Shown piece after piece: positions 1 to 64,000 of a stretch of 64,000 nucleotides of DNA; position 1 is the stretch's first letter; each line of letters begins with the position of its first letter. The stretch is from Gemmatimonadaceae bacterium (lineage in GTDB: Bacteria; Gemmatimonadota; Gemmatimonadetes; Gemmatimonadales; Gemmatimonadaceae). The DNA lies in contig JAUQWM010000046.1 in assembly GCA_030835125.1 (NCBI GenBank), positions 1 to 64,000 on the forward strand. Reading direction: 5' to 3'. Under the pieces are notes generated by a model. That model did no database searches and had not been told where the DNA came from. It saw only the letters and a list, made by a program, of their open reading frames with translations. The position numbers and the translations under genes were made by a program.

Positions 1-1
1 G

Positions 2-676
2 GATGCGCCTTTCGCCGCGGCCGCCGCGTCGGCGCGCCGCAAGCTCGCGTTCGACCTCCCGCTCACCAGCGAGGCGATGGAGACGATCCTCGCGTTGCCG
101 ATCCCCGAGCACGCGCGCCAGGCACTCGCCGTCCTCCAGGAGGCCGTCATCGAGCGCGTCGCGGTGTCCTGCCGGTACTTCACCATGTCGCGGCGCACGG
201 AGGAGGATCGGCAGCTCGAGCCGTGGGGGCTGCTCTTCCAGTGGGGACGCTGGTACTGCGTCGCCCGGGCGCGCGACCGCGATGACCCGCGCCTCTTCCG
301 CGTGGACCGCATGCGCGACGTGAAGCGCCTCCCCGGCACCACCCCGCACTTCACCGTGCCTGACGAGTTCGACGTGCGCGCGTTCGCCGGACGGACGCCG
401 TGGGAGTTCGGCGCCGCTCCCGCCACCACCTGCGTGGTGCGGTTCGAGTTCCCCGAGTCCCGCTGGGTGCTGAACCGCGGCGTCGGCCGGCTGGTCCGCG
501 AGAATGACGACCGCTCGGCGGCCCTCGCGTTCGAGGTCCGCGACGACGACGCGTTCCTCCGCTGGCTCCTCTCGTTCGGCCGGCGGGCCGGGATCGAGCA
601 CCCGCAGTCGATGCGCGAGTCGCTGGACTCCCTGCGGGCCGACGTCGCCGCCATGTACGCGGAGAGTGCCCCGTGA
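2..676 (+). CDS. WYL-domain transcriptional regulator, 5' end cut by the window (PafB-like position)
   Basis: The open frame runs from the first bases with no start, so the N-terminal helix-turn-helix is outside the window. What remains is the WYL domain: a stretch around codons 55-110 containing LEPWGLLFQWGRWYCVA and the arginine-rich FRVDRM motif, followed by the usual C-terminal WCX extension. WYL proteins are DNA-binding regulators whose WYL domain senses a ligand, often nucleic acid or nucleotide. Its stop overlaps the GTG start of the next WYL gene (GTGA), so the two are translationally coupled. This arrangement is the same as PafB-PafC, the DNA-damage-responsive activator pair of actinobacteria. 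The family call is firm; the PafB role is inferred from the tandem arrangement. Confidence 0.85.
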   Translation, partial: DAPFAAAAASARRKLAFDLPLTSEAMETILALPIPEHARQALAVLQEAVIERVAVSCRYFTMSRRTEEDRQLEPWGLLFQWGRWYCVARARDRDDPRLFRVDRMRDVKRLPGTTPHFTVPDEFDVRAFAGRTPWEFGAAPATTCVVRFEFPESRWVLNRGVGRLVRENDDRSAALAFEVRDDDAFLRWLLSFGRRAGIEHPQSMRESLDSLRADVAAMYAESAP

Positions 677-1581
677 CCGCGGCCGCCCGCTTCAGCCGGA
701 TCGTCTCGCTGGTCGCCGAGCTCACGCGCCACGAGCGCGAGGGGAGCGACGCGCCCACCATCGGCGAGCTGGCCGGGCGCCACGCCGTCTCCGAACGCGA
801 CATCAACGCCGACATTCGTGCCCTCACGGCCATCGGGGAACGCGTCGACGGCGACTGGCTGCTCTCGCTCAGGATCTGGCAGCAGGGCGAGCATGTCTCC
901 ATCTCGAGCCGGGGACCGTTCCGGCGCCCGGTGCGGCTGTCGCCCGAGGAGCAGCTCGCGATCCAGGTGGCGCTGGCGCTCGACCCCGCCGGTGGGGCGC
1001 TGGCGAAGCGCCTGGCCGCGTTGTGGTCCGGCTCCAACCCCGGTTCTGCCGGCGCAGGAACCGTGCCTGACGAGTCGTCGCTCATCGCCCTCGTCAGGCA
1101 GGCGGTCCGCGAGCGGCGGGTCCTCGAGCTGGAGTACGCCGGCGAGGGGGAGCGCGATGTCCGCGCGCGCACGGTGCATCCGTACCAGGTGGCCGAGTCG
1201 GGGATCCGGGCCTACGTGGTGGCGTGGGCGAGCGATGTCGGAGCGTGGCGGCACTTCCGGCTGGACCGAATCGTGTCGGCCAGGCTGCAGGATGCCGCCT
1301 TCGAGCCGCGAACGGACTTCGAACCGGTGACCGACCCGCGCCACGTCTTCCGTCCCGGGACCGCGACTGAACGGGTGACCATCCGGTTCCGTCCCGCCGC
1401 GGCGGCGTGGGCGGCGGAGTTCTTCACCGAGAACGAGGCGATGGAAGACGGGTCGGTGGTGGTGCACTTCGAGGCGTCGAGCGTGGAGTGGCTCACGCGA
1501 CGCGTGCTCGAGTTTGGCCCCGATGCCGAGGTGGTGGAGCCGGCGCGCTACCGGGAGGCGGTGCAGCGCGCCATCGCGTAA
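673..1581 (+). CDS. WYL-domain transcriptional regulator (PafC-like)
   Basis: A 302-aa protein starting at GTG, four bases overlapping the preceding WYL gene. The N-terminal ~70 residues are a winged-helix region (LVAELTRHEREGSDAPTIGE...ERDINADIRAL). A WYL domain follows with the motif RVLELEYAGEG, then HPYQVAESGIRAYVVAW and RHFRLDRI, and a C-terminal WCX region. Two consecutive full-length WYL regulators in one transcript are typical of pafBC, whose products act as a heterodimer or fused protein to activate RecA-independent DNA repair. No target operator can be seen. The next gene is on the opposite strand and ends 21 bases downstream, so this operon ends here. Confidence 0.85.
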   Translation: MTAAARFSRIVSLVAELTRHEREGSDAPTIGELAGRHAVSERDINADIRALTAIGERVDGDWLLSLRIWQQGEHVSISSRGPFRRPVRLSPEEQLAIQVALALDPAGGALAKRLAALWSGSNPGSAGAGTVPDESSLIALVRQAVRERRVLELEYAGEGERDVRARTVHPYQVAESGIRAYVVAWASDVGAWRHFRLDRIVSARLQDAAFEPRTDFEPVTDPRHVFRPGTATERVTIRFRPAAAAWAAEFFTENEAMEDGSVVVHFEASSVEWLTRRVLEFGPDAEVVEPARYREAVQRAIA

Positions 1582-1602
1582 GGCACGCTGCTGCGTTCCT
1601 GG

Positions 1603-1941
1603 CTAAGGAAACAGGACGAGCTTCATCCCTTCGGTCACGGCGCGCATGAAGCGGGATGGGATCTTCCTCACCCGCTCGGTGAGGAGGTCCTTGTCGATGG
1701 TCACCACCTGCGAGACGTTGGCCACGGAGTCACGCGGCAGCCCGGATTCCGACGCGGGAATCAGCACGTTCCCCGGGGCATCTGCATGCCGCACGTTGGT
1801 GGTCAGTGCGACAGCGATGGTGGTCCGGATCCTGCTACGGTTGAACGCGTCCGACTGCACGACCAGCAACGGCCGGCGGTGTCCCGGCTCCGAGCCATCG
1901 GGTACCCCAAGCTCTGCCCACCAGATTTCTCCGCGCTCCAC
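1603..1941 (-). CDS. mazF: MazF/PemK-family mRNA interferase toxin
   Basis: A 112-aa protein beginning at GTG directly after the stop of the upstream antitoxin gene (0-nt gap). The MazF signature opens the protein (RGEIWWAELG, then GHRRPLLVVQSD), with the conserved internal segment TIAVALTTN and the C-terminal region LPRDSVANVSQVVTIDKD. MazF enzymes cut mRNA at short specific sequences and arrest growth when their labile antitoxin is lost. Length and motifs are complete, so it is probably active. Expression depends on the leaderless promoter before the antitoxin. The gene converges with the WYL pair; no terminator is visible in the 21-base gap. Confidence 0.92.
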   Translation of the reverse strand: MERGEIWWAELGVPDGSEPGHRRPLLVVQSDAFNRSRIRTTIAVALTTNVRHADAPGNVLIPASESGLPRDSVANVSQVVTIDKDLLTERVRKIPSRFMRAVTEGMKLVLFP

Positions 1942-2184
1942 CTACCACTCCGACCGGCCCAGGGCGCGCAGCTGGGCGCGGACCAGGGCAGGATCCAGGC
2001 CCGTTTCCTCCTGCGGAGGGCCATAGACGGCATCGAGACGCTCGCTGACCCGTTTCGCCTGATGCCTTGCGATGTACTCCTCGAGAGCCGTTGCATACAG
2101 ACGACTCCTCGACATCCCCAATCTCCGGGCGAGGGAGTCTGCCTCTGCAAAGAGTTCATCCGGAAGCGAGATGGCAGTTTTCAT
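1942..2184 (-). CDS. Ribbon-helix-helix antitoxin of the MazEF-type pair
   Basis: An 80-aa protein starting with MKTAISLPDELFAEAD, the N-terminal beta strand of an RHH/CopG-like DNA-binding fold, followed by the helix RRLGMSRSRLYATALEEYI. The C-terminal ~30 residues are charged and would wrap the toxin. It binds and neutralises the MazF product and probably represses its own promoter. The ATG sits only six bases downstream of a consensus -10 box, so the mRNA is predicted to be leaderless. Two GGTATAA repeats one helical turn apart overlap this -10 region and are a likely operator. RHH rather than AbrB-type MazE is inferred from the N-terminal pattern. Confidence 0.88.
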   Translation of the reverse strand: MKTAISLPDELFAEADSLARRLGMSRSRLYATALEEYIARHQAKRVSERLDAVYGPPQEETGLDPALVRAQLRALGRSEW

Positions 2185-2190
2185 ACCCTG

Positions 2191-2220
2191 ATTATACCGC
2201 GGTTATACCTGCGCAGTCAA
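2191..2220 (-). promoter_or_regulatory. Sigma-70 promoter and probable autoregulatory operator of the toxin-antitoxin operon (leaderless)
   Basis: On the minus strand there is a TTGACT -35 (2220-2215), an 18-base spacer and a perfect TATAAT -10 (2196-2191). The antitoxin ATG begins at 2184, about where transcription should start, so little or no 5' UTR exists. GGTATAA occurs twice (2209-2203 and 2198-2192), 11 bp apart, on the same DNA face and overlapping the -10. This suits occupancy by an RHH antitoxin dimer of dimers. Confidence 0.75.
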
Positions 2221-2301
2221 GGGCGTGACTCCCCGGTGTCCCACCCTGACCGCAGGTTGAACGGCACGTTCCTCCAGTTTCTCCCCGACCAGCAGCGCGA
2301 C

Positions 2302-5300
2302 ATGCACGTTTCCCCCAACGGTGTCCGGCTCTCCGCCACCGACCTCTCGCACTTCCTGGCCTGCCGGCACCTGACGGCACTGGACCTCGCGGCCGCGCTC
2401 GAGCGGCGCCCGCGGCCGGCGAAGAAGGACGACCCGCTGCTCGACCTCCTCCGGAAGCGCGGGGAGGAACACGAGCGCGCCTACGTGGACACGCTGCGCG
2501 CGGAGGGACGCGACGTCGTCACGATTCCACGCGGCAAGCCTGACGATGCCGTCGCGCAGACACTCGACGCGATTCGCGGCGGCGCCGACGTCATCGTCCA
2601 GGCCGCACTGCGCCATGAGTCCTGGTTCGGGTACGCCGACGTCTTGCTCAGGCACGACGCGCCGAGCGCGAACCTCGGATGGTCGTACGAAGTGATCGAC
2701 ACCAAGCTGGCCCGCGAGACACGGGCCGGCACGGTCCTGCAGCTCGGGTTGTATTCGGCCATGCTCGCGACCGTCCAGGGATCGGTTCCGGAGCAGTTCC
2801 GGGTGGTGGTGCCGGGACGCGACGGCGTGCAGCGGGTGGAGCACCCGTTCCGGGTGGACGATTACGCCGCGTACCTGCGACTGATGCAGCGCCAACTGCG
2901 GCAGGCGGCGACGATGGATCCCGACGCGCTGGCCGCTGCCCATTACCCGGAACCCGTCGAGCACTGCTCGTTATGCACCTGGTGGCGGGCCTGCGACGAG
3001 CAATGGCGCGCTGACGATCACCTGTCGCTCGTGGCGGGGCTCGGCCGGCTCCACCGGCGCGAGCTGGAGGCGCAGGACATCGACACGCTCGCCAGGCTGG
3101 CGGAGATGCCGCTCCCGATGTCGTTCACGCCGCGCCGCGGATCGCGCGAGACGTACGAGCGCGCCCGCCACCAGGCCCTGGTCCAGTTGCAGTCGCGCAC
3201 ACGCGCCACGCCAGTCTATGAGTTGCGCCCGCCCGAGGCGCCCAAGGAAGGCGTGATCGCCGAACCGCGAGGACTGGCCCGACTGCCGGAGCCGTCGCCC
3301 GGCGACGTCTTCCTCGACCTCGAGGGTGACCAGTTCGCCGATGACGGCGGGCGTGAGTACCTGTTCGGCATGACGACGGTCGACCCCGATGGCAGCGCGC
3401 GATACCACTCGTGGTGGGCATTCACGGCCCACGAGGAACGGCTGGCGTTCGAGTCGGCGATGGACTTCATCATGGACCGGCTGGCACGGTTCCCCGACAT
3501 GCACGTCTACCACTTCGCGCCGTACGAGCCGACCGCGTTCAGGAAGCTCATGGGGCGACATGCGACCCGCGAGCAGGAGCTGGACCGGCTCCTGCGGGGC
3601 CGCCGGTTCATCGACCTGTTCGCGGTCGTCAGGCAGTCGATGTGGGCGGGCGTGGAGAGCTATTCCATCAAGCGCCTGGAGCCGCTGTATGGCTACCGGC
3701 GCGACGTGGACCTGCCTGACGCGAACGGCGCACTGCGGCGGATGGAGTACGCGCTGCAGCTCAGGCGCCCGGACCTGGTGGTCGATCCGGACCGCGACGT
3801 GATCGCCGGCTACAACCGCGATGACTGTGTCTCGACGCTGCGCCTGCGCGACTGGCTGGAAACGGTGCGGGTGGAGGCCGACTCCCAGGGCATTCCCTGC
3901 CCTCGCCCACCGCTCGAGCCTGACGAGGCGCCGGAGCAGGTTGGCGAGCGCGAGCAACTCGTGCGCGACCTCCGTGCCCGCCTGCTCGCGGGCGTGCCCG
4001 AGGGTCGGGAGGATCGCGATGACGAGCAGCAGGCTCGCTGGATGCTCGCGTACATGCTCGACTATCACCGCCGCGAGGACAAGGCGACGTGGTGGGAGTA
4101 CTTCCGGCTTCGCGACCTCCCCGAGGAAGACCTCCTGGAGGAACGGGAGGCGGTGGCCGGGCTGGACTACGTCAAGCGGGTCGATGCCGGTGGCTTCTTC
4201 AAGAACGGCAACCCGAAAGGACCCGTGGTGGATCGCTACTCGTTTCCCGAGCAGGAAATGGAGATCGATCCCGGCGCGAAGCTGAATTCCGCCTCGGTGA
4301 GGGACTGGGGCAAGGTGGTCTCGGTCGATCGCCTGCAGCGCACCATCGACATCGAGAAGTCGCGGAAGAAGGCGGAGATCCACGCCACCGCCGTGTTCGT
4401 CTTCGATCACGTCCCGGCGAGGGAGGCGGAGGCGTCGCTCTTCCGGCTTGGCGAGTCCGTCGCCGATGCGGGGAGCATCAACGCTCTGCCCCGCTCCGCC
4501 GCCGCCGAGTTGCTGCTGGCGCATGCGCCACGACTGCACGGCGGTACGTTCGAGGCGCGTGTGGGAGAGTCGGTGACGGACTTCGCGGTGCGCTGCGGAC
4601 TCCAGCTCGACCGGTCTGTCCTCGCGATCCAGGGGCCGCCGGGCGCGGGGAAGACCCACACCGGCGCCGAGATGATCTGCGCGCTGGTGGCGGAGGGGAA
4701 GAAGGTCGGCGTGACGGCGACGAGTCACAAGGTCATCCGGAACCTGCTCGACAAGTGCGTCGAACGGGCGGCGGAGAATCACGTGACGCTCCGGGTGGCG
4801 CACAAGGATGGTGCAGCGCCTGACGAGGAAGGCTCGGTGCATGATGGCGTCAGGTCGGTCGACACGAACCCGAAGGCGCTCGAGGCGCTCGCCTCCGGCG
4901 AGGTCGCCGTCCTGGGCGGGACGTCATGGCTCTGGGCGCGGCCGGAGTTCGCCGATGCGGTGGACGTCCTGTTCGTGGACGAGGCAGGACAGATGGCGCT
5001 CGCCAACGTGCTGGCCGTGGCGCAGTGCGCGAAGAGCATCGTCCTCCTGGGCGATCCGCAGCAACTGGACCAGCCTCAGAAGGGGAGTCACCCCGATGGC
5101 GTCGCGGTGCCGGCGCTGAAGCACCTGCTGGGGGAACACCAGACCATGCCGGCCGACCGCGGGATCTTCCTGCCCACGACGTGGCGCATGTCCCCCGCGC
5201 TGTGCCGCTTCACGTCGGAGTTGTACTACGAGCGCCGGCTCGAGTCGCGGCCGGGGCTCGAGCGGCAGCAACTCGTGAACGTGGGCCACCTGGACGGATC

Positions 5301-5796
5301 CTCGCTATGGGTCGTCGACGTGAACCACGACGGCAATCGCAACCACTCTCCCGAGGAAGTCGAGGCGGTCGCCGCGCTCGTCGGGCGCCTCACCGCCCGT
5401 GGTGCGCGATGGGCGCGTGAGGACGGCTCGAACGGGCAACTCGGACTGGAGGACATCCTGGTCGTGTCGCCGTACAACGCGCAGGTCAACCGGCTCGCCG
5501 AGCGACTGGGCGGGCAGGCGCGGGTGGGGACCGTGGACAAGTTCCAGGGGCAGGAGGCGCCGGTGGTGATCTACTCGATGGCCACGTCGCGCCCCGAGGA
5601 CGCGCCGCGCGGGATGGAGTTCCTCTACAGTCCCAACCGCCTCAACGTGGCCACGTCGAGGGCGCGATGCGCGGTGATCCTGGTGGCGAGCCCGCACCTG
5701 TTCGAGCCGGAGTGTCGCAGCGTCAGGCAGATCAGGCTGGCGAACGGGCTGTGCCTGTTCCGGGAGATGGCGCGGGAGCTGAGGGTGACTTCGTAG
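2302..5796 (+). CDS. RecB-like nuclease / DEDD exonuclease / UPF1-type helicase fusion (TM0106 family)
   Basis: A 1164-aa protein. I chose the ATG at 2302 because homology-like sequence begins there (SATDLSHFLACRHLTALDLA); the open frame upstream is not protein-like. Domain 1 (about residues 1-240) is a Cas4/RecB-type PD-(D/E)XK nuclease with EVIDTKLA near 130-137 and cysteines near 19, 222, 225 and 231 that could hold a 4Fe-4S cluster. Domain 2 (about 330-515) is an RNase-H-fold DEDD exonuclease with FLDLEGD and YNRDDC. Domain 3 (about 760-1160) is a superfamily-1 helicase with Walker A GPPGAGKT, Walker B DEAGQ, TVDKFQGQE and NVATSRAR. It likely processes DNA ends or R-loops. The adjacent toxin-antitoxin pair makes a defence role possible but unproven. 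Confidence 0.88.
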   Translation: MHVSPNGVRLSATDLSHFLACRHLTALDLAAALERRPRPAKKDDPLLDLLRKRGEEHERAYVDTLRAEGRDVVTIPRGKPDDAVAQTLDAIRGGADVIVQAALRHESWFGYADVLLRHDAPSANLGWSYEVIDTKLARETRAGTVLQLGLYSAMLATVQGSVPEQFRVVVPGRDGVQRVEHPFRVDDYAAYLRLMQRQLRQAATMDPDALAAAHYPEPVEHCSLCTWWRACDEQWRADDHLSLVAGLGRLHRRELEAQDIDTLARLAEMPLPMSFTPRRGSRETYERARHQALVQLQSRTRATPVYELRPPEAPKEGVIAEPRGLARLPEPSPGDVFLDLEGDQFADDGGREYLFGMTTVDPDGSARYHSWWAFTAHEERLAFESAMDFIMDRLARFPDMHVYHFAPYEPTAFRKLMGRHATREQELDRLLRGRRFIDLFAVVRQSMWAGVESYSIKRLEPLYGYRRDVDLPDANGALRRMEYALQLRRPDLVVDPDRDVIAGYNRDDCVSTLRLRDWLETVRVEADSQGIPCPRPPLEPDEAPEQVGEREQLVRDLRARLLAGVPEGREDRDDEQQARWMLAYMLDYHRREDKATWWEYFRLRDLPEEDLLEEREAVAGLDYVKRVDAGGFFKNGNPKGPVVDRYSFPEQEMEIDPGAKLNSASVRDWGKVVSVDRLQRTIDIEKSRKKAEIHATAVFVFDHVPAREAEASLFRLGESVADAGSINALPRSAAAELLLAHAPRLHGGTFEARVGESVTDFAVRCGLQLDRSVLAIQGPPGAGKTHTGAEMICALVAEGKKVGVTATSHKVIRNLLDKCVERAAENHVTLRVAHKDGAAPDEEGSVHDGVRSVDTNPKALEALASGEVAVLGGTSWLWARPEFADAVDVLFVDEAGQMALANVLAVAQCAKSIVLLGDPQQLDQPQKGSHPDGVAVPALKHLLGEHQTMPADRGIFLPTTWRMSPALCRFTSELYYERRLESRPGLERQQLVNVGHLDGSSLWVVDVNHDGNRNHSPEEVEAVAALVGRLTARGARWAREDGSNGQLGLEDILVVSPYNAQVNRLAERLGGQARVGTVDKFQGQEAPVVIYSMATSRPEDAPRGMEFLYSPNRLNVATSRARCAVILVASPHLFEPECRSVRQIRLANGLCLFREMARELRVTS

Positions 5797-5810
5797 GGAA
5801 CGCACGACAT

Positions 5811-5851
5811 GACGAGACGGCCCCGGAGAGCATCTCCGGGGCCGTCTCGTC
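5811..5851. terminator. Perfect 19-bp hairpin between convergent genes
   Basis: Arms at 5811-5829 and 5833-5851 are exact reverse complements (19 bp, GC-rich) around a three-base GCA loop. The hairpin lies between the stop of the helicase fusion (5796) and the stop of the convergent FAS1 gene (5863). No long T run follows on either side, so termination may depend on stem stability alone or on a factor. Confidence 0.8.
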
Positions 5852-5862
5852 GAACTGGTGCG

Positions 5863-6351
5863 TCAGCGCGGCAGGATGACCGTATCGATCACGTGGATCA
5901 CGCCGTTGGTCGTCGCGATGTCGGCCTTCACGACCTTCGCGTTGTCGATCATCACGCTGCCGTTCTTCACCGCGACCGTGAACGACTGGCCGTTGACGGT
6001 CCTGGCCGATGTGAGCTTCATCGCCTGCTCGGCGCGCACGTCACCCGCGACGACGTGGTAGGTCAGGATCGCGGCCAGCTTCGCCTTGTCCTTGAGCAGT
6101 GCCTCGACCGTGCCGGCCGGAAGCTTGGCGAACGCTTCGTCGGTCGGGGCGAAGACCGTGAATGGACCCTTCCCCTTCAGGGTCTCGACCAGGCCGGCGG
6201 CCTGCACCGCGGCAACCAGCGTCTTGAAGGAACCCGCCGCGACGGCCGTCTCGACGATGTCCTTGGTGGGCCTGGTGTCCTGCGCATTGGCCGTCATGGC
6301 GGTCGCCAGAATGGCGGCGGCGCTCAGGAACTTCGTGGGCATGAGCTTCAT
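5863..6351 (-). CDS. Secreted fasciclin (FAS1) domain protein
   Basis: A 162-aa protein. The start at 6351 is chosen because an SD-like GAGAGAGGA precedes it and a signal peptide begins there ([20 protein letters not shown], cleavage after ANA). The rest is a single FAS1 domain: [13 protein letters not shown], the H1 box [23 protein letters not shown] and the C-terminal H2 box [12 protein letters not shown]. Single-domain bacterial FAS1 proteins are periplasmic or surface adhesion-type proteins of unclear exact role. The gene is divergent from a B12-type MerR regulator and the two promoters lie back to back, so the regulator may control it, possibly in response to light. The family is certain; the regulation is inference. 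Confidence 0.93.
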
Positions 6352-6395
6352 GAATCGATCCTCTCTCTCGTTGGTGGGTTTGTCTGACGGAGCGG

Positions 6396-6424
6396 AACCT
6401 AGACCAGTGTCCACATATTGTCAA
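6396..6424 (-). promoter_or_regulatory. Promoter of the FAS1 gene
   Basis: On the minus strand there is a perfect -35 TTGACA (6424-6419), a 17-base spacer and a -10-like TAGGTT (6401-6396). A leader of about 35-40 bases follows and contains the GAGAGAGGA ribosome-binding site before the ATG at 6351. The -35 overlaps an imperfect inverted repeat, TTGTC-N14-GACAA (6418-6441), shared with the divergent promoter and a candidate operator for the MerR-type regulator. Confidence 0.7.
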
Positions 6425-6443
6425 GCTTTTTAGTTGGACAACA

Positions 6444-6472
6444 TTGACGAGCAGGACGTGGGCACGTATCTT
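6444..6472 (+). promoter_or_regulatory. Promoter of the CarH-like regulator gene
   Basis: TTGACG (6444-6449), a 17-base spacer and TATCTT (6467-6472) form a reasonable sigma-70 promoter. Transcription would begin near 6479, just upstream of the AGGTGGAG ribosome-binding site (6487-6494) and the ATG at 6500. The -35 boxes of this and the divergent FAS1 promoter are only 19 bp apart, so one bound regulator could affect both. Confidence 0.65.
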
Positions 6473-6499
6473 CTTGCCTCACAACGAGGTGGAGCTCAT

Positions 6500-7444
6500 A
6501 TGGCGGCCCGGGTCTATCACCCGATGCGCGTCGTGACGCAGAAAACAGGGCTCACGCCGGACCTGCTCCGGGCGTGGGAGCGGCGCTATCACGTCGTCCG
6601 GCCCCGGCGGTCGGCCGGCGGGCAACGCCTGTACAGCGATGACGACATTGTGCGACTGGGACAGCTCCATCGCGCCGTCCTCGCCGGGCGCACCATCGGG
6701 CAGGTGGCGCGCCTGGATCGCGAGGCGCTGGCTCGCCTCGTCGAGGCCGACTCGTCAGGCAGCACGCCCGCCACCGACGTGCCTGACGAGGATACGACCG
6801 CGCTCGACCTCGCCCGCGAGGCCTGCCTGTCGGCCATCGCGCTGATCGATGCGCCCGCTCTCGAGCGCGCACTCCGCCAGGCCGCGCACCGCTTCAGCAT
6901 CCCGGTGCTGCTCGACCACCTGGTCGCGCCCCTGCTCCGGGAGATCGGCGAGCGCTGGGAAGCCGGCGCGCTGCTGCCGATCCATGAGCACGCGGCATCG
7001 GTCGAGATCCACCGCCTGCTGACGTGGATCGTGCAATCCACCCCAGCTCGCGCCGACGCACCGCTCATCGCGGTCGCCACGCCGGCCGGTCAACAGATGG
7101 AACTCGGCGCCCTCATGGTCGCCGCCAGCGCCGCCGCCGAGGGTTGGCGCGTGGCCTGGTTCGGCCCGAACCTGCCGGCGAGCGACATCCTGCGCGGGGT
7201 CGAGTCGCTCCAGCCGGTCGCCGTGGCGATCAGCCTGGTTCACCAGACTCGCGACCCCGAGCTGCATCGCGAACTGGAACGCATTGCCCGCGGCGTGGCC
7301 GGCAAGGCCACCCTCCTGGTGGGGGGTCGCGCGGCCCCGCCTCACGCGCTCCTGCTCGAACGACTTGGCGCCATCGTCCTGCCCGACCTCGCCTCACTTC
7401 GGAACTGGCTGAGGACGGTCTCGTCCCGCGCTGAATCGGCCTGA
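6500..7444 (+). CDS. MerR-family regulator with B12-binding domain, CarH/LitR-like, axial His replaced by Met
   Basis: A 314-aa protein. The ATG at 6500 is chosen for its AGGTGGAG site five bases upstream. Residues ~8-75 are a MerR DNA-binding domain (TGLTPDLLRAWERRY, then GGQRLYSDDDI). A four-helix B12-capping domain follows, carrying the W-x9-EH motif (WEAGALLPIHEH) that in CarH covers the adenosyl face and gives light sensitivity. A Rossmann B12-binding domain ends the protein. Where CarH has the DxHxxG-type histidine ligand, the sequence reads TPAGQQMELG, with Met in place of His. CarH represses carotenoid genes in the dark through AdoCbl-dependent tetramers. A cobalamin adenosyltransferase lies at 43.3 kb. 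Cobalamin binding here is uncertain because of the Met. Confidence 0.85.
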   Translation: MAARVYHPMRVVTQKTGLTPDLLRAWERRYHVVRPRRSAGGQRLYSDDDIVRLGQLHRAVLAGRTIGQVARLDREALARLVEADSSGSTPATDVPDEDTTALDLAREACLSAIALIDAPALERALRQAAHRFSIPVLLDHLVAPLLREIGERWEAGALLPIHEHAASVEIHRLLTWIVQSTPARADAPLIAVATPAGQQMELGALMVAASAAAEGWRVAWFGPNLPASDILRGVESLQPVAVAISLVHQTRDPELHRELERIARGVAGKATLLVGGRAAPPHALLLERLGAIVLPDLASLRNWLRTVSSRAESA

Positions 7445-7521
7445 CGCTCCGTGCGACTCGACGCCGCGGCGCTGGATCGCGAGATTCCCGAAGGCCGCCC
7501 CCGCACCCCGAGTCGTCGACC

Positions 7522-9267
7522 ATGCGCACCTCGTTCGTCGCCACCGTTGCCCTGCTCGCCATCGTCGGTCCCACCATCGCGGCCGGCCAGGCGAACCCCA
7601 CGCGGGAGTTGCAGACCCGGGTCTGGGTGAACCTCAGCAGCAAGGTCTACCACTGCCCCGGGACGCCTAACTACGGCACCACGGTCAATGGCGAGTTCAT
7701 GGTCGAGGCCCAGGCGCGAGGCTTCGGGCACCGCGCCGCGGGCGGGCGGGGCTGCAATGACATGGTGACCGAGGGACCCGCGCCGCTTCCCGACACCACC
7801 GACGCCGGCCGGCGCCTGGTGTGGGTCAACACCGAGTCCGGGGTCTACCATTGCCCCGGTGCCGCCGACTGGGGACGGACGCGACGCGGACGATACCTCG
7901 CCGAGGAGGCCGCATCGACCGCGGGGCATCGCGCGGCCGGCGGCCGGGCGTGCGCCGGGCCGGACGACGTCGCGCGTATTCGTGCCGCGGTGGATTCCAT
8001 TGCCGCGGCGGCGCTTGCGGGTGGGCAGGCCGCCGGCATGAGCATCGCCGTCTTCCGCGGACCGGACACGGTCGTCCTCAAGGGCTACGGCTCGGCGGAC
8101 CTGGAACTCGACGTGCCGACCCCGCCACGCGCCGTCTACGAGATCGGGTCGGTCACGAAGCAGTTCACGTCGTCCGCCATCCTGCTGCTGGTGGAACAGG
8201 GCAAGCTTTCCCTGGACGATGAGCTGGTGAAGTATCTGCCCGACTATCCCACGCAGGGCCACCGCCTGACGATTCGCCGCCTGCTCGACCACACCTCGGG
8301 CATCCAGGGGTACACCGAGATGCCGGCGTTCGGGCCGCTGATGCCCCAGCGACTGCCCCGCGACACGCTGGTCAAGCTGTTCTCCCGCGCCCCCTTCAAG
8401 TTCGCGCCGGGCGAGGCCCTCGCCTACAACAACTCGGCGTACTTCCTCCTCGGCCTGGTGATCGAGAAGGCCGCGGGCGGCACCTATGCCGACTTCGTGA
8501 AGACGCAGCTCTTCGACAAGGCGGGCATGAAGGACTCGCGGTACTGCAGCGAATCCGAGATCATCCCGCGCCGGGCGCACGGGTATGACTTCGCGCCGCC
8601 GGGACGACTGGTCGTCAAGGCGCACCTCAACCACACCTGGCCGTACGCCGCGGGTTCGCTGTGCTCGACCGCCGGCGACCTCGCGACGTGGTCGATGGCG
8701 CTGCACGGCGGCAGGATCCTCTCGCCGGCATCGTACAGGGCCCTCATCACGCCGAGTCCGCTCACCAACGGGACGCCCGTGCGTTATGCGATGGGGATGA
8801 TCAACGACTCGCTCGGGGGGCGCCACGTCCTGTCCCACGGCGGCGGGATCAATGGCTTCCTCGCCGACATGGCGTACTTCCCGGACGACCGACTGGTCAT
8901 CGCCGTGCTGGTGAACAGCGCGGGACCTGTCGCGCCGAACGCCATCACGGCGGCCATCGCGCGCGTCATCCACGGCCCACCTCCGCCGCCGACGTCGGTC
9001 GCGGTCGATCACCCGCTGGCGGACTACGCAGGCACGTTCCGCGGCATCGGCCGCGGCGACTCGCTGACGCTGACGCTCGCCGTCGACAGCGCCGGGCTGC
9101 GGCTCCGCGCCGGCAACGCGCCACCGCCCGGCCAGGTCCTGCGCTACACCGGGAACGACACGTTCATGTCCGGGCGCAACCGGTACACCTTCCGGCGTGA
9201 GGCGGGCCGGGTCACCACCCTGGTGGCGGACCTGATCAGCGTGGTGTCGACGCTCACCAGGCGTTAG
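7522..9267 (+). CDS. Secreted S12-family serine hydrolase (class C beta-lactamase/esterase-like) with duplicated N-terminal module
   Basis: A 581-aa protein with a signal peptide (MRTSFVATVALLAIVGPTIA). After it come two copies of a ~45-residue module beginning WVN.xS.VYHCPG and ending GHRAAGGR.C, at about residues 33-78 and 98-145. Each has two cysteines and several histidines. The catalytic domain has the SxxK nucleophile motif SVTK near residue 210, a YxN-type YNN near 303 and an HxG-type HGG near 440. A C-terminal ~90-residue lipocalin-like beta region follows (DYAGTFRGIGRGDSL). Such proteins are DD-peptidases, esterases or peptidases rather than true antibiotic beta-lactamases in most cases. 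The substrate cannot be read from the sequence. Confidence 0.88.
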   Translation: MRTSFVATVALLAIVGPTIAAGQANPTRELQTRVWVNLSSKVYHCPGTPNYGTTVNGEFMVEAQARGFGHRAAGGRGCNDMVTEGPAPLPDTTDAGRRLVWVNTESGVYHCPGAADWGRTRRGRYLAEEAASTAGHRAAGGRACAGPDDVARIRAAVDSIAAAALAGGQAAGMSIAVFRGPDTVVLKGYGSADLELDVPTPPRAVYEIGSVTKQFTSSAILLLVEQGKLSLDDELVKYLPDYPTQGHRLTIRRLLDHTSGIQGYTEMPAFGPLMPQRLPRDTLVKLFSRAPFKFAPGEALAYNNSAYFLLGLVIEKAAGGTYADFVKTQLFDKAGMKDSRYCSESEIIPRRAHGYDFAPPGRLVVKAHLNHTWPYAAGSLCSTAGDLATWSMALHGGRILSPASYRALITPSPLTNGTPVRYAMGMINDSLGGRHVLSHGGGINGFLADMAYFPDDRLVIAVLVNSAGPVAPNAITAAIARVIHGPPPPPTSVAVDHPLADYAGTFRGIGRGDSLTLTLAVDSAGLRLRAGNAPPPGQVLRYTGNDTFMSGRNRYTFRREAGRVTTLVADLISVVSTLTRR

Positions 9268-9273
9268 GCGGCG

Positions 9274-11079
9274 TCAGGACGGGCGCGACCGGCGGTCGCG
9301 CGCGGCCTGCCGGTCGGTCCACAGGATCGAGCCGACCATGTACAACCCGATCGCCCCGGCGATCATGAACCCGGCCGTCCCCAGCGCGCGGCGGTGCGGC
9401 AGCAGCATCGCGCTCGCCACGATCAGCCCGGCCAGCACCAGGCCGCTGAACACGCGATTGGCGACCTTCTGCAGGCCGTCCACCAGCACGCCGAGCTGCG
9501 GCACCTCCAGCTTCGCGCTGAGTTCATTGTCGGCCAGCCGCTTCGTGATCGCGTCGAGGCGCCGCGGGAGCGCGCTCATGAGGTCCGCGCCTTCGCTCAA
9601 CGCCCGGTACACCAGCCGCGGGTTGAGGCGGCTCCGCATCCGCGCCGCGACGATCTCGTTCACGTTCTCGCGCACCGCCCTCGCCGGTTCGAACGTCGGG
9701 TCGAGCGCGCGCGTCACGCCGCCCAGGTGGACGAGCGTCTTGGCCAGCAGCGTCAGGTCGGCCGGCAGGCGCAGGCCCCGCTGGTACGACGCCCCGATGA
9801 CGTTGTTCAGCAGCGCGCCCGCTTCCAGTTCAGCCACGTCGGCGCCATGCGCGCTCGCCACCAGCCCGTTGATTTCGCGCACGTAGGTGGCCCGGTCGAA
9901 GTCGGGAAGCGCCTCTCCCATCTCGATCAGCACCTCGGCCACGTCCTCGCCCTGGTCGTCGGCGAGGCCATAGAGCAGCCGCACACACCGGTCGCGCATC
10001 GACGGCACGAGGTGGGCCGTCATCCCGAAGTCGATCAGCGCGAGCTTGGGCTCGAGGAACGTCGGCGCCGGAGGCGCCACCTGCAACGCCTCCCGCTCGT
10101 CGCGCGCGATGCGCGTCCCCGATTCGGGAAGCCCGTCCGCGTCGCCGCCGTAGGTCACGACTTCGGCGGGCGTGAGCGGGTTGCGGTCGGTCGGCAGTAC
10201 CAGGAAGATGTTGCCGGGATGTGGATCGGCGTGAAAGTGCCCGTCGACGGCGATCTGCTGCAGGTACGCCCGGGTGAGTTCCTCGGCGAGCGGGCCGAGT
10301 TCGAGTTCCGTCCGCGCGATGGGGGGAATCTCGCTCACCTTCATCCCGCGCACGCGTTCCGTGGTGAGGACGCGCCCGGTCGAGTAGCCCTCGATGACGC
10401 GCGGGACCAGCAGGTGCGGGAACGCGGCCAGCCGGCGTCGGAAGTGCGCTCCGTTCCGCGCCTCGATGCGATAGTCCAGCTCGTCCGCCAGCGCCCGCTC
10501 GAGCTGGTGCAAGATCCCGAGCAGGTCGACCCGGCGCCCGGTCGCGGTATGGTCGGTGAGGAAGGTGGCGAGCGCGTGGAAGAACTCGATGTCGTCGGCC
10601 AGCGGGCCCCGGATGTCCGGCCGCTGCACCTTGACGACGACCTCGCGGCCGTCCCGCAGGGTGGCGGCGTGCGCCTGCCCGAGGCTGGCGGTGCCTAACG
10701 GCTCGACGTCGATCGACGGAAACAGCTGGCGGAGCCGTGCGCCGAGTTCCTCCTCGATGATGGAGGCGACCTCCGGGAACGGCAGGGCCTCGACCCCGTC
10801 CTGAAGCGTCTCCAGTTCTTCGATGTACGCCGGAGGGAGGAGGTCCGAGCGCGTGGCGAGGACCTGGCCCAGCTTGATGTACGCCGGCCCGAGCTCGACC
10901 AACCGTTCGCGGAACGCACGTGCCGTCGCCGCCGCGTCGCCATCGTTGTCGCCGGGTCCGTGTTGGTCATCCTTGCCGAGCGCGGCAAGGCCCTGGTCCC
11001 TGGCAAAGTCCGCCAGTCCGTAGCGGGTGAAGAGTCCGATCGTGGCCGCCAGGCGCGGCAAGTGGCGCGGTGCAAGCAT
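9274..11079 (-). CDS. ABC1/UbiB-family atypical protein kinase
   Basis: A 601-aa protein. I prefer the ATG at 11079, which has CAGGA just upstream, over starts further out. UbiB/ADCK signatures are clear: the VVVKVQRP lysine motif near residue 146, FHADPHPGN near 285 and LIDFGM near 347, with the N-terminal KxGQ-type element YIKLGQVLATRSDLLP. Two transmembrane helices close the protein (around LVLAGLIVASAML and FMIAGAIGLYMVG). These proteins are ATP-dependent helpers of ubiquinone or other isoprenoid lipid metabolism at the membrane. An insertion of about 45 residues before LIDFGM (VVTYGGDADGLPESG) is longer than usual. The gene converges with the serine hydrolase. Confidence 0.92.
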   Translation of the reverse strand: MLAPRHLPRLAATIGLFTRYGLADFARDQGLAALGKDDQHGPGDNDGDAAATARAFRERLVELGPAYIKLGQVLATRSDLLPPAYIEELETLQDGVEALPFPEVASIIEEELGARLRQLFPSIDVEPLGTASLGQAHAATLRDGREVVVKVQRPDIRGPLADDIEFFHALATFLTDHTATGRRVDLLGILHQLERALADELDYRIEARNGAHFRRRLAAFPHLLVPRVIEGYSTGRVLTTERVRGMKVSEIPPIARTELELGPLAEELTRAYLQQIAVDGHFHADPHPGNIFLVLPTDRNPLTPAEVVTYGGDADGLPESGTRIARDEREALQVAPPAPTFLEPKLALIDFGMTAHLVPSMRDRCVRLLYGLADDQGEDVAEVLIEMGEALPDFDRATYVREINGLVASAHGADVAELEAGALLNNVIGASYQRGLRLPADLTLLAKTLVHLGGVTRALDPTFEPARAVRENVNEIVAARMRSRLNPRLVYRALSEGADLMSALPRRLDAITKRLADNELSAKLEVPQLGVLVDGLQKVANRVFSGLVLAGLIVASAMLLPHRRALGTAGFMIAGAIGLYMVGSILWTDRQAARDRRSRPS

Positions 11080-11247
11080 GGTGTCCTGCGTACCGGTGGC
11101 GCCCGCGCGAGGGTCCGCCGGACCTCCCGCCATATGGATGGGACGGGCGTTGTGGACGCGGCTCATCAACGGCTCATGTCATCCTACTGGCATCGCGAGG
11201 TGCGAGCGCCGAGAATTGTCGAAACCGCTGGACCACTGGAGCCCTGC

Positions 11248-13413
11248 ATGAACGTGACGGCAACCGGCAGCACCGCGATTGTCCTGGGATTCACGGCCGC
11301 GCTCGCCGCCGTGATGACGGGCGCTGCCCCCACCGCGACACAGGGCATTCCCATCGACGGGGACGACATCGCGGGCGTGGTCACGGGGCCGGCCGGACCC
11401 GAGGCCGGGGTCTGGGTCATCGCCGAGACGACGGACCTGCCCACGAAGTTCGTGCGGATCGTGGTGACCGACGACCGGGGTCGGTACCTGCTGCCGGACC
11501 TGCCGCGCGCGAACTACGCCGTCTGGGTGCGAGGCTACGGCCTCGTCGACTCGCCGAAATCGCAGTCCGCGCCTGGACGGATGATCAACCTCACGGCGGT
11601 GAAGGCGCCTGACGCGAGGGCCGCGGCCCGGTACTACCCGGCCGGCTACTGGTTCTCGCTGCTGCAGGTGCCGGCGGCCAGCGAGTTCCCCGGCACGGGC
11701 CCGAACGGCAACGGGCTCGCCCCCAGCCTGACGAGCCAAGCCGCGCTCCTCCGGAACCTCAAGTCGGGCGGGTGCTGGGCGTGCCACCAGCTGGGCAGCC
11801 TGGGGACGCGCGAGATCCAGCCATCGTTAGGTACGTTCGCGTCGCACGTCGAGGCGTGGGACCGGCGGGTTCAGTCGGGGCAGGCCGGCGGCGGCATGAC
11901 GACGAGCCTCACCCAGTGGGGCCGCCAGCGCATGCTGTCGATGTTCGCAGACTGGACGCAGCGCATCGCGGACGGCGAGGTGCCGCCGACTCCGCCCCGC
12001 CCCGCGGGCCTCGAACGGAACGTGGTGATCACCCAGTGGGACTGGGCGGACCCGAAGGTGTACCTGCACGACGTCGTGTCCACCGACCGGCGCAACCCCA
12101 CGGTCAACGCCAACGGCCCGGTGTACGGCGCGCTGGAGCTGAGCGCCGACTACACCCCGGTGCTGGACCCGGTGCGGCACGTCGCGAGCCGGATCCCGCT
12201 GACGGTGCGCGACCCGGCGACAGCGCCGACATCGCCGCAGATGCCGGCGCCGTCCCCATACTGGGGCGACGACGTGCTGTGGACCAGCCGGAACAACGTG
12301 CACAATCCCATGCTCGACGAGCGCGGACGGCTGTGGCTCACCTCGGCGGTGCGGCCGCCGGAGAATCCCGCGATGTGCCGCGAGGGCTCGACCCATCCGT
12401 CGGCGATGCTGTTCCCGCTCGCGCGCTCCGGCCGACACCTGGCGGTCTATGACCCGAAGACGCAGAAGCTGACGCACATCGGCACCTGCTTCAGCACGCA
12501 CCACCTGATGTTCGCCGAGGACGCCAGCAACACGTTGTGGACGAGCGGCGGCGGACCGGTGGTCGGCTGGCTCAACACGAAGCTGTTCGACGAGACGGGC
12601 GACGAGGAACGCGCGCAGGGGTGGACCGCCCTCATCATGGACACCAACGGCAACGGCCGTCGGGACGACTACGTGGAGCCGAACCAGCCGGTGGACCCGA
12701 GCAAGGACAAGCGCATCGGCGCGGGCTTCTACGGGGTCGCCCCGGCGCCGGACGGCTCGATCTGGGGATCGGCGTTAGGCTTCCCCGGCTCGGTGATCCG
12801 GCTGGTCCCGGGCGCGAATCCCCCGGCCACCGCCCTGGCCGAGTACTACGAGGTGCCCTTCAACAACCCGCGCGCGTCGGTCCAGGGCGTGTTCTCGCCG
12901 CGCGGCTTCGATGTCGACCGCAACGGCGTGGCCTGGGTGGCGCTGGCCAGCGGACACATGGCGAGCTTCGATCGTCGCAAGTGTCGCGGCCCGTTGAACG
13001 GGCCCACGGCCACGGGCCAGCATTGCCCCGAGGGCTGGAGCTTCTGGGCGGAGCCGCTGCCGCAATTGAAGGGCGTGACGACCCCGGGCAGCGCCGAAGC
13101 GAGTTACTACACGTGGGTCGACCAGTTCGACACGTTCGGCCTCGGGCGGAACGTCCCGATCAACACCGGCAACGGATCGGAGGGCTTGCTGGCTCTCAAG
13201 GACGGCCAGTGGGTCGTGATGCGCGTGCCGTACCCGATGGGGTTCTTCACCAAGTGGATGGACGGGCGCATCGATGACCCGAATGCGGGCTGGAAGGGGC
13301 GAGGCATCTGGACGACGATCAGCACGCGCGCGCCCTTCCATATGGAGGGTGGCAAGGGAACGACGTCGAAGGTCATGAAGTTCCAGCTTCGTCCGGATCC
13401 GCTGGCGAAGTAG
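11248..13413 (+). CDS. Periplasmic c-heme protein with carboxypeptidase-regulatory-like domain and beta-propeller
   Basis: A 721-aa protein; the ATG at 11248 follows GGAG and opens a signal peptide (MNVTATGSTAIVLGFTAALA). A carboxypeptidase-regulatory-like beta-sandwich follows (residues ~40-115: IAGVVTGPAGPEAGVWVIAE, then DDRGRYLLPDLP). A single c-type heme site, CWACH, sits near residue 176. The rest (about 300-720) looks like a six-bladed propeller of the virginiamycin-B-lyase/NHL kind with repeats such as NNVHNPMLDERGRLWLTS and GFDVDRNGVAWVAL. Proteins of this architecture are common but uncharacterised in Acidobacteria and Gemmatimonadota; a role as a periplasmic oxidoreductase is plausible. 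The start is upstream of and divergent from ubiB. Confidence 0.75.
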   Translation: MNVTATGSTAIVLGFTAALAAVMTGAAPTATQGIPIDGDDIAGVVTGPAGPEAGVWVIAETTDLPTKFVRIVVTDDRGRYLLPDLPRANYAVWVRGYGLVDSPKSQSAPGRMINLTAVKAPDARAAARYYPAGYWFSLLQVPAASEFPGTGPNGNGLAPSLTSQAALLRNLKSGGCWACHQLGSLGTREIQPSLGTFASHVEAWDRRVQSGQAGGGMTTSLTQWGRQRMLSMFADWTQRIADGEVPPTPPRPAGLERNVVITQWDWADPKVYLHDVVSTDRRNPTVNANGPVYGALELSADYTPVLDPVRHVASRIPLTVRDPATAPTSPQMPAPSPYWGDDVLWTSRNNVHNPMLDERGRLWLTSAVRPPENPAMCREGSTHPSAMLFPLARSGRHLAVYDPKTQKLTHIGTCFSTHHLMFAEDASNTLWTSGGGPVVGWLNTKLFDETGDEERAQGWTALIMDTNGNGRRDDYVEPNQPVDPSKDKRIGAGFYGVAPAPDGSIWGSALGFPGSVIRLVPGANPPATALAEYYEVPFNNPRASVQGVFSPRGFDVDRNGVAWVALASGHMASFDRRKCRGPLNGPTATGQHCPEGWSFWAEPLPQLKGVTTPGSAEASYYTWVDQFDTFGLGRNVPINTGNGSEGLLALKDGQWVVMRVPYPMGFFTKWMDGRIDDPNAGWKGRGIWTTISTRAPFHMEGGKGTTSKVMKFQLRPDPLAK

Positions 13414-13430
13414 TTCGGGAATCGATGTTC

Positions 13431-13451
13431 GTGACTCGTGACTCGTGACTC
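13431..13451. repeat. Three exact heptamer repeats (GTGACTC)3
   Basis: Three head-to-tail GTGACTC units lie between the stop of the c-heme gene and the convergent small membrane-protein gene. This is one of several period-7 arrays found only in spacers of this window. Confidence 0.8.
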
Positions 13452-13466
13452 GGCCGGGCGGGAGCG

Positions 13467-13817
13467 CTAGCGGGGGATGGCGGTTGGGACTCCTGGGGCG
13501 GCTGCGGGTTGGGCAGGGACGGCGTCGCGTTTCACCTGGACGGTGGCGTAGGCGATGATCGCGACCGCGATCGTTGCTGCTACGCCGGCCGCGCCGCGTA
13601 GCCGGCGCTCGGCGAGTTTCCGGGCCATCCCGAGGGCGATGATGATGCCGGCGAGTCCGCCGAGCATGACGCCGCTGAGGGCGGATGCGATCTCGTCGAA
13701 GCCCATCTCGCTGCGCGACGTGACCGCGGCGATCGACCCACCCGCGGTCGCGCCAATGACCGTCATGGCGAGGCCGAGGATCAGGATGGTGGCGGCGCGC
13801 GGGAGTCTCATTGTCAT
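13467..13817 (-). CDS. Small membrane protein of unknown function
   Basis: A 116-aa protein with about three predicted transmembrane helices (AATILILGLAMTVIGATAGG, the segment around ALSGVMLGGLAGIIIALGMA, and GVAATIAVAIIAYATVQV) and a Pro/Ala-rich tail. Starts are possible at TTG 13823, ATG 13817 or ATG 13811; none has a convincing ribosome-binding site and I chose the first ATG. Glycine-zipper-like spacing in helix 2 is the only notable pattern. No family is recognised. It may share a transcript with the MBL-fold gene upstream (65-base gap on the same strand). Confidence 0.65.
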   Translation of the reverse strand: MTMRLPRAATILILGLAMTVIGATAGGSIAAVTSRSEMGFDEIASALSGVMLGGLAGIIIALGMARKLAERRLRGAAGVAATIAVAIIAYATVQVKRDAVPAQPAAAPGVPTAIPR

Positions 13818-13882
13818 GCTCAAGAACTGGGCGCCGTCAGATGTCGCCCCCGGGCGTGAAACCGCAAGACCGGGGCGAAGCG

Positions 13883-14839
13883 TCAGCGAATCCTTCCCTC
13901 GATCTCGTCATACACGCGCCGGATCGCGATCGGTGCCTGCTGACTGGCCAGGAACCACTCGGCGACCGCGCCCCAGTTGGCCGCCTTCCCCGCGTCTTCC
14001 GGCGACAGCCCGCGAGCATGTAGCCGCTTCACCTCGTCGACTACGCTCACCAGCGCCTGCCGGAACGCGACCAGTTCCTCCCGCGACACTGCCGGCTCCT
14101 CGATGAACCCGTGTCCGGGCACATAGCGGGTCACGTCCATGGCCAGGGCCCGGTCGACCGTGGCGACCCACTCGGTGGGGAACGCCGAGCGCATCGCGGG
14201 GAAGACGCGGTTGAGGTACGCCTCGCTCATGAACAGGACGCGATCGCGGGGCACGTGGACCATGAGGTCGCCGGCGGTGTGCCCGCGGCCGAGGAAGAGG
14301 ACCTCGACCGTGATGCCGCCGAGGTCGATCGACTCCCGGTCGCCGGTCATGGCGACGGGCGGGACTACGACGACGCGCGGAGGCTGGCCGCTCCTGCCTG
14401 ACGAGGCGGCGGCCGCCGCGGAATCGCGCTGGAGCTGCGCGCGCGAGGCAGGATGCACGATGTACCGGATGTCCTTCGGCAACTCGCTGTTCCCGGCGGT
14501 GTGGTCGCCATGGTCGGAACCGACGACATACCAGCGCACTGGCAGCGGCGTGACGGTACGGATCTTCTCGAGCATCGTGCGCGTGGCGGCCGGGCTTCCC
14601 TGCCCGTCGGCGACCAGGACGCCGTTCCGCCCGACCACGAAGAGGCTGACCGTGGTGAAGCCGGGCTGGCGGATCTCCTCGTAGCCGTAGACTCCGTCGC
14701 CGAGCCTGACGATACGGGGGAACTCGGACAGCGCGACGCCGCGTTTGGCCGGGTCGGCGGTGCGTGCCTGCGCCCGAACCGCCGCCGGAGTGAGGGCGAT
14801 GGTCGCGACGATCAATAGAGTGAGGATCCGTTGGTGCAC
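13883..14839 (-). CDS. Secreted metallo-beta-lactamase-fold hydrolase with altered zinc motif
   Basis: A 318-aa protein starting at GTG 14839 with a signal peptide (MHQRILTLLIVATIALTPAA). The MBL fold is recognised from VADGQGSPAA, the active-site loop SDHGDHTAGN near residue 110, GRGHTAGDLMV near 187 and PGHGF near 243. The canonical HxHxDH reads SxHxDH: the first zinc histidine is serine. Subclass B2 enzymes with Asn at that position work with one zinc, so activity is possible but metal stoichiometry may differ. It lies upstream of the small membrane protein on the same strand and next to an M20 hydrolase. Substrate unknown. Confidence 0.85.
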   Translation of the reverse strand: MHQRILTLLIVATIALTPAAVRAQARTADPAKRGVALSEFPRIVRLGDGVYGYEEIRQPGFTTVSLFVVGRNGVLVADGQGSPAATRTMLEKIRTVTPLPVRWYVVGSDHGDHTAGNSELPKDIRYIVHPASRAQLQRDSAAAAASSGRSGQPPRVVVVPPVAMTGDRESIDLGGITVEVLFLGRGHTAGDLMVHVPRDRVLFMSEAYLNRVFPAMRSAFPTEWVATVDRALAMDVTRYVPGHGFIEEPAVSREELVAFRQALVSVVDEVKRLHARGLSPEDAGKAANWGAVAEWFLASQQAPIAIRRVYDEIEGRIR

Positions 14840-14893
14840 GGGAAGCGGGAAGCGGGAATCGGGAATCGTGGGGGGAAGCGGGGGCGGGAATCG
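14840..14893. repeat. Degenerate heptamer array (GGGAAGC/GGGAATC units)
   Basis: Purine-rich units GGGAAGC, GGGAAGC, GGGAATC, GGGAATC and decayed copies fill the whole gap between the MBL gene start and the stop of the upstream M20 gene. The array takes the place of a ribosome-binding site for the GTG start at 14839; on the coding strand it is pyrimidine-rich. Confidence 0.75.
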
Positions 14894-14896
14894 ATT

Positions 14897-16330
14897 CTAC
14901 GGTTTCCGGATTGGCGGTGGGCCGTCGGGGACGAGCCATTTGTAGGTCATGCCCTTCGTCTTCTGCGCGAACTCCGCGGTGATCTTCTCGCGCGCGGCGG
15001 GGTCGGCGAAGAGGTCCACCGCGGTCGCGGCGAGAGCCTTGGAGGCCATCATCATTCCCTTGTGGCCGATCGACATGCCACTCGTCGCGACGACGGGCCA
15101 GGCGTGCCAGGGCACCTCGGCGGGAGCCGTCGCTCCGTAGAAATGGAGCGTCGGCACGACCTGGCTGACGTCGCCGACGTCGGTCGAACCGCCCGGCGGG
15201 TCGGGCAGGATCGGGGCGAGGGGCGCGAGCGCGGCCTTCATGCCGACGGTCGGCTTGCCAGTGTTGGCCTGCAGGGACCGCGCGAAGGCCAGCTCTTCTT
15301 CCGTGTACGACGGCGCGCCGATCCAGGACAGATTGTCGTGGAGCAGCTTGAGGCCGTGGTCGAGGATGATCATGTCGCTGGTGCCGGTCTGCACCGAGAT
15401 CGTGTGCTCGACGCCGGCGATCAGGGCCGCCCCCCGGGCGATCTCCCGGACGCGCGCGAACACCGTGTCCACGCCGGGCCGGCGCGAATCGCGGACCCAG
15501 GTGTGGATCCGGGCATAGTCGGGCACGACGTTAGGCACGTCGCCCGCCCGCTCGACCGTGTAGTGCATGCGCACGGTGGGCCGCACGTGCTCGCGCAGCA
15601 GGTTGATCCCGTGCGTGTAGGCCTCGGCGGCATCGGCGGCGCTGCGCCCGCTCCAGGGGTCCGCCGCGGCATGGGCGGTCCGGCCCCGGAACTCTACCAT
15701 GAACTGCACGTTGGCCTGGGCGCCCAGGTTATCGACGGTGGTGCTGACATCGGGATGCCAGGCCAGCGCGACGTCGACGTCCTTGAACAGGCCCTCGCGG
15801 ATCATGTAGATCTTGCCGCCGATCGACTCCTCGGCGGGCGAACCGTAGAAGCGCACGGTGCCCTTGAGCGTGCCGGCGGCGATCATCTCCTTGATCGCGA
15901 CGGCGGCACCAAGGCTCGCGGCCCCGAACAGGTTGTGCCCGCAGCCGTGGCCGGCCTCGCCAGGGTGCAGCGCCTCACGCGTGGGAATCGCCTTCTGGGA
16001 GATTCCCGGCAACGCATCGTACTCGCCGAGGATGGCGATGACGGGACGACCGGACCCATAGCTGGCGATGAAAGCGGTGGGCATGCCGGCCACGCCCCGT
16101 TCGACCGTAAGGCCGTTGCGCTGGGCGTAGGCCATCAGGACGTCCGCCGACTTCGTTTCGGCGAAGCCGACCTCGGCGAAACCCCAGATCTCGTCGCTGA
16201 GGCGCACCAGGTCCGCGCGCTGGCGGTCGACGGCCGCGGTGGCGGTCTCCTTCGCGGCACGCGCCGCCTGGGAGTGCACCGCTACGGGGAGCGCGATGAG
16301 GGACAGGGCGAGTGACACCAGGCGCTTCAT
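14897..16330 (-). CDS. Secreted M20-family amidohydrolase (AbgB-like)
   Basis: A 477-aa protein. The ATG at 16330 opens a signal peptide (MKRLVSLALSLIALPVAVHS) and has GAGG upstream. M20 zinc-peptidase motifs are present: ILGEYDALPG, GHGCGHNLFGA near residue 128, GSPAEESIGG near 166 and the lid-domain segment RAGDVPNVVPDYA. The closest family by pattern is the aminobenzoyl-glutamate utilisation protein B group of cytosolic amidohydrolases, but this one is exported. It would hydrolyse an N-acyl or peptide amide bond in the periplasm. It belongs with the MBL protein and the amidase to a run of exported hydrolases. The substrate cannot be predicted. Confidence 0.9.
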   Translation of the reverse strand: MKRLVSLALSLIALPVAVHSQAARAAKETATAAVDRQRADLVRLSDEIWGFAEVGFAETKSADVLMAYAQRNGLTVERGVAGMPTAFIASYGSGRPVIAILGEYDALPGISQKAIPTREALHPGEAGHGCGHNLFGAASLGAAVAIKEMIAAGTLKGTVRFYGSPAEESIGGKIYMIREGLFKDVDVALAWHPDVSTTVDNLGAQANVQFMVEFRGRTAHAAADPWSGRSAADAAEAYTHGINLLREHVRPTVRMHYTVERAGDVPNVVPDYARIHTWVRDSRRPGVDTVFARVREIARGAALIAGVEHTISVQTGTSDMIILDHGLKLLHDNLSWIGAPSYTEEELAFARSLQANTGKPTVGMKAALAPLAPILPDPPGGSTDVGDVSQVVPTLHFYGATAPAEVPWHAWPVVATSGMSIGHKGMMMASKALAATAVDLFADPAAREKITAEFAQKTKGMTYKWLVPDGPPPIRKP

Positions 16331-17085
16331 GCAGACCTCGAGGCAGTTGTGGGGGCAGGAGCCGAAAGTACCACGAAGGGTCAGGCGCGGATAGCGACGA
16401 GCTTTCACCACAGGGGGCACGGAGAACGCCGAGGACTGAAGAATCGCCTGGGACTCCGCGGTCCGGGCGGCAGTCCGCTGTGACGTCTGTGCTGCCGGCG
16501 GTTCGGGGTCTGTCAATTCCTGAAGATCATTCACCACAGAGAGCACAGCGAACACGTTGGACTGAAACAAAGCTGGGGGTCACCATCAACCCGGTCAGTA
16601 CCGTCCGCGGTCCAAATGGCAGTTATCTGTGACCCCTGAGCTCCCTGTGGTTCAAGGCTCTTTCAGTTCCTGAAGATCATTCACCACAGGGGGCACAGGG
16701 AGCACAGAGGACTGAAAACTCGCTTTGGGTCCGGTACAGACCGGGTTGATGGGTGAGGCAAAACCTAACGACTTTCCGATTCAACCCCATCAGCAGCGCC
16801 AGGGCCTAACCCATCAAGCCGGTCCAGCCCTTACCGATCCACCAGTCCGTACATCCGCGGTCCATGCACGGCAGTCCTCGGTGACCCCTGTGCTCCCTGT
16901 GGTGCACGCTTTTCAGGTCCTGGAGGCCCAGGGGCCGGAACGGAGGCCTCCGTGACCCCTGTGGTCGAGGGGTGCCGGTCGAGAGAGCCTGCCCGCCAGC
17001 GCGGCATGAGTTGCCGCGGTTCCGGGAATGTGTTACTTGCTCAATGAATTGCACCTTCAGGAACCTCGACCCGCCTGGACTTCGC
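16331..17085. repeat. 755-bp gene-free spacer with dispersed CACCACAG-type repeats
   Basis: No protein-like ORF is visible. A ~38-50-bp element recurs: one copy at 16402-16440, one at 16517-16567 and one at 16667-16716. The last two share TTCCTGAAGATCATTCACCA and all three continue CAG.GGGCAC..AG..GACTGAA. Inverted partial copies (CCCTGTGCTCCCTGTGGT type) occur at about 16630-16650 and 16882-16905. Base composition is less GC-rich than the flanking genes. It looks like a cluster of decayed intergenic repeats between two divergent genes; any promoter for the amidase would lie at its right end. Confidence 0.7.
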
Positions 17086-18798
17086 ATGACCGTGCGCAAC
17101 CTCTTGCCCGTGACAGCCGCCCTCCTGGCGGTCGTCAACACGATGGATGCCCAACGACGCCCCACGCCCCCGCCGTTCTCTGTGGTCGAGGCGAGCATCT
17201 CCGACCTGCGGACCGCGCTCGAGCAGAAGCGCGTCACCTCGCGGGAGATCGTGCTCCAGTACCTCGTCCGTATCGCCACGTACGAGGATCGGATCAACGC
17301 GATCGTCACGGTCAACCCGAACGCGCTGGCCATCGCCGACTCGCTCGACCGCCTGCGCGCGTCGGGACGGGTCCTCGGCCCGCTCCACGGCATCCCGGTC
17401 GCGCTCAAGGACAACATTCACACCACCGACATGCCGACCACCGGCGGCGCGCTGGCGTTCGCCGGGCTGGTGCCGCCGTACGAGGCCACGCTCACGAAGA
17501 ACCTGAAGGACGCCGGGGCGATCATCCTCGCGAAGACCCAGCTCACGGAACTCGCCAACTGGGTCGCGTCCGGCATGCCCACCAACTACAACGCGCTCAC
17601 CGGCTACGGATTCAACCCGTACGATCCGCGGCGCGACCCGCGCGACAACCTGTTCGACGGGCGGCCAGTGCTGGCCACCGGCGGGTCCAGTTCCGGCACC
17701 GGCACCAACGTGAGCTTCTGGGTCGGCAACGTCGGCACCGAGACCTCGGGCTCGATCCTGAGCCCGTCCCACCAGAACATGCTGGTCGGCATCAAGCCCA
17801 CCGTCGGGCGGGTCAGCCGGTACGGGGTCATCCCGATCACCGGCGACCAGGATACGCCCGGGCCCATGGCGCGCACGGTCGCCGACGCCGCGGTGATGCT
17901 GGGCGCGATGGAAAGTGCCGAGCCGGATCCGAACGACGAGGCCACGCGCAAGTGCCCGCCGCCGGCGGGGCGCGACTATACGCGGCACCTGAACCCCGAG
18001 GGGCTCCGCGGTGCCCGGATCGGCATTCCGCGGGCGTTCTTCTACGATCGCGTCACGCTGCCCGGCGGCCAGCCGAGGGGCGGGCTGAACGACGCCCAGC
18101 GCGCGGTCATGGACTCGGTCATCGCCGTGCTCAAGGCGCGCGGGGCGGTGATCGTCGACCCCGCCGACATCCCCAGCGTGGTGGACACGGTCCCGGCCAA
18201 CAACTTCCTCAACTGGAACGTCTGCAGCGGCCTGGAACAGGCGAAGGGCCGCGACGCCGACTGCTCGATCGCGTTCAAGTACGGCATGAAGCGCGACTTC
18301 GACGCCTGGTTGCGCTCGTTAGGTGACCGGGCGCCGGTGAAGACGCTGACCGAGCTGCGGCAATGGAACGTCGCCCACCAGCGCGCCGGCGCCATCAAGT
18401 ACGGCCAGGCGAACCTCGACGTCTCCGACGAGATGAGCCTCCAGGGCGACCGCGCGAAGTACGAGGCGGACCGCCGCCGGGATCTCCACCTTTCGGCGAC
18501 GCACGGCATCGACGAGGCGGTGCGGACCCACCGGCTCGACGCCCTGCTCTTCCCTGGCGTGAGCAGCGCCAACATCGGCGCCCGGCCCGGGTACCCGACG
18601 ATCACCGTGCCGTATGCCATGCTCCCGGTCGGCGGCGGCGCGGGCGCCAATGCCTTCCCGGCCGGATTCCAGCCGCAGCCCGCGCCCTATGGCGTGAGCT
18701 TCACCGGGCCGGCGTGCAGCGAGCCGAAGCTGGTCGAGCTGGCCTTCGCGTTCGAGCAGGCGACGAAGAAGCGGGTGCGCCCGCCGCAGTTCCCGTAG
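17086..18798 (+). CDS. Secreted amidase-signature-family protein
   Basis: A 570-aa protein. The ATG at 17086 is chosen because it opens a signal peptide (MTVRNLLPVTAALLAVVNTM, then DAQ); two earlier in-frame starts do not. The Ser-cisSer-Lys triad of the amidase family is intact: K in ALKDN near residue 107, GGSSSGTG near 202 and the nucleophile serine in ETSGSI near 221. The family hydrolyses amides; exported members resemble peptide amidases and 6-aminohexanoate-type enzymes. Large C-terminal segment includes AYGVSFTGPACSEPKL-like family end (YGVSFTGPACSEPKLVELA). It follows a long repeat-rich spacer and is convergent with a permease gene. Confidence 0.92.
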   Translation: MTVRNLLPVTAALLAVVNTMDAQRRPTPPPFSVVEASISDLRTALEQKRVTSREIVLQYLVRIATYEDRINAIVTVNPNALAIADSLDRLRASGRVLGPLHGIPVALKDNIHTTDMPTTGGALAFAGLVPPYEATLTKNLKDAGAIILAKTQLTELANWVASGMPTNYNALTGYGFNPYDPRRDPRDNLFDGRPVLATGGSSSGTGTNVSFWVGNVGTETSGSILSPSHQNMLVGIKPTVGRVSRYGVIPITGDQDTPGPMARTVADAAVMLGAMESAEPDPNDEATRKCPPPAGRDYTRHLNPEGLRGARIGIPRAFFYDRVTLPGGQPRGGLNDAQRAVMDSVIAVLKARGAVIVDPADIPSVVDTVPANNFLNWNVCSGLEQAKGRDADCSIAFKYGMKRDFDAWLRSLGDRAPVKTLTELRQWNVAHQRAGAIKYGQANLDVSDEMSLQGDRAKYEADRRRDLHLSATHGIDEAVRTHRLDALLFPGVSSANIGARPGYPTITVPYAMLPVGGGAGANAFPAGFQPQPAPYGVSFTGPACSEPKLVELAFAFEQATKKRVRPPQFP

Positions 18799-18805
18799 CG
18801 CCTCG

Positions 18806-19738
18806 TCAGGCAGCGGCCCCGACCCGACGCTCGCGGCGCGCCGCGAGCAGCATCGTCACCGACGTGTAGACCACGACGACGATCACCAGCCACCGCATGG
18901 CCGAGAGCGGGAGCGACTTCACGATGAAGGCCGCCACCAGCACCGCGGGGATGCTGCCGATCATCAGCCCGAGCGCCGCGCCCAGGTGAAAGGCGCGCTT
19001 CTGCATGAAGCGCGCGCTGCTGATGGGCATCAGGAACGCGCACGATCCCATCATGATCGGGAATCCCGCGGTGGGATCCATGCCCAGCAGGCTGATGAGG
19101 ATCAGGCACGGCGCGTACAGGCCGATGCCGAGCGTCATCAGCGCCCCGAGGCCGAAGTTGACCCCGACCGCGATCGCGAGCTTCGCGCCGGTCCCGCCGA
19201 GGAGCGTGCCGCCGCCCGGCAACAGGCCCACCTGTGACATCAGCATGAGCGTTGCCGCGCCGAGGAGGCAGAGCCCCATGCCCACCTGGATCCGCCGCCG
19301 CGGCCAGCCCGACACCACGCCGGCGCCGAGCCAGGAGCCGATCACCGCCGCCGCGATCATCGCCACCAGCGTCCTTGATTCCACCGGAACGAGCCGCGTG
19401 TAGATGAAGGTCTGCGTGATCGCGCCCAGGGTGTGCCCGACATTCAGCGTCCCGGGGATCAACTCGTCAGGCACCATCCGGAAGAACCGGAAGATCGACG
19501 TCGTGGTCGCGAACGAGCCGATGCCGAGCGTGTCGAAGAAGTTGGTGACGGCCCCGGTGGCGATCCGGCCGGCGGTCGGCGTCGCGTCCGCCATCCCGGG
19601 ATCCCGCGAGACGCCGCGCCGCCGGGCGGACATCACCGTGCGGGTCAGGACGACGAGGTAGAAAAGCGTAAACGCGCTGAGCGCGATGAACAGCGCCCCG
19701 CGGGGATCGCGCGGGTCGAAGAGCGCGGCGATTTGCAT
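18806..19738 (-). CDS. TauE/SafE-family (DUF81) membrane permease
   Basis: A 310-aa protein with about eight hydrophobic helices. Family-like features are the N-terminal DTLGIGSFATTTSIFRF and the duplicated second half GVNFGLGALMTLGIGLYAPC. TauE/SafE proteins export sulfite, sulfoacetate or other organosulfur anions; the substrate here is unknown. The ATG at 19738 has no strong ribosome-binding site (a GGAAAG-poor leader). The last bases run into the amidase gene, leaving 7 bases between the two stops. Confidence 0.78.
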   Translation of the reverse strand: MQIAALFDPRDPRGALFIALSAFTLFYLVVLTRTVMSARRRGVSRDPGMADATPTAGRIATGAVTNFFDTLGIGSFATTTSIFRFFRMVPDELIPGTLNVGHTLGAITQTFIYTRLVPVESRTLVAMIAAAVIGSWLGAGVVSGWPRRRIQVGMGLCLLGAATLMLMSQVGLLPGGGTLLGGTGAKLAIAVGVNFGLGALMTLGIGLYAPCLILISLLGMDPTAGFPIMMGSCAFLMPISSARFMQKRAFHLGAALGLMIGSIPAVLVAAFIVKSLPLSAMRWLVIVVVVYTSVTMLLAARRERRVGAAA

Positions 19739-19909
19739 GGTGGGGGAAAGGCCTGAGGTGACTGCGCCCGGGCAGGCCGCGAATCAGGGGCCGGGCACGC
19801 CCGACCGCAAGACCGTCCGCGCGGTGACCCACGAGCCCTGACACCCGGGCAGCCCGGTGCCGTAGTTGGGACCATCGTCGCCAGTCGCCCGGCCACCCCG
19901 AGGTCCCCG

Positions 19910-22348
19910 ATGCTCGAAGCCATTCGCTACGACGCGCGCCACGCCGCCCGTGGCCTCCTCCGCACCCCGGTCTACGCGGTGACCGCCATCCTGTCGCTCG
20001 CCATCGGCATCGGCGGCACGGCGGCGATCTACTCGCTGGCCAACGCGCTGCTCCTGGGCGCGCCGCCGGGCATCGCCGACGCGGATCGCCTGGTCAACGT
20101 CGGCAGGACCCAGGACGGCAGCGGTTTCGACAACTTCTCCTACGTCACGTTCACCGAGTACCGGGATCGGAACCGGACCCTTTCGGGACTGGCGGCCGCC
20201 GAGTTCGAGCCCCGTTCGCTCAGCCTGTCCGGGCCCGACGGCGGGGAGGCCATCACGGGCGCCGTGGTCAGTCACAACTACTTCTCCGTACTCGGTGCCC
20301 GCCCATCCCTTGGACGCTTCTTTCTTGCCGAGGAAGACCGGACACCCCGCAGCCATGCGGTCGCGGTCCTGAGCCACCAGTACTGGCAGGAGCGGTTCAA
20401 TGGCGATTCCGGAATCCTGAGCCGGTCCATCGTCCTGAACGGCGTCCCGTTCTCGGTGGTCGGCGTCGGGCCGGAGGGTTTTCACGGTTCGAACTTCCTG
20501 TCTCCCGCGCTGTGGGTGCCGATGATGGCGGCGCCCTGGTTCGGAACACCGACCGAGATGCTCACCTCGGAGCGGACCGGGGCCTGGCTGATGGCGGTCG
20601 GGCGCCTCAAGCCCGGGGTCGGGCTCAGCCAGGCGCAGGCCGACCTTGCCACGATCGCGGCGCAACTGGCGCAGGCGTATCCGGGCGTGAACGAGGGACA
20701 CGGGGTGAACGTGCTTCCCCTGTCGCTCTTTCCCGGCGACATGGGCCGCCTCCTCGGCCTCTTCATGACGTTCCTCTTCGCCCTGACTGGTCTCGTGCTG
20801 GTCGTTGCCGGCACCAACGTCGCGGGCATGATGCTGGCGCGGGCGGCAGCACGGCGGCGCGAAATCGCCGTCCGACTGGCCATCGGCGCCTCGCGCGCGC
20901 GCCTCATGCGCCAGATCATCACCGAGAGCGCGGTCCTGTTCGCCGTTGCCGGGGTGGCCGGGGCGTTGCTCGCGAAGTGGCTCACCGATTCCCTGCTCCT
21001 GCTCGTGCCCGTGCTTCCGGTCCCGATTGCCATCAACCCGGTCATCGACTGGCGGGTGGTGCTCTTCGCGCTGGCGGTGTCCGTCGTCGCCGGGGTCATC
21101 GCCGGCCTCGCCCCCGCCGTTCAGGGCACGCGACCGGCCCTGGCGCCCGAACTGCGGAGCGATGTCGGGGGAACGCGCGGACGACACAGGCTGCGCAGCG
21201 GACTCCTGGTCGCACAGATCGCGTTCTCGATGCTGTTGCTGGGCGTCGCCGGCCTGTTCGGTCGAGCGCTCACCACGGCGCGCTCGATCGACCCCGGGTT
21301 CGATCCCCGGAACGTGCACGTGTCGACGCTCGACCTGCAGCTCGCCAACTACACGCCGGAAACCGGCCAGCAGTTTCTCGAGCGACTGGTCAGTGGCGCG
21401 TCGGCGATCCCGGGAGTCGGCGAGGCGGCGCTGGCCCGCATGCTTCCACTCGATGGTGGGGGCATGGGACTCGGGTCGATCATGGTGGATGGGCATCCCG
21501 CGCCCGATCCCGAAGCCGGCTGGAGCGCCGACTGGAACATCGTGAGCCCGTCCTACTTCGACGTTATGCGGATTCCCCTCCTGCGCGGGCGGACGTTCAC
21601 GGCGCTCGATCGCGCGGGCGCGCCCGATGTCGCCATCGTCAATGAGACCCTCGCGTCGCGCATCTGGCCGGGTGAGGATGCGGTCGGCAAGACGTTCCGG
21701 AACGACGACCTCGTGGTCACCGTCGTCGGCGTTGCCCGCGACGGGAAGTACCGCTCACTCGGCGAGTCGCCGCGCGGGTTCGTCTACGTGCCGCTGGCGC
21801 AGCGCTACAACAGCCAGCTCTCCCTCCTGGTCCGGACGACCGCGGGCCAGTCCGTGGCGGGATCGGTGCGGCGGCTGGTGGCCGACCTGGATCCGTCGCT
21901 GCCGATCCTCAACGCACGGACGATGGAGGAGCGGGCCGCGATCGGCCTCTTCCCGCAGCGCGTCGCGTTGTGGGTGGCCGGGGCGCTGGGCGCGGTGGCG
22001 CTGCTGCTGGCGCTGATCGGGATCTACGGCGTGACGGCGTACGGCGTGGCACAGCGGACGCGGGAGATCGGCATCCGCGTCGCGTTAGGCTCGCCGCGGG
22101 CGCGCGTCCTCGGGATGGTCGTTGGCCAGGGCGTGCGGCTGGGGGGCCTCGGTGTCCTCGTCGGGATCGCCGGGGCCGTGGCGGTGACGCGACTGCTCGA
22201 GGGCCTGTTGTTCGGGGTGGCGGGGACCGATCCCGTCGCTCTGGGGTCAGCCGCGGCGGGGCTGCTGGTCGCGGCCGTCGTCGCCAGTTGGATCCCCGCC
22301 CGACGCGCCGCGCGCATCGATCCCATGGCCGCGTTGCGCCAGGAGTAG
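19910..22348 (+). CDS. ADOP-type (MacB/FtsX) orphan ABC permease
   Basis: An 812-aa protein with two FtsX-like permease domains and two MacB periplasmic-core domains in one chain. TM1 is at residues ~22-45 (VYAVTAILSLAIGIGGTAAI). Periplasmic core 1 follows, then TM helices at about 280-420, core 2 with NETLASRIWPGEDAVGKTF, and final helices with the FtsX signature QRTREIGIRVALG. The last residues are RRAARIDPMAALRQE. This is the Acidobacterial Duplicated Orphan Permease family; no ATPase gene is adjacent, as is usual for the family. Its cargo is unknown. Confidence 0.92.
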   Translation: MLEAIRYDARHAARGLLRTPVYAVTAILSLAIGIGGTAAIYSLANALLLGAPPGIADADRLVNVGRTQDGSGFDNFSYVTFTEYRDRNRTLSGLAAAEFEPRSLSLSGPDGGEAITGAVVSHNYFSVLGARPSLGRFFLAEEDRTPRSHAVAVLSHQYWQERFNGDSGILSRSIVLNGVPFSVVGVGPEGFHGSNFLSPALWVPMMAAPWFGTPTEMLTSERTGAWLMAVGRLKPGVGLSQAQADLATIAAQLAQAYPGVNEGHGVNVLPLSLFPGDMGRLLGLFMTFLFALTGLVLVVAGTNVAGMMLARAAARRREIAVRLAIGASRARLMRQIITESAVLFAVAGVAGALLAKWLTDSLLLLVPVLPVPIAINPVIDWRVVLFALAVSVVAGVIAGLAPAVQGTRPALAPELRSDVGGTRGRHRLRSGLLVAQIAFSMLLLGVAGLFGRALTTARSIDPGFDPRNVHVSTLDLQLANYTPETGQQFLERLVSGASAIPGVGEAALARMLPLDGGGMGLGSIMVDGHPAPDPEAGWSADWNIVSPSYFDVMRIPLLRGRTFTALDRAGAPDVAIVNETLASRIWPGEDAVGKTFRNDDLVVTVVGVARDGKYRSLGESPRGFVYVPLAQRYNSQLSLLVRTTAGQSVAGSVRRLVADLDPSLPILNARTMEERAAIGLFPQRVALWVAGALGAVALLLALIGIYGVTAYGVAQRTREIGIRVALGSPRARVLGMVVGQGVRLGGLGVLVGIAGAVAVTRLLEGLLFGVAGTDPVALGSAAAGLLVAAVVASWIPARRAARIDPMAALRQE

Positions 22349-22364
22349 CGTCAACCCGACCCGC

Positions 22365-23624
22365 TCAGGCCGAAGCCGCGACCCGGATGCCTCGCGCGAC
22401 CGATTCCGCCTTGTCCACGAGGCCAAGCTCGACGCGGTTTCGTCCTGACAGCTTCGCCCGGTAGAGCGCCTTGTCCGCCGCCGCAACGACGTCGGCCGAT
22501 GCCTTGTTGCCCGTCGACGCGCTGACGCCCGCGGAGATCGAGACGACACTCCCCGTCGGCGAGTCGGCATGCGGGATCCGGAGCTCGGCGACGGATCGGC
22601 GCATGCGTTCCGCCATCACCTGGGCCGCCTCGAGTTTCGTCTGCGGCAGGACCACGGCGAATTCCTCGCCGCCCATGCGGGCGATCCGATCCGTCGTGAA
22701 CCGGAGGGAGGCGCGCAGGATTGCGGCCACGCGGCGGAGGCAGTCGTCACCGACCTGGTGGCCATAGCAGTCGTTGAACGCCTTGAAGCCATCGACGTCG
22801 ACGAGGATAAGGGCAAACGGCTCGTTGCGCGCGGACAGGTCCGCGAGGACCGAGTCCATCGCGCGGCGATTGGCGAGGCCGGTGAGGGCATCGCGCTGGG
22901 ACAATTCGTGCAGCTGGCTCACCAGCTCGGACAGCTGCGCGCCCTGGATCCGCGCGCGCAACCCGTGCAGGTAGTTCAGGCGTGACTCGCGCTCGAGGGA
23001 GTAATTCCCCGCCAGCGTCACCACGATCGTGACCAGTGCGAGGGGGACGCTGCCCGCCACCGGGATACCGAGCAGCTGCGGGACGCCAACCTGCACCGTC
23101 ACCAGCGTGAGGCAGGCGACGACGGCAAACCAGAAGCGCAGCCGGACGACGACCGTGATGAACAGCAGCACGATCGTCAGGGCGCCGCGGTTGGCGGCGA
23201 TGTCCCCCTGCTGGGCCAGGGTCACGCCGAGGATCATGCTTGCCGGCGCGACGATGCTCGCGATGGTGACGAGGCATTCCCGCGCGAAGGGAGGGACACC
23301 CCACCAGATGGCGAGGACAACCCCGAGCAGGAGGGGTGTTACCACGCCAAGCCGAACGGAGGCGTCCGTCGCAAACGGCACCGGCCCGTCGGGGACGGTC
23401 GAGACACTGACGACGAAGAGCACGCCGAGCGAAATCCACAGGATGCCGACGGCCACCAGGTGCATGCTGCGCGCATGGCTGGTCTCGCGCTCGAAGAGTT
23501 GCTCGAGTCGTGGCGGGAAGTACAGCCAGCGGAATCCGCGCTCCAGCGTGTGCGCTACGTCACCTTCGTACGGACTGAGATCGGCGACCGGTGCGGCAGC
23601 GGGGTGGCGGCTGAGACGGAGCAA
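22365..23624 (-). CDS. Membrane-bound diguanylate cyclase (GGDEF) without inhibitory site
   Basis: A 419-aa protein. About six transmembrane helices (residues ~54-215) are followed by a short coiled region and a GGDEF domain at ~245-405. The active-site motif is GGEEF, which is catalytically competent, so it should make cyclic di-GMP. The I-site RxxD upstream reads FTTD, so product inhibition at the canonical site is probably lost. The start is a TTG at 23624 without a good ribosome-binding site. I keep it because the N-terminal segment RGFRWLYFPPRLEQLFE precedes the membrane helices in related proteins. The gene is convergent with the ADOP permease. Confidence 0.9.
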   Translation of the reverse strand: MLRLSRHPAAAPVADLSPYEGDVAHTLERGFRWLYFPPRLEQLFERETSHARSMHLVAVGILWISLGVLFVVSVSTVPDGPVPFATDASVRLGVVTPLLLGVVLAIWWGVPPFARECLVTIASIVAPASMILGVTLAQQGDIAANRGALTIVLLFITVVVRLRFWFAVVACLTLVTVQVGVPQLLGIPVAGSVPLALVTIVVTLAGNYSLERESRLNYLHGLRARIQGAQLSELVSQLHELSQRDALTGLANRRAMDSVLADLSARNEPFALILVDVDGFKAFNDCYGHQVGDDCLRRVAAILRASLRFTTDRIARMGGEEFAVVLPQTKLEAAQVMAERMRRSVAELRIPHADSPTGSVVSISAGVSASTGNKASADVVAAADKALYRAKLSGRNRVELGLVDKAESVARGIRVAASA

Positions 23625-23777
23625 AGGCGTGTGACTGGGCGTCAGACGAATGGCAAATGCGGTCGCCGGTCGGTCGTCCGGGCCACCTCACAGACGGCGG
23701 AGCGCGATGAAGGGTCACTTCGGAGCGTAAGGCGCGTGACGCGTGGCCTCAGGCGTCGGCTTGCCCTCGCGTGTGGT

Positions 23778-24293
23778 TCAGAGACGGTAGATGGTGATTG
23801 CCGTGTCATCGAATACCCGACGCAGCGTTCCCATGGGGATTTCATGGGTTCGCTCATGCTCGACCGCGAGCACGCGCGCGAACCGGTGGGTCATCCAGGA
23901 GTCGATGACGCGGTCCAGCATGCGCGAACCGTACGGGGGATCGGCGAACGCGAGGTCGTAGGCGCCCTCACGCAGGGCCGCTGCGAACGGGAGCGCATCC
24001 TTCTTGAAGATCCGCGACCGCTCCTTCATGCGGAGCGCGACCACGTTGGCCTTGAGGGCGTGCAGGCTCGCGGGCCGGGTCTCGACGAAGTCGCATCGCC
24101 GCGCACCCCGCGAGAGCGCCTCGAGGCCAAGGGCGCCCGTCCCCGCGAACAGGTCGAGCACGCTCGCTCCCGCGAGATCGGGTGCGAGGATGTCGAGCAG
24201 CGCTCCACGGACATGCTCCGCGGTCGGGCGCACGCGGAAGTCGTTCGGTGACGTGAGGTCGCGGCCGGCATACCTGCCGCCCACGATCCTCAC
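23778..24293 (-). CDS. rsmD: 16S rRNA (guanine(966)-N(2))-methyltransferase RsmD
   Basis: A 171-aa SAM-dependent methyltransferase of the RsmD family: MRIVGGRYAGRDL at the N terminus, RPTAEHVRGALLDIL, the SAM motif LDLFAGTGALGLEALSRGA and the catalytic DPPY motif in FADPPYG. It methylates G966 of 16S rRNA (E. coli numbering) during 30S assembly. The start is GTG at 24293. coaD, often the next gene, is not here. A 21-bp palindromic repeat lies just upstream. Confidence 0.95.
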   Translation of the reverse strand: MRIVGGRYAGRDLTSPNDFRVRPTAEHVRGALLDILAPDLAGASVLDLFAGTGALGLEALSRGARRCDFVETRPASLHALKANVVALRMKERSRIFKKDALPFAAALREGAYDLAFADPPYGSRMLDRVIDSWMTHRFARVLAVEHERTHEIPMGTLRRVFDDTAITIYRL

Positions 24294-24306
24294 GTGGAAA
24301 CCCGGC

Positions 24307-24327
24307 CAATGGGGTCAGACCCCATTG
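24307..24327. repeat. 21-bp palindromic repeat, copy 1
   Basis: Perfect 10-bp arms CAATGGGGTC and GACCCCATTG flank one central A. It is the same element as at 26738, 34625 and 60443. It lies between rsmD and the stop of the first DUF5916 gene. It is REP-like in size and symmetry; no REP-associated transposase is in the window. Confidence 0.9.
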
Positions 24328-24334
24328 CGCAGCA

Positions 24335-26638
24335 TCAGAGCCGCCACAGGCGGTTGACCTTGATGACGAATGCCCGGTTCTTCAGTCCCCTGACGACGCT
24401 GGGCGTCGCGAATCGCTCCTCGGTGACGTCGCGCTCGTCGGTGTAGACGAGGAACAGCTCGCTCCCGGGCGCATATTCCCAGCGAAACCGCAGGTTGCTG
24501 CCCAGGCTGCGGTCCGCGGAGTTGTACTGCAGCAGGGCGCTGGCGAACATGAGCGGCGTGAAGCCGAAGTCGACCCGCGCGCGCGCCAGGCGTGTCGTGA
24601 ATGACGCCGTGGGCAGCTCGATGCGCGTCACGGCCACGGCCGGTTCGATCGACAGTTGACGGTGGAGGGCGAGGCGCCCCGATCCCAGGCTCACGCTCCG
24701 GATGTCGCCGTCGAAGAATGCCCCCGCCTGCACCGTGATGACGCCCGACGCGCGCCGCTGCGCCCCGAACTCGTACGACGCCGTCACGTCGTCGAAGTCG
24801 TAGGCACCCGGTGCGATGGGGACGGGAGACCCGGCGGGACTGAACGGATCGACGAGCAGCTCGTGGCTGCGGTTGACCTGGAGCGTGAACTTGTCGCTGC
24901 TCTCGAACTCGGTGGCGAAGCTTCCGCTCCAGCTGCGCGACTCGACGCGTCCCGCGGCATTCTCGACGTACTCGCCCGATCCGGTCCAGGTGAACTTCCG
25001 GACGCTGGGAAGGCGAGCCGGCCTCGGACTGAATCGCAGCGAGCCGAAGGTCCGGTCGAAGCCGGTCCGCCGGGTGAATCCCACCTCGGGGCGGAAGTCC
25101 TCGCCCACCGACAGGAACTCGGCGCGTGCCCCGTAGCGGTCGGCGTTGTAGTCCACGCGCGCCTGGTAGCTCTGGTCGTTGCCCTTCACGCCCGTCGTCG
25201 CGGTACGAGCCCAGTACGCGCCGATGCCCAGGTCCTGGCTCAGGGAGAACGATCCGTCCACTCCATACGACTGGTTCGATCCCGCGCCTGACGCGGAGTG
25301 CGACCGGTTGGTCGCCATCACGCCGATGGCGCTGCGGCTGAAGACGTCGCGCTTGAGGCGGACCACCGTGAAGTTGGTCGCGTCGGCCTGCGACACCGGC
25401 TCGTCGCCGGTCTGGATGTTCACGATCCCGATGGCGTAGGGTCCGAGTTTCCCCGTCAGGCGGCCGCCGGCCGTGATGGGGACGATCCGGCCGCCCTCGA
25501 GGCCGATGCGCCGCGAGTAGAAGAGGTAGGGCGTGTCCGACGGCCCGGAGTTCTGGGTGACGCCGGTCCCGCCGCGCGCGAAGTCGAAGATCCCGCGCCC
25601 CTCGAGGAAGAAGTCGCGCTTCTCCGGGAAGAAGAGGCTGAAGCGGGTGAGGTTCACCTGCTGCTCGTCGACCTCGACCTGCGCGAAGTCGGTGTTGACC
25701 GTGAAGTCCGCCGTCAGGTTCGGCGTGATGCCGTACCGTGCGTCGCCGCCGATGTCGCCACCGAGATCATTGGAGACGGACGGCACCCGAAGGCGATCCG
25801 TGGTCAGCTTCGACACGGCATAGGGCCGGAGCTCCAGGTTGGCGCCCGCTTCCGGGAGGTCGAGTCCGACGAGGGTTCCGGCGGAGGAGACGCGGTTCAG
25901 CGCCTGCGGCCCGGCGAGGCTCTGGGGCACCGGCGTGAGGTATGCCCACTCGTTCTTCCGCCGCACGGAACGGCGAAGCTGCAGTCCCCACGTCTGATTG
26001 CTGCCCGCCCGATACCGGATGGATTTGAGGGGAATGGACATCTCCACGATCCATCCGCCGTCGAAGCGACCGGTCTTCGAGGTCCAGACGGGGTTCCAGT
26101 CCGTGTTCGATCCTCCCTCGTCGACGATGGAGTAGTCCGCGCGCGCGCCGAGGGGGTTGGTGTAGAAGGCGAACCCGCTGCGACGATCGTAGAAGGTGTC
26201 GAACATCGCGCCGAAGTGGTCGTTCTGGCGGAGGCCGTTCGTGTCGCGTCGCAGCTCGTTGACGACCCACTCGTCAGGCGGCGCCGAGTCCCAGCAGCGG
26301 CAGGTGACGTAGATGTTGCGGTCGTCGTAGGTGACCCAGACGTCGCTGCGCTCGGTCATGGGCTCGCCGTAACGGGGTGCGACCTGGATCAGGCCACCGA
26401 ACGGCTGCTCGGCGGCGTAGACGTCCTCGTCCAGGACGCCGTCCACCTTGAGCGGCGCCGCGAGCCGGATCGCGCGCACCGTGGCCTGGCCACCATCGGC
26501 GCGCGTGATGACGGCCGGTGCGACGGGCGCCGGCGGGCCATCGAGCACCGGGCCCTGCGCCCGCGCCTCGATGGCGGCGGCGAGCATGAGCGCGGCGCCC
26601 AGGTGAGCCCGGGTTCGTGAACGGTTGTTGAGGACCAT
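24335..26638 (-). CDS. DUF5916 protein with CBM9-like N-terminal domain (1)
   Basis: A 767-aa exported protein starting at ATG 26638 (MVLNNRSRTRAHLGAALMLA..., signal peptide ending ARAQG). Residues ~55-250 form the CBM9-like domain (LKVDGVLDEDVYAAEQPFGG, then VTYDDRNIYVTCRC). DUF5916 follows, with DWNPVWTSKTGRFDGGW, EKRDFFLEGRGIFDF and many alternating aromatic beta strands. The protein ends in a hydrophobic strand (FVIKVNRLWRL), which suggests an outer-membrane barrel. No function is established for the family. It is divergent from the first kinase gene and bracketed by two palindrome copies in opposite orientation (24307, 26738). Confidence 0.88.
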   Translation of the reverse strand: MVLNNRSRTRAHLGAALMLAAAIEARAQGPVLDGPPAPVAPAVITRADGGQATVRAIRLAAPLKVDGVLDEDVYAAEQPFGGLIQVAPRYGEPMTERSDVWVTYDDRNIYVTCRCWDSAPPDEWVVNELRRDTNGLRQNDHFGAMFDTFYDRRSGFAFYTNPLGARADYSIVDEGGSNTDWNPVWTSKTGRFDGGWIVEMSIPLKSIRYRAGSNQTWGLQLRRSVRRKNEWAYLTPVPQSLAGPQALNRVSSAGTLVGLDLPEAGANLELRPYAVSKLTTDRLRVPSVSNDLGGDIGGDARYGITPNLTADFTVNTDFAQVEVDEQQVNLTRFSLFFPEKRDFFLEGRGIFDFARGGTGVTQNSGPSDTPYLFYSRRIGLEGGRIVPITAGGRLTGKLGPYAIGIVNIQTGDEPVSQADATNFTVVRLKRDVFSRSAIGVMATNRSHSASGAGSNQSYGVDGSFSLSQDLGIGAYWARTATTGVKGNDQSYQARVDYNADRYGARAEFLSVGEDFRPEVGFTRRTGFDRTFGSLRFSPRPARLPSVRKFTWTGSGEYVENAAGRVESRSWSGSFATEFESSDKFTLQVNRSHELLVDPFSPAGSPVPIAPGAYDFDDVTASYEFGAQRRASGVITVQAGAFFDGDIRSVSLGSGRLALHRQLSIEPAVAVTRIELPTASFTTRLARARVDFGFTPLMFASALLQYNSADRSLGSNLRFRWEYAPGSELFLVYTDERDVTEERFATPSVVRGLKNRAFVIKVNRLWRL

Positions 26639-26737
26639 GGTGCCGGCACTGGTGGGGCGATGGCATCCGGATTCGGTGCCATCGGTTGGCGGGGACGGGA
26701 ATATCGTGCGCTGCCGATCCCGGCGCATGGCTCGGAG

Positions 26738-26758
26738 CAATGGGGTCTGACCCCATTG
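26738..26758. repeat. 21-bp palindromic repeat, copy 2 (opposite centre base)
   Basis: CAATGGGGTC and GACCCCATTG arms around a central T, i.e. copy 1 read on the other strand. It lies in the divergent spacer between the first DUF5916 gene and the first kinase gene, where it could affect either promoter. Confidence 0.9.
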
Positions 26759-26797
26759 CTGGCTGCCCGGTGCGGGGAGCGGTACGTTTCGCCGGCT

Positions 26798-29371
26798 ATG
26801 CCGACCTCGACCGATCGCCTCTCCGCCGCGTTGGCGGATCGCTACCGCATCGAGCGGGAGCTCGGGCAGGGTGGCATGGCGGTCGTGTACCAGGCGCACG
26901 ACGTGCGTCACGACCGCAAGGTCGCGATCAAGGTGCTCCATCCGGAACTCGCCGCCGTCCTTGGGGCCGAGCGGTTCCTGACCGAGATGCGGGTGACCGC
27001 GAACCTGCAGCATCCGCACATCCTTTCTCTCTTCGACTCGGGCACCGCCGACGGACAGCTCTACTATGTCATGCCGCTGGTGGAGGGCGAGTCGCTGCGG
27101 GACCGCCTGACGAGGGAGCGGCAGCTCCCGATCGACGAGGCGGTCCGGATCACGATCGAGGTGGCCAATGCGCTCGACTACGCGCACCGGCACCAGGTGG
27201 TCCACCGCGACATCAAGCCGGAGAACATCCTCCTGCACGACGGCTCGGCGCTGGTGGCGGATTTCGGCATCGCGCTCGCCGTCTCGAACGCCGGCGACAA
27301 GCGGCTGACGCAGACCGGATTGTCGCTGGGCACGCCGCACTACATGAGCCCCGAGCAGGCGACCGGGGACCGGGCCGTCGACGGGCGCACCGACATCTAT
27401 TCGCTCGGCTGCGTCCTGTATGAGATGCTCACGGGCGAACCGCCGTTCAGCGGGCCGAGCACCCAGGCGATCGTCGCCAAGGTGCTGACCGAGCCCGTGC
27501 CTCGCATCCGCCCGCGCCGGCCCACGGTGTCGGCAGGCCTCGAAGCGGTGGTGATGAAGGCGGTCGAGAAGCTGCCCGCCGACCGGTACGCGACGCCCCA
27601 GGCGTTCGGGCAGGCGCTGCGTTCGCCGGACGTGGTCCCGCCTTCCGGCTTCACCCCGGCACCCCCCCGTCGTGCGTCACGCGCGCGCGTCGCGGCCGTT
27701 GCGCTCGGCGGCATGGCGGCGCTGGTCGGCGCGTGGGCGCTCGGTCGCACGACCGCGTCCACGGGTACCGACGCCGGTCAGTGGACCCTGGAACAGCTCG
27801 GCGGCCCCACGGTCGCGATGCATCCCCGGGTCTCCCCCGATGGCAAGACCATCGCGTTTGCCGCGATGGTGGGCGGCACGACGCAGCTTGCCGTGCTCAG
27901 CCCGGAAACCGGTGACTGGCGCGTGCTGACGACGGACACGACGCAGGGCGCCGTGAACGTGGCGGCGTGGTCCCCGGATGGCACCAGGATCTACTTCGAC
28001 CGGATCAACGAAGGGCCGAATGGGGTCTTCAGCATCACGCCGTTAGGCACCGATGAGCGCCTCGTGCTCGACCTGGCCGATTCGCCGCAGGTCCTGGCCG
28101 ACGGGTCGGTGCTGGTCGTCCGGTTGAACAGCGAGCGGCGCCTGCAGCTCTTCCGGTACTGGCCGCAGTCGGCCCGGCTGGATTCGCTCCCGGCGTCGAC
28201 GACCCTCCTCTGGGGAAAGGCGTTCGTCCGCGCGTTTCCCGACGGGAAGGAGGCTGCGTTCGTCGGTGTGCCGGGAACGAGCGCCGCGGGGAGCGAGATG
28301 CTCTACGCGATCGACCTCACGACGGGCGCAACGCGAAAGCTCCACGACGAGGCCATCACGTTCCGGGGCGGTGACTCCTTCGGGATCGCGGACAACGAGT
28401 CGGTTCTCCTGCCGGTGCCACTGGGCGAGGGGTACGCCGTCGCGTCCATTCCCCGCACCGGCTCGGGCACGCCCACCATCCTGCTCTCGACGACCAGCCG
28501 CATCGCGAGCCTGGACGGCGGACCCGATGGATCGATCTACGTCGACCAGATCGAGCGCGGCTGCGTCTGGCTCCGGTACGACCCCCGGAGCCGGGTGATC
28601 GAGCGTCATGCAGTCAACCCGCGCTGCGGGAACCAGATCCTCCCTCTCCCGGACGGACGGATCCTCGACAACAGCAACGAGGGAAAGCGTCGCGTCCTCG
28701 TCCTCGAGCCTGGCGAGCCGCCACGGCGCTTCCTGTCGGTGGACCAGCCCACCGCGGACCCCGCGCCGCTCGGGGATGACCGGGTCCTGGTGCGGTTCGG
28801 GGCCGACCTCGACACCCTGCTGGTGGTGACGGTCGCGACCGGCCGCGTCACCCTGCGCATCCCGTGGTTCCCGGACGTCTCGCGCTACACCGGGTCGCCT
28901 GACGGGCAGTCGATCTACTATGCGAGGGCGGGCGTCATCTGGGAGATGCCGGCCACTGGCGGAGAGTCGCGACGCATCCGTGACGGCGACCTCGTGGCCG
29001 TCGATCCGGCCGGCCGATACCTCGTGGTTGCGGTCAACGCGGCCGACCGGGTGCGGCTGTTCCACGTCCCCCTCGACCGCACCCCGGAACGGGAGATCCC
29101 CCTTCGCGGTCCGCTGCTGTTCTCGTCGGAGTCCATCAACCTGAAAGCGATCGCGCCTGACGAGCGCGTGCTGTTCACGGGAGTCTCCACGTCGCTGTGG
29201 CACTGGCAGGCGGCGATCCTGGATACCCGGACGGGCGCGGTGGAGATCCTGCCGGGGGGAGAGACGGCGGACACCGAAGCGTCGTGGACGTCGGACGGAA
29301 AGGTGTGGATCGTCGGCGACGACCTGGAATCGACGATGTGGCGCTACCGGCCGGCGCGGCCCCGCCGATGA
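26798..29371 (+). CDS. Transmembrane Ser/Thr protein kinase with C-terminal beta-propeller sensor (1)
   Basis: An 857-aa protein starting at ATG 26798. The N-terminal kinase domain (residues ~16-280) has the glycine loop GQGGMAVVY, catalytic lysine AIKVL, HRDIKPEN, DFGIAL and the substrate-docking region GTPHYMSPEQ, so it should be active. One transmembrane helix follows at about 295-315 (VAAVALGGMAALVGAWALG). The C-terminal ~530 residues are PD40/TolB-like propeller repeats (HPRVSPDGKTIAFAA, VAAWSPDGTRIYFD) on the periplasmic side. Such PknB-type receptors phosphorylate cytoplasmic proteins in response to periplasmic signals. Its stop overlaps the start of the second kinase (ATGA), giving a two-kinase operon. 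Confidence 0.93.
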   Translation: MPTSTDRLSAALADRYRIERELGQGGMAVVYQAHDVRHDRKVAIKVLHPELAAVLGAERFLTEMRVTANLQHPHILSLFDSGTADGQLYYVMPLVEGESLRDRLTRERQLPIDEAVRITIEVANALDYAHRHQVVHRDIKPENILLHDGSALVADFGIALAVSNAGDKRLTQTGLSLGTPHYMSPEQATGDRAVDGRTDIYSLGCVLYEMLTGEPPFSGPSTQAIVAKVLTEPVPRIRPRRPTVSAGLEAVVMKAVEKLPADRYATPQAFGQALRSPDVVPPSGFTPAPPRRASRARVAAVALGGMAALVGAWALGRTTASTGTDAGQWTLEQLGGPTVAMHPRVSPDGKTIAFAAMVGGTTQLAVLSPETGDWRVLTTDTTQGAVNVAAWSPDGTRIYFDRINEGPNGVFSITPLGTDERLVLDLADSPQVLADGSVLVVRLNSERRLQLFRYWPQSARLDSLPASTTLLWGKAFVRAFPDGKEAAFVGVPGTSAAGSEMLYAIDLTTGATRKLHDEAITFRGGDSFGIADNESVLLPVPLGEGYAVASIPRTGSGTPTILLSTTSRIASLDGGPDGSIYVDQIERGCVWLRYDPRSRVIERHAVNPRCGNQILPLPDGRILDNSNEGKRRVLVLEPGEPPRRFLSVDQPTADPAPLGDDRVLVRFGADLDTLLVVTVATGRVTLRIPWFPDVSRYTGSPDGQSIYYARAGVIWEMPATGGESRRIRDGDLVAVDPAGRYLVVAVNAADRVRLFHVPLDRTPEREIPLRGPLLFSSESINLKAIAPDERVLFTGVSTSLWHWQAAILDTRTGAVEILPGGETADTEASWTSDGKVWIVGDDLESTMWRYRPARPRR

Positions 29372-30912
29372 CGGACCGCCTGTCCATCGCGCTATCCGAT
29401 CGCTACCGCATCGAGCGGGAGCTCGGGCAGGGTGGCATGGCGACCGTCTACCTGGCCGAGGATCTGCGGCACAAGCGGAAGGTGGCGCTGAAGGTCCTGA
29501 AGCCGGAACTGGCCGCGGTGTTAGGCGCCGACCGGTTCGTGCAGGAGATCACCACCACGGCGTCCCTGCAGCATCCGCACATCCTGCCGCTGTTCGATTC
29601 GGGGACCGCGGACGGGTTCCTGTTCTACGTCATGCCCTTCATCCAGGGCGAGACGCTGCGTGAGAAGCTGAACCGGGATACGCAGCTGGGGGTGGAGGAA
29701 GCGGTCCGCCTCACCACCGACGTGGCCGATGCGCTCCAGTACGCGCACGAGCAGGGGATCATCCATCGGGACATCAAGCCGGAGAACATCCTGCTGGCCA
29801 ACGGCCGGCCGATGGTGGCCGACTTCGGGATCGCGCTCGCCGTGAGCGCCGCCGCCGGGGGCCGCATCACGGAGACGGGGCTCTCGTTAGGAACGCCGCA
29901 CTACATGAGTCCCGAACAGGCGACCGCCGACAAGGACCTGACCGGGCGGAGCGACATCTATTCGCTGGGCAGCGTGCTGTACGAGATGCTGACGGGCAAC
30001 CCCCCGCATGTCGGCGCCTCGGCGCAACAGATCATCATGAAGATCATCGCCGATACGCCGCGCCCGGTCACGGAATTGCGCCGGTCGGTGCCCCCGAATG
30101 TCGCCGCCGCCGTCGCCAAGGCGATCGAGAAGCTCCCCGCCGATCGCTTCGAGAGCGCTCGCGCGTTCGCCCAGGCGTTGGCGAATCCGCACTTCACCAC
30201 CGCGACGTCTGGGATGCCCGCTCGGGCGAAGGCGGGCCCCCGCCGCGTTCTGGCGATGGCGCTGGGCGTGATCGGGCTCGTGTCTGCTGGTTCGCTCGGA
30301 GGCTGGCTGCTCCACGACACCGGCCCGGCTCCCCCCATGGTGCGCTTCGGGATTCCCGTGACCGGCGCCGTCAATGGCCTGGATGTGTCGACCGACGGCA
30401 CGCAGGTGCTCTTCAGGTCTGAAGGAAGCGCGCACCTGCGCCGCCTGGATGACGACAGCGCGCGCGCGGTCGCACCGGGAGCGACGCGGGAGCCGCGGCT
30501 TTCGCCGGACGGGAAGTCGGTACTCGGCGGCGCGGAAGACGTCATCGGGCTCGTTGACGTCGCCGGCGGCCAGCCCCGTCCCGTCGTGCGCGCCGAGCCA
30601 CTGAGCCGAGCCATCTGGGGACAGGACGGCTTCGTCTATTTCGACCGGGCCGGTGGGCTGGCGCGAATTGCTGTGTCGGGCGGTCCCGTTGATACGCTCC
30701 TGCGCGGGGACCCGAGGGGACGAGCCATCATTCTCATGGAAGCTCTGCCTGATGGGCGCTCGTTGCTTGTCCTTCTCGCCGTCGGGACTGCGGACGCGAC
30801 AGCAGGGACCGATACGGTCGCGCTGTTTGACATCGCAAGTCGGACATTGACACCCCTGTTTCCGCTGCGTTCTCCAGGGGCGGCGTTCGATACAGCACGA
30901 CCGGCCACATAG
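29368..30912 (+). CDS. Transmembrane Ser/Thr protein kinase (2), reading frame broken within its propeller
   Basis: Start ATG 29368 overlaps the stop of kinase 1. The kinase domain is complete: GQGGMATVY, ALKVLKPEL, HRDIKPENILL, DFGIAL and GTPHYMSPEQ, close in sequence to kinase 1 (a tandem duplication). A transmembrane helix (VLAMALGVIGLVSAGSLGGW) and the beginning of a propeller follow. The frame stops at 30912 after 514 aa. The adjacent frame continues the propeller to 31934 with the typical family segment RYSTTGHIVYGERSRILART starting near 30870. The shift (frame 1 to frame 0) fits loss of one base near the GGGG run at 30876-30883, or a sequencing error. The kinase may still work as a truncated membrane protein. 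Confidence 0.85.
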   Translation: MTDRLSIALSDRYRIERELGQGGMATVYLAEDLRHKRKVALKVLKPELAAVLGADRFVQEITTTASLQHPHILPLFDSGTADGFLFYVMPFIQGETLREKLNRDTQLGVEEAVRLTTDVADALQYAHEQGIIHRDIKPENILLANGRPMVADFGIALAVSAAAGGRITETGLSLGTPHYMSPEQATADKDLTGRSDIYSLGSVLYEMLTGNPPHVGASAQQIIMKIIADTPRPVTELRRSVPPNVAAAVAKAIEKLPADRFESARAFAQALANPHFTTATSGMPARAKAGPRRVLAMALGVIGLVSAGSLGGWLLHDTGPAPPMVRFGIPVTGAVNGLDVSTDGTQVLFRSEGSAHLRRLDDDSARAVAPGATREPRLSPDGKSVLGGAEDVIGLVDVAGGQPRPVVRAEPLSRAIWGQDGFVYFDRAGGLARIAVSGGPVDTLLRGDPRGRAIILMEALPDGRSLLVLLAVGTADATAGTDTVALFDIASRTLTPLFPLRSPGAAFDTARPAT

Positions 30913-30968
30913 TCTATGGTGAACGCAGCCGCATCCTTGCACGGACATTCGACGCCGGCCGGCGCGCC

Positions 30969-31934
30969 GTGGGCGCTGAGACATTTACGCTCGTTGACGC
31001 CGGCGCGGAGACGAGGAGTGTGCGTTTCGCCATCGGCGGACAAACGCTTGCGTACATCGCCTCCGATGAGCGCAACCGCGTCCTGACGCTGGCGGACCGG
31101 CGGGGCGACCGCCAGCCACTCGCGAACCTGCCGCCGGGCCACTACGAGAATCCGCGGATCTCGCCGAACGGCGACCGCATCGCCGTCCTGCGGACGGATC
31201 CGAATGACAACCAGCGCGACCTGTGGGTTTACGACCTTGCTTCCGGGCGTCTGTCGGCCGTCACCCGGTCCGGCGGCGTCGGGGGCCACGCCTGGTCATC
31301 GGACGGACTGCGTCTCGCGTTCACGCGCGGATCGCAGCTGTTCTGGCGCCGCTTCGATGCGTCGGGCGAAGAGGAGCTGCTGCTTCGCAGACCGCGGCGA
31401 TTCGGGTCGATTGCGTTGACGCGCGACATGATCCTGTTCCAGGAGGGGCCGGCCGCCTGGGACATCGGCATCGCGACGATCGGCAAGCCGGGAAGCGACT
31501 CCCTGCTGCTCCATGGCGATTACTGGGAGGGCGCCCCCGCGGTCTCTCCCGACGGACGCTGGCTCGCGTACTACTCGGCCGAGGGTGGGCAGGCGCAGGT
31601 GTTCGTGCAGCCGTTCCTGAGGCCGGGGCGGAAGAGCCAGGTGTCCTCCAGCGGCAGCGTCAACGCCAGGTGGTCGGGAGACAGCCGTCGGCTCTTCTAC
31701 ATTCAGGGTCCCGCCCTGATGGAGGCAGACCTGACCATCGGTGCGGACGTCGCCGTCGCATCGGTGAGTCGACTGTTCGACATCGCCAACTCTGCCAGTG
31801 GCACGCTCCAGTTCGACGTCTTTCCGAACGGCAATCGCTTCGCCATCACCGAGCAACAGGGGACGGCCGGCGCGCGCGAGATCACCGTCATCTCCGGCTT
31901 CGACCAGCTGCTTCGCGGGACCGGGCGAAAGTGA
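30969..31934 (+). pseudogene. Out-of-frame C-terminal half of kinase 2 propeller
   Basis: This frame encodes ~320 residues of PD40 repeats (ISPNGDRIAVLRTDPN, AVSPDGRWLAYYS) and the family C-terminal end (NGNRFAITEQQ, then EITVISGFDQLL). It is the missing end of the kinase encoded from 29368. In-frame homology extends upstream of the GTG at 30969 to about 30870, overlapping the end of the kinase frame, so an independent gene is unlikely. Either the locus is frameshifted, or the assembly lacks one G, or a recoding event joins the two. Restoring one base would give one protein of about 855 aa, matching kinase 1. Confidence 0.75.
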
Positions 31935-31989
31935 CGCAGAGGGGTCGCCGGAATGCGGCGGTCTACGACCGGCTTCGCTCCCCTCGCAC

Positions 31990-34599
31990 CTACCGCAGCG
32001 CCGTCCAGTAGCTGACCTTGACCGCCAGCACGTTCTCGCCGCGCGCGTTGAGCGCGCCGAACAGGTGGCCCGGACGCGCGGGCGCGAAGGGGAGCTGGGC
32101 CCTGCGATTCTGCTGCCAGACCAGGTAGAGCGTGCTCCCGAGCCGCCATTCCCAGCGGAGCACGGCGTTCGAACGAAACGAGCGCTCGTTGAAATCCTCG
32201 TTGTCGATCTCGAAGCTGTGGCTGCCGTCGGTCACGGTATGCGTCTGGTCCGGGTTGTGCACGATCGTCGTGCCGCCGGTCCCGTACACGAGAAGCTCGC
32301 GACGACGAGGGGCGAGCAACTCTCCGAACCCGTGGAAGCGTCCGCTGGCGGCGAACGGCTCCAGGTACGTCTCGAGCGTGAGGTTCGGCGTGAAGGTGTA
32401 GTTCAGGCGGAATTGACCCGAGAGCTCGCTCAGGTCCACGTGCGCAAAGACGTATCGGGTGCCGTACGTCTCGGCGCGACCATTGGCCTCCGTCGTCACG
32501 AACTGCCGGGTGTCCGTCCCGCGACTCCACCGCGGATCGAAGCTCATCTCCCAGCGATCGCCGGGACGCAGGGACAGGGCCAGGCCGAGATCCTGCTCCC
32601 AACCCCCGTTCTCGTCCCGCCGACCGCCCAGGTCGATGCCCCAGCCGTTGCGCGCCCCGCTGCGATTCTGCAGCTCGATGCCCCATCGCGTGCTGGCCGG
32701 CGTCCCCATGATGGGGCCGCCGCGCGTCAGGCGATCGGAGAGCGCGCGTTGTGCATACGTCACGTCGCCGTTGACCCGCCAGAAGTTGGGCAGCGTGGCG
32801 CTGAAGGTGACCTGGTTGTCGTTCCGCCGGCGCATGCCGTCGAAGTTCCAGTCGTAGTTCGTGCCGATGCTGACCTCGTAGCGGCGATACCAGCCGGACG
32901 GCTGCGTTTCGCGCCACCGCAGGCGGGTGTTGAAGGTCCGCGTGTCCACCGCACCATACGAGCCCATGTCGTTAGGCTCGAAGCCGGGCGTCTGAAACAG
33001 GAAGTCGACGTCCCAGAGCCAGTGCCGGCCCGCGAGCCTGCTGTGGCCAAGCCCGAACGTCAGGCCGTCCAGCATGCGCCGCGTGGGATCCACCTCGACG
33101 TGATCGGCGTCGGGCCGCTGGAAATAGCGCCGCGAGGAGCGTTGCTGCTGTCGAATCGCCAGCGAGTCGCCGCGGATGTTCGTGTATCCCAGCCACGAGT
33201 TGACGTCGTACGCGCCTCCGGCCCACCGCAGGCGTCCCTCGACCAGGCCCGAGACCGCCGATCGCGCGAGCGCGTCGGCCAGTGGCGTGCCCGGCTCGAG
33301 ATCGCGCTGCACCAGCGTCACGATGCCGCCGAAGGTCGAGGCGTCCTTGCCGAACTGCTGCCGGAGGCTGCCCACGGCGTAGGCGGTCCGCGGCCCGACG
33401 ACGGCCGTGCCGAATTGCGGGGTGCCGGTCGAGTCGAACGTCTGCGCCACCTCGCGGTCGGTCATGGCCGCGAGCGCCGCCACGGCCAGGCCCGACGGGA
33501 GGCGGCCGGTCAGCTTCGCGGCGCCCAGGATGGTGGAATTCGGCAGCCGCTGGACATGATCCGCGCTGGCACTGCCCGGCGGCGCCGCGCCGATCCGCCG
33601 GGAATAGAACAACCCGCGCTGGTTGAGCAGGTCCGAGCCCTCGAGGAAGAAGGGCCGGCGCTCGTCGAAGAAGATCTCATACGCCGAGAGGTTGACGACG
33701 GCGGGGTCACCCTCGACCTGTCCGAAATCCGGGTTGAGGGTAACGTCCAGCGTCAGGTTCGGCCCCAACCCCATCTTGAGGTCACCGCCGACGCGAGCGG
33801 CATTGGCGTACGCCTGCTGAAACGGGTTGGCCGGGTCGGTGACGGGGGCGATGCGGGAATCGGCCGCCACATACGGCACCAGCTCCACGCGGCGGGGTGG
33901 GCGAATGGTACGGATGCCGGTGAGCACTCCCATGCGCGACGACCATCCGGGCTCGGTGCGGCGGACGAGCGCCCAGTAACTCTGCTCATTCCGGTCGGGG
34001 ACGCGCCGCACCACGTTGACGCCCCATTCCTGCATGTCGCCCGGCGAGAACCGGAGCTGATTGAACGGGATCCGGAGCTCCGCCGTCCAGCCGAGCGAAT
34101 CGATGTCGGTCGCGGCTTCCCACACGGGATTCCAGTCGGCATCGCGGTCGCTCTCCGAGTCCGTCGCGTGGTAGTAGTCGATGCGCACGCCGGCGGGCGT
34201 CACGGAGAACGTGTACGCGGTGCGGCGGTCGCGATACGTATCGAGCGAGATGACGATCTGCTCCGAGCTTCCTTCGCGGTCGCGCCGCGTAATCAGCGCG
34301 CGGATGGCCTCGGGATTGGCGCTGAACATGCGGGCGCCGACGTAGAGCGCGTCGTCATCGTAGGCGAAGCGCACCTCGGTGTTTTCGATCGCCGGCGCAC
34401 CCTCGTCCGGCTCGCGCTGCGTGAGATTCGTGGCCGGCGGTGCGGTGTGCCAGACGCTTTCCGCAAGGCGTCCGTCCAGGCGCGGCGAGTCGGTGGCCCG
34501 CACGGCCTGGATCGACTGCGCGCCGGACTCGGCGGCCGTGATCGCGAGGATCACGGCAACCACCACCCACATTCCGCCGAACTGCCCGCCTCGTGTCAA
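31990..34599 (-). CDS. DUF5916 protein with CBM9-like N-terminal domain (2)
   Basis: An 869-aa exported protein. The TTG at 34599 is the start because GGAGGAG lies six bases upstream and a signal peptide follows (MWVVVAVILAITAAESGAQ). The CBM9-like domain (SPRLDGRLAESVWHTAPPA, FAYDDDALYVGARM) and DUF5916 core (DWNPVWEAATDIDSLGW, ERRPFFLEGSDLL) match the paralog at 24335 in order. The C-terminal part is again rich in amphipathic strands, and the last residues are AVKVSYWTALR, consistent with an outer-membrane barrel. It converges on the kinase operon, so two DUF5916 genes flank the two kinases. Function unknown; shared regulation with the kinases is speculation. Confidence 0.88.
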   Translation of the reverse strand: MTRGGQFGGMWVVVAVILAITAAESGAQSIQAVRATDSPRLDGRLAESVWHTAPPATNLTQREPDEGAPAIENTEVRFAYDDDALYVGARMFSANPEAIRALITRRDREGSSEQIVISLDTYRDRRTAYTFSVTPAGVRIDYYHATDSESDRDADWNPVWEAATDIDSLGWTAELRIPFNQLRFSPGDMQEWGVNVVRRVPDRNEQSYWALVRRTEPGWSSRMGVLTGIRTIRPPRRVELVPYVAADSRIAPVTDPANPFQQAYANAARVGGDLKMGLGPNLTLDVTLNPDFGQVEGDPAVVNLSAYEIFFDERRPFFLEGSDLLNQRGLFYSRRIGAAPPGSASADHVQRLPNSTILGAAKLTGRLPSGLAVAALAAMTDREVAQTFDSTGTPQFGTAVVGPRTAYAVGSLRQQFGKDASTFGGIVTLVQRDLEPGTPLADALARSAVSGLVEGRLRWAGGAYDVNSWLGYTNIRGDSLAIRQQQRSSRRYFQRPDADHVEVDPTRRMLDGLTFGLGHSRLAGRHWLWDVDFLFQTPGFEPNDMGSYGAVDTRTFNTRLRWRETQPSGWYRRYEVSIGTNYDWNFDGMRRRNDNQVTFSATLPNFWRVNGDVTYAQRALSDRLTRGGPIMGTPASTRWGIELQNRSGARNGWGIDLGGRRDENGGWEQDLGLALSLRPGDRWEMSFDPRWSRGTDTRQFVTTEANGRAETYGTRYVFAHVDLSELSGQFRLNYTFTPNLTLETYLEPFAASGRFHGFGELLAPRRRELLVYGTGGTTIVHNPDQTHTVTDGSHSFEIDNEDFNERSFRSNAVLRWEWRLGSTLYLVWQQNRRAQLPFAPARPGHLFGALNARGENVLAVKVSYWTALR

Positions 34600-34624
34600 T
34601 CGACTCCTCCAGTCAGAAACCCCC

Positions 34625-34645
34625 CAATGGGGTCAGACCCCATTG
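34625..34645. repeat. 21-bp palindromic repeat, copy 3
   Basis: Same arms and central A as copy 1. It lies between the start of the second DUF5916 gene (just upstream of its ribosome-binding site) and the stop of the nitroreductase gene. Confidence 0.9.
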
Positions 34646-34649
34646 GTCG

Positions 34650-35210
34650 TTATAGCAGCCAGGTCGTGACCTCGGACGCGGCGCGTCGTGGTTTCGACTC
34701 CACCTCCCCGGCGGGCTCTCCCAGGTCGATCATGATCACGAGTCGCTGGCCCTCCGGGATCCCGAGCGCCTCACGAGCCCGTGGGTCTTCCATGACCGCG
34801 CCGCTCTTGAGGTGCGTCGCCAGGCCAAGGGCGCGTGCGGTGAGCAGGAGGTTCTGCACCGCCATCATCGTCGCGGCATAGTCCTCCTCGCGAGCCTCAG
34901 GACTCTCGGCCAGGGTCATGGTGACGGCGATCTGCGCGGGCAACGCAGCGCCGGCGGCGGCGACCTTGTCGACGACGGCCTGGGCCGCGGCCGGGTCCTC
35001 GACGCGTTTTGCCTTCCGGGCGCCGAGCACGGCGCCATACGCGCGCCGCGCCTCGGGACCGAGGACGTAGAAGCGCCACGGCTGGGTCAGATGATGATTG
35101 GGCGCCAGCACGGCGGCATCCAGCATCCGCTCGATCTCCTCGCGCCGGATGGGTCGATCGGTGAACTGCCGGACGGAACGGCGTCCCCGGATGACTTCGT
35201 GCAGGTCCAT
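34650..35210 (-). CDS. Nitroreductase-family flavoprotein
   Basis: A 186-aa protein from the ATG at 35210, where homology begins (MDLHEVIRGRRSVRQFTDRP). The FMN-binding arginines in RGRRSVR, LAPNHHLTQPWRFYV and the C-terminal LGIPEGQRLVIMIDLGEP match the short nitroreductases of the YdjA/TM1586 type. These enzymes use NAD(P)H and FMN to reduce nitro groups, quinones or enones; the physiological substrate is not predictable. The gene is transcribed toward the second DUF5916 gene and may read into it (50-base gap with a palindrome). Confidence 0.92.
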   Translation of the reverse strand: MDLHEVIRGRRSVRQFTDRPIRREEIERMLDAAVLAPNHHLTQPWRFYVLGPEARRAYGAVLGARKAKRVEDPAAAQAVVDKVAAAGAALPAQIAVTMTLAESPEAREEDYAATMMAVQNLLLTARALGLATHLKSGAVMEDPRAREALGIPEGQRLVIMIDLGEPAGEVESKPRRAASEVTTWLL

Positions 35211-35372
35211 AGGGTGGCTTGGCTGTGCGTGAGCGTGGCACCGACGCGTGTGTCGGGCAATCGGCGTCCACATCATACTGCTGCGACCCGCAACGCATCA
35301 CCCGGTGCGCGAACGGGGGAACGGCGCGGCGTCGCTGGCGGGGGTGGGCGACCGACCCTAGGTTAGCCGGCG

Positions 35373-35600
35373 ATGCCGTCTCCCGCCGATCATCTCTCCA
35401 GCTCCCTCGCTGGTCGTTATCACATCGAGCGGGAACTGGGCGGGGGCGGCATGTCGCGGGTCTTCCTGGCACGGGAGCACGGCCTCAACCGCGAGGTCGT
35501 CATCAAGGTCCTGTCCGCGGACGTCGCGGGGCTTCCAATACGACAAGTTGCGGAAGGACCCGCGGGTGCCGCTCTGCTCGCGCGCGTGGAGAACTGGTGA
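35373..35600 (+). pseudogene. Remnant of a third Ser/Thr kinase gene (internal deletion)
   Basis: The 75-codon frame begins with a perfect kinase N terminus ([20 protein letters not shown], then [11 protein letters not shown]) but homology stops after the catalytic lysine at about codon 50. Immediately after (35533-35575), another frame reads [11 protein letters not shown] and the original frame ends ALLARVENW. Together these look like the C-terminal tail of TPR-type kinases (LR.DPRF.ALLAR). The catalytic loop, DFG and transmembrane parts are absent. The most economical reading is a deletion of the whole middle of a kinase gene plus a frameshift. A new small protein is less likely. Confidence 0.75.
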
Positions 35601-35647
35601 ACGGTACGACCTGCAGCGCCCTCCCCCGACGCCAGTAGATTGAGCCC

Positions 35648-36649
35648 ATGATCATCATCGGACTGACCGGCCGGAACGCGAGTGGCAAGACCACCGCCGG
35701 CCAGGCGCTCGCCGCGAGGGGATTCCAGTACCTGTCGCTCTCCGACGTCATCCGCGAGGAAGCGAAGAAGCGCGGCCTGCCGGACATCCGCGAGAACCTG
35801 ATCGCCCTGGGGAACGAACTGCGTGAGCGGCACGGTCCCGGCGCGCTGGCCGAGTTGACCGTCGCCCGGATGCAGTCGGACCGGAACTACGCGGTGGACA
35901 GCGTCCGCCATCCAGCCGAGGTCATGGCGCTCCGGAAGGCCGGCTCCTTCTCGTTGTTGCACATCTTCGCCCCGCTCGAGGCCCGTTTCGCGCGCGCGCT
36001 TCTCCGGGACCGTGAGGGTGACGCCCGCACGCTCCAGGACTTCATCCGCCAGGAGGAGCGCGAGTTCGCAAGCAGCAACTCGGCCGCGCAGCAGCTGCTG
36101 GAGACCGAACGGCTGGCCAACCGCGTCATCGAGAACAACGGCACGCTCGAGGAGTTCGCGGTCCAGCTGGCAGCGGCGCTGAAGGACGTGGAGGTGTCGT
36201 CCTCGCGCCCCTCGTGGGACCAGTACTTCATGGACATCGCGCGGCAGGTCGCCGCGCGCAGCAACTGCATGAAGCGCCAGGTGGCCGCGGTGATCGTGTC
36301 CGACCGGCGGATCATCAGCACCGGCTACAATGGCACGCCGCGGGGCGTGAAGAACTGCAACGAGGGAGGATGCCCGCGCTGCAACGGCTTCAGTGAGAGC
36401 GGGAAGAACCTGGAGGAGTGCCTCTGCTCCCATGGCGAGGAGAACGCCATCGTCCAGGCGTCGTACCACGGTATCGCCATCAAGGATGCCACGCTCTACA
36501 CGACCTACTCGCCGTGCCTGCTGTGCAGCAAGATGATCATCAACGCGGGCATCCGGAGGGTCGTCTACAACGAGGCGTACCCGCTCAACGACACCGCGAC
36601 GCGAATGCTGAAGGAAGCCGGCGTCGACCTGGTGAAGCTGAAGGTGTGA
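35648..36649 (+). CDS. P-loop kinase / deoxycytidylate deaminase fusion
   Basis: A 333-aa protein. Residues 1-180 are a P-loop nucleotide-kinase-like domain (GLTGRNASGKTTAGQAL, SLSDVIREEAKKRG, DSVRHPAEV). Residues ~190-333 are a zinc-dependent dCMP deaminase: HGEENA near 262 and PCLLC near 289, plus an extra cysteine cluster (NCNEGGCPRCN) resembling the second zinc site of phage T4 dCMP deaminase. dCMP deaminases make dUMP for dTMP synthesis and are allosterically controlled by dCTP/dTTP. The two-domain order recalls yeast DCD1 and the anti-phage deaminases (AvcD group). The housekeeping role is as likely as defence. It is preceded by a kinase remnant; no small regulatory RNA is obvious. Confidence 0.85.
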   Translation: MIIIGLTGRNASGKTTAGQALAARGFQYLSLSDVIREEAKKRGLPDIRENLIALGNELRERHGPGALAELTVARMQSDRNYAVDSVRHPAEVMALRKAGSFSLLHIFAPLEARFARALLRDREGDARTLQDFIRQEEREFASSNSAAQQLLETERLANRVIENNGTLEEFAVQLAAALKDVEVSSSRPSWDQYFMDIARQVAARSNCMKRQVAAVIVSDRRIISTGYNGTPRGVKNCNEGGCPRCNGFSESGKNLEECLCSHGEENAIVQASYHGIAIKDATLYTTYSPCLLCSKMIINAGIRRVVYNEAYPLNDTATRMLKEAGVDLVKLKV

Positions 36650-36753
36650 CACGCGGGAAGGCCGGGTCGGTCGGCCGACGGGGCGGACTCCGCCTTCCGT
36701 CCCTGCCGACCCGCACGCACATTCGGAGCCGCCCCCACCTGGAGCCTCCGTCA

Positions 36754-39700
36754 GTGAAGTCGCCTTTCCGTCGCTCGATCGCTGCCTGCCTCGTCGCCGT
36801 CGTCGCCACCGCCGTCCCGGTTTCCGGCCAGGGGAACGTCAACCGGCCCGATACCGCGATGGTCAACCGGTCGCCGAACCCGTTGCTCGCGAGCTTCCGC
36901 TTCCGGTCCATCGGACCCGCCAGCATGGGCGGTCGGATCGACGACATCGCCGTCTATGAGAAGGACCCGCGGATCATCTGGATCGGGTACGCGGTGGGTG
37001 GCGTGTTCAAGTCGACCAACGCGGGCACGACGTTCAAGCCCGTCTTCGAGCAATACGGATCGGCGTCGATCGGGGACATCGCGCTCGACCAGAACAACCC
37101 GGACATTGCCTATGTCGGGACCGGGGAACCGAACAATCGCAATACGTCGTCGTTCGGCGACGGGATCTACAAGACGACCGATGGCGGGAAGACCTTCACG
37201 CATGCCGGCCTGCGCGAGACGCAGACCATCGCGCGGATCGTGCTCGATCCCCGGAACTCGAACGTCGTGTACGTCGCGTCGCCGGGCCACCTCTACGGCC
37301 CCAACCCGGACCGTGGCATCTACAAGAGCACCGACGGCGGGCGGACCTGGAACAAGGTGAAGTACGTCGACGAGAACACCGGGTTCACCGACCTCGTGAT
37401 GGACCCATCGAACCCGAACGTGCTGTACGCGGCGAGCTACCAGCGCCGCCGCACCGGCTGCTGCTTCAACGGCGGCGGCCCGGGCAGCGCGCTGTGGAAG
37501 ACCGCCGACGCCGGTCGGACCTGGACGAAGCTCACCGGGAGCGGCCTGCCAGCGGGGACGTACGGCCGCATCGCGATCGACGTCGCACGCTCGAACGCGA
37601 ACGTCGTCTACGCACAGATCGAGACCGATGGCGGCGCCGACTCCGCGGCGGTCGTGCTCGGGGGAGGCCGCGGAGGCGGATACGACTGGTGCAACAACGC
37701 CGGCCCCAACCGGGGATTCGGTGCGGGACCCGGTTCGGACACGCTCAAGCCGCCACCGCTCAGCCGCTCGCGACCGGGCATCTACCGCTCGGACAACAAG
37801 GGGCGCAGCTGGACATTGGTGAGCAACTGCAACGGGCGGCCGATGTACTTCAGCAACGTCAGGGTCGACCCCACCAACGCCAACGTGCTGTACGTGGCCA
37901 ACGTGCGCGGGACCAAGTCGCTCGACGGCGGCCGCACGTTCGCCACGATCGATGAGGGACTTGGCTTCGGCAACCAGACGGTGGACCAGCACGCGTACTG
38001 GATCAATCCAGCGAACCCGAACCACGTCATGCGCGGTTCCGACGCCGGGTTCGCGGTGAGCTGGGACCAGGGCGCCACCTGGGAGTACGTGCGGACCATG
38101 GCGACCGGGCTCGCGTACCTGGTGACAGCCGACATGCACCGGCCGTACAACGTCTACTCGGGGCTGCAGGACAACGACGGCTGGGGCGGTCCGAGCGCGG
38201 TGCGCAGCCGCATCGGGATCCGCGACAGCGACTGGTTCCGGGTGAGCTTCGAGAACAGCGGCGACGGGTTCCAGACGGCGGTGGACCCGACGGACCGGCA
38301 CACGGTCTACTCCGAGGCGCAGGACGGGCGCACGGTGCGGACGGACCTGCGCACCGGCCGGACCGTGAGCATCCGCCCCGTGGCGCCACCGGCGGCATCG
38401 GCGCCGGCGGCCCCGGCACCGGGGTCGTGCGTCGATGGCCGGGTCATCCCACCGGCAACCGGAGGCCGCGGTGGTGCTGGTGGCGGGGGCGGGGGCGGCG
38501 GCCGGGGCGGCGGGACGCCTAACGTGGTGAACGCGACGGCGGGCGACACCTATCGCTTCAACTGGAACACGCCGATCCTCCTCTCGCCGCACAATCCCGG
38601 CACCCTCTGGATGGGCGGGAACCGGGTCTTCCGCTCCGACAACCAGGGCGACTCCTGGACCGCCAGTCCGGACCTCACGCGCCAGGTGGACCGCTGCCGC
38701 GTCACCGTGATGGGCGCCGCCGGGACGTCGCTGCAGCTCTCGAAGAACGACGGCGTCAGCGCCTTCAGCACGGTGATCGCGATCTCCGAGTCGCGGGTCG
38801 CCCGTGGCGTGGTGTGGGCCGGTACAGATGACGGGCTGCTCCAGGTGAGCCGGGACAACGGGGCGACGTTCACCGAGGTCGGGCGGAACATCACCGGGCT
38901 GCCGCCGGGCGCCCTGGACGGCGACAACCCGTACTGGTTCTCGCGCATCGATGCATCGCACTTCGACGCGGCGACCGCGTACGTCGCCATCGACGGCCAC
39001 CGCAGCAACGACCTGAAGCCCTGGGTCTTCGTGACCCGGGACCTGGGACGCACGTGGACGAACATCGGGTCGGGACTCCCGCCGTACGGGAACGTGCAGG
39101 TCGTCCGTGAGGACCCGAGGAACCGCGACCTCCTGTACGCCGGCACCGAGTTCGGGCTGTACCTCTCGCTGGACGGCGGACGCACCTGGGAGAAGTTCAT
39201 GAACAACTATCCCACCGTGCGCACGGACGACATCCTGGTCCATCCGCGCGACGGCGACCTGATCGTCGCGACGCACGGACGCAGCATCTGGATCGCGGAC
39301 GACATCACGCCGCTCCAGCAGCTCACGCCGGCCGTCGCGTCGGCGGAAGCGCACCTCTTCGACGTGCGTCCCGCGGTGGCGTACCTGAGCGACATCCGGA
39401 AGGACATCTCGACCGGCGGGGAAAAGCAGTTCGAGGGCGAGAACCCGGCACGAGGCACCGCGATCCAGTTCCACATCGGCGCCGGTGTCAGCGGCGACGC
39501 GAAGGTGACCATCGCCGATGCCACCGGGCGCTCGTTATGCGAGAGCACGATGCCGGCCCGCCCCGGCATCCACCGCGTGCAATGGACCCTCGTGGCCCCG
39601 ATGCTCGCGGCCGGTGGTCGCGGCGGTGGACGGGCGGGTGGCGCGGGTGCACCTGGCGGTGGGGCCGGTCGGGGTGGCGCCGCCCCGCCGACGACCGCGA

Positions 39701-39885
39701 CGCCGGCTCCTCCCCCACAGGGTCGCGGCGCAACGCCCGACATGGGGTGTTCGGGCGTGAGCGGAGGTCGAGGTGGCGGAGCCGGCGCGGCTCCCGGCAC
39801 CTACATCGCGAAACTCACGGTCGGTGGCAAGGAGTACGTGAAGCCGGTCACGGTGCTGGAGGATCGGTGGATGACGGAGCGATGA
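36754..39885 (+). CDS. Large secreted Asp-box (sortilin/VPS10-like) beta-propeller protein
   Basis: A 1043-aa protein. GTG 36754 follows GGAG at ten bases and opens a signal peptide (MKSPFRRSIAACLVAVVATA). Many Asp-box repeats are visible: TTDGGKTF, STDGGRTW, TADAGRTW, SDNKGRSW, SLDGGRTW. They indicate two consecutive propellers as in sortilin-like exo-xyloglucanase/BNR proteins. Low-complexity Gly/Ala/Pro stretches interrupt it at about residues 545-590 and 955-1010 (GGRGGAGGGGGGGGRGG type). The C terminus is a short fibronectin-like module (PGTYIAKLTVGGKEYVKPV). These proteins are abundant in Gemmatimonadota; whether they are glycosidases or binding proteins is not known. Confidence 0.85.
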   Translation: MKSPFRRSIAACLVAVVATAVPVSGQGNVNRPDTAMVNRSPNPLLASFRFRSIGPASMGGRIDDIAVYEKDPRIIWIGYAVGGVFKSTNAGTTFKPVFEQYGSASIGDIALDQNNPDIAYVGTGEPNNRNTSSFGDGIYKTTDGGKTFTHAGLRETQTIARIVLDPRNSNVVYVASPGHLYGPNPDRGIYKSTDGGRTWNKVKYVDENTGFTDLVMDPSNPNVLYAASYQRRRTGCCFNGGGPGSALWKTADAGRTWTKLTGSGLPAGTYGRIAIDVARSNANVVYAQIETDGGADSAAVVLGGGRGGGYDWCNNAGPNRGFGAGPGSDTLKPPPLSRSRPGIYRSDNKGRSWTLVSNCNGRPMYFSNVRVDPTNANVLYVANVRGTKSLDGGRTFATIDEGLGFGNQTVDQHAYWINPANPNHVMRGSDAGFAVSWDQGATWEYVRTMATGLAYLVTADMHRPYNVYSGLQDNDGWGGPSAVRSRIGIRDSDWFRVSFENSGDGFQTAVDPTDRHTVYSEAQDGRTVRTDLRTGRTVSIRPVAPPAASAPAAPAPGSCVDGRVIPPATGGRGGAGGGGGGGGRGGGTPNVVNATAGDTYRFNWNTPILLSPHNPGTLWMGGNRVFRSDNQGDSWTASPDLTRQVDRCRVTVMGAAGTSLQLSKNDGVSAFSTVIAISESRVARGVVWAGTDDGLLQVSRDNGATFTEVGRNITGLPPGALDGDNPYWFSRIDASHFDAATAYVAIDGHRSNDLKPWVFVTRDLGRTWTNIGSGLPPYGNVQVVREDPRNRDLLYAGTEFGLYLSLDGGRTWEKFMNNYPTVRTDDILVHPRDGDLIVATHGRSIWIADDITPLQQLTPAVASAEAHLFDVRPAVAYLSDIRKDISTGGEKQFEGENPARGTAIQFHIGAGVSGDAKVTIADATGRSLCESTMPARPGIHRVQWTLVAPMLAAGGRGGGRAGGAGAPGGGAGRGGAAPPTTATPAPPPQGRGATPDMGCSGVSGGRGGGAGAAPGTYIAKLTVGGKEYVKPVTVLEDRWMTER

Positions 39886-39977
39886 CTGCAGGTGGCAGAT
39901 TGGCGATGTGGGATGAGCGGCGACACCGCTGACCGTTCCTGGTTACCGGGCATGCGTGTTGCGGGTCCTTCCTCTGT

Positions 39978-42122
39978 ATGCGGGTTGTCCTGTTGGCGGC
40001 GCTGGCCGCGAGTGTGCTTGGGGCGTCAGGTGGCGTAGCGCAGGGTGCGCCGAAGCCTGAGCCCCGGGGTGTCCGTGAGTCATTCGGCTACCGGGTCGCG
40101 GGACCGTTCGGGACAGGATTCGTCTCCGTCACCGATGACGGCCTGGTGCAGTTTTCGCTCGACGATCGCCTGGCGAGTCACCGGGATCGTCCGCGAGAGC
40201 CCGACCCGCTCCGCGAGTTCTACCTTCCGGACGACGTGCTCGAGTGGACCGCCAGTGTCAACGCGCTGCTTGCGTGGATGCAGCAGGGAGCCGTTGGATC
40301 GCCGCCGCAGGCGGCGCTGGGGAACGATGGCGGTGTGGTGATTTCGGTGATCCCGAGGGTCCCCGCCACGCCCGATGGACGGGTTTCGTTCGGGATCAAC
40401 CGATGCCGACGGAGCGTGCACGGCAGCGAGGTCACCGTGTATGCGCTGGCGAGCATCGCGGCGCAGTTCCGTCGCGCTGCCCTCGAGGCCCAAGCCGCGG
40501 CGCGACGCAATCCGGACGCTGGCGCCATCTGGTACGAGCACGCGGTCGCGTGCCCGGCACGTCTCCGCGAGGAAAGCGCGAGGCCCGCGTGGCCGGCCAG
40601 TCTCACCACGAATCGGCCGCACCAGGAACTGGTCCAGCTCGTGGTCAGCGTCAACGGCACCGTCGAAGCGGGCAGCGAGAGGTTCATGCCCTCCATCGAC
40701 GCGAGAATGGCGCGCGCCATTCGCACCGTGCTGCCGTCGTGGCGCTTCTCGCCCGCGTTGCGGGGTGGCCAGCCGGTGCGACAACTCGCGCACGTCCCGG
40801 TCGGTTTCACGCCGCCCGTCGTCACGGGGATCGGTCGCACGACGTGCCCCGCGGCCGGAGCGTCGCCCTGCGACTCGCTCTTCGCCGTTGCGACCGCCGA
40901 CGGGAACGCGGGATCGATCATGCCGCAGGGTGACGGCGCCGTTCGCATCGCCAGCACCGCGGAGTCCAACGGACTCCACCTGCTTGGCGAGCACCGCGCT
41001 CCCGTGGTGCAGGTGACCGGTCGGTCGCTGGGGCAGTTCGTCGACGCGGTGGAGCGGGCCATGCCCGGCCTCGTCACCAGTATCACCGAACGCAGCCTGC
41101 CTGACGCGGAGTACGCGACGGGGGTGCCCGTGATCGGCGCGCCCGACAGGCCCGGGCTGAGCATGTGGCTCTCCCCGACGGGGTGGATCCGCGCCGGCTA
41201 CGGGTGCGGGCGCGACGGCCAGGGTTCCATCCGCTTCATGGAGCTGACCCCGACGCAGGTTCCGCGCTTCCTCGCCGTATCGCGCTCCGCCCTGGAACGG
41301 TTGTCGCGCCAGCCACGGTGGGCGCCGCGGGGCGACCGGCCGTTCGCCGAGCACGAACTCTCCTGCGACGTCTCGCGCGACGGCCCGGCCCTCATCCCTG
41401 CCCTGTTCGGCTACGGCGCGGGGCAGGCCAGCATCGAGGTCCTCGCCCGCTTCGTCGTGGACAGCACGGGGCGGGTCGAGGCACCGACGATCGAGACGAT
41501 GCCCGGTCCCGATTCCGCGGCCCGGCGCCTGACGAGGGAGGCGCTCAAGGATTGGCTGTTCATCCCGGCGGTCGCCGAGGGGCGGCGGGTGCGGGCCGAG
41601 GTCCACGTCAGCGTCGTGCTGCGCCCGCTCGATGCCGACGCGGTGGTGCTCGCCCACTCGCCACGGCCGGGGGTGCCTGACGACACGCTGCGCCGGACGA
41701 TCTTCTTCCGGCCCAATGCGCCGCCGGATCGTCCCCGAGGCGAGACCTCGATGGAGGGCTGGCGCGAGGTCGACGCCGCCATAAAGCCGTTCATCGCGGA
41801 GGCACGCCGCACCTGGCCTTTCGCGCGCGACCGGTTCGTGCGGAGGACCCTGCCGGCGGGGTACGACTTCTTCGTGACGGCGCGCCTCACCGATCCCGTC
41901 GGGCGCCAGGAGCAGGTGTTCATTCGCGTCGAGCGGATCGAGGGCACGCTCATCCACGGGCGCGTGCAGAGCGAGATCAACACTGTCTCCGGGTGGCAGC
42001 GCGGGGACCGGTTCAGCCTGGATCAGGCCGACCTGATCGACTGGACGATCGTCGCGCCCGACGGCACGGAGGAGGGCAACGTCGTGGGCCGGTTCCTCGA
42101 CACCTGGTACCGTCGCCGGTAG
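39978..42122 (+). CDS. Secreted protein with two TonB C-terminal-like domains
   Basis: A 714-aa protein with a signal peptide (MRVVLLAALAASVLGASGG). Residues ~217-280 resemble a TonB_C domain (LVVSVNGTVEAGSERFMPS, then LPSWRFSPALRGGQPVRQ) and a second copy lies at ~485-550 (FVVDSTGRVEAPTIE, LKDWLFIPAVAEGRRV). There is no N-terminal transmembrane anchor and no proline-rich linker as in real TonB, so it is not an ordinary energy transducer. The last ~120 residues have a DUF2314-like pattern (EARRTWPFARDRFVRRTLP, then VIDWTIVAPDGTEEGNVVG) placing it near proteins of unknown function. It follows the Asp-box gene by 92 bases and may share its transcript. Confidence 0.7.
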   Translation: MRVVLLAALAASVLGASGGVAQGAPKPEPRGVRESFGYRVAGPFGTGFVSVTDDGLVQFSLDDRLASHRDRPREPDPLREFYLPDDVLEWTASVNALLAWMQQGAVGSPPQAALGNDGGVVISVIPRVPATPDGRVSFGINRCRRSVHGSEVTVYALASIAAQFRRAALEAQAAARRNPDAGAIWYEHAVACPARLREESARPAWPASLTTNRPHQELVQLVVSVNGTVEAGSERFMPSIDARMARAIRTVLPSWRFSPALRGGQPVRQLAHVPVGFTPPVVTGIGRTTCPAAGASPCDSLFAVATADGNAGSIMPQGDGAVRIASTAESNGLHLLGEHRAPVVQVTGRSLGQFVDAVERAMPGLVTSITERSLPDAEYATGVPVIGAPDRPGLSMWLSPTGWIRAGYGCGRDGQGSIRFMELTPTQVPRFLAVSRSALERLSRQPRWAPRGDRPFAEHELSCDVSRDGPALIPALFGYGAGQASIEVLARFVVDSTGRVEAPTIETMPGPDSAARRLTREALKDWLFIPAVAEGRRVRAEVHVSVVLRPLDADAVVLAHSPRPGVPDDTLRRTIFFRPNAPPDRPRGETSMEGWREVDAAIKPFIAEARRTWPFARDRFVRRTLPAGYDFFVTARLTDPVGRQEQVFIRVERIEGTLIHGRVQSEINTVSGWQRGDRFSLDQADLIDWTIVAPDGTEEGNVVGRFLDTWYRRR

Positions 42123-42158
42123 GCACCGGGACCCATGGGGCCCTGCCCCCCTTGGCGC

Positions 42159-43175
42159 TCAGTCCGGGCTCTGCCCGAACAGCGCCATGTTGGAGCTGTG
42201 CCCGGGGGTGACCTTCTTCTCCGGGTAGATCCAGTGCACCGCCTGGTTGACCGCGGTCGCGGCCTCGCCGAACCCGGACGCGATCAGCTTGAGCTTTCCG
42301 GGATAGGTCGTCACGTCGCCGGCGGCGTAGATGCCGGGCTGTCCGGTCTCCATGCAACTGTTGACCACGATCTCTTCCTTCTCGAGCGTCAGGCCCCACT
42401 GCGCCAGCGCGCCGAGGTCACTCACGTAGCCGAGCATCGGTAGCACCACGTCGCACGCCAGGGCGAACGTCGCCTTCGTCTTCGTGTCGCGCAGCACCAC
42501 GCCCGTGAGGGTGCCGTCCACGCTCAGGATGTCGTGCAGTTCATGGAAGGTGTGGAGCCCCATGCGCCCCTCGGCGGCGGCGCGCTGGACCTCGGTGACC
42601 GTCGCGGCGTGGGCCCGGAACCGGTCGCTGCGATGCACGAGCGTGAGGGTCGCGGCGCGGTCGAGGAGCTGGTGCGCCCAGTCGAACGCCGTGTCGCCGC
42701 CCCCGAGGATGAGGATCCGCTTCCCGCGAAAGGCCTCGGGATCGGTCACCACGTCGAAGATGCCCCGTCCGTACCAGGGGTGTGCAACCACCTGCGGCAG
42801 GCGCCGCGGTGAGAACGCGCCGATGCCGGCTGCGATGACGATCGCCCGGGACGGAAACTCGCCGCCCTCGGTCTGGAGCACGAAGAGGCCCTCGCGTCGC
42901 TCGAGACCCATGATGGTCTCGTTGAGGTGCGTCGCGCCCCGGAACTGCAGCGCCTGCTCGGTCAGTCCCTTCACGAAGTCCTTCGCCAGCACCTTGGGGA
43001 ATCCACCGACGTCGAAGATGTACTTCTCCGGGTAGAGCGCGGTGAGCTGGCCGCCGAGTTGCGGGAGGGCGTCGACGATCTGGGCCTTCACCCCACGCAT
43101 GCCGGCGTAGAAGAGGGCGAACAGGCCGGTGGGGCCGCCCCCGATGATCGTGATATCGACTGGGTCGTGGGTCAT
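42159..43175 (-). CDS. Ferredoxin-NADP reductase, thioredoxin-reductase type
   Basis: A 338-aa flavoprotein: FAD site IIGGGPTGLFALFYAG, QLGGQLTALYPEKYIFD, NADP site ILGGGDTAFDWA and the C-terminal FAD motif GIYAAGDVTTYPGKLK. There is no CxxC redox pair, which separates it from thioredoxin reductase and fits the YumC-type ferredoxin-NADP reductases found in Bacillus and Chlorobium. It passes electrons between NADPH and ferredoxin or flavodoxin. Start ATG 43175. It is divergent from the cobalamin adenosyltransferase gene across an inverted heptamer array. Confidence 0.92.
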   Translation of the reverse strand: MTHDPVDITIIGGGPTGLFALFYAGMRGVKAQIVDALPQLGGQLTALYPEKYIFDVGGFPKVLAKDFVKGLTEQALQFRGATHLNETIMGLERREGLFVLQTEGGEFPSRAIVIAAGIGAFSPRRLPQVVAHPWYGRGIFDVVTDPEAFRGKRILILGGGDTAFDWAHQLLDRAATLTLVHRSDRFRAHAATVTEVQRAAAEGRMGLHTFHELHDILSVDGTLTGVVLRDTKTKATFALACDVVLPMLGYVSDLGALAQWGLTLEKEEIVVNSCMETGQPGIYAAGDVTTYPGKLKLIASGFGEAATAVNQAVHWIYPEKKVTPGHSSNMALFGQSPD

Positions 43176-43187
43176 GGGTGGAATCTA

Positions 43188-43284
43188 GAGGTTGGAGGTC
43201 GGAGGTCCGAGGTCCGAGGGACACCCGGAACCTCCGACCTCCGACCTCCGACCTCTGACCTCCGACCTCGGACCTCGGACCTCG
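43188..43284. repeat. Two opposed heptamer arrays (GGAGGTC and GACCTCC) forming a large inverted repeat
   Basis: 43188-43220 is built of GGAGGTC/CGAGGTC units; 43231-43284 is built of GACCTCC/GACCTCG units, the reverse complement. Together they could fold into a long imperfect hairpin or cruciform in the divergent spacer between the reductase and adenosyltransferase genes. The GACCTCC unit is the same one used at 60467-60521. Confidence 0.85.
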
Positions 43285-43329
43285 CCGCCCGACCTCGCAC
43301 GCACACGACCATCCGGCCATCTTGGAACC

Positions 43330-43875
43330 ATGAAGATCTACACCAAGACCGGCGACACCGGGGACACCGGGCTCTTTGGCGGTGGGCGGGTCGGCAAGGA
43401 TCATCCCCGGGTCGAGGCCTACGGTGACGTCGATGAACTGAACGCCACGCTCGGCCTGGTGCGCGCCCTGGAGCCGATGCCCCGGATCGACGAGGTGATC
43501 GTTCCGGTGCAGCGCGACCTCTTCTCGATCGGCGCCCTGCTGGCGACGCCGGACCGCGACAAGATGCGCGCGTCGCTGGAGAAAGCGCGCATCGACGAGG
43601 GCCGCATCCGCGAGCTCGAAACGGCGATCGACCACTGCGACGCGGAACTGGACCCGTTGCGGAGCTTCATCGTCCCCGGGGGCACGGCCAAGGCGGCGTC
43701 GTTGCACGTGGCGCGCACGATCTGCCGGCGGGCGGAACGGCGCGTCGTCTCGCTCCGGCACACCGAGGAGATCCCGGAGATCGTGGTGGTCTTCCTGAAT
43801 CGCCTGTCCGACCTGCTGTTCATGCTGGCGCGCGTCGCCAACCGGCGCGCGGGTGCGGGCGAGGTGTCATGGTAG
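43330..43875 (+). CDS. Corrinoid (cob(I)alamin) adenosyltransferase, PduO type
   Basis: A 181-aa protein from ATG 43330. The ATP-binding N terminus KIYTKTGDTGDTGLFGGGRV, VDELNATLGLVRAL, the helix FIVPGGTAKAASLHVARTICRRAERR and the C-terminal FLNRLSDLLFMLARVANR are diagnostic of PduO-type enzymes. It transfers adenosine from ATP to cob(I)alamin, making adenosylcobalamin. The start gives the usual family length. It overlaps aroB by seven bases. Its product is the cofactor expected for the CarH-like regulator at 6.5 kb, though a general metabolic role is enough to explain it. Confidence 0.95.
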   Translation: MKIYTKTGDTGDTGLFGGGRVGKDHPRVEAYGDVDELNATLGLVRALEPMPRIDEVIVPVQRDLFSIGALLATPDRDKMRASLEKARIDEGRIRELETAIDHCDAELDPLRSFIVPGGTAKAASLHVARTICRRAERRVVSLRHTEEIPEIVVVFLNRLSDLLFMLARVANRRAGAGEVSW

Positions 43876-45047
43876 GGCGACCGGGCGGGCAGGTCCGCGG
43901 CGCGATCCCGACCTCCCAGGTGATCGGGGTGCTCGACTACCAGGTCATCGTCGGCCCCGGCCTGCTCGAGGCACTGGGGACGGTATGCCATCGGACGGCG
44001 CCCGCGCACAGCGTGGCGATCATCTCCGACGACCAGGTCGCGGCGCACTGGCTCCGCGCCGCCACCCGGGCCGTGACCGACGCCATGCCGGTGGCGCGGG
44101 TCTCCTCGACGACGGTCCCCAGCGGCGAGGCGTCGAAGTCGCGCGCCCAGTGGGCGGCGCTCACCGACTGGCTGCTGGCGGAGGGCGCCGGTCGCGACAC
44201 GACGGTGGTAGCGTTAGGCGGCGGCGTGGTCGGGGACCTGGCCGGCTTCGTGGCCGCGACCTACCTGCGCGGCATCCCCGTGATCCAGGTGCCCACCAGC
44301 CTGCTGGCGATGGTCGATGCGGCCATTGGCGGCAAGACGGGCGTGGACACGCCCGACGGCAAGAACCTCGTCGGCGCGTTCCACCAGCCGTCCGCGGTGG
44401 TGGTGGATCCGCTGGTGCTGTCGACCCTGCCCGCCCATCACCTGCGCGCGGGGATGGCCGAGGTGATCAAGCACGGCGCGATTTCCGACGCCGCCTACTT
44501 CCGGCTGGCCGCGACGTGGGGCGCCACCGTGCACCGCGCCAGGCAGCGCGACGAGGCGGTCGACTTCAGCGGTCCGCAGGCCCTGGACGTGATCGGGCGC
44601 TCCATCACCACCAAGGCCGAGGTGGTGAACGGCGACCCGCGGGAACGGGGCCGCCGGCAGGTGCTGAACGCGGGACACACCGTGGCCCACGCGATCGAGC
44701 GCGAGACCGGGTACGCCGTGCTCCACGGGGAGGCGGTGGCGATGGGCCTGGCCGTGGAGGCGGAACTCGGCGAGCGGGCCGGCGTCACCGCCCCGGGCAC
44801 CGGCCACGCGCTGCGATCCGCGTTAGGCGGCGCCGGCCTGCCCACCTGGCTTCCCGCGGGCATGGACGCCGGTGGCCTGGTGGCCGCGATGCGCCACGAC
44901 AAGAAGGCGCGTGCCGGGTCGCTCGCCTTCGCGCTCCTGGCGGCCATCGGGTCGCCGGCCGGGAATGACGACGCGGGATGGTCCACCGCGCTCGACGAAT
45001 CCCTGGTGCGCGAGGTGCTCTCCTCGCCCGCTCCCGCCCTTCCCTAG
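43869..45047 (+). CDS. aroB: 3-dehydroquinate synthase
   Basis: A 392-aa protein with the family signatures VPSGEASKS, VALGGGVVGDLAGFVAATYLRG, QVPTSLLAMVDAAIGGKTG, GMAEVIKHG, and the metal-binding NAGHTVAHAIE and LHGEAVAMG. It converts DAHP to 3-dehydroquinate, step two of the shikimate pathway, in the cytoplasm with NAD+ and a divalent metal. The start ATG 43869 overlaps the end of the adenosyltransferase gene, so the two are coupled. Other aro genes are not in the window. Two CGTTAGGC words encode Leu-Gly here. Confidence 0.96.
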   Translation: MVGRPGGQVRGAIPTSQVIGVLDYQVIVGPGLLEALGTVCHRTAPAHSVAIISDDQVAAHWLRAATRAVTDAMPVARVSSTTVPSGEASKSRAQWAALTDWLLAEGAGRDTTVVALGGGVVGDLAGFVAATYLRGIPVIQVPTSLLAMVDAAIGGKTGVDTPDGKNLVGAFHQPSAVVVDPLVLSTLPAHHLRAGMAEVIKHGAISDAAYFRLAATWGATVHRARQRDEAVDFSGPQALDVIGRSITTKAEVVNGDPRERGRRQVLNAGHTVAHAIERETGYAVLHGEAVAMGLAVEAELGERAGVTAPGTGHALRSALGGAGLPTWLPAGMDAGGLVAAMRHDKKARAGSLAFALLAAIGSPAGNDDAGWSTALDESLVREVLSSPAPALP

Positions 45048-45057
45048 GCACGACCCC

Positions 45058-45243
45058 ATGTCTCCCGGCGGCGCCTACGTCCTGGCCATGGCCTCGCTCA
45101 TCGCGCTCGGCGCCCTGGGCGCGTGGCTTATCAACGTTCCCTGGTGGGCCGCCGGCCTGCTCGCCGTGGCGGGGATCGGCGTGGCCCGATGGCTGTTCAG
45201 GCGGGCGAGTCGCAAACGAGCCCGACAGGAAGCCGAAACCTGA
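45058..45243 (+). CDS. Small two-helix membrane protein, unknown function
   Basis: A 61-aa ORF starting at ATG 45058, ten bases after the aroB stop and in the same operon. It has two hydrophobic helices (AYVLAMASLIALGALGAWLI and WWAAGLLAVAGIGVARWLF) and a strongly basic tail (RRASRKRARQEAET). The codon use is like the neighbouring genes, and the position right behind aroB supports a real gene. I recognise no family. Confidence 0.6.
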   Translation: MSPGGAYVLAMASLIALGALGAWLINVPWWAAGLLAVAGIGVARWLFRRASRKRARQEAET

Positions 45244-45257
45244 GCCGATCGCTCAGG

Positions 45258-45283
45258 GATCACATTTGCGTGATCTGCGTCAC
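45258..45283 (+). promoter_or_regulatory. Overlapping palindromes upstream of the sigma gene, one of CRP/FNR class
   Basis: GATCAC-N6-GTGATC (45258-45275) overlaps GTGA-N6-TCAC (45270-45283). The second is the exact half-site arrangement used by CRP/FNR-family regulators. It lies 77 bases before the sigma-factor start. I could not identify confident -35/-10 boxes for the gene, so whether a bound regulator would activate or repress is open. Confidence 0.5.
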
Positions 45284-45359
45284 AAGTTGTTGAAACATCA
45301 GCATATGCCGGTTCTGGCACCTTCTGCGCAGGGGACCGGGCACGCGGAAGGCACGAAAA

Positions 45360-46358
45360 ATGGCTGTTGACGCTCCGAAAACCGACACGTATCGTGCGCG
45401 CCCGTTCCACTGGGAATTGCCGCCGACGCTGGCGCGCCAACTCAAAAAAGGGCCAGGTGCGTGTATGCAGCAGGTGACTGAGGGTCGGACCAAGGGCTTC
45501 CTGCGTTCCTCGCCGTCAACAGCATTCGACCAGTACCTGCACGACATCCAGAAGCTGCCGCTGATCACCGACCCCGCCGAGGAGAGACGCCTCGCCCGGC
45601 TGGCGCAGAAGGGTGACGAAGCGGCGGCGGAACGACTGGTCACGGCCAACCTGCGGTTCGTGATCTCGTACGTGAAGAAGTACCAGGGCCACGGGCTCGA
45701 CCTCAGTGAGCTCGTCGCGATCGGCAACGAGGGACTCCTCAAGGCCGTTCGCAAGTTCGATCCCGACCAGGGCGTGAAGTTCATCTCCTACGCCGTGTGG
45801 TGGGTGCGCCAGGCGGTGCTGAAGGCGCTGGCCGAGCAGACGCGCTCCGTGCGCATCCCGCTCAACCAGAACTCGCAGCTCATCCGGTTGTCGCGCGCCG
45901 AGACGATCCTGGCCCAGGTGCTGAAGCGCGACCCCACGGACCACGAGATCAGCCGGCTGCTCGAGGAGCCGGTGGAGCAGATCCGGGCCTCGCGGCAGAT
46001 GTCCTCCACCGAGGTCTCGCTCGACGCCCCCGTCGACCGCTCCGACCGTGACGCCGCCACGTTAGGCGAGCGCTTCTCGGGCATCGAGGGCGCCGACATC
46101 GAGGACCGCACGGACTTCCACCTGATGCGGGAGTTCATCGACCGCGTCTTCCGCCGCTACCTCACGCCGCGCGAGCGCCGCATCCTGTACCTGTACTACG
46201 GACTCGAGGAAGGCTCCGAGGCCATGACGCTGGAGCGCATCGGCGCGCTGCTCGGCGTGACCCGCGAACGCATCCGCCAGATCCGCGAACGGGCGTTCGA
46301 GAAGCTCCGCGAGTCACCCGACGGACGGGCCCTGGCAGGATTCTGGAACGTCGCATAG
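45360..46358 (+). CDS. RNA polymerase sigma factor, sigma-70 family (group 1/2, RpoD-like)
   Basis: A 332-aa protein; ATG 45360 is preferred for GGAAGG seven bases upstream, with ATG 45465 as an alternative giving 297 aa. Region 1.2 (STAFDQYLHDIQKLPLITD), region 2 (RLVTANLRFVISYVKKY, DLSELVAIGNEGLLKAV, YAVWWVRQA), region 3 and region 4 (LGVTRERIRQIRERAFEKL) are complete. There is no long acidic region 1.1. It recruits core polymerase to -35/-10 promoters. The size and motifs fit either the principal sigma of this organism or a close group-2 paralog. It is followed by a strong terminator. Confidence 0.93.
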   Translation: MAVDAPKTDTYRARPFHWELPPTLARQLKKGPGACMQQVTEGRTKGFLRSSPSTAFDQYLHDIQKLPLITDPAEERRLARLAQKGDEAAAERLVTANLRFVISYVKKYQGHGLDLSELVAIGNEGLLKAVRKFDPDQGVKFISYAVWWVRQAVLKALAEQTRSVRIPLNQNSQLIRLSRAETILAQVLKRDPTDHEISRLLEEPVEQIRASRQMSSTEVSLDAPVDRSDRDAATLGERFSGIEGADIEDRTDFHLMREFIDRVFRRYLTPRERRILYLYYGLEEGSEAMTLERIGALLGVTRERIRQIRERAFEKLRESPDGRALAGFWNVA

Positions 46359-46366
46359 GGAATCAG

Positions 46367-46387
46367 GCGCAGAGCGCAAAGCGCAAG
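46367..46387. repeat. Three heptamer repeats after the sigma-factor gene
   Basis: GCGCAGA, GCGCAAA and GCGCAAG follow each other between the sigma stop and its terminator. It is a short example of the period-7 arrays in this window. Confidence 0.6.
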
Positions 46388-46389
46388 GG

Positions 46390-46422
46390 ACCCCGACGGC
46401 GATTCGTCGGGGTTTCGCTTTT
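46390..46422 (+). terminator. Rho-independent terminator of the sigma-factor gene
   Basis: ACCCCGACG (46390-46398) pairs with CGTCGGGGT (46405-46413) around a six-base loop and is followed by a T-rich run (TTCGCTTTT). It lies about 30 bases after the stop at 46358. Confidence 0.88.
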
Positions 46423-46479
46423 CGCCCCCTCGCCTCCGCCCGATTCGTAGAATCCCCTTTGCGCTCTGCCCGCTGCGCG

Positions 46480-46514
46480 CTGCAATCTGCACTCTGCAAT
46501 CTGCACTCTGCCCT
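46480..46514. repeat. Five heptamers alternating CTGCAAT and CTGCACT
   Basis: CTGCAAT, CTGCACT, CTGCAAT, CTGCACT, CTGCCCT. The array ends 12 bases before the GTG start of glcD and occupies its leader, where no purine-rich ribosome-binding site can be seen. Confidence 0.85.
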
Positions 46515-46526
46515 ACATTCCCCGTC

Positions 46527-47951
46527 GTGTCTCCTCTCGCGACCCAACTCGCGGACATCGTTGGCTCCCGGTACGTCCTGACGCGCCCCGCCGAGACGTT
46601 CGTCTATACGGCGGACGGGCTCCCCGGCTATCGGCGGCAGCCGACGCTCGTGGTCATGCCGGGCACCCGCGATGAGGTTGTCGGGGTCGTTCGCCTGCTG
46701 GCCGCCCACAAGGTCGCGTTCGTCCCCCGAGGCGCGGGCACGGGACTCTCCGGCGGCGCGCTGGCCGACGGCGCGGTCCTCCTCGCGCTGCACCGCCTGC
46801 GCCGCATCCTCGCCATCGACCCGGAGAACCGGCTCGCGGTGGTCGAGCCGGGCGTGGTGAACGCGTCGCTCTCCCGGGCGACGGCCTCCCACGGGCTCCA
46901 CTACGCGCCCGACCCGTCGAGCCAGGCCGCCTGCACCATCGGCGGCAACGTCGCCGAGAACGCGGGGGGGCCGCACTGCCTGAAGTACGGCGTGACGATG
47001 AACCACATCCTGGCGGTCACCGCGGTCCTCCCCGACGGCTCGGTCGCCACGTTAGGCTCGGCGGACGGCGAGGCGCCCGGCTACGACCTCGCCGGGACGT
47101 TCACGGGCTCGGAGGGGTGCTTCGGCGTGGCGCTCGACGTCACCGTCCGCCTGACGAGGAACCCCGAGGCGGTGCGCACCCTGCTCGCCGATTTCACGTC
47201 GATCGACGACGCCGCGCGGGCGGTGTCGGCCATCGTCGCCACCGGGATCGTCCCGGCGGCGCTCGAGATGATGGACCAGCCCACGATTCGCGCGGTCGAG
47301 GCGTCGATCTACGCGGCGGGGTACCCGGTCGACGCGGCGGCCGTGCTCCTCATCGAGGTCGACGGGCTGGCGGCCGGGGTTGAACCCGACGTGGCGCTGG
47401 TCGATGCGCTCTGCCGGCAGCACGGCGCACGCACGGTGCGCATCGCCCGCGACGACGCCGAGCGCGCGCGGCTCTGGCAGGGACGCAAGAAGGCGTTCGG
47501 CGCCATGGGCCGCATCGCGCCACACCTGGTCGTGCAGGACGCGGTGGTGCCGCGCACGAAGCTGCCGCACGTCATGGCGACCATCGGGGCCATCGCCGCC
47601 CGCCACCACGTGACGGTCTGCAACGTCTTCCACGCCGGCGACGGCAACCTGCACCCGAACATCGCCTACAACGCCGACGACGCCGCCGAATCGGCGCGCG
47701 TCCACGCCGCGATGCGCGAGATCATGACCCTCTGCGTCGAGGTGGGGGGGAGCGTCACCGGCGAGCACGGGATCGGGCTCGACAAGCTGGACTACATGCC
47801 GCTGATCTTCCCGGAGGCGTCGCTGGCCGCGATGTGCCGCCTGCGCGAGGTGTTCGACCCCGAGCGGCGCGCCAACCCGGGCAAGGTCGTGCCCATCCGC
47901 TCCTGCCGCGAATGGGCCGGCGTCCCGGCCACCCGCGTCGCCCGTGCCTGA
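46527..47951 (+). CDS. glcD: Glycolate oxidase FAD-binding subunit GlcD
   Basis: A 474-aa FAD-linked oxidase (GTG start). PCMH-type FAD domain: PRGAGTGLSGGAL, DPSSQAACTIGGNVAENAGGP, YDLAGTFTGSEGCFGV. The C-terminal FAD-oxidase cap carries CNVFHAGDGNLHPNIAYN and SVTGEHGIGLDKLDYMP. GlcD oxidises glycolate (or D-lactate/2-hydroxyacids) to the 2-oxo acid and hands electrons through GlcE/GlcF to the membrane. The next two genes, overlapping by 8 and 4 bases, are glcE and glcF. The leader is a heptamer array without a recognisable SD. The start could be slightly different. Confidence 0.94.
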   Translation: MSPLATQLADIVGSRYVLTRPAETFVYTADGLPGYRRQPTLVVMPGTRDEVVGVVRLLAAHKVAFVPRGAGTGLSGGALADGAVLLALHRLRRILAIDPENRLAVVEPGVVNASLSRATASHGLHYAPDPSSQAACTIGGNVAENAGGPHCLKYGVTMNHILAVTAVLPDGSVATLGSADGEAPGYDLAGTFTGSEGCFGVALDVTVRLTRNPEAVRTLLADFTSIDDAARAVSAIVATGIVPAALEMMDQPTIRAVEASIYAAGYPVDAAAVLLIEVDGLAAGVEPDVALVDALCRQHGARTVRIARDDAERARLWQGRKKAFGAMGRIAPHLVVQDAVVPRTKLPHVMATIGAIAARHHVTVCNVFHAGDGNLHPNIAYNADDAAESARVHAAMREIMTLCVEVGGSVTGEHGIGLDKLDYMPLIFPEASLAAMCRLREVFDPERRANPGKVVPIRSCREWAGVPATRVARA

Positions 47952-49098
47952 CGAGCTGGCCGTCACCGCGCCCCGCGCCGAACGCGTCGTCGCCCGTGAC
48001 GCGGCCGACGTCGCCGGGTTCGTCCGCGACGCGCGCGACACCGGCGCCGCGGTGCGCCTCGCCGGACGCGGCACGTGGCTGGAGGCCGGCGGGCGGGTGG
48101 CCGCCGCGCGGCACCTCGACCTCTCCTCCCTGACCGGGATCACCGAGTACGTGCCCGGCGACCTGACGCTCACCGCGCGGGCCGGGACCACGCTGGCGGA
48201 GATCGCCGACGCCACCGCGGCGCACGGCCAGTGGCTCCCCCTCGATCCCTTCGGCGACGCGCGCGGAACGTTAGGCGCCACGCTGGCGACCGCCTCCGCG
48301 GGTCCGCTCGGCGCCAGCGTCGGCCTCCCCCGCGACGTCGCCGTCGGGGTGTCGTTCGTCAGCGGGGACGGCGAGGTGATCCAGGGAGGCGGCCGCGTGG
48401 TGAAGAACGTCGCCGGCTTCGACCTCGTCCGCCTGACGATCGGCGCGTGGGGCACGCTGGGCGCGATCGTCGAGGCCACCGTGCGCCTGCGCGCACGCCC
48501 GGAGGCGGACGAGACCTTCTGCGTGACGGTGCCGCCGGAACGCGATGCCATCGCCACCCTGCTCGCAAACGTGCGGAACGCGGCCCTGGAGCCGCTGGCG
48601 GCCGAGTTGCTGAGCCCCGCCTGCGCCGCCGGGCTCGGACTTGGCCACCGGCCCGTCCTGCTGGTGCGCCTCGCCGGCAATGCCACCGGCGTGCATCACC
48701 AGCGCTCGACCCTGTCGAAGCTGGCCACGACGGCGCCCGCGCCGTCGGATACCTGGTCGCGTCTCGCGCAGTCGGACCCGGTCGCCGGACTGGTCGCGCG
48801 CGTGTCCAGGCGCCCCTCGGAACTTGTCAGGCTCTGGACCACGGCGATATCGCTGGGCGACGTGGACGCCCACGCGACGCTGGCACGGGGCATCGTCCGG
48901 CTGCGCCTGCCGGCCCCGCCAGCCCACGACCTGTTCGGCACGTTCGACGCCGCGGATCACTGGATCATCGAGCGCGCACCCCTGTCGTGGACGGCGCGTC
49001 CCGGACGCATGGCGCCGGCGTCCGACGACCTGTCCCGGCGCATCAGGCTCGCCTTCGATTCGACCGGGATCCTCAACCCGGGAATCCTCGACTTGTGA
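47944..49098 (+). CDS. glcE: Glycolate oxidase FAD-binding subunit GlcE
   Basis: A 384-aa FAD-binding protein, GTG start overlapping glcD by eight bases. It has the same FAD-domain pattern as GlcD in shorter form: LAGRGTWLEAGGRVAA, ARAGTTLAEIADATAAHGQWLPLDPFGDARG and the family motif VKNVAGFDLVRLTIGAWGTLG. It forms the GlcDEF complex. It is slightly longer than the E. coli subunit (350 aa). The C terminus (STGILNPGIL) is the normal end of the family. Confidence 0.92.
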   Translation: MPDELAVTAPRAERVVARDAADVAGFVRDARDTGAAVRLAGRGTWLEAGGRVAAARHLDLSSLTGITEYVPGDLTLTARAGTTLAEIADATAAHGQWLPLDPFGDARGTLGATLATASAGPLGASVGLPRDVAVGVSFVSGDGEVIQGGGRVVKNVAGFDLVRLTIGAWGTLGAIVEATVRLRARPEADETFCVTVPPERDAIATLLANVRNAALEPLAAELLSPACAAGLGLGHRPVLLVRLAGNATGVHHQRSTLSKLATTAPAPSDTWSRLAQSDPVAGLVARVSRRPSELVRLWTTAISLGDVDAHATLARGIVRLRLPAPPAHDLFGTFDAADHWIIERAPLSWTARPGRMAPASDDLSRRIRLAFDSTGILNPGILDL

Positions 49099-50369
49099 CT
49101 GCCACGCCGACGAGAGGAGCCGTATCGCACACCCCGCTCGGCCAGGCGTCCGCGGGGCTGGACCTCTGCGTGCACTGCGGATTCTGCATGCAGGCGTGCC
49201 CCACCTACCTCGTGCTGGACGACGAGAACGACAGTCCGCGAGGACGGATCATGTTGATGCGGGGCGTCGTCGAGGGCGCGATCGCCGTCGACGATCCCGA
49301 CCTCGGCCGGCACATCGACCGGTGCCTCGGGTGCCGCGCCTGCGAGACGGCGTGCCCCAGCGGCGTTCCCTACGGCCAATTGCTCGAGGCGACGCGCGCG
49401 ACGATCACGTCGGAGCAGCGCATCGGGATCGTGTCGAGGATGGTGCTGGCCACCATGGCCAGTCCCTTCCTGCGCGCGATCGCCCTCGGCGCGGCTCGCC
49501 TGGCACGCGCCCTGCGCCTGACGAGTCTCCTCGCGCGGCTGCCGGGGAGGCCCGGGTTTGCCTTCGCGATGCTCGAGGCGACGCGGCCCGCGCTGTCGCC
49601 GGTGCCGTGGCCTGCGGCCTCGAGCGGGTCGCGCGGGACCGTCGCCACGCTCGATGGCTGCGTGATGGACGGGCTCTTCGGCCACGTGAACGCGGCCACG
49701 GAACGCGTCCTGTCGGGCAACGACTACCGGGTCGTGCCGGCACCGGGGCAGCAGTGCTGTGGTGCGCTGCACGCGCACGCGGGCGACCTGGAGGGCGCGC
49801 GGGCCCTGGCGCGCCGCAACATCGAGGCGTTCGAGCGCTCCGGGGCCGCGCACATTGCGGTGAACGCCGCCGGCTGCGGGGCGATGATGAAAGAGTATGG
49901 CCACCTGCTCGGGCAGGACGAGGCCTGGGCGGAGCGGGCCGCCCGTTTCGGCGCCCGCGTTCGCGACGTGAGCGAACTGCTGGCGGCGGCAGGACCGGCG
50001 CCCGGTGGCCGGCTCCCCCTGCGCGTGACGTACGACGCGCCCTGCCACCTTCACCATGCGCAACTGGTGGTGGATGCACCGCTGGCGGTGCTTCGGGCCA
50101 TTCCGGGGCTGGACCTGGTACCGCTGCCCGACGCCGAGCGGTGTTGCGGCGGCGCCGGCATCTACAACCTGGTGGAGCCCACGATCTCGGCGCAGGTGCT
50201 GGCGCCGAAGCTCGACCACGTCCACGAGACGGGGGCGGTGCTCGTGGCCACGGGCAACCCGGGCTGTCACATGCAGATTGGCGCCGGGCTGGTCCGGCGG
50301 GGATCGCCGGTGCGGTGCATCCACCCGGTGGAGCTCCTCGACCGTTCCTGCGCGACCGGCCGGACATAA
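49095..50369 (+). CDS. glcF: Glycolate oxidase iron-sulfur subunit GlcF
   Basis: A 424-aa protein starting with GTG at 49095 inside the GTGA overlap with glcE. Two 4Fe-4S ferredoxin motifs (CVHCGFCMQACPTY and CLGCRACETACPSGVPYG) are followed by two CCG-type cysteine-rich domains: QQCCGALHAHAGD with NAAGCGAMMKEY, and ERCCGGAGIYN with GNPGCHMQI. It transfers electrons from GlcDE to quinone at the inner membrane. All expected cysteines are visible. The following HAD gene is 51 bases away on the same strand. Confidence 0.95.
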   Translation: MTATPTRGAVSHTPLGQASAGLDLCVHCGFCMQACPTYLVLDDENDSPRGRIMLMRGVVEGAIAVDDPDLGRHIDRCLGCRACETACPSGVPYGQLLEATRATITSEQRIGIVSRMVLATMASPFLRAIALGAARLARALRLTSLLARLPGRPGFAFAMLEATRPALSPVPWPAASSGSRGTVATLDGCVMDGLFGHVNAATERVLSGNDYRVVPAPGQQCCGALHAHAGDLEGARALARRNIEAFERSGAAHIAVNAAGCGAMMKEYGHLLGQDEAWAERAARFGARVRDVSELLAAAGPAPGGRLPLRVTYDAPCHLHHAQLVVDAPLAVLRAIPGLDLVPLPDAERCCGGAGIYNLVEPTISAQVLAPKLDHVHETGAVLVATGNPGCHMQIGAGLVRRGSPVRCIHPVELLDRSCATGRT

Positions 50370-50420
50370 CGAGTCGCCCGGGCCATACCGTTTGGCGGGC
50401 CACCGCATTACACATTCGTT

Positions 50421-51110
50421 ATGCTCGACACGGTCCTCCTCGAACTCGAGGGCGTGATCGCCGACACCAGCGAGGCACGCCGCGATGCGGTCATGGCCGC
50501 ACTGCGTGCCGAGGACGTCCAGGTTCCGGAGAGCGAGTATCGCGACCTGTGCGCCGGGCTGTCGTTCGAGGGCGCGATGCGCGCCGCCTTCCGCGCCACG
50601 AGCCGGGCGCGCGACGAGACGGGCATCGCCCTGGCGGCCCACCGCGCCGAACGGGCCTACCGCGCCTACATCGGCAAGGGGCTCACGCTCGTCGAGGGCG
50701 CGCGCGAGACGCTGGAGCGACTGCACGACTCGGTGCGGCTGGCGCTCGTGACACGCGCGCCGCGCGACGACGCCATGTTCGTCCTCTCGCTGGCGCGGGT
50801 GGAGCACCTGTTCACCTGCGTGGTGGCGGCGGAGGACGCGGCGCCCAAGCCGTCCCCCGAGCCGTACCGGATGGCGCTGGCGCGCCTGCAGCGCGCCCGC
50901 GCGAAGGCGGTTCGTGGCACGGTGGTCGCCATCGAGGATGGCCTTCCGGGTATCCTGTCGGCGCGGGCCGCCGGGATCCCGACCGTGGTGGTCGGCGACG
51001 TTCCCGCGCACGTCGCACTCGAGGCCGACGGGTATGTGCCCTCGATCAGCGGACTGACCGCGGACTCGCTGCTGTCGCTCGTCGCGCCACGGATCGAGCC
51101 CATCGTCTGA
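50421..51110 (+). CDS. HAD-superfamily protein with both motif-I aspartates replaced by glutamate
   Basis: A 229-aa protein of the beta-phosphoglucomutase/phosphoglycolate-phosphatase type. The overall fold elements are clear: YIGKGLTLVEGARETLERL, motif II LVTRAP, motif III lysine in EDAAPKPSPEPYRMAL and motif IV AIEDGLPGILSARAAGI. Motif I, normally DxDGxxxDT, reads ELEGVIADT (Glu8 and Glu10), so the nucleophile and the general acid/base are both Glu. A Glu nucleophile is very unusual in this superfamily and may abolish phosphatase activity. Being behind glcDEF, it would otherwise be the obvious phosphoglycolate phosphatase that supplies glycolate. ygfZ begins ten bases after it. Confidence 0.85.
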   Translation: MLDTVLLELEGVIADTSEARRDAVMAALRAEDVQVPESEYRDLCAGLSFEGAMRAAFRATSRARDETGIALAAHRAERAYRAYIGKGLTLVEGARETLERLHDSVRLALVTRAPRDDAMFVLSLARVEHLFTCVVAAEDAAPKPSPEPYRMALARLQRARAKAVRGTVVAIEDGLPGILSARAAGIPTVVVGDVPAHVALEADGYVPSISGLTADSLLSLVAPRIEPIV

Positions 51111-51120
51111 GGGGACCTCC

Positions 51121-52149
51121 GTGAACGGCACGACTCCCGGCGAACCGGCCGGTGCGACCGCCACCGACCTGGAGTACCGCCTGCTGAAGAACGGCGCGCT
51201 GCTCCTCGATCGCTCGAACCGTTCGCGCCTCCGCTTCAGCGGAGGCAAGGCGGCGGAGGCGCTGACGGGACTCGTGTCCAACGACGTGCTGGCGCTTTCG
51301 CCGGGCACCGGGCAGTACGCCGCTGCCCTCACGCCCAAGGGGAAGGTGCTCGCCGACGTCCGCATCTTCGCGCGCGACGATGGGTTCCTGGTCGACACCG
51401 GCGCCGCGGCCGCGCCGGGTTGGCTGGCCACCGTGCGCAAGTACGTCAACCCGAGACTGGCGAAGTACGAGGACCCCGGGACCGGGCTGGGCGACCTGGG
51501 CGTATTCGGCGCCGCGTCAGGCACGCTGCTCGAGGCGTGCCTTGGCGGCGCCGTGTCGTTCACGGCCCTCGCGCCCTATCAGCACGCGGACGTCTCGTGG
51601 AGCGGGAGTGCCGTCATGGTCGCGCGGACACCAGACCTGGGCATCGAGGGCTTCGACGTGATCGCCCCGCCCGCGGTGCTCGGGGAACTCTCGCGGCAAT
51701 TGCGGGAGCGCGGTGCGCTCGAAGCGCGCTCCGATGCGCTCGCGGCAACCCGCATCGAGGCCGGCCGACCGGAGTGGGGCGTGGACATGGACGAGACCAT
51801 GCTCGCGCAGGAGGTCGACCTGGACCGCCTCGAGGCCATCTCCTTCACGAAGGGCTGCTACACCGGGCAGGAGACCGTCGCGCGCGTTCACTACCGCGGG
51901 CACGTGAACCGTCAGTTGCGCGGCCTGGTGTTCAGCGAGCGTGTCATCCCCCCGGCAGGATCCGAGCTCACCACCGCCGATGGGAAGGCGGCCGGGATGG
52001 TGCGGAGTGGTGTCGTCTCACCGTCCCGGGGCGCGATCGCGCTCGCCCTGGTGCGACGGGAGGTCGATCCCGGAGCCGTCGTCCACGTCACCTGGGATGG
52101 GGCATCGGTGGACGCCGAGGTGCGGGCGTTGCCCTTCGGCGCTGCCTAG
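51121..52149 (+). CDS. ygfZ: YgfZ/GcvT-family folate-binding iron-sulfur maintenance protein
   Basis: A 342-aa protein starting at GTG with GGGGACC upstream. The diagnostic YgfZ motif KGCYTGQE lies near residue 244, in the context SFTKGCYTGQETVAR, with the GcvT-like N-terminal domain SNDVLALSPGTGQYAAAL. YgfZ (mitochondrial IBA57 relative) uses tetrahydrofolate to help assemble or repair certain 4Fe-4S proteins. It closes the glc operon, where GlcF is a plausible 4Fe-4S client. A strong hairpin follows. Confidence 0.92.
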   Translation: MNGTTPGEPAGATATDLEYRLLKNGALLLDRSNRSRLRFSGGKAAEALTGLVSNDVLALSPGTGQYAAALTPKGKVLADVRIFARDDGFLVDTGAAAAPGWLATVRKYVNPRLAKYEDPGTGLGDLGVFGAASGTLLEACLGGAVSFTALAPYQHADVSWSGSAVMVARTPDLGIEGFDVIAPPAVLGELSRQLRERGALEARSDALAATRIEAGRPEWGVDMDETMLAQEVDLDRLEAISFTKGCYTGQETVARVHYRGHVNRQLRGLVFSERVIPPAGSELTTADGKAAGMVRSGVVSPSRGAIALALVRREVDPGAVVHVTWDGASVDAEVRALPFGAA

Positions 52150-52154
52150 AAAAC

Positions 52155-52186
52155 AGTGCGGGGCGCGATCGCTCGCGCCCCGCACT
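52155..52186. terminator. Perfect 14-bp hairpin between ygfZ and the convergent lipoprotein gene
   Basis: AGTGCGGGGCGCGA (52155-52168) pairs exactly with 52173-52186 around TCGC. On the minus strand it is followed by GTTTTC, so it works best as the terminator of the lipoprotein gene and also ends the glc/ygfZ transcript. Confidence 0.85.
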
Positions 52187-52204
52187 CGTCAGGCAGCTGC
52201 CTGG

Positions 52205-52387
52205 TTACATCTTCGACGTGTCCTTCTTCGCCGAGTCCGCCGGCGCAGCGCTGTCGGGCATGGCGTGCGTCATGGAATCGGCAGCGGGGGCAACGGCGGC
52301 GGCAGGCGAATCGGCCATCGGGGCCTCTTCGGACTTCGCGCAGGCGGCGAACACTACAACAGCGGCGGCAAGGACGAGGCGCTTCAT
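52205..52387 (-). CDS. Small Ala/Ser/Asp-rich lipoprotein
   Basis: A 60-aa protein; the ATG at 52387 has CGGAG seven bases upstream. It opens with a lipoprotein signal peptide MKRLVLAAAVVVFAAC whose cysteine (residue 16) would be lipidated. The remaining 44 residues are low complexity (SEEAPMADSPAAAVAP, SMTHAMPDSAAPADSAKK) and probably disordered. It has its own good promoter and terminator, so it is a separate transcription unit. I recognise no family; small lipoproteins of this kind are common in Gemmatimonadota. Confidence 0.8.
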   Translation of the reverse strand: MKRLVLAAAVVVFAACAKSEEAPMADSPAAAVAPAADSMTHAMPDSAAPADSAKKDTSKM

Positions 52388-52458
52388 CGCAAACTCCGTT
52401 CTGGGACGAGGGGGGCGCTGGGGGACACCCGCAGTCGCGGGCACAAAGCAGGCGCAGA

Positions 52459-52486
52459 AATCTAGGCATCCTGACCGTGCTGTCAA
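52459..52486 (-). promoter_or_regulatory. Promoter of the small lipoprotein gene, in a 318-bp gene-free spacer
   Basis: On the minus strand there is a perfect TTGACA (52486-52481), a 16-base spacer and TAGATT (52464-52459). The leader is about 65 bases long. The spacer 52388-52705 also holds a small inverted repeat GTCC-AATAA-GGAC (52505-52517); otherwise I see nothing in it until the GC-rich leader of the MoxR gene. Confidence 0.72.
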
Positions 52487-52705
52487 GTTTGGTTCGGGTG
52501 CCAAGTCCAATAAGGACAACAATTTCGGCGGTCGGCACCCCATCACCTGCTTGCCCGGTGCGGCGGGGGCGGTGGCGGTCGTCGCGCGCCTCCCGGGGAT
52601 CGCGCCGGTCCGCGTGTCCCGGGTTGCGCGGACGCCCTGCCCTTCGCCGGTCCCGGGAGATAGGCTCCAGCGTAGCCCGCGCGGCCGCGAGGCCCGCGCC
52701 TAACG

Positions 52706-54199
52706 ATGCCTCCTTCCCCACCCGTGGCTTCCGACCTGCCCCGCACCCTCGGCGCCCTCCGGCGCTCGCCTGCCGGCGCCCCCGACCGGGTGCTCCGCTC
52801 CGTGAAGGAAGAGGTCCGGCAGAACCTCATCGCCCGACTGCGCACGTCGGAGCCCATCTTCCCCGGCGTGGTCGGCTACGACGAGTCGGTGGTGCCGCAG
52901 CTCGTCAATGCCCTGCTCGCCCGACACCACTTCATCCTCCTCGGCCTCCGCGGGCAGGCGAAGTCGCGGATCCTGCGCGCGCTGTCGTCGCTGCTCGATG
53001 ACGTGATTCCCGTGGTCGAGGGCAGCGAGGTGAACGACAACCCGTACGCCCCCATCTCGCGGTTCGCCCGCACGCTCCTCGGTGAGGCGGGCGAGGACAC
53101 ACCCATCGCCTGGGTCGGGCGCGATGCGCGCTATGTCGAGAAGCTCGCCACACCCGACGTGACCATCGCCGACATCATCGGCGACGTCGACCCGATCCGC
53201 GCCGCCAGGGGTGGCCACGTGCTGTCGGATGAGCTCACGATGCACTACGGAATGCTGCCGCGCGCCAACCGGGGACTCTTCGCGCTGAACGAACTCCCGG
53301 ACCTCGCCGGGAAGGTGCAGGTCGGCCTCTTCAACATCATGCAGGAGGGCGACGTCCAGATCAAAGGCTACCCGGTGCGGCTGCCCCTGGACGTCCTGCT
53401 CTGCTTCACGGCCAACCCCGAGGATTACACGGCGCGCGGCAAGATCATCACCCCGCTCAAGGACCGGATCGGGAGCGAGATCACCACGCACTACCCGGAC
53501 ACCGTCGACCTGGGGATGCAGATCACCGCGCAGGAAGCGTGGACGGATCGCGGGCTGCTCCCGGTGCGGATCCCCGACTTCGTGGCGGAGGTGATCGAGC
53601 GCGTGGCATTCGAGGCGCGCATCGACAAGAGGATCGACCGCCGGTCGGGGGTCTCGCAGCGCATGCCCATCTCCCTCATGGAGGGGGTCGTGTCGAACGC
53701 GGAGCGTCGCGCCATCCGCCTCGGCGAGCGCGAGGTGGTGCCGAGGCTCTCCGACCTGTACGCCGCGCTGCCGGCCATCACAGGCAAGATCGAGCTGGAG
53801 TATGAGGGTGAGCTGGTCGGGGCCGCGTCGATCGCCCGCGAACTGATCCGTCGCGCGGCGGAGGCGACGTTCCGCGGCAGAGCCGGGGGCGTCAACACCG
53901 ACGCGCCGGTCATGTGGTTCGACGAGGGCAGCGCGCTGCAGGTGGCCGACGACGTGGACACCGCGGCGATGCACCAGGCGTTCGGCACCGTGCCGGGCCT
54001 GCTGGGGGTCGTGCACCACGTCGGCCTGGCGCGCGAAGGTGACAGCGCCACCGCGGTGGCGGCGTGCGAGCTCGTGCTCGAGGCCCTGGTGGCGCGGCGC
54101 AAGATCTCGCGCTCCGATACGGGGCACTACGGACGCGCGCACCCGGAGCCACGTCGCCGGCCCGACCAGGACCTCTTTGGCGGCGGCCTGAGTGCCTGA
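52706..54199 (+). CDS. MoxR-like AAA+ ATPase (magnesium-chelatase/ChlI type)
   Basis: A 497-aa protein. The AAA+ core at residues ~50-330 has Walker A-like GLRGQAKSR near 79 and the Walker B-like segment GLFALNELPDL near 195 with NE instead of DE. It also has IMQEGDVQIKGYPVRLPLDVLL, sensor FTANPEDYTARGKIITPLKDR and a long C-terminal helical region. Such ATPases work with a VWA-domain partner to remodel client proteins, as MoxR or cobaltochelatase complexes do. The VWA partner is encoded at 56723, separated by three unrelated genes. The start at ATG 52706 directly follows a GCCTAACG word. The substituted Walker B is typical of this sub-family as far as I recall, but ATPase activity should not be assumed. 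Confidence 0.85.
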   Translation: MPPSPPVASDLPRTLGALRRSPAGAPDRVLRSVKEEVRQNLIARLRTSEPIFPGVVGYDESVVPQLVNALLARHHFILLGLRGQAKSRILRALSSLLDDVIPVVEGSEVNDNPYAPISRFARTLLGEAGEDTPIAWVGRDARYVEKLATPDVTIADIIGDVDPIRAARGGHVLSDELTMHYGMLPRANRGLFALNELPDLAGKVQVGLFNIMQEGDVQIKGYPVRLPLDVLLCFTANPEDYTARGKIITPLKDRIGSEITTHYPDTVDLGMQITAQEAWTDRGLLPVRIPDFVAEVIERVAFEARIDKRIDRRSGVSQRMPISLMEGVVSNAERRAIRLGEREVVPRLSDLYAALPAITGKIELEYEGELVGAASIARELIRRAAEATFRGRAGGVNTDAPVMWFDEGSALQVADDVDTAAMHQAFGTVPGLLGVVHHVGLAREGDSATAVAACELVLEALVARRKISRSDTGHYGRAHPEPRRRPDQDLFGGGLSA

Positions 54200-54737
54200 C
54201 GAGTCCCGCGTCCACGACGCGAAGGCGGCGCGGCGCGGTCGCGCCGCCGACGCGGTCCCGAGCCTCACCGTCCGGCGCGCCGTCCCGGCCGACCTGGAGC
54301 AGGTGGCCGCGATGCGGCTGGCGCTGCTCCAGGAGGAAGCGGACAACCCGCTGTTCGCGAACCCGCATCCCGGGGCTGCCGGGCGCGCGCTCCGCCTGAC
54401 GAGACGCCAGCTCGCGACGCCGGGCCAGGTCTTCTTCGTGGCGGCCCACGGCGATCGCCTCGTCGGCATGTTGCGGTGCCGGGCGGCGCGCCGGACGCCG
54501 CTGGTCGTGGATGCCCACCAGGCTGTGGTGACCACGGCCTACGTGGTCCCGTCGGGGCGGCGGCGCGGCGTGCTGCGCGCGCTGGTCCACGCCGCGGAGC
54601 AGTGGTGCCGCGCCAATGGCCTCGCCGGCATGCGCCTCCAGTGCGCCCTCGGCAATGCCGGCGGCCGGAGCGCGTGGGAGTCGCTGGGCTTCGAGCCCGC
54701 GGAAGTGCTCTACATTCGCGCCGTCGCAGGCGCCTGA
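54192..54737 (+). CDS. GNAT-family N-acetyltransferase
   Basis: A 181-aa protein starting at GTG, overlapping the MoxR-like gene by eight bases. GNAT elements: LTVRRAVPADLEQVAAMRLALL at the N terminus, the acetyl-CoA pyrophosphate loop VVPSGRRRGVLRALVHAAEQW (shifted Q/RxxGxA form, here RRRGV) and the C-terminal GRSAWESLGFEPAEVLY. It acetylates an unknown amine. The tight overlap places it in the same operon as the MoxR-like ATPase and the following kinase-like gene. Confidence 0.88.
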   Translation: MPDESRVHDAKAARRGRAADAVPSLTVRRAVPADLEQVAAMRLALLQEEADNPLFANPHPGAAGRALRLTRRQLATPGQVFFVAAHGDRLVGMLRCRAARRTPLVVDAHQAVVTTAYVVPSGRRRGVLRALVHAAEQWCRANGLAGMRLQCALGNAGGRSAWESLGFEPAEVLYIRAVAGA

Positions 54738-54739
54738 CG

Positions 54740-55390
54740 ATGCCGGCCATCACGGTCACGCGTCAGTTCGGCTCCGGTGGCGGCGAGCTGGCGCGACGCG
54801 TGGCCGACGCCCTGGGCTGGCGTCTCTTCGACAACGCCTTCATCGACGGCATCGCCCGCGGCCTGCGCGCGACACCGGCCTCGGTCCAGGCGATCGACGA
54901 GCGCTCCCCGTCACTCGCCGAGCGCCTTGCGGACGCGCTGACCCTCGGGACCGGCGAGGTCGTGTCGGCGTCGCTCACCAGCCCGCTGCCGCCGACCGAA
55001 CAGCGCATCGCCGACGTCACGCACCACATCATCGACGAGGCGATCGCCCGCGGGCCGGTGGTCCTGGTGGGTCGTGGCGCCCAGTCCTACCTGGCGAAGC
55101 ACGCCGACGTCATCCATGTGCTCTGCTGTGCGCCACACGAAGCGCGGGTCGCCCGCGTGATGCAGCGTGACGGACTCTCGGCGGATGAGGCAGACCGCCT
55201 GGTGAAGGAGAAGAACCAGCAGCGCGGGCACTACGTGCGCCGCCACTTCAACCGTGACTGGCTGGCGCCCGAGCACTACCACCTCGCGCTCAACACCGCC
55301 TGGCTCGGCCTCGATCGCTGCATCGACATGGTCCTGGAGCTGGCCGCCGAGCGGTTCGGTGCCCAGGCCACGCCGAAGGACACCGGGTAG
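54740..55390 (+). CDS. Cytidylate kinase-like protein
   Basis: A 216-aa protein (ATG 54740, two bases after the GNAT stop). It belongs to the cytidylate-kinase-like family: ITVTRQFGSGGGELARRVADALG with a P-loop of the form GSGGGE rather than GxxGxGKS, WRLFDNAFIDGIARG, PVVLVGRGAQSYLAKHADVIHVLC and NQQRGHYVRRHFNRDW. The missing P-loop lysine is normal for this family, whose real substrate is unknown; it should not be taken as the essential Cmk. It ends the three-gene run and is convergent with the MFS gene. Confidence 0.85.
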   Translation: MPAITVTRQFGSGGGELARRVADALGWRLFDNAFIDGIARGLRATPASVQAIDERSPSLAERLADALTLGTGEVVSASLTSPLPPTEQRIADVTHHIIDEAIARGPVVLVGRGAQSYLAKHADVIHVLCCAPHEARVARVMQRDGLSADEADRLVKEKNQQRGHYVRRHFNRDWLAPEHYHLALNTAWLGLDRCIDMVLELAAERFGAQATPKDTG

Positions 55391-55395
55391 CCGGT

Positions 55396-56622
55396 TCAGA
55401 GGTCCCGCACTTCGGGGAAGCGCCGGAACAGCCACCAGCCGAAGGCGAGCATGCCTACCGCGGCGCCGCCGATGGCCCAGTGCACGCCGATGACCCCGGC
55501 GACCGCACCGGCCGCGAACGCGCCGAGCACCTGCGGCAACCCCACGACGATGAGCGAGTAGATCGACATCAGCCGGCCGCGGTACTCGTCAGGCACCATG
55601 GTCTGCAGCAACCCGTTGGCCATGGCGTTGTTCACGATCATCAGGAATCCGGTGGCCAGCAGGAGCGGATAGGCGAGGGCCGGTTGCCGCACCGTCGACA
55701 GCACGAGCAGCAGCGCGGCGTACGACATCGAGGTGCGGATGACGAGCGGGCCGCGCCGGACGTGCAGCCCGGCCCCAGCGAGCGCCAGGGCGCCGATGAG
55801 CCCGCCGATGCCCAGTACCGACAGCATCACCCCGTAGCCGCCCGCCCCGAGTCCCAGGCGGTCGCGCGCGAGCACCGGCATCAGCGCGATGTACGGCACG
55901 CCAAGCACCGAGAAGACCGTGACCAGCTCGAGGATCGCGCGCACCGGGCGCTCGCGCAGGGCGTACCCGAGTCCCTCCCGGATCTGCTCGATCGGCGCGC
56001 CGCCGACCCGCGGCGGTTGCCACGGCGGGAGCCGGACCCGCGAGAGCCCGATGAGCACCGTGAGGTAGCTGACCGCGTTGACCGCGAAGCACCACGCCAT
56101 CCCCAGGTTGGCGATGAGGACCGCCCCGATGGCCGGCCCGATGATGCGCGCCAGGTTGAATCCGCTCGAGTTGAGGGCGATGGCGTCGCGCAGGTCCTCA
56201 CGGCCGACCAGGTCGATCATCATCGACTGGCGGGCGGGGATCTCGACGCTGGCCACCGCCCCCCCGAACAGCGCGAGCGCGACCAGCGCACCGACCGTGA
56301 CGTGGCCGGTCAGCGTCAGCCACCAGAGCAGGACGGCCTCGAACAGGAGAAGAGCCTGCGCGATGGTCACCAGCCGCAGCTTGTTGCTCCGGTCGATGAG
56401 CACGCCGGCCGGCAGGGAGAACAGGAGGATGGGAAGCGAGCCCGACGCGACGACGAGTCCAACGACGAACGCGCTGTTGGACAGCTCCAGCGCGAGCCAC
56501 CCCAGCGCCATCGATTGCATCCAGGAACCGATGAGCGAGAGCGTCTGCCCGACCCAGAACGCGCGGAAGTTCCGGTGCGTGATGAGCACACGGAACGGGT
56601 TGAACCGGGTCAGGACGATCAT
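55396..56622 (-). CDS. MFS transporter (EntS/MFS_3 type)
   Basis: A 408-aa integral membrane protein with about twelve helices. The MFS_3 pattern is visible: LITHRNFRAFWVGQTLSLIG, LPAGVLIDRSNKLRLV (motif A), ARQSMMIDLVGREDLRDAIALNS and VPDEYRGRLMSIYSLI. Members export siderophores or small drugs; the substrate cannot be read. It is inserted on the opposite strand between the MoxR-GNAT-kinase run and the VWA gene. Its ATG is at 56622. Confidence 0.9.
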   Translation of the reverse strand: MIVLTRFNPFRVLITHRNFRAFWVGQTLSLIGSWMQSMALGWLALELSNSAFVVGLVVASGSLPILLFSLPAGVLIDRSNKLRLVTIAQALLLFEAVLLWWLTLTGHVTVGALVALALFGGAVASVEIPARQSMMIDLVGREDLRDAIALNSSGFNLARIIGPAIGAVLIANLGMAWCFAVNAVSYLTVLIGLSRVRLPPWQPPRVGGAPIEQIREGLGYALRERPVRAILELVTVFSVLGVPYIALMPVLARDRLGLGAGGYGVMLSVLGIGGLIGALALAGAGLHVRRGPLVIRTSMSYAALLLVLSTVRQPALAYPLLLATGFLMIVNNAMANGLLQTMVPDEYRGRLMSIYSLIVVGLPQVLGAFAAGAVAGVIGVHWAIGGAAVGMLAFGWWLFRRFPEVRDL

Positions 56623-56634
56623 GGGGTAAACTTA

Positions 56635-56655
56635 GGGCAGCGGGCAGAGGGCAGA
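56635..56655. repeat. Three heptamers (GGGCAGC, GGGCAGA, GGGCAGA)
   Basis: A short period-7 array in the divergent spacer between the MFS and VWA genes. Confidence 0.65.
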
Positions 56656-56722
56656 GCGCCGGGGCTCACGCCCGCACTATCTTCCGGGGGAATCGCCCCC
56701 GCCTTCTCCCAGCCCATCTCGA

Positions 56723-57994
56723 ATGCACACCTACTCCAGGTTCGTTCCGGGCGATGGGGACGCCGTCGACCTCGAGGCCCTCCTCGAGCAGATGGCCGAC
56801 TTCCTGCTCCAGTCCGGCTTTGCCGGCGGGCCGATGTCGCACCCCTGGTGGGGGGAGACCGGTGAGGAGGCCGACCACTCCCTCGAGGCCCTCAAGCGCG
56901 CGATCCTCCAGGCGCTGATCGACAGCGGCCAGTTCACCCCCGAGCTGCTGGACGCGATGCGCGGCGGCGGAGACGCGGAATCCGAGGCGACGCTCTCGGC
57001 ACTCCTCGACCAGCTCGTGCAACGCCTGGTCGACCAGGGCTACCTCTCGGTGCAGGCGCCGCCACGCGTGGCCGACGGGTACCAGCCCCTCGAGGGACGC
57101 GGCGGGCTCGCGCAGGCCGCCTCGCGCGACGTGCAGTTCCGCCTCAACGAGAAGGGCATCGACTTCCTCGGCTACAAGGCGCTCCGCCACATCCTCGGAT
57201 CGTTAGGCAGGAGCAGCGTCGGGAGCCACGACACGCCGTACCTCGCCACCGGCGTCGAGGCCGACGGCGCGAGCAAGGCCTATGCGTTCGGCGACACGCT
57301 GAACCTCGACGTCAACGCCACCCTCACCCGGGCGCTCGCCCGCACCGGCTCCCTCGGGTTCCCGCTCGACCTCGACTACCCCGACCTGATGGTCCATCAG
57401 GCGGAGTTCCGGTCGTCGTGCGCGACGGTCCTGCTGCTCGACACCTCCCACTCGATGATCCTGTACGGCGAGGACCGCTTCACGCCGGCCAAGAAGGTGG
57501 CGCTCGCGCTCACGCACCTCATCCGCACCCAGTATCCGGGCGACACGATCCGGGTAGTGCTCTTTCACGACTCCGCCGAGGAAATCCCGCTGGCCACGCT
57601 GGCCCAGGCCCAGGTGGGGCCGTACCACACGAACACGGCCGAGGGACTGCGCCTCGCGCGACGCATCCTGCTCGCGCAGCGGAAGGACATGCGCCAGATC
57701 GTCATGATCACCGACGGCAAGCCGAGCGCGCTCACGATGCCGGGCGGCGCGATCTACCGGAACGCGATGGGACTCGACGACGAAGTCATCAGCGCGACGC
57801 TGCGCGAGGTGGCCGAGTGCCGGCGCTCGGGCATCGTGATCAACACCTTCATGCTCGCACGCGACCGGGCCCTCGTGCAGTTCGTGAAGCGCGTGGCGGC
57901 GCTGAGCCGCGGCAAGGCGTACTTCACCAACACCATGACTCTGGGACAGTTCATCCTCATGGACTTCCTGCGCCGGAAGACAATGCGATCGTGA
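56723..57994 (+). CDS. VWA-domain protein, likely partner of the MoxR-like ATPase
   Basis: A 423-aa protein. The N-terminal ~200 residues are helical and acidic. The C-terminal VWA domain has the MIDAS motif DTSHSM near residue 240, then [16 protein letters not shown], the conserved threonine region [15 protein letters not shown] and [11 protein letters not shown] proteins of this group bind the MoxR ATPase and present clients to it. It is followed by a spacer of 236 bases with the riboswitch of the hom operon. Pairing with the ATPase at 52706 is inferred from the common MoxR-VWA association. Confidence 0.88.
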
Positions 57995-58051
57995 CGGTAA
58001 CGTCCGCGGCACGCGGAGCTGTCGCTTCCCGATTCCCGACTTCGACTCCCC

Positions 58052-58080
58052 TTGCGCAGTGAAGACGAGCGCGATACCGT
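58052..58080 (+). promoter_or_regulatory. Probable promoter of the riboswitch-controlled hom operon
   Basis: TTGCGC (58052-58057), a 17-base spacer and TACCGT (58075-58080). It would start transcription near 58087, a few bases before the aptamer. The match to consensus is moderate. Confidence 0.5.
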
Positions 58081-58097
58081 AGGATTCACAATCGAAC

Positions 58098-58151
58098 TTC
58101 GTGGTCATTTGCGGCGTATTGCGGCCACGTAAAACAAACGCTAAAAAGCCA
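58098..58151 (+). promoter_or_regulatory. SAM-II-type (SAM_alpha) S-adenosylmethionine riboswitch aptamer
   Basis: P1 is CGTGGTC (58100-58106) with GGCCACG (58123-58129), seven pairs including one G-U. The enclosed loop carries ATTT and then CGTATTGC (58115-58122). After P1 comes a TAAA-containing linker and GCTAAAAAG (58140-58148). These conserved blocks appear in the order and spacing of the SAM-II aptamer as I know it. The pseudoknot P2 is supported by covariation: the CC/GG pairing of the classic aptamer is GGC (58113-58115) with GCC (58148-58150) here. The location directly before homoserine dehydrogenase is typical for methionine-pathway SAM-II riboswitches. Confidence 0.85.
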
Positions 58152-58154
58152 CTT

Positions 58155-58185
58155 GTCCCGGGGCTTTTCGCCATCCGGGACTTTT
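58155..58185 (+). terminator. Riboswitch expression platform: terminator with competing antiterminator
   Basis: GTCCCGG (58155-58161) pairs with CCGGGAC (58175-58181) followed by TTTT. A competing pairing joins AAAAGCC (58144-58150, part of the aptamer) with GGCTTTT (58162-58168), whose loop contains the terminator's left arm. SAM binding would hold AAAAAGCC in the pseudoknot, free the terminator and stop transcription. The model is inferred from these pairings. Confidence 0.72.
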
Positions 58186-58230
58186 GCGTCCCTGGGTGAC
58201 GAGACCCGGGGTGGGTGGGGGAGAACGGAC

Positions 58231-59199
58231 ATGGCTCCACCCATCGTGCGCCTCGGCCTCATCGGCTGTGGCACCGTCGGATCGGCGTTCGCCGAGCAGT
58301 TGCTCGCTCGGGAACCACAACTCGCCGGGCGCATCGGCGCCCGGATCCACCTTGCCCGCGTCGCCGTGCGCGACGCCCTCAAGTCGCGGCCGGTGCCGCG
58401 CCGGCTCGTGACCACCGACGCCGGCGACCTCGCCGCCGATCCGGACATCGACGTCGTCGTCGAAGCCAGCGGCGCGGCGCCTTCGCCGGGGTGGATCTGC
58501 GCCGCGCTCGGCCGCGGCGCGTGCGTCGTCACCGCCGGCAAGCAGGCGGTCGCCAGGACGCCGGCACTCCTCGAACGACTCGTCAGGCGGGACCAGCGCC
58601 TCTGGTGCGAGGGCGCCGTGGCGGCCGGCGTGCCGGTGGTCCGTGCCCTGCGCGAGTCACTGGCCGGGGAGGAGATCCACTCGATCCGCGGCGTTTTGAA
58701 CGGCACCAGCACGTACCTGCTCACCCGCATCGAAGCCGGCGCAACGATCGACGCGGCGCTGGCGGAGGCACGGGCGCTGGGGTTCGCCGAGGCCGATGCC
58801 CGCGCCGACCTCGATGGCTCGGACGCCGCGGCGAAGCTCGCCATCCTCGGCACGCTGGCGTGGAGGGCACCGCTGCTGGTGGACCACGTCTCGGTGACGG
58901 GCATCGATGCCGTCCTGCCACTGGCCAGGGAAGGCGGCTGGCGGCTGGTGGCGACGGCGATCCGCGAGGGCGACCGGGTGCGCGCGATCGTGCGGCCCGA
59001 GCGCCTGCATCCCGGCGATCCGCTCGCGTCGGCCAGCGGCGTGCTGAACGTCGTCGAGGTACGCGCGGCACTCGCCGGCGTGCTGACGTGGAGCGGCGCC
59101 GGGGCCGGCGGCGCGGCCACGGCGTCGGCGGTGCTCGGCGACACGCTGTCCGCGGCCCGCCAGGCCCTGCGACGGATGCGGGCGAGGGTCGCGGCATGA
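58231..59199 (+). CDS. hom: Homoserine dehydrogenase, short form without ACT domain
   Basis: A 322-aa protein. ATG 58231 has GGGGGAGA upstream and begins the NAD(P) fold (RLGLIGCGTVGSAFAEQLL). Other family motifs are VVVEASGAAPS, the catalytic region VVTAGKQAVA, EGAVAAGVPVVRALRESLAG, GVLNGTSTYLLTRIE and AEADARADLDGSDAAAKLAIL. It reduces aspartate semialdehyde to homoserine, the branch point to threonine and methionine. The C-terminal ACT regulatory domain of many homologues (~430 aa) is missing, so allosteric threonine control is probably replaced by SAM control through the upstream riboswitch. Its stop overlaps the thrC start (ATGA). Confidence 0.95.
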   Translation: MAPPIVRLGLIGCGTVGSAFAEQLLAREPQLAGRIGARIHLARVAVRDALKSRPVPRRLVTTDAGDLAADPDIDVVVEASGAAPSPGWICAALGRGACVVTAGKQAVARTPALLERLVRRDQRLWCEGAVAAGVPVVRALRESLAGEEIHSIRGVLNGTSTYLLTRIEAGATIDAALAEARALGFAEADARADLDGSDAAAKLAILGTLAWRAPLLVDHVSVTGIDAVLPLAREGGWRLVATAIREGDRVRAIVRPERLHPGDPLASASGVLNVVEVRAALAGVLTWSGAGAGGAATASAVLGDTLSAARQALRRMRARVAA

Positions 59200-60455
59200 C
59201 GGCGACCGCCCCCCGCGCCGCGGTCACGCTAACGCCGCACCCGCTCCGCTGCGCCGCCTGCGACCAGCCGCACGACGCCGCGCCCACGCACGTGTGCCCA
59301 TCCTGCCTCGGGCCGCTCGAGCCTCGTTATGACCCGCGGCGATTCCTGCCCGACCGCGCCGAGATCTCGGCGAGGCCGCGATCCCTCTGGCGGTACCGCG
59401 AGTGGCTGCCGTTCACGGGGCGTCCGGCCCGCTGCCTGACCGCCGGCTGGACGCCGTTGGTCGACGCGCCCCGCCTGGCGTCGGCGTTAGGCGTGGCGCG
59501 GTGCGTGGTCAAGCACGACGCCGGGTCCTTCCCGTCGCTGAGCTTCAAGGACCGGGTCGTCGCCACGGCGCTGAACGCTGCCCACGCCTTCGGGCTGCCC
59601 GTGGTCGGCTGCGCCTCGACCGGCAACCTGGCCAACGCCCTCGCCGCCGCCGCCGCGCGCGAGGGACTCGATGCCTGGATCTTCATCCCCCACGACCTGG
59701 AGCCCGCCAAGGTGGCAGCGACCACCGTGTTCGGCCCGCGGCTGGTGCGCGTCCGCGGGACGTATGACGACGTGAACCGGCTCTGCGCGCAGGTCGCGGA
59801 TCGCTTCGGCTGGGGGATCGTGAACGTGAACCTGCGCCCGTACTACGGCGAGGGCTCGAAGACGATGGCGTTCGAGATCGCCGAGCAGCTTGGCTGGCGG
59901 CTGCCGGACACGGTGGTCGCGCCGATGGCGGGCGGATCGCTCGTGACGAAACTGGCGAAGGGGTTCGGCGAGTTCCTCGATGCGGGACTGGTGCATGGCG
60001 TGCCGCCGCGACTGTTCGGCGCCCAGGCGGCCGGGTGCGCGCCGATCGTGCGGCTGGTGCATCGCGGGGACGACACGCTGGTCCCGGAGCGCCCGGCGAC
60101 GATCGCGAAGTCCCTGGCGATCGGGAATCCCGCCGACGGGCGGTACGCGGCGCGGGCCATCCGCTCGTCAGGCGGCTGGGCCGCGGCGGTGGACGACCCC
60201 GCGATCGTCGAGGGCATCCGGTTGCTGGCGGAGACGTGCGGGATCTTCGGGGAGACCGCGGCGGGCGTGACCGTCGCCGCCGCGCGCCAGCTCGCGAAGG
60301 ATGGTCACCTCACGCCGGATGACGAGGTGGTGCTCTGCATCACCGGTCACGGGCTGAAGACCGTGGACGTCGTGGCTGGCGACGTGCGCATCCCCGACCC
60401 AATCGCGCCAAGGCTGTCCGAAGTCTCCGCCCTCGTGTCCGCCAATGGGGCCTGA
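59196..60455 (+). CDS. thrC: Threonine synthase-like PLP enzyme with N-terminal zinc ribbon
   Basis: A 419-aa protein. Residues 1-50 carry a zinc ribbon (LRCAACDQPH, then VCPSCLG). The fold-type II PLP domain has the lysine motif SLSFKDRVV near residue 116, the phosphate-binding CASTGNLANALAAAA and the glycine-rich MAGGSLVTK. Threonine synthase makes threonine from O-phosphohomoserine. Coupling with hom supports that. However, the next genes encode a sulfur carrier and its activating enzyme, and the operon is under a SAM riboswitch. A sulfhydrylase-type reaction (homocysteine or cysteine from a protein thiocarboxylate) is therefore a real alternative. No homoserine kinase gene is in the window. 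The stop codon lies inside a copy of the 21-bp palindrome. Confidence 0.85.
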   Translation: MTATAPRAAVTLTPHPLRCAACDQPHDAAPTHVCPSCLGPLEPRYDPRRFLPDRAEISARPRSLWRYREWLPFTGRPARCLTAGWTPLVDAPRLASALGVARCVVKHDAGSFPSLSFKDRVVATALNAAHAFGLPVVGCASTGNLANALAAAAAREGLDAWIFIPHDLEPAKVAATTVFGPRLVRVRGTYDDVNRLCAQVADRFGWGIVNVNLRPYYGEGSKTMAFEIAEQLGWRLPDTVVAPMAGGSLVTKLAKGFGEFLDAGLVHGVPPRLFGAQAAGCAPIVRLVHRGDDTLVPERPATIAKSLAIGNPADGRYAARAIRSSGGWAAAVDDPAIVEGIRLLAETCGIFGETAAGVTVAAARQLAKDGHLTPDDEVVLCITGHGLKTVDVVAGDVRIPDPIAPRLSEVSALVSANGA

Positions 60456-60463
60456 CCCCATTG
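60443..60463. repeat. 21-bp palindromic repeat, copy 4, overlapping the end of thrC
   Basis: Arms CAATGGGG and CCCCATTG are intact; the centre reads CCTGA instead of TCAGA, so symmetry is slightly reduced. It supplies the last codons and the TGA stop of thrC (60453-60455), suggesting that it inserted into or replaced the original gene end. Confidence 0.88.
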
Positions 60464-60466
60464 CCC

Positions 60467-60521
60467 GACCTCCGACCTCCGACCTCCGACCTCCGACCTC
60501 CGACCTCTGACCTCGAACCTC
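60467..60521. repeat. Heptamer array (GACCTCC)n directly abutting the sulfur-carrier start codon
   Basis: Five exact GACCTCC units, then GACCTCT, GACCTCG and the partial AACCTC, with no gap before the ATG at 60522. The leader is all pyrimidine-rich and has no SD sequence. Copy-number change by slippage would alter the distance between thrC and the carrier gene by 7 nt steps. Confidence 0.9.
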
Positions 60522-60791
60522 ATGCGCATCAACCTTCCCTCGGTGCTGACCCCGCTCGCCGGCGGTCACCATACGCTCGACGCCACAGGAGACACCGTTG
60601 GCCAGGCGATCGACGACATCGCGCGACGATTCCCGGCGCTCTCACCGCGCCTCCGCGACTCACACGGCGCGCCCTACCCCTTCGTGACCATCTACCTCAA
60701 CGATGAGGACATCCGGTTCCTCGGCGGATTCGAGACGCCGGTCCGGCCGTCGGACGAACTGTCGGTCGTGCCGGCCGTGGCGGGAGGCTGA
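60522..60791 (+). CDS. ThiS/MoaD-family ubiquitin-like sulfur carrier protein
   Basis: An 89-aa beta-grasp protein (MRINLPSVLTPLAGGHHTLD; VGQAIDDIARRFPALSPRL; VTIYLNDEDIRFL; DELSVVPAVAGG). It ends in the Gly-Gly tail required for adenylation and thiocarboxylation. Carriers of this class serve molybdopterin, thiamine, cysteine (CysO) or homocysteine (HcyS) synthesis. Here it lies between a PLP enzyme and a MoeZ-type E1, one base before the latter, matching the CysO/MoeZ partnership of actinobacteria. No molybdopterin or thiamine genes are near. Translation may be unusual because a heptamer array occupies the ribosome-binding region. Confidence 0.9.
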   Translation: MRINLPSVLTPLAGGHHTLDATGDTVGQAIDDIARRFPALSPRLRDSHGAPYPFVTIYLNDEDIRFLGGFETPVRPSDELSVVPAVAGG

Positions 60792-60792
60792 C

Positions 60793-61971
60793 ATGACGGC
60801 GACATCCCCCGGATCCACGGTCGCCGTCGACTTCGCGCCTGACGAGTACCTGCGCTACAGCCGCCACCTCATCCTCCCCGAGATCGGGCTCGACGGGCAG
60901 CGCGCCCTCCGGCGGGCGCGGGTGCTGCTCGTGGGTGCGGGCGGCCTCGGGTCGCCGGCGGCGTTGTACCTCGCCGCCGCCGGCGTCGGCACGCTCGGCC
61001 TGGTGGACTTCGATGCGGTCGATGTGTCCAACCTCCAGCGCCAGATCCTCCACGGCACCAGGGACATCGGCCGGTTGAAGATCGACTCGGCCCGCGACCG
61101 CCTCGCCGACATCAACCCGGGCGTCCACGTCGAGTCGTTCCCGGTCCGCCTGACCGCCGCCAACGCCCGGGAGATCGCGACCGGCTTCGACCTCATACTC
61201 GACGGGACCGACACCTTCGCCACCCGCTATCTCGTCAACGACCTCTGCGTCCTGCTCGGCGCGCCTAACGTGTACGGCAGCATCTTCCGGTTCGACGGCC
61301 AGGCCTCCGTCTTCGCTGCGGCGGACGGACCGTGCTACCGATGCCTCTACCCCGCGCCGCCCCCGGCCGGCCTGGTCCCCGCCTGTGCCGAAGGCGGTGT
61401 GCTCGGCGTGCTCCCCGGCCTGGTGGGTACGATCCAGGCCACCGAGGCCATCAAGCTCATCACCGGTGCCGGAACACCGCTGGTCGGACGCCTGCTGCTG
61501 GTCGACGCACTCCACTGGCGCGTCCGCACCGTGCGTGTCCAGCGCGACCCCGCGTGCCCGGCCTGCGGAACGCGCGCGATCCGCGACCTCACGGATGCGG
61601 AGCAGCTGTGCGCGGTCCCGGTGCCTGACGAGCTGGATGCGGCGTTCGGGGCCGTCCCGGACATCGAACCGGTCGCGCTGGCGGAACGACTCCGGTCAGG
61701 CCACCCGATCGACCTCATTGACGTGCGCGAGCCTCACGAGTGGGAGATCGCGCGGATCGAGGGCGCCCACCTGATCCCGCTGGCCTCGCTCGAGTCCCGA
61801 TTCCACGAACTGTCCCCCGATCGTGACATCGTCGTGCACTGCAAGGTCGGCGGCCGCAGCGCCCAGGCCGCGCGACGCCTGCGGGCGGCGGGGTTCCGCC
61901 ATGTCTGGAACCTGGCCGGCGGCATCCAGCGCTGGAGCCGGGAGGTGGATCCAGGCGTGCCGGAGTACTGA
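60793..61971 (+). CDS. moeZ: E1-like sulfur-carrier adenylyltransferase with rhodanese domain (MoeZ/MoeBR type)
   Basis: A 392-aa two-domain protein. The E1/ThiF domain (residues 1-250) has YSRHLILPEIG, the nucleotide motif LLVGAGGLGSPAALYLA, DVSNLQRQIL, a zinc-type cysteine pair in YRCLYP and CPACG, and the catalytic cysteine in VPACAEGG near 196. The C-terminal rhodanese (about 295-392) has DVREPHEWEIARI and the persulfide cysteine in HCKVGGRS near 350. It adenylates the C-terminal glycine of the carrier encoded next door and loads sulfur from its own persulfide. One base separates it from the carrier gene. The product of this pair is a protein thiocarboxylate. Confidence 0.93.
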   Translation: MTATSPGSTVAVDFAPDEYLRYSRHLILPEIGLDGQRALRRARVLLVGAGGLGSPAALYLAAAGVGTLGLVDFDAVDVSNLQRQILHGTRDIGRLKIDSARDRLADINPGVHVESFPVRLTAANAREIATGFDLILDGTDTFATRYLVNDLCVLLGAPNVYGSIFRFDGQASVFAAADGPCYRCLYPAPPPAGLVPACAEGGVLGVLPGLVGTIQATEAIKLITGAGTPLVGRLLLVDALHWRVRTVRVQRDPACPACGTRAIRDLTDAEQLCAVPVPDELDAAFGAVPDIEPVALAERLRSGHPIDLIDVREPHEWEIARIEGAHLIPLASLESRFHELSPDRDIVVHCKVGGRSAQAARRLRAAGFRHVWNLAGGIQRWSREVDPGVPEY

Positions 61972-62056
61972 AGGTCAGGGTTTCGCTGGCTTCCCCGTGG
62001 GCATTGTCCTCGCCCGCCACCGGTGGTCCGTGCCTATATTCCCGCCCGGGACCACC

Positions 62057-62701
62057 ATGTATAGCGCGCTCTCCATCGCCATTCTCGGCTTCCTGCTCGG
62101 CGTGCGCCACGCCGTCGACCCCGACCACGTCGTTGCCGTGGGCACGATCGCGACCCGGGCGCCGACGTTTCGCCGGGCGGCGATCATCGGCGCCATGTGG
62201 GGGGCGGGACACACGCTCACGATCATGGCGGTTGGTGGCACCATCGTGCTGATGCGCGTCGCCATCTCCCCGCGCGTCGGCCTGGCGATGGAGTTCGCCG
62301 TGGCCGTCATGCTCATCCTGCTCGGCCTCATCAACCTGGCGAACGCCCGCCACACGCATGCCCCCGCGCCCTCGGCGGCGCGCCCGCTCGTCGTCGGGAT
62401 GGTCCACGGGCTCGCCGGGTCGGCGGCGGTCGCGTTGCTCGTCCTGGCCACGGTCACCGATCCGTGGTGGGCCCTGGCCTACCTGTTCCTCTTCGGGCTC
62501 GGCACCATCGCGGGCATGATCATCGTCACCGCGATCATCGCGCTGCCCGCGTCGCTCGCCGTGTCGCGCATGCGGCACGCACGCCGGTGGCTCACCGTGG
62601 CCTCCGGGGTAGCCAGCCTCGCCTTCGGCATCTTCCTGGCCAGCGAACTGACCGGCGACGACGGGCTGTTCTCCGACACCCCGGCCTGGACGCCTCGCTG
62701 A
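62057..62701 (+). CDS. NiCoT/HoxN-like nickel-cobalt transporter
   Basis: A 214-aa membrane protein with about six helices. ATG 62057 opens the first helix, which carries the family signature LGVRHAVDPDHVVAV (RHAVDADHI type, HX4DH). MVHGLAGSAAVALLVLA is the second conserved block. There is a short His-containing segment (RHTHAP) in the cytosolic loop. These permeases import Ni or Co ions, or export them in the RcnA branch. A cobalamin adenosyltransferase and a B12 regulator elsewhere in the window give cobalt a possible use. It is 85 bases downstream of moeZ. Confidence 0.85.
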   Translation: MYSALSIAILGFLLGVRHAVDPDHVVAVGTIATRAPTFRRAAIIGAMWGAGHTLTIMAVGGTIVLMRVAISPRVGLAMEFAVAVMLILLGLINLANARHTHAPAPSAARPLVVGMVHGLAGSAAVALLVLATVTDPWWALAYLFLFGLGTIAGMIIVTAIIALPASLAVSRMRHARRWLTVASGVASLAFGIFLASELTGDDGLFSDTPAWTPR

Positions 62702-62745
62702 CCAGGCCCCCGCCGCGCGGCCGCGCCGCGCGCACGGACCCCGGG

Positions 62746-63399
62746 GTGGCGCGCGACTTCTCGCGAAGGATCCGCACCTGGTTCGCGCGCCACGCCCGCG
62801 ACCTGCCGTGGCGCCACAGCCGGGACCCGTACCAGGTCCTCGTCTCGGAACTGATGCTCCAGCAGACGCAGGTGTCGCGGGTGCTGGAGTACTACCCGTG
62901 CTTCCTGGCGCGCTTCCCGACGCTGGAGTCGGTGTCGCGATCGCGACCGGCCCAGGTGCGGGAGGCCTGGCGCGGCCTCGGGTACTACGCCCGGGCTCGC
63001 AACCTCCACCGGCTGGCCCGGACCGTCAGCCCGCCTAACGGGACCGGCGTCCTGCCGAACGCCCCCGAAGCCCTGCGCGCGCTGCCCGGGATCGGCGCCT
63101 ACACGGCTGGCGCCGTCGCCTCGTTCGCGTTCGAGCGTCGGGCCGCCCTGGTCGACACCAACGTGGCCCGCGTCCTCCGCCGCGTGTTCGCACCGCGCCT
63201 GGACCCGAAGTCGTCCCGCGGGCAGCGCCGGCTCTGGGAAATTGCCGCCGCCATCCTCCCCGCCACGGGCCGCGCGACATGGTCCCACAACCAGGCCCTC
63301 ATGGAACTCGGAGCCCTGCTGTGCAGCGCCAGGACCATGCGCTGCCCGGAATGCCCGGTTCGCCCGCTCTGCCGCACCGGATTGCGCCGTAACCCGTGA
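62746..63399 (+). CDS. MutY-like A/G DNA glycosylase lacking the C-terminal 8-oxoG recognition domain
   Basis: A 217-aa protein (GTG 62746; no ATG is available before the conserved region). The HhH-GPD fold is complete: PWRHSRDPYQVLVSELMLQQTQVSRV with the catalytic Glu near residue 35, LPGIGAYTAGAVASFAF, the catalytic Asp in DTNVARVLRR near 138 and the 4Fe-4S cysteines C-x6-C-x2-C-x5-C at about 192-208. MutY proteins are normally ~350 aa with a NUDIX-like domain that reads 8-oxoguanine; this one stops right after the cluster, like archaeal MIG-type mismatch glycosylases. Either it handles other mismatches or it recognises 8-oxoG differently. A related full-length MutY elsewhere in the genome is possible. 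Confidence 0.88.
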   Translation: MARDFSRRIRTWFARHARDLPWRHSRDPYQVLVSELMLQQTQVSRVLEYYPCFLARFPTLESVSRSRPAQVREAWRGLGYYARARNLHRLARTVSPPNGTGVLPNAPEALRALPGIGAYTAGAVASFAFERRAALVDTNVARVLRRVFAPRLDPKSSRGQRRLWEIAAAILPATGRATWSHNQALMELGALLCSARTMRCPECPVRPLCRTGLRRNP

Positions 63400-63566
63400 A
63401 ACAGGAAGTGGTTAGGCGTTGATACGGCCATGCAGCAACGACCAGTTGTGGCAGTCCAATGGAGCACCGCCCCTAAAGTGGCGGGAGGATCCGCCCGATA
63501 ATCGAAGTATCCACTTCTGGCAACTCTCCCCCGCCGGCTTCCGGCGTCTTCCTCCGTGTGACCGCA

Positions 63567-64000
63567 ATGCTCAACCGGCTCCTGCGAACCGCTTCTCCCG
63601 CGCCGAAGCACCCCGCACCGGCGCCAGAAGCGATGTCGGAGGGGGACTTCCGGATCCAGGTCGGGATCGTCCTCGACGCCCTCGGGTCGATCCTCAACCT
63701 GTATGGCAAGCACGCGATTGCCACCGAGACCCATTCGGTGGAGGACGTCCGGAAGCTGATGCACCAGTGGATGCAGCACGCCACGATGGGCACGCCGCAG
63801 CCCGGCAACCTGGCGTCGCAGCCGGTCGGCGGGATCCTGGCCCGGGACTGGAAGGGACTCGTCAGGCAGTTCGGGACGCTGCGGCGCGAGGAGGCGGCGT
63901 GGGTCGAGCGCAGCAGCGGCGACCTGAAGGAAGGGATCTGGGCATTCATCGGGGCCCTCCACAAGGTCGTGGTGAGCGAGCAGGAGGAGAACCGCGTCGT
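63567..64000 (+). CDS. Open reading frame cut by the window end; possible N-terminal part of a signalling protein
   Basis: The frame starts at ATG 63567 (an in-frame GTG at 63558 is an alternative) and stays open for 144 codons to the last base. It has a short basic, proline-rich start (MLNRLLRTASPAPKHP) and then a helical region (MSEGDFRIQVGIVLDALGSI; YGKHAIATETHSVEDVRKLM; EGIWAFIGALHKVVVSEQEE). I recall similar helical regions preceding GGDEF domains, but this cannot be tested inside the window. A CGTCAGGC word (63860) lies in frame. The preceding spacer (63400-63566) holds no gene that I can see. Confidence 0.6.
   Translation, partial: MLNRLLRTASPAPKHPAPAPEAMSEGDFRIQVGIVLDALGSILNLYGKHAIATETHSVEDVRKLMHQWMQHATMGTPQPGNLASQPVGGILARDWKGLVRQFGTLRREEAAWVERSSGDLKEGIWAFIGALHKVVVSEQEENRV

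Follow-up and report, generated by a model that had tools for sequence, protein, structure and literature searches.

How does a Gemmatimonadaceae bacterium control hom, the gene for its homoserine dehydrogenase? The leader of this gene lies in the window (the whole stretch of DNA analysed here, 64,000 nt, from a draft genome of 4.48 Mb), and a first-pass annotation had read it as a SAM-II-type riboswitch followed by a terminator and an antiterminator. Our results indicate that a SAM-II riboswitch is present and that it very probably acts on the hom-thrC operon through transcription attenuation; SAM binding, the direction of regulation and the kinetic competition between the RNA folds are predictions of this model.

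The SAM-II aptamer in the hom leader

The leader matches the covariance model of SAM-II with an E-value of 2.2e-5 when the 64 kb window is compared with all Rfam families, and this is the sole family above threshold in the window. The promoter, the aptamer and the downstream genes are arranged as follows.

58052-58057, + strand: -35-like hexamer TTGCGC, 17 nt from the -10-like hexamer
58075-58080, + strand: weak -10-like hexamer TACCGT; TAGAAT, TAGACT or GATACT in the same register of orthologs
58091-58165, + strand: SAM-II (SAM_alpha, RF00521) riboswitch, covariance-model match of 39.4 bits, gathering cut-off 36
58100-58104 with 58125-58129, + strand: P1 stem, CGTGG with CCACG, from the RF00521 alignment and the sequence
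58113-58115, + strand: 5' strand GGC of pseudoknot P2, pairing with GCC 58148-58150
58140-58150, + strand: GCTAAAAAGCC, the conserved SAM-II core with the pseudoknot 3' strand GCC (58148-58150)
58217-58223, + strand: Shine-Dalgarno sequence GGGGGAG of hom, 7 nt upstream of the ATG
58231-59199, + strand: hom, homoserine dehydrogenase of 322 aa (PF00742, 149 bits; NF004976, 263.7 bits, cut-off 205)
59196-60455, + strand: thrC-like threonine synthase (TIGR00260, 242.3 bits, cut-off 167.1)

When the sequence from 57700 to 58700 was read, P1, the loop, the core and the GGC-GCC pseudoknot pair were all found where the first-pass annotation had placed them. P1 has 5-6 pairs, and CGTATTGC and GCTAAAAAG both occur in the leader, with the conserved loop (ATTTG, TTGC) and the GCTAAA core recovered in the RF00521 alignment. 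GTATTGC (58116-58122) directly follows the P2 5' strand, and the two pseudoknot strands adjoin GTATTGC and GCTAAAAA. In leader L058 the pseudoknot is CGC/GCG in the same register, whereas GTATTGC and GCTAAAAAG are otherwise identical. On sequence grounds, the element is a genuine SAM-II riboswitch, a well-supported addition to the known class, for which SAM binding is predicted.

SAM-V shares a related pseudoknot architecture with SAM-II, and the architecture of the SAM-II long-loop family (RF01726) is likewise related to that of the hom-leader aptamer. With permissive settings and the leader alone, RF01726 reached 22.1 bits (cut-off 44), SAM-V (RF01826) did not match at any E-value up to 1, and both were rejected; of the two models that the first-pass annotation had proposed for this search, SAM_alpha is the one above its cut-off.

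The gene context is that of methionine and SAM metabolism: hom here, metH behind a second SAM-II copy elsewhere in the same genome (41.7 bits), and metH, metF and metY in the phylum. The downstream gene had been correctly named as homoserine dehydrogenase and is the single Homoserine_dh match in the genome. Its stop codon overlaps the start codon of the thrC-like gene (ATGA, 59196-59199), and a MoeZ/MoeB-type adenylyltransferase with a rhodanese domain follows hom-thrC at 60703-61971. Upstream, the arrangement TTG[CA][CG][CA]-N17-hexamer followed by CA[CT]AAYYGAA is kept in 11/11 hom leaders, and the transcript probably starts at about 58087 (CACAATCGAA).

The 5' strand of P1 can also pair elsewhere, its GTGG (58101-58104) being complementary to CCAC (58149-58152) after the pseudoknot. 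This pairing is used in the ligand-free minimum-energy fold and could, in that model, destabilise the empty aptamer.

Terminator and antiterminator

Two mutually exclusive structures, one of which uses a strand of the aptamer, follow from the sequence between the core and hom.

58155-58161 with 58175-58181, + strand: intrinsic terminator, GTCCCGG with CCGGGAC, upper stem GGC/GCC at 58162-58164/58170-58172, T-tract at 58182-58185
58144-58150 with 58162-58168, + strand: antiterminator, AAAAGCC with GGCTTTT, 7 Watson-Crick pairs

The terminator hairpin with TTTT that the first-pass annotation had described is present at 58155-58181, with a computed energy of -16.5 kcal/mol, and the upper GGC/GCC stem is an addition to that description. 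The T-tract of the window copy is short (TTTTGCG), and most orthologs have a stronger one of T5-T9. The hairpin is conserved in 10/10 orthologous hom leaders. A simple generic terminator scan missed it, as the loop limit of 8 and the T-tract rule of that scan exclude such a hairpin. In a dedicated scan with dinucleotide shuffles, in which a terminator-like hairpin was defined by dG <= -10 kcal/mol plus a T-tract, 115/122 SAM-II leaders of the phylum were positive, compared with 146/488 shuffles (30%).

The aptamer strand AAAAGCC is exactly complementary to the upper 5' arm of the terminator, GGCTTTT, so that the alternative pairing previously noticed is real, and compensatory changes preserve it in the leaders of hom orthologs. 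In leaders L103 and L151, AAAACGC/GCGTTTT takes its place. Several orthologs have an antiterminator of just 4 Watson-Crick pairs. Among SAM-II leaders, the Watson-Crick run with the leader's own terminator averages 4.18, against 3.73 (sd 0.07) with permuted partners (0/300 permutations), and the energy is -5.61 against -5.15 (sd 0.12). This conservation across leaders, in the frequency of the hairpins as well as in the excess of the own match over permuted ones, excludes a chance origin of the terminator and antiterminator.

Stepwise folding gave the antiterminator a pair probability of 0.84 with the transcript end at 58169 and 0.31 at 58174, falling to 0 once the 3' arm of the terminator had emerged. 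With the aptamer strand blocked, as a mimic of SAM, the antiterminator was absent and the terminator formed unopposed. Equilibrium folding, in an energy model that cannot represent the pseudoknot or SAM, favoured the terminator for transcripts ending at 58181-58194, whether or not the SAM-like constraint was applied. Since the terminator is favoured in both states, the switch would have to be kinetic, with the antiterminator trapped or the polymerase pausing.

The following sequence of events is proposed. When SAM is plentiful, the aptamer pseudoknot would close (GGC 58113-58115 with GCC 58148-58150), AAAAGCC would be occupied, and the central GGC (58162-58164) would be free for GCC (58170-58172); the terminator would then form and halt the polymerase around 58182-58185. 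Under SAM scarcity, the strand AAAAGCC would capture GGCTTTT (58162-58168) as it emerges, the terminator would be delayed and the polymerase would read through into hom-thrC. The second copy before metH, a gene of the expected kind, and the conserved promoter directly upstream support this model, and the same termination logic has been reported for SAM-II (PMC1273637, PMC2258182, PMC9373788). The logic set out in the first-pass annotation is thus backed by computation and comparative conservation, the response to SAM itself being predicted. Control of the sole hom by SAM would also throttle the supply of threonine, so that complete shut-off of hom by SAM is unlikely.

The read-through leader and rival explanations

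After read-through, the leader would refold into a long rod made of two helices (A:D and B:C), in which the terminator and the antiterminator are both gone and the ribosome site is left just past the rod.

58149-58162 with 58205-58218, + strand: outer helix A:D, CCACTTGTCCCGGG with CCCGGGGTGGGTGG, 14 pairs, adjoining the Shine-Dalgarno sequence
58177-58181 with 58188-58192, + strand: inner helix B:C, GGGAC with GTCCC, the T-tract of the terminator in its loop

Strand CCACTTGTCCCGGG starts right after the pseudoknot, and both helices exclude the terminator. The A:D helix was examined by a fixed-register pair count in 11 leaders and by an ungapped helix search with shuffles in 119. In the former, 111/121 cells are paired in the 11 hom leaders, against 105.3 (sd 2.0) in permutations (p 0.002), which is good and non-final evidence, as the register was picked after the sequences had been viewed and the leaders are few and related; the MAFFT alignment of the leaders, being non-structural, was left out of the pair counts. 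Double-sided changes occur at several pairs, with CCAC/GTGG replaced by CCAT/ATGG in L053 and a C-G replaced by T-A near the end of the helix in L052. In the helix search, the window ranks first among the 119 leaders with a score of 24, the best of 595 shuffles being 21, and the next six helices all come from the same group of hom leaders, each scoring beyond the 99th shuffle percentile. A cross-duplex test of A:D had scored non-cognate pairs equal to cognate ones, being distorted by high GC and by a wrong GCTAAA in some leaders, and was superseded by the pair count and the helix search.

For 9/11 hom leaders, the rod, B:C included, is the predicted minimum-energy fold of the region after the aptamer, and B:C has a pair probability of 0.94 at transcript end 58220. 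At the same end, A:D reaches 0.65-0.90 in the folding model, irrespective of the SAM constraint. Since the rod forms in either case, it is probably a constant structure of the read-through mRNA rather than a sensor. Conservation of CCAC (58149-58152) for invasion of P1 through GTGG (58101-58104) was considered as a separate reason; the CCAT of L053 fits the ATGG of segment D and not P1. This sequence favours the rod as the reason for the conservation, although both may hold. A bolder and tentative reading, which we consider possible but doubtful, is that, within a single Gemmatimonadaceae clade, the hom leaders are a three-state SAM-II platform, in which a terminator and an antiterminator are joined by a conserved read-through rod that dissolves the terminator once the polymerase is past it, sequesters the U-tract in a loop and sets how accessible the ribosome site is. 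If true, SAM control of the only homoserine dehydrogenase would gain a further layer, acting after termination and at the level of translation.

The position of the rod also bears on whether SAM-II might act mainly on translation here, SAM or the A:D rod altering access to the Shine-Dalgarno sequence GGGGGAG, with the hairpin incidental or constitutive. The A:D helix ends directly before this site and its conservation includes compensatory changes; in certain metH leaders of the phylum (L009, L017), the terminator is missing and the start codon comes immediately after the pseudoknot strand; and a translational action has been put forward for S. meliloti metA (PMC9373788). Direct occlusion is nevertheless impossible, since some 67 nt separate the pseudoknot from the Shine-Dalgarno sequence downstream of it, the helix is modelled whether the SAM constraint is applied or not, and the terminator hairpin is kept in all 10 orthologs. 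We therefore regard a mainly translational switch as unlikely.

It is more improbable still that the terminator is constitutive, independent of SAM, and just reduces the expression of hom or gives rise to a small RNA, while the aptamer has no effect on it. The equilibrium preference for the terminator in both states would agree with this, as would the small RNAs released from S. meliloti SAM-II leaders, where no SAM response was predicted for one terminator (PMC9373788); yet the complementarity and covariation between the pseudoknot 3' strand and the upper 5' arm of the terminator would be purposeless without a switch. Attenuation in response to SAM remains the preferred reading of the locus.

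SAM-II in Gemmatimonadota and in known systems

SAM-II is widespread in the phylum, with an RF00521 match at E<=0.001 in 262/395 Gemmatimonadota genomes, 221 of them above the cut-off, and in 0/14 control genomes. Its presence outside Alphaproteobacteria is therefore the rule in Gemmatimonadota and no oddity of one genome. A chance resemblance without a functional riboswitch can be dismissed for the hom leader, since a score just 3.4 bits over the curated cut-off is outweighed by the recurrence of the element at this position in 10 orthologous leaders, by the second copy before metH and by two thirds of the phylum's genomes being positive.

The first-pass annotation had considered a SAM-II copy with transcriptional control notable in this organism, which overstates the case. 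Corbino (2005; PMC1273637) described SAM-II in alpha-Proteobacteria, with a few copies in other Proteobacteria and Bacteroides, and found upstream promoters, and putative terminators behind many aptamers. Barrick and Breaker (2007; PMC2258182) reported that SAM-II, in alpha/beta-Proteobacteria, is associated with terminators more often than other classes, and Leyn et al. (2014; PMC4239095) listed hom among the SAM_alpha targets of Hyphomonadaceae. The hom leader resembles the Agrobacterium metA type (PMC1273637) in P1, pseudoknot P2, the TTGC and GCTAAA cores, a promoter just upstream, a terminator between P2 and the reading frame, and a methionine-pathway gene downstream; it differs from that type and from RF00521 in its Gemmatimonadota host, its GGC/GCC pseudoknot and a loop 3 nt shorter than in the Rfam model. 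S. meliloti metZ likewise has a SAM-II aptamer with a Rho-independent terminator behind it, for which transcription termination upon SAM binding is predicted (PMC9373788), whereas the target here is hom-thrC; the rod was found in hom leaders, within an analysis that covered Gemmatimonadota. The Hyphomonadaceae hom-metXC operon (PMC4239095) also has SAM-II upstream of hom, but in another phylum and with metXC in place of thrC.

Taken as a whole, this is an ordinary riboswitch of modest novelty, and its proposed mechanism is not unusual. A search of the open literature for SAM-II or SAM riboswitches together with Gemmatimonas or Gemmatimonadetes returned nothing relevant, and matches may already be contained in Rfam scans made by others; within that literature, we found no prior description of phylum-wide SAM-II use or of the long rod, specific to one clade, that the read-through leader can form. 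The analysis settles the probable regulation of the enzyme at the methionine/threonine branch point for a poorly studied phylum, and indicates that SAM-II is a main SAM sensor in Gemmatimonadota rather than an alphaproteobacterial speciality. Both the rod, which is conserved, and panB, an unusual target, lend themselves to concrete tests.

When downstream reading frames were clustered, metH was the main SAM-II target (57 of 119 leaders), followed by groups of hom or hom-fused proteins, metF and metY, these counts being approximate as some clusters hold wrong-frame reading frames. In the metH leaders L009 and L017, and also in L008, L012 and L015, the ATG immediately follows the pseudoknot strand (GCTAAAACGCCAGGATG) and there is no terminator before the gene. 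L009 and L017 are among the leaders that failed the terminator scan, and leaders of this type are, judging from their sequence, likely translational SAM-II riboswitches acting by direct occlusion.

SAM-II with terminator-like hairpins also lies 52-134 nt before panB (ketopantoate hydroxymethyltransferase) in L003, L011, L023, L026, L030 and L097, the identity of the gene being given by PF02548 at >300 bits in four and by the NCBIfam panB model in L023. No SAM riboswitch is known to us from a pantothenate gene, and a literature search by title showed none. SAM-II further precedes threonine-synthase-like PALP genes in L118, L127 and L136, and L118 carries a related rod helix, CCTCGC/GCGAGG, just upstream of the ribosome site.
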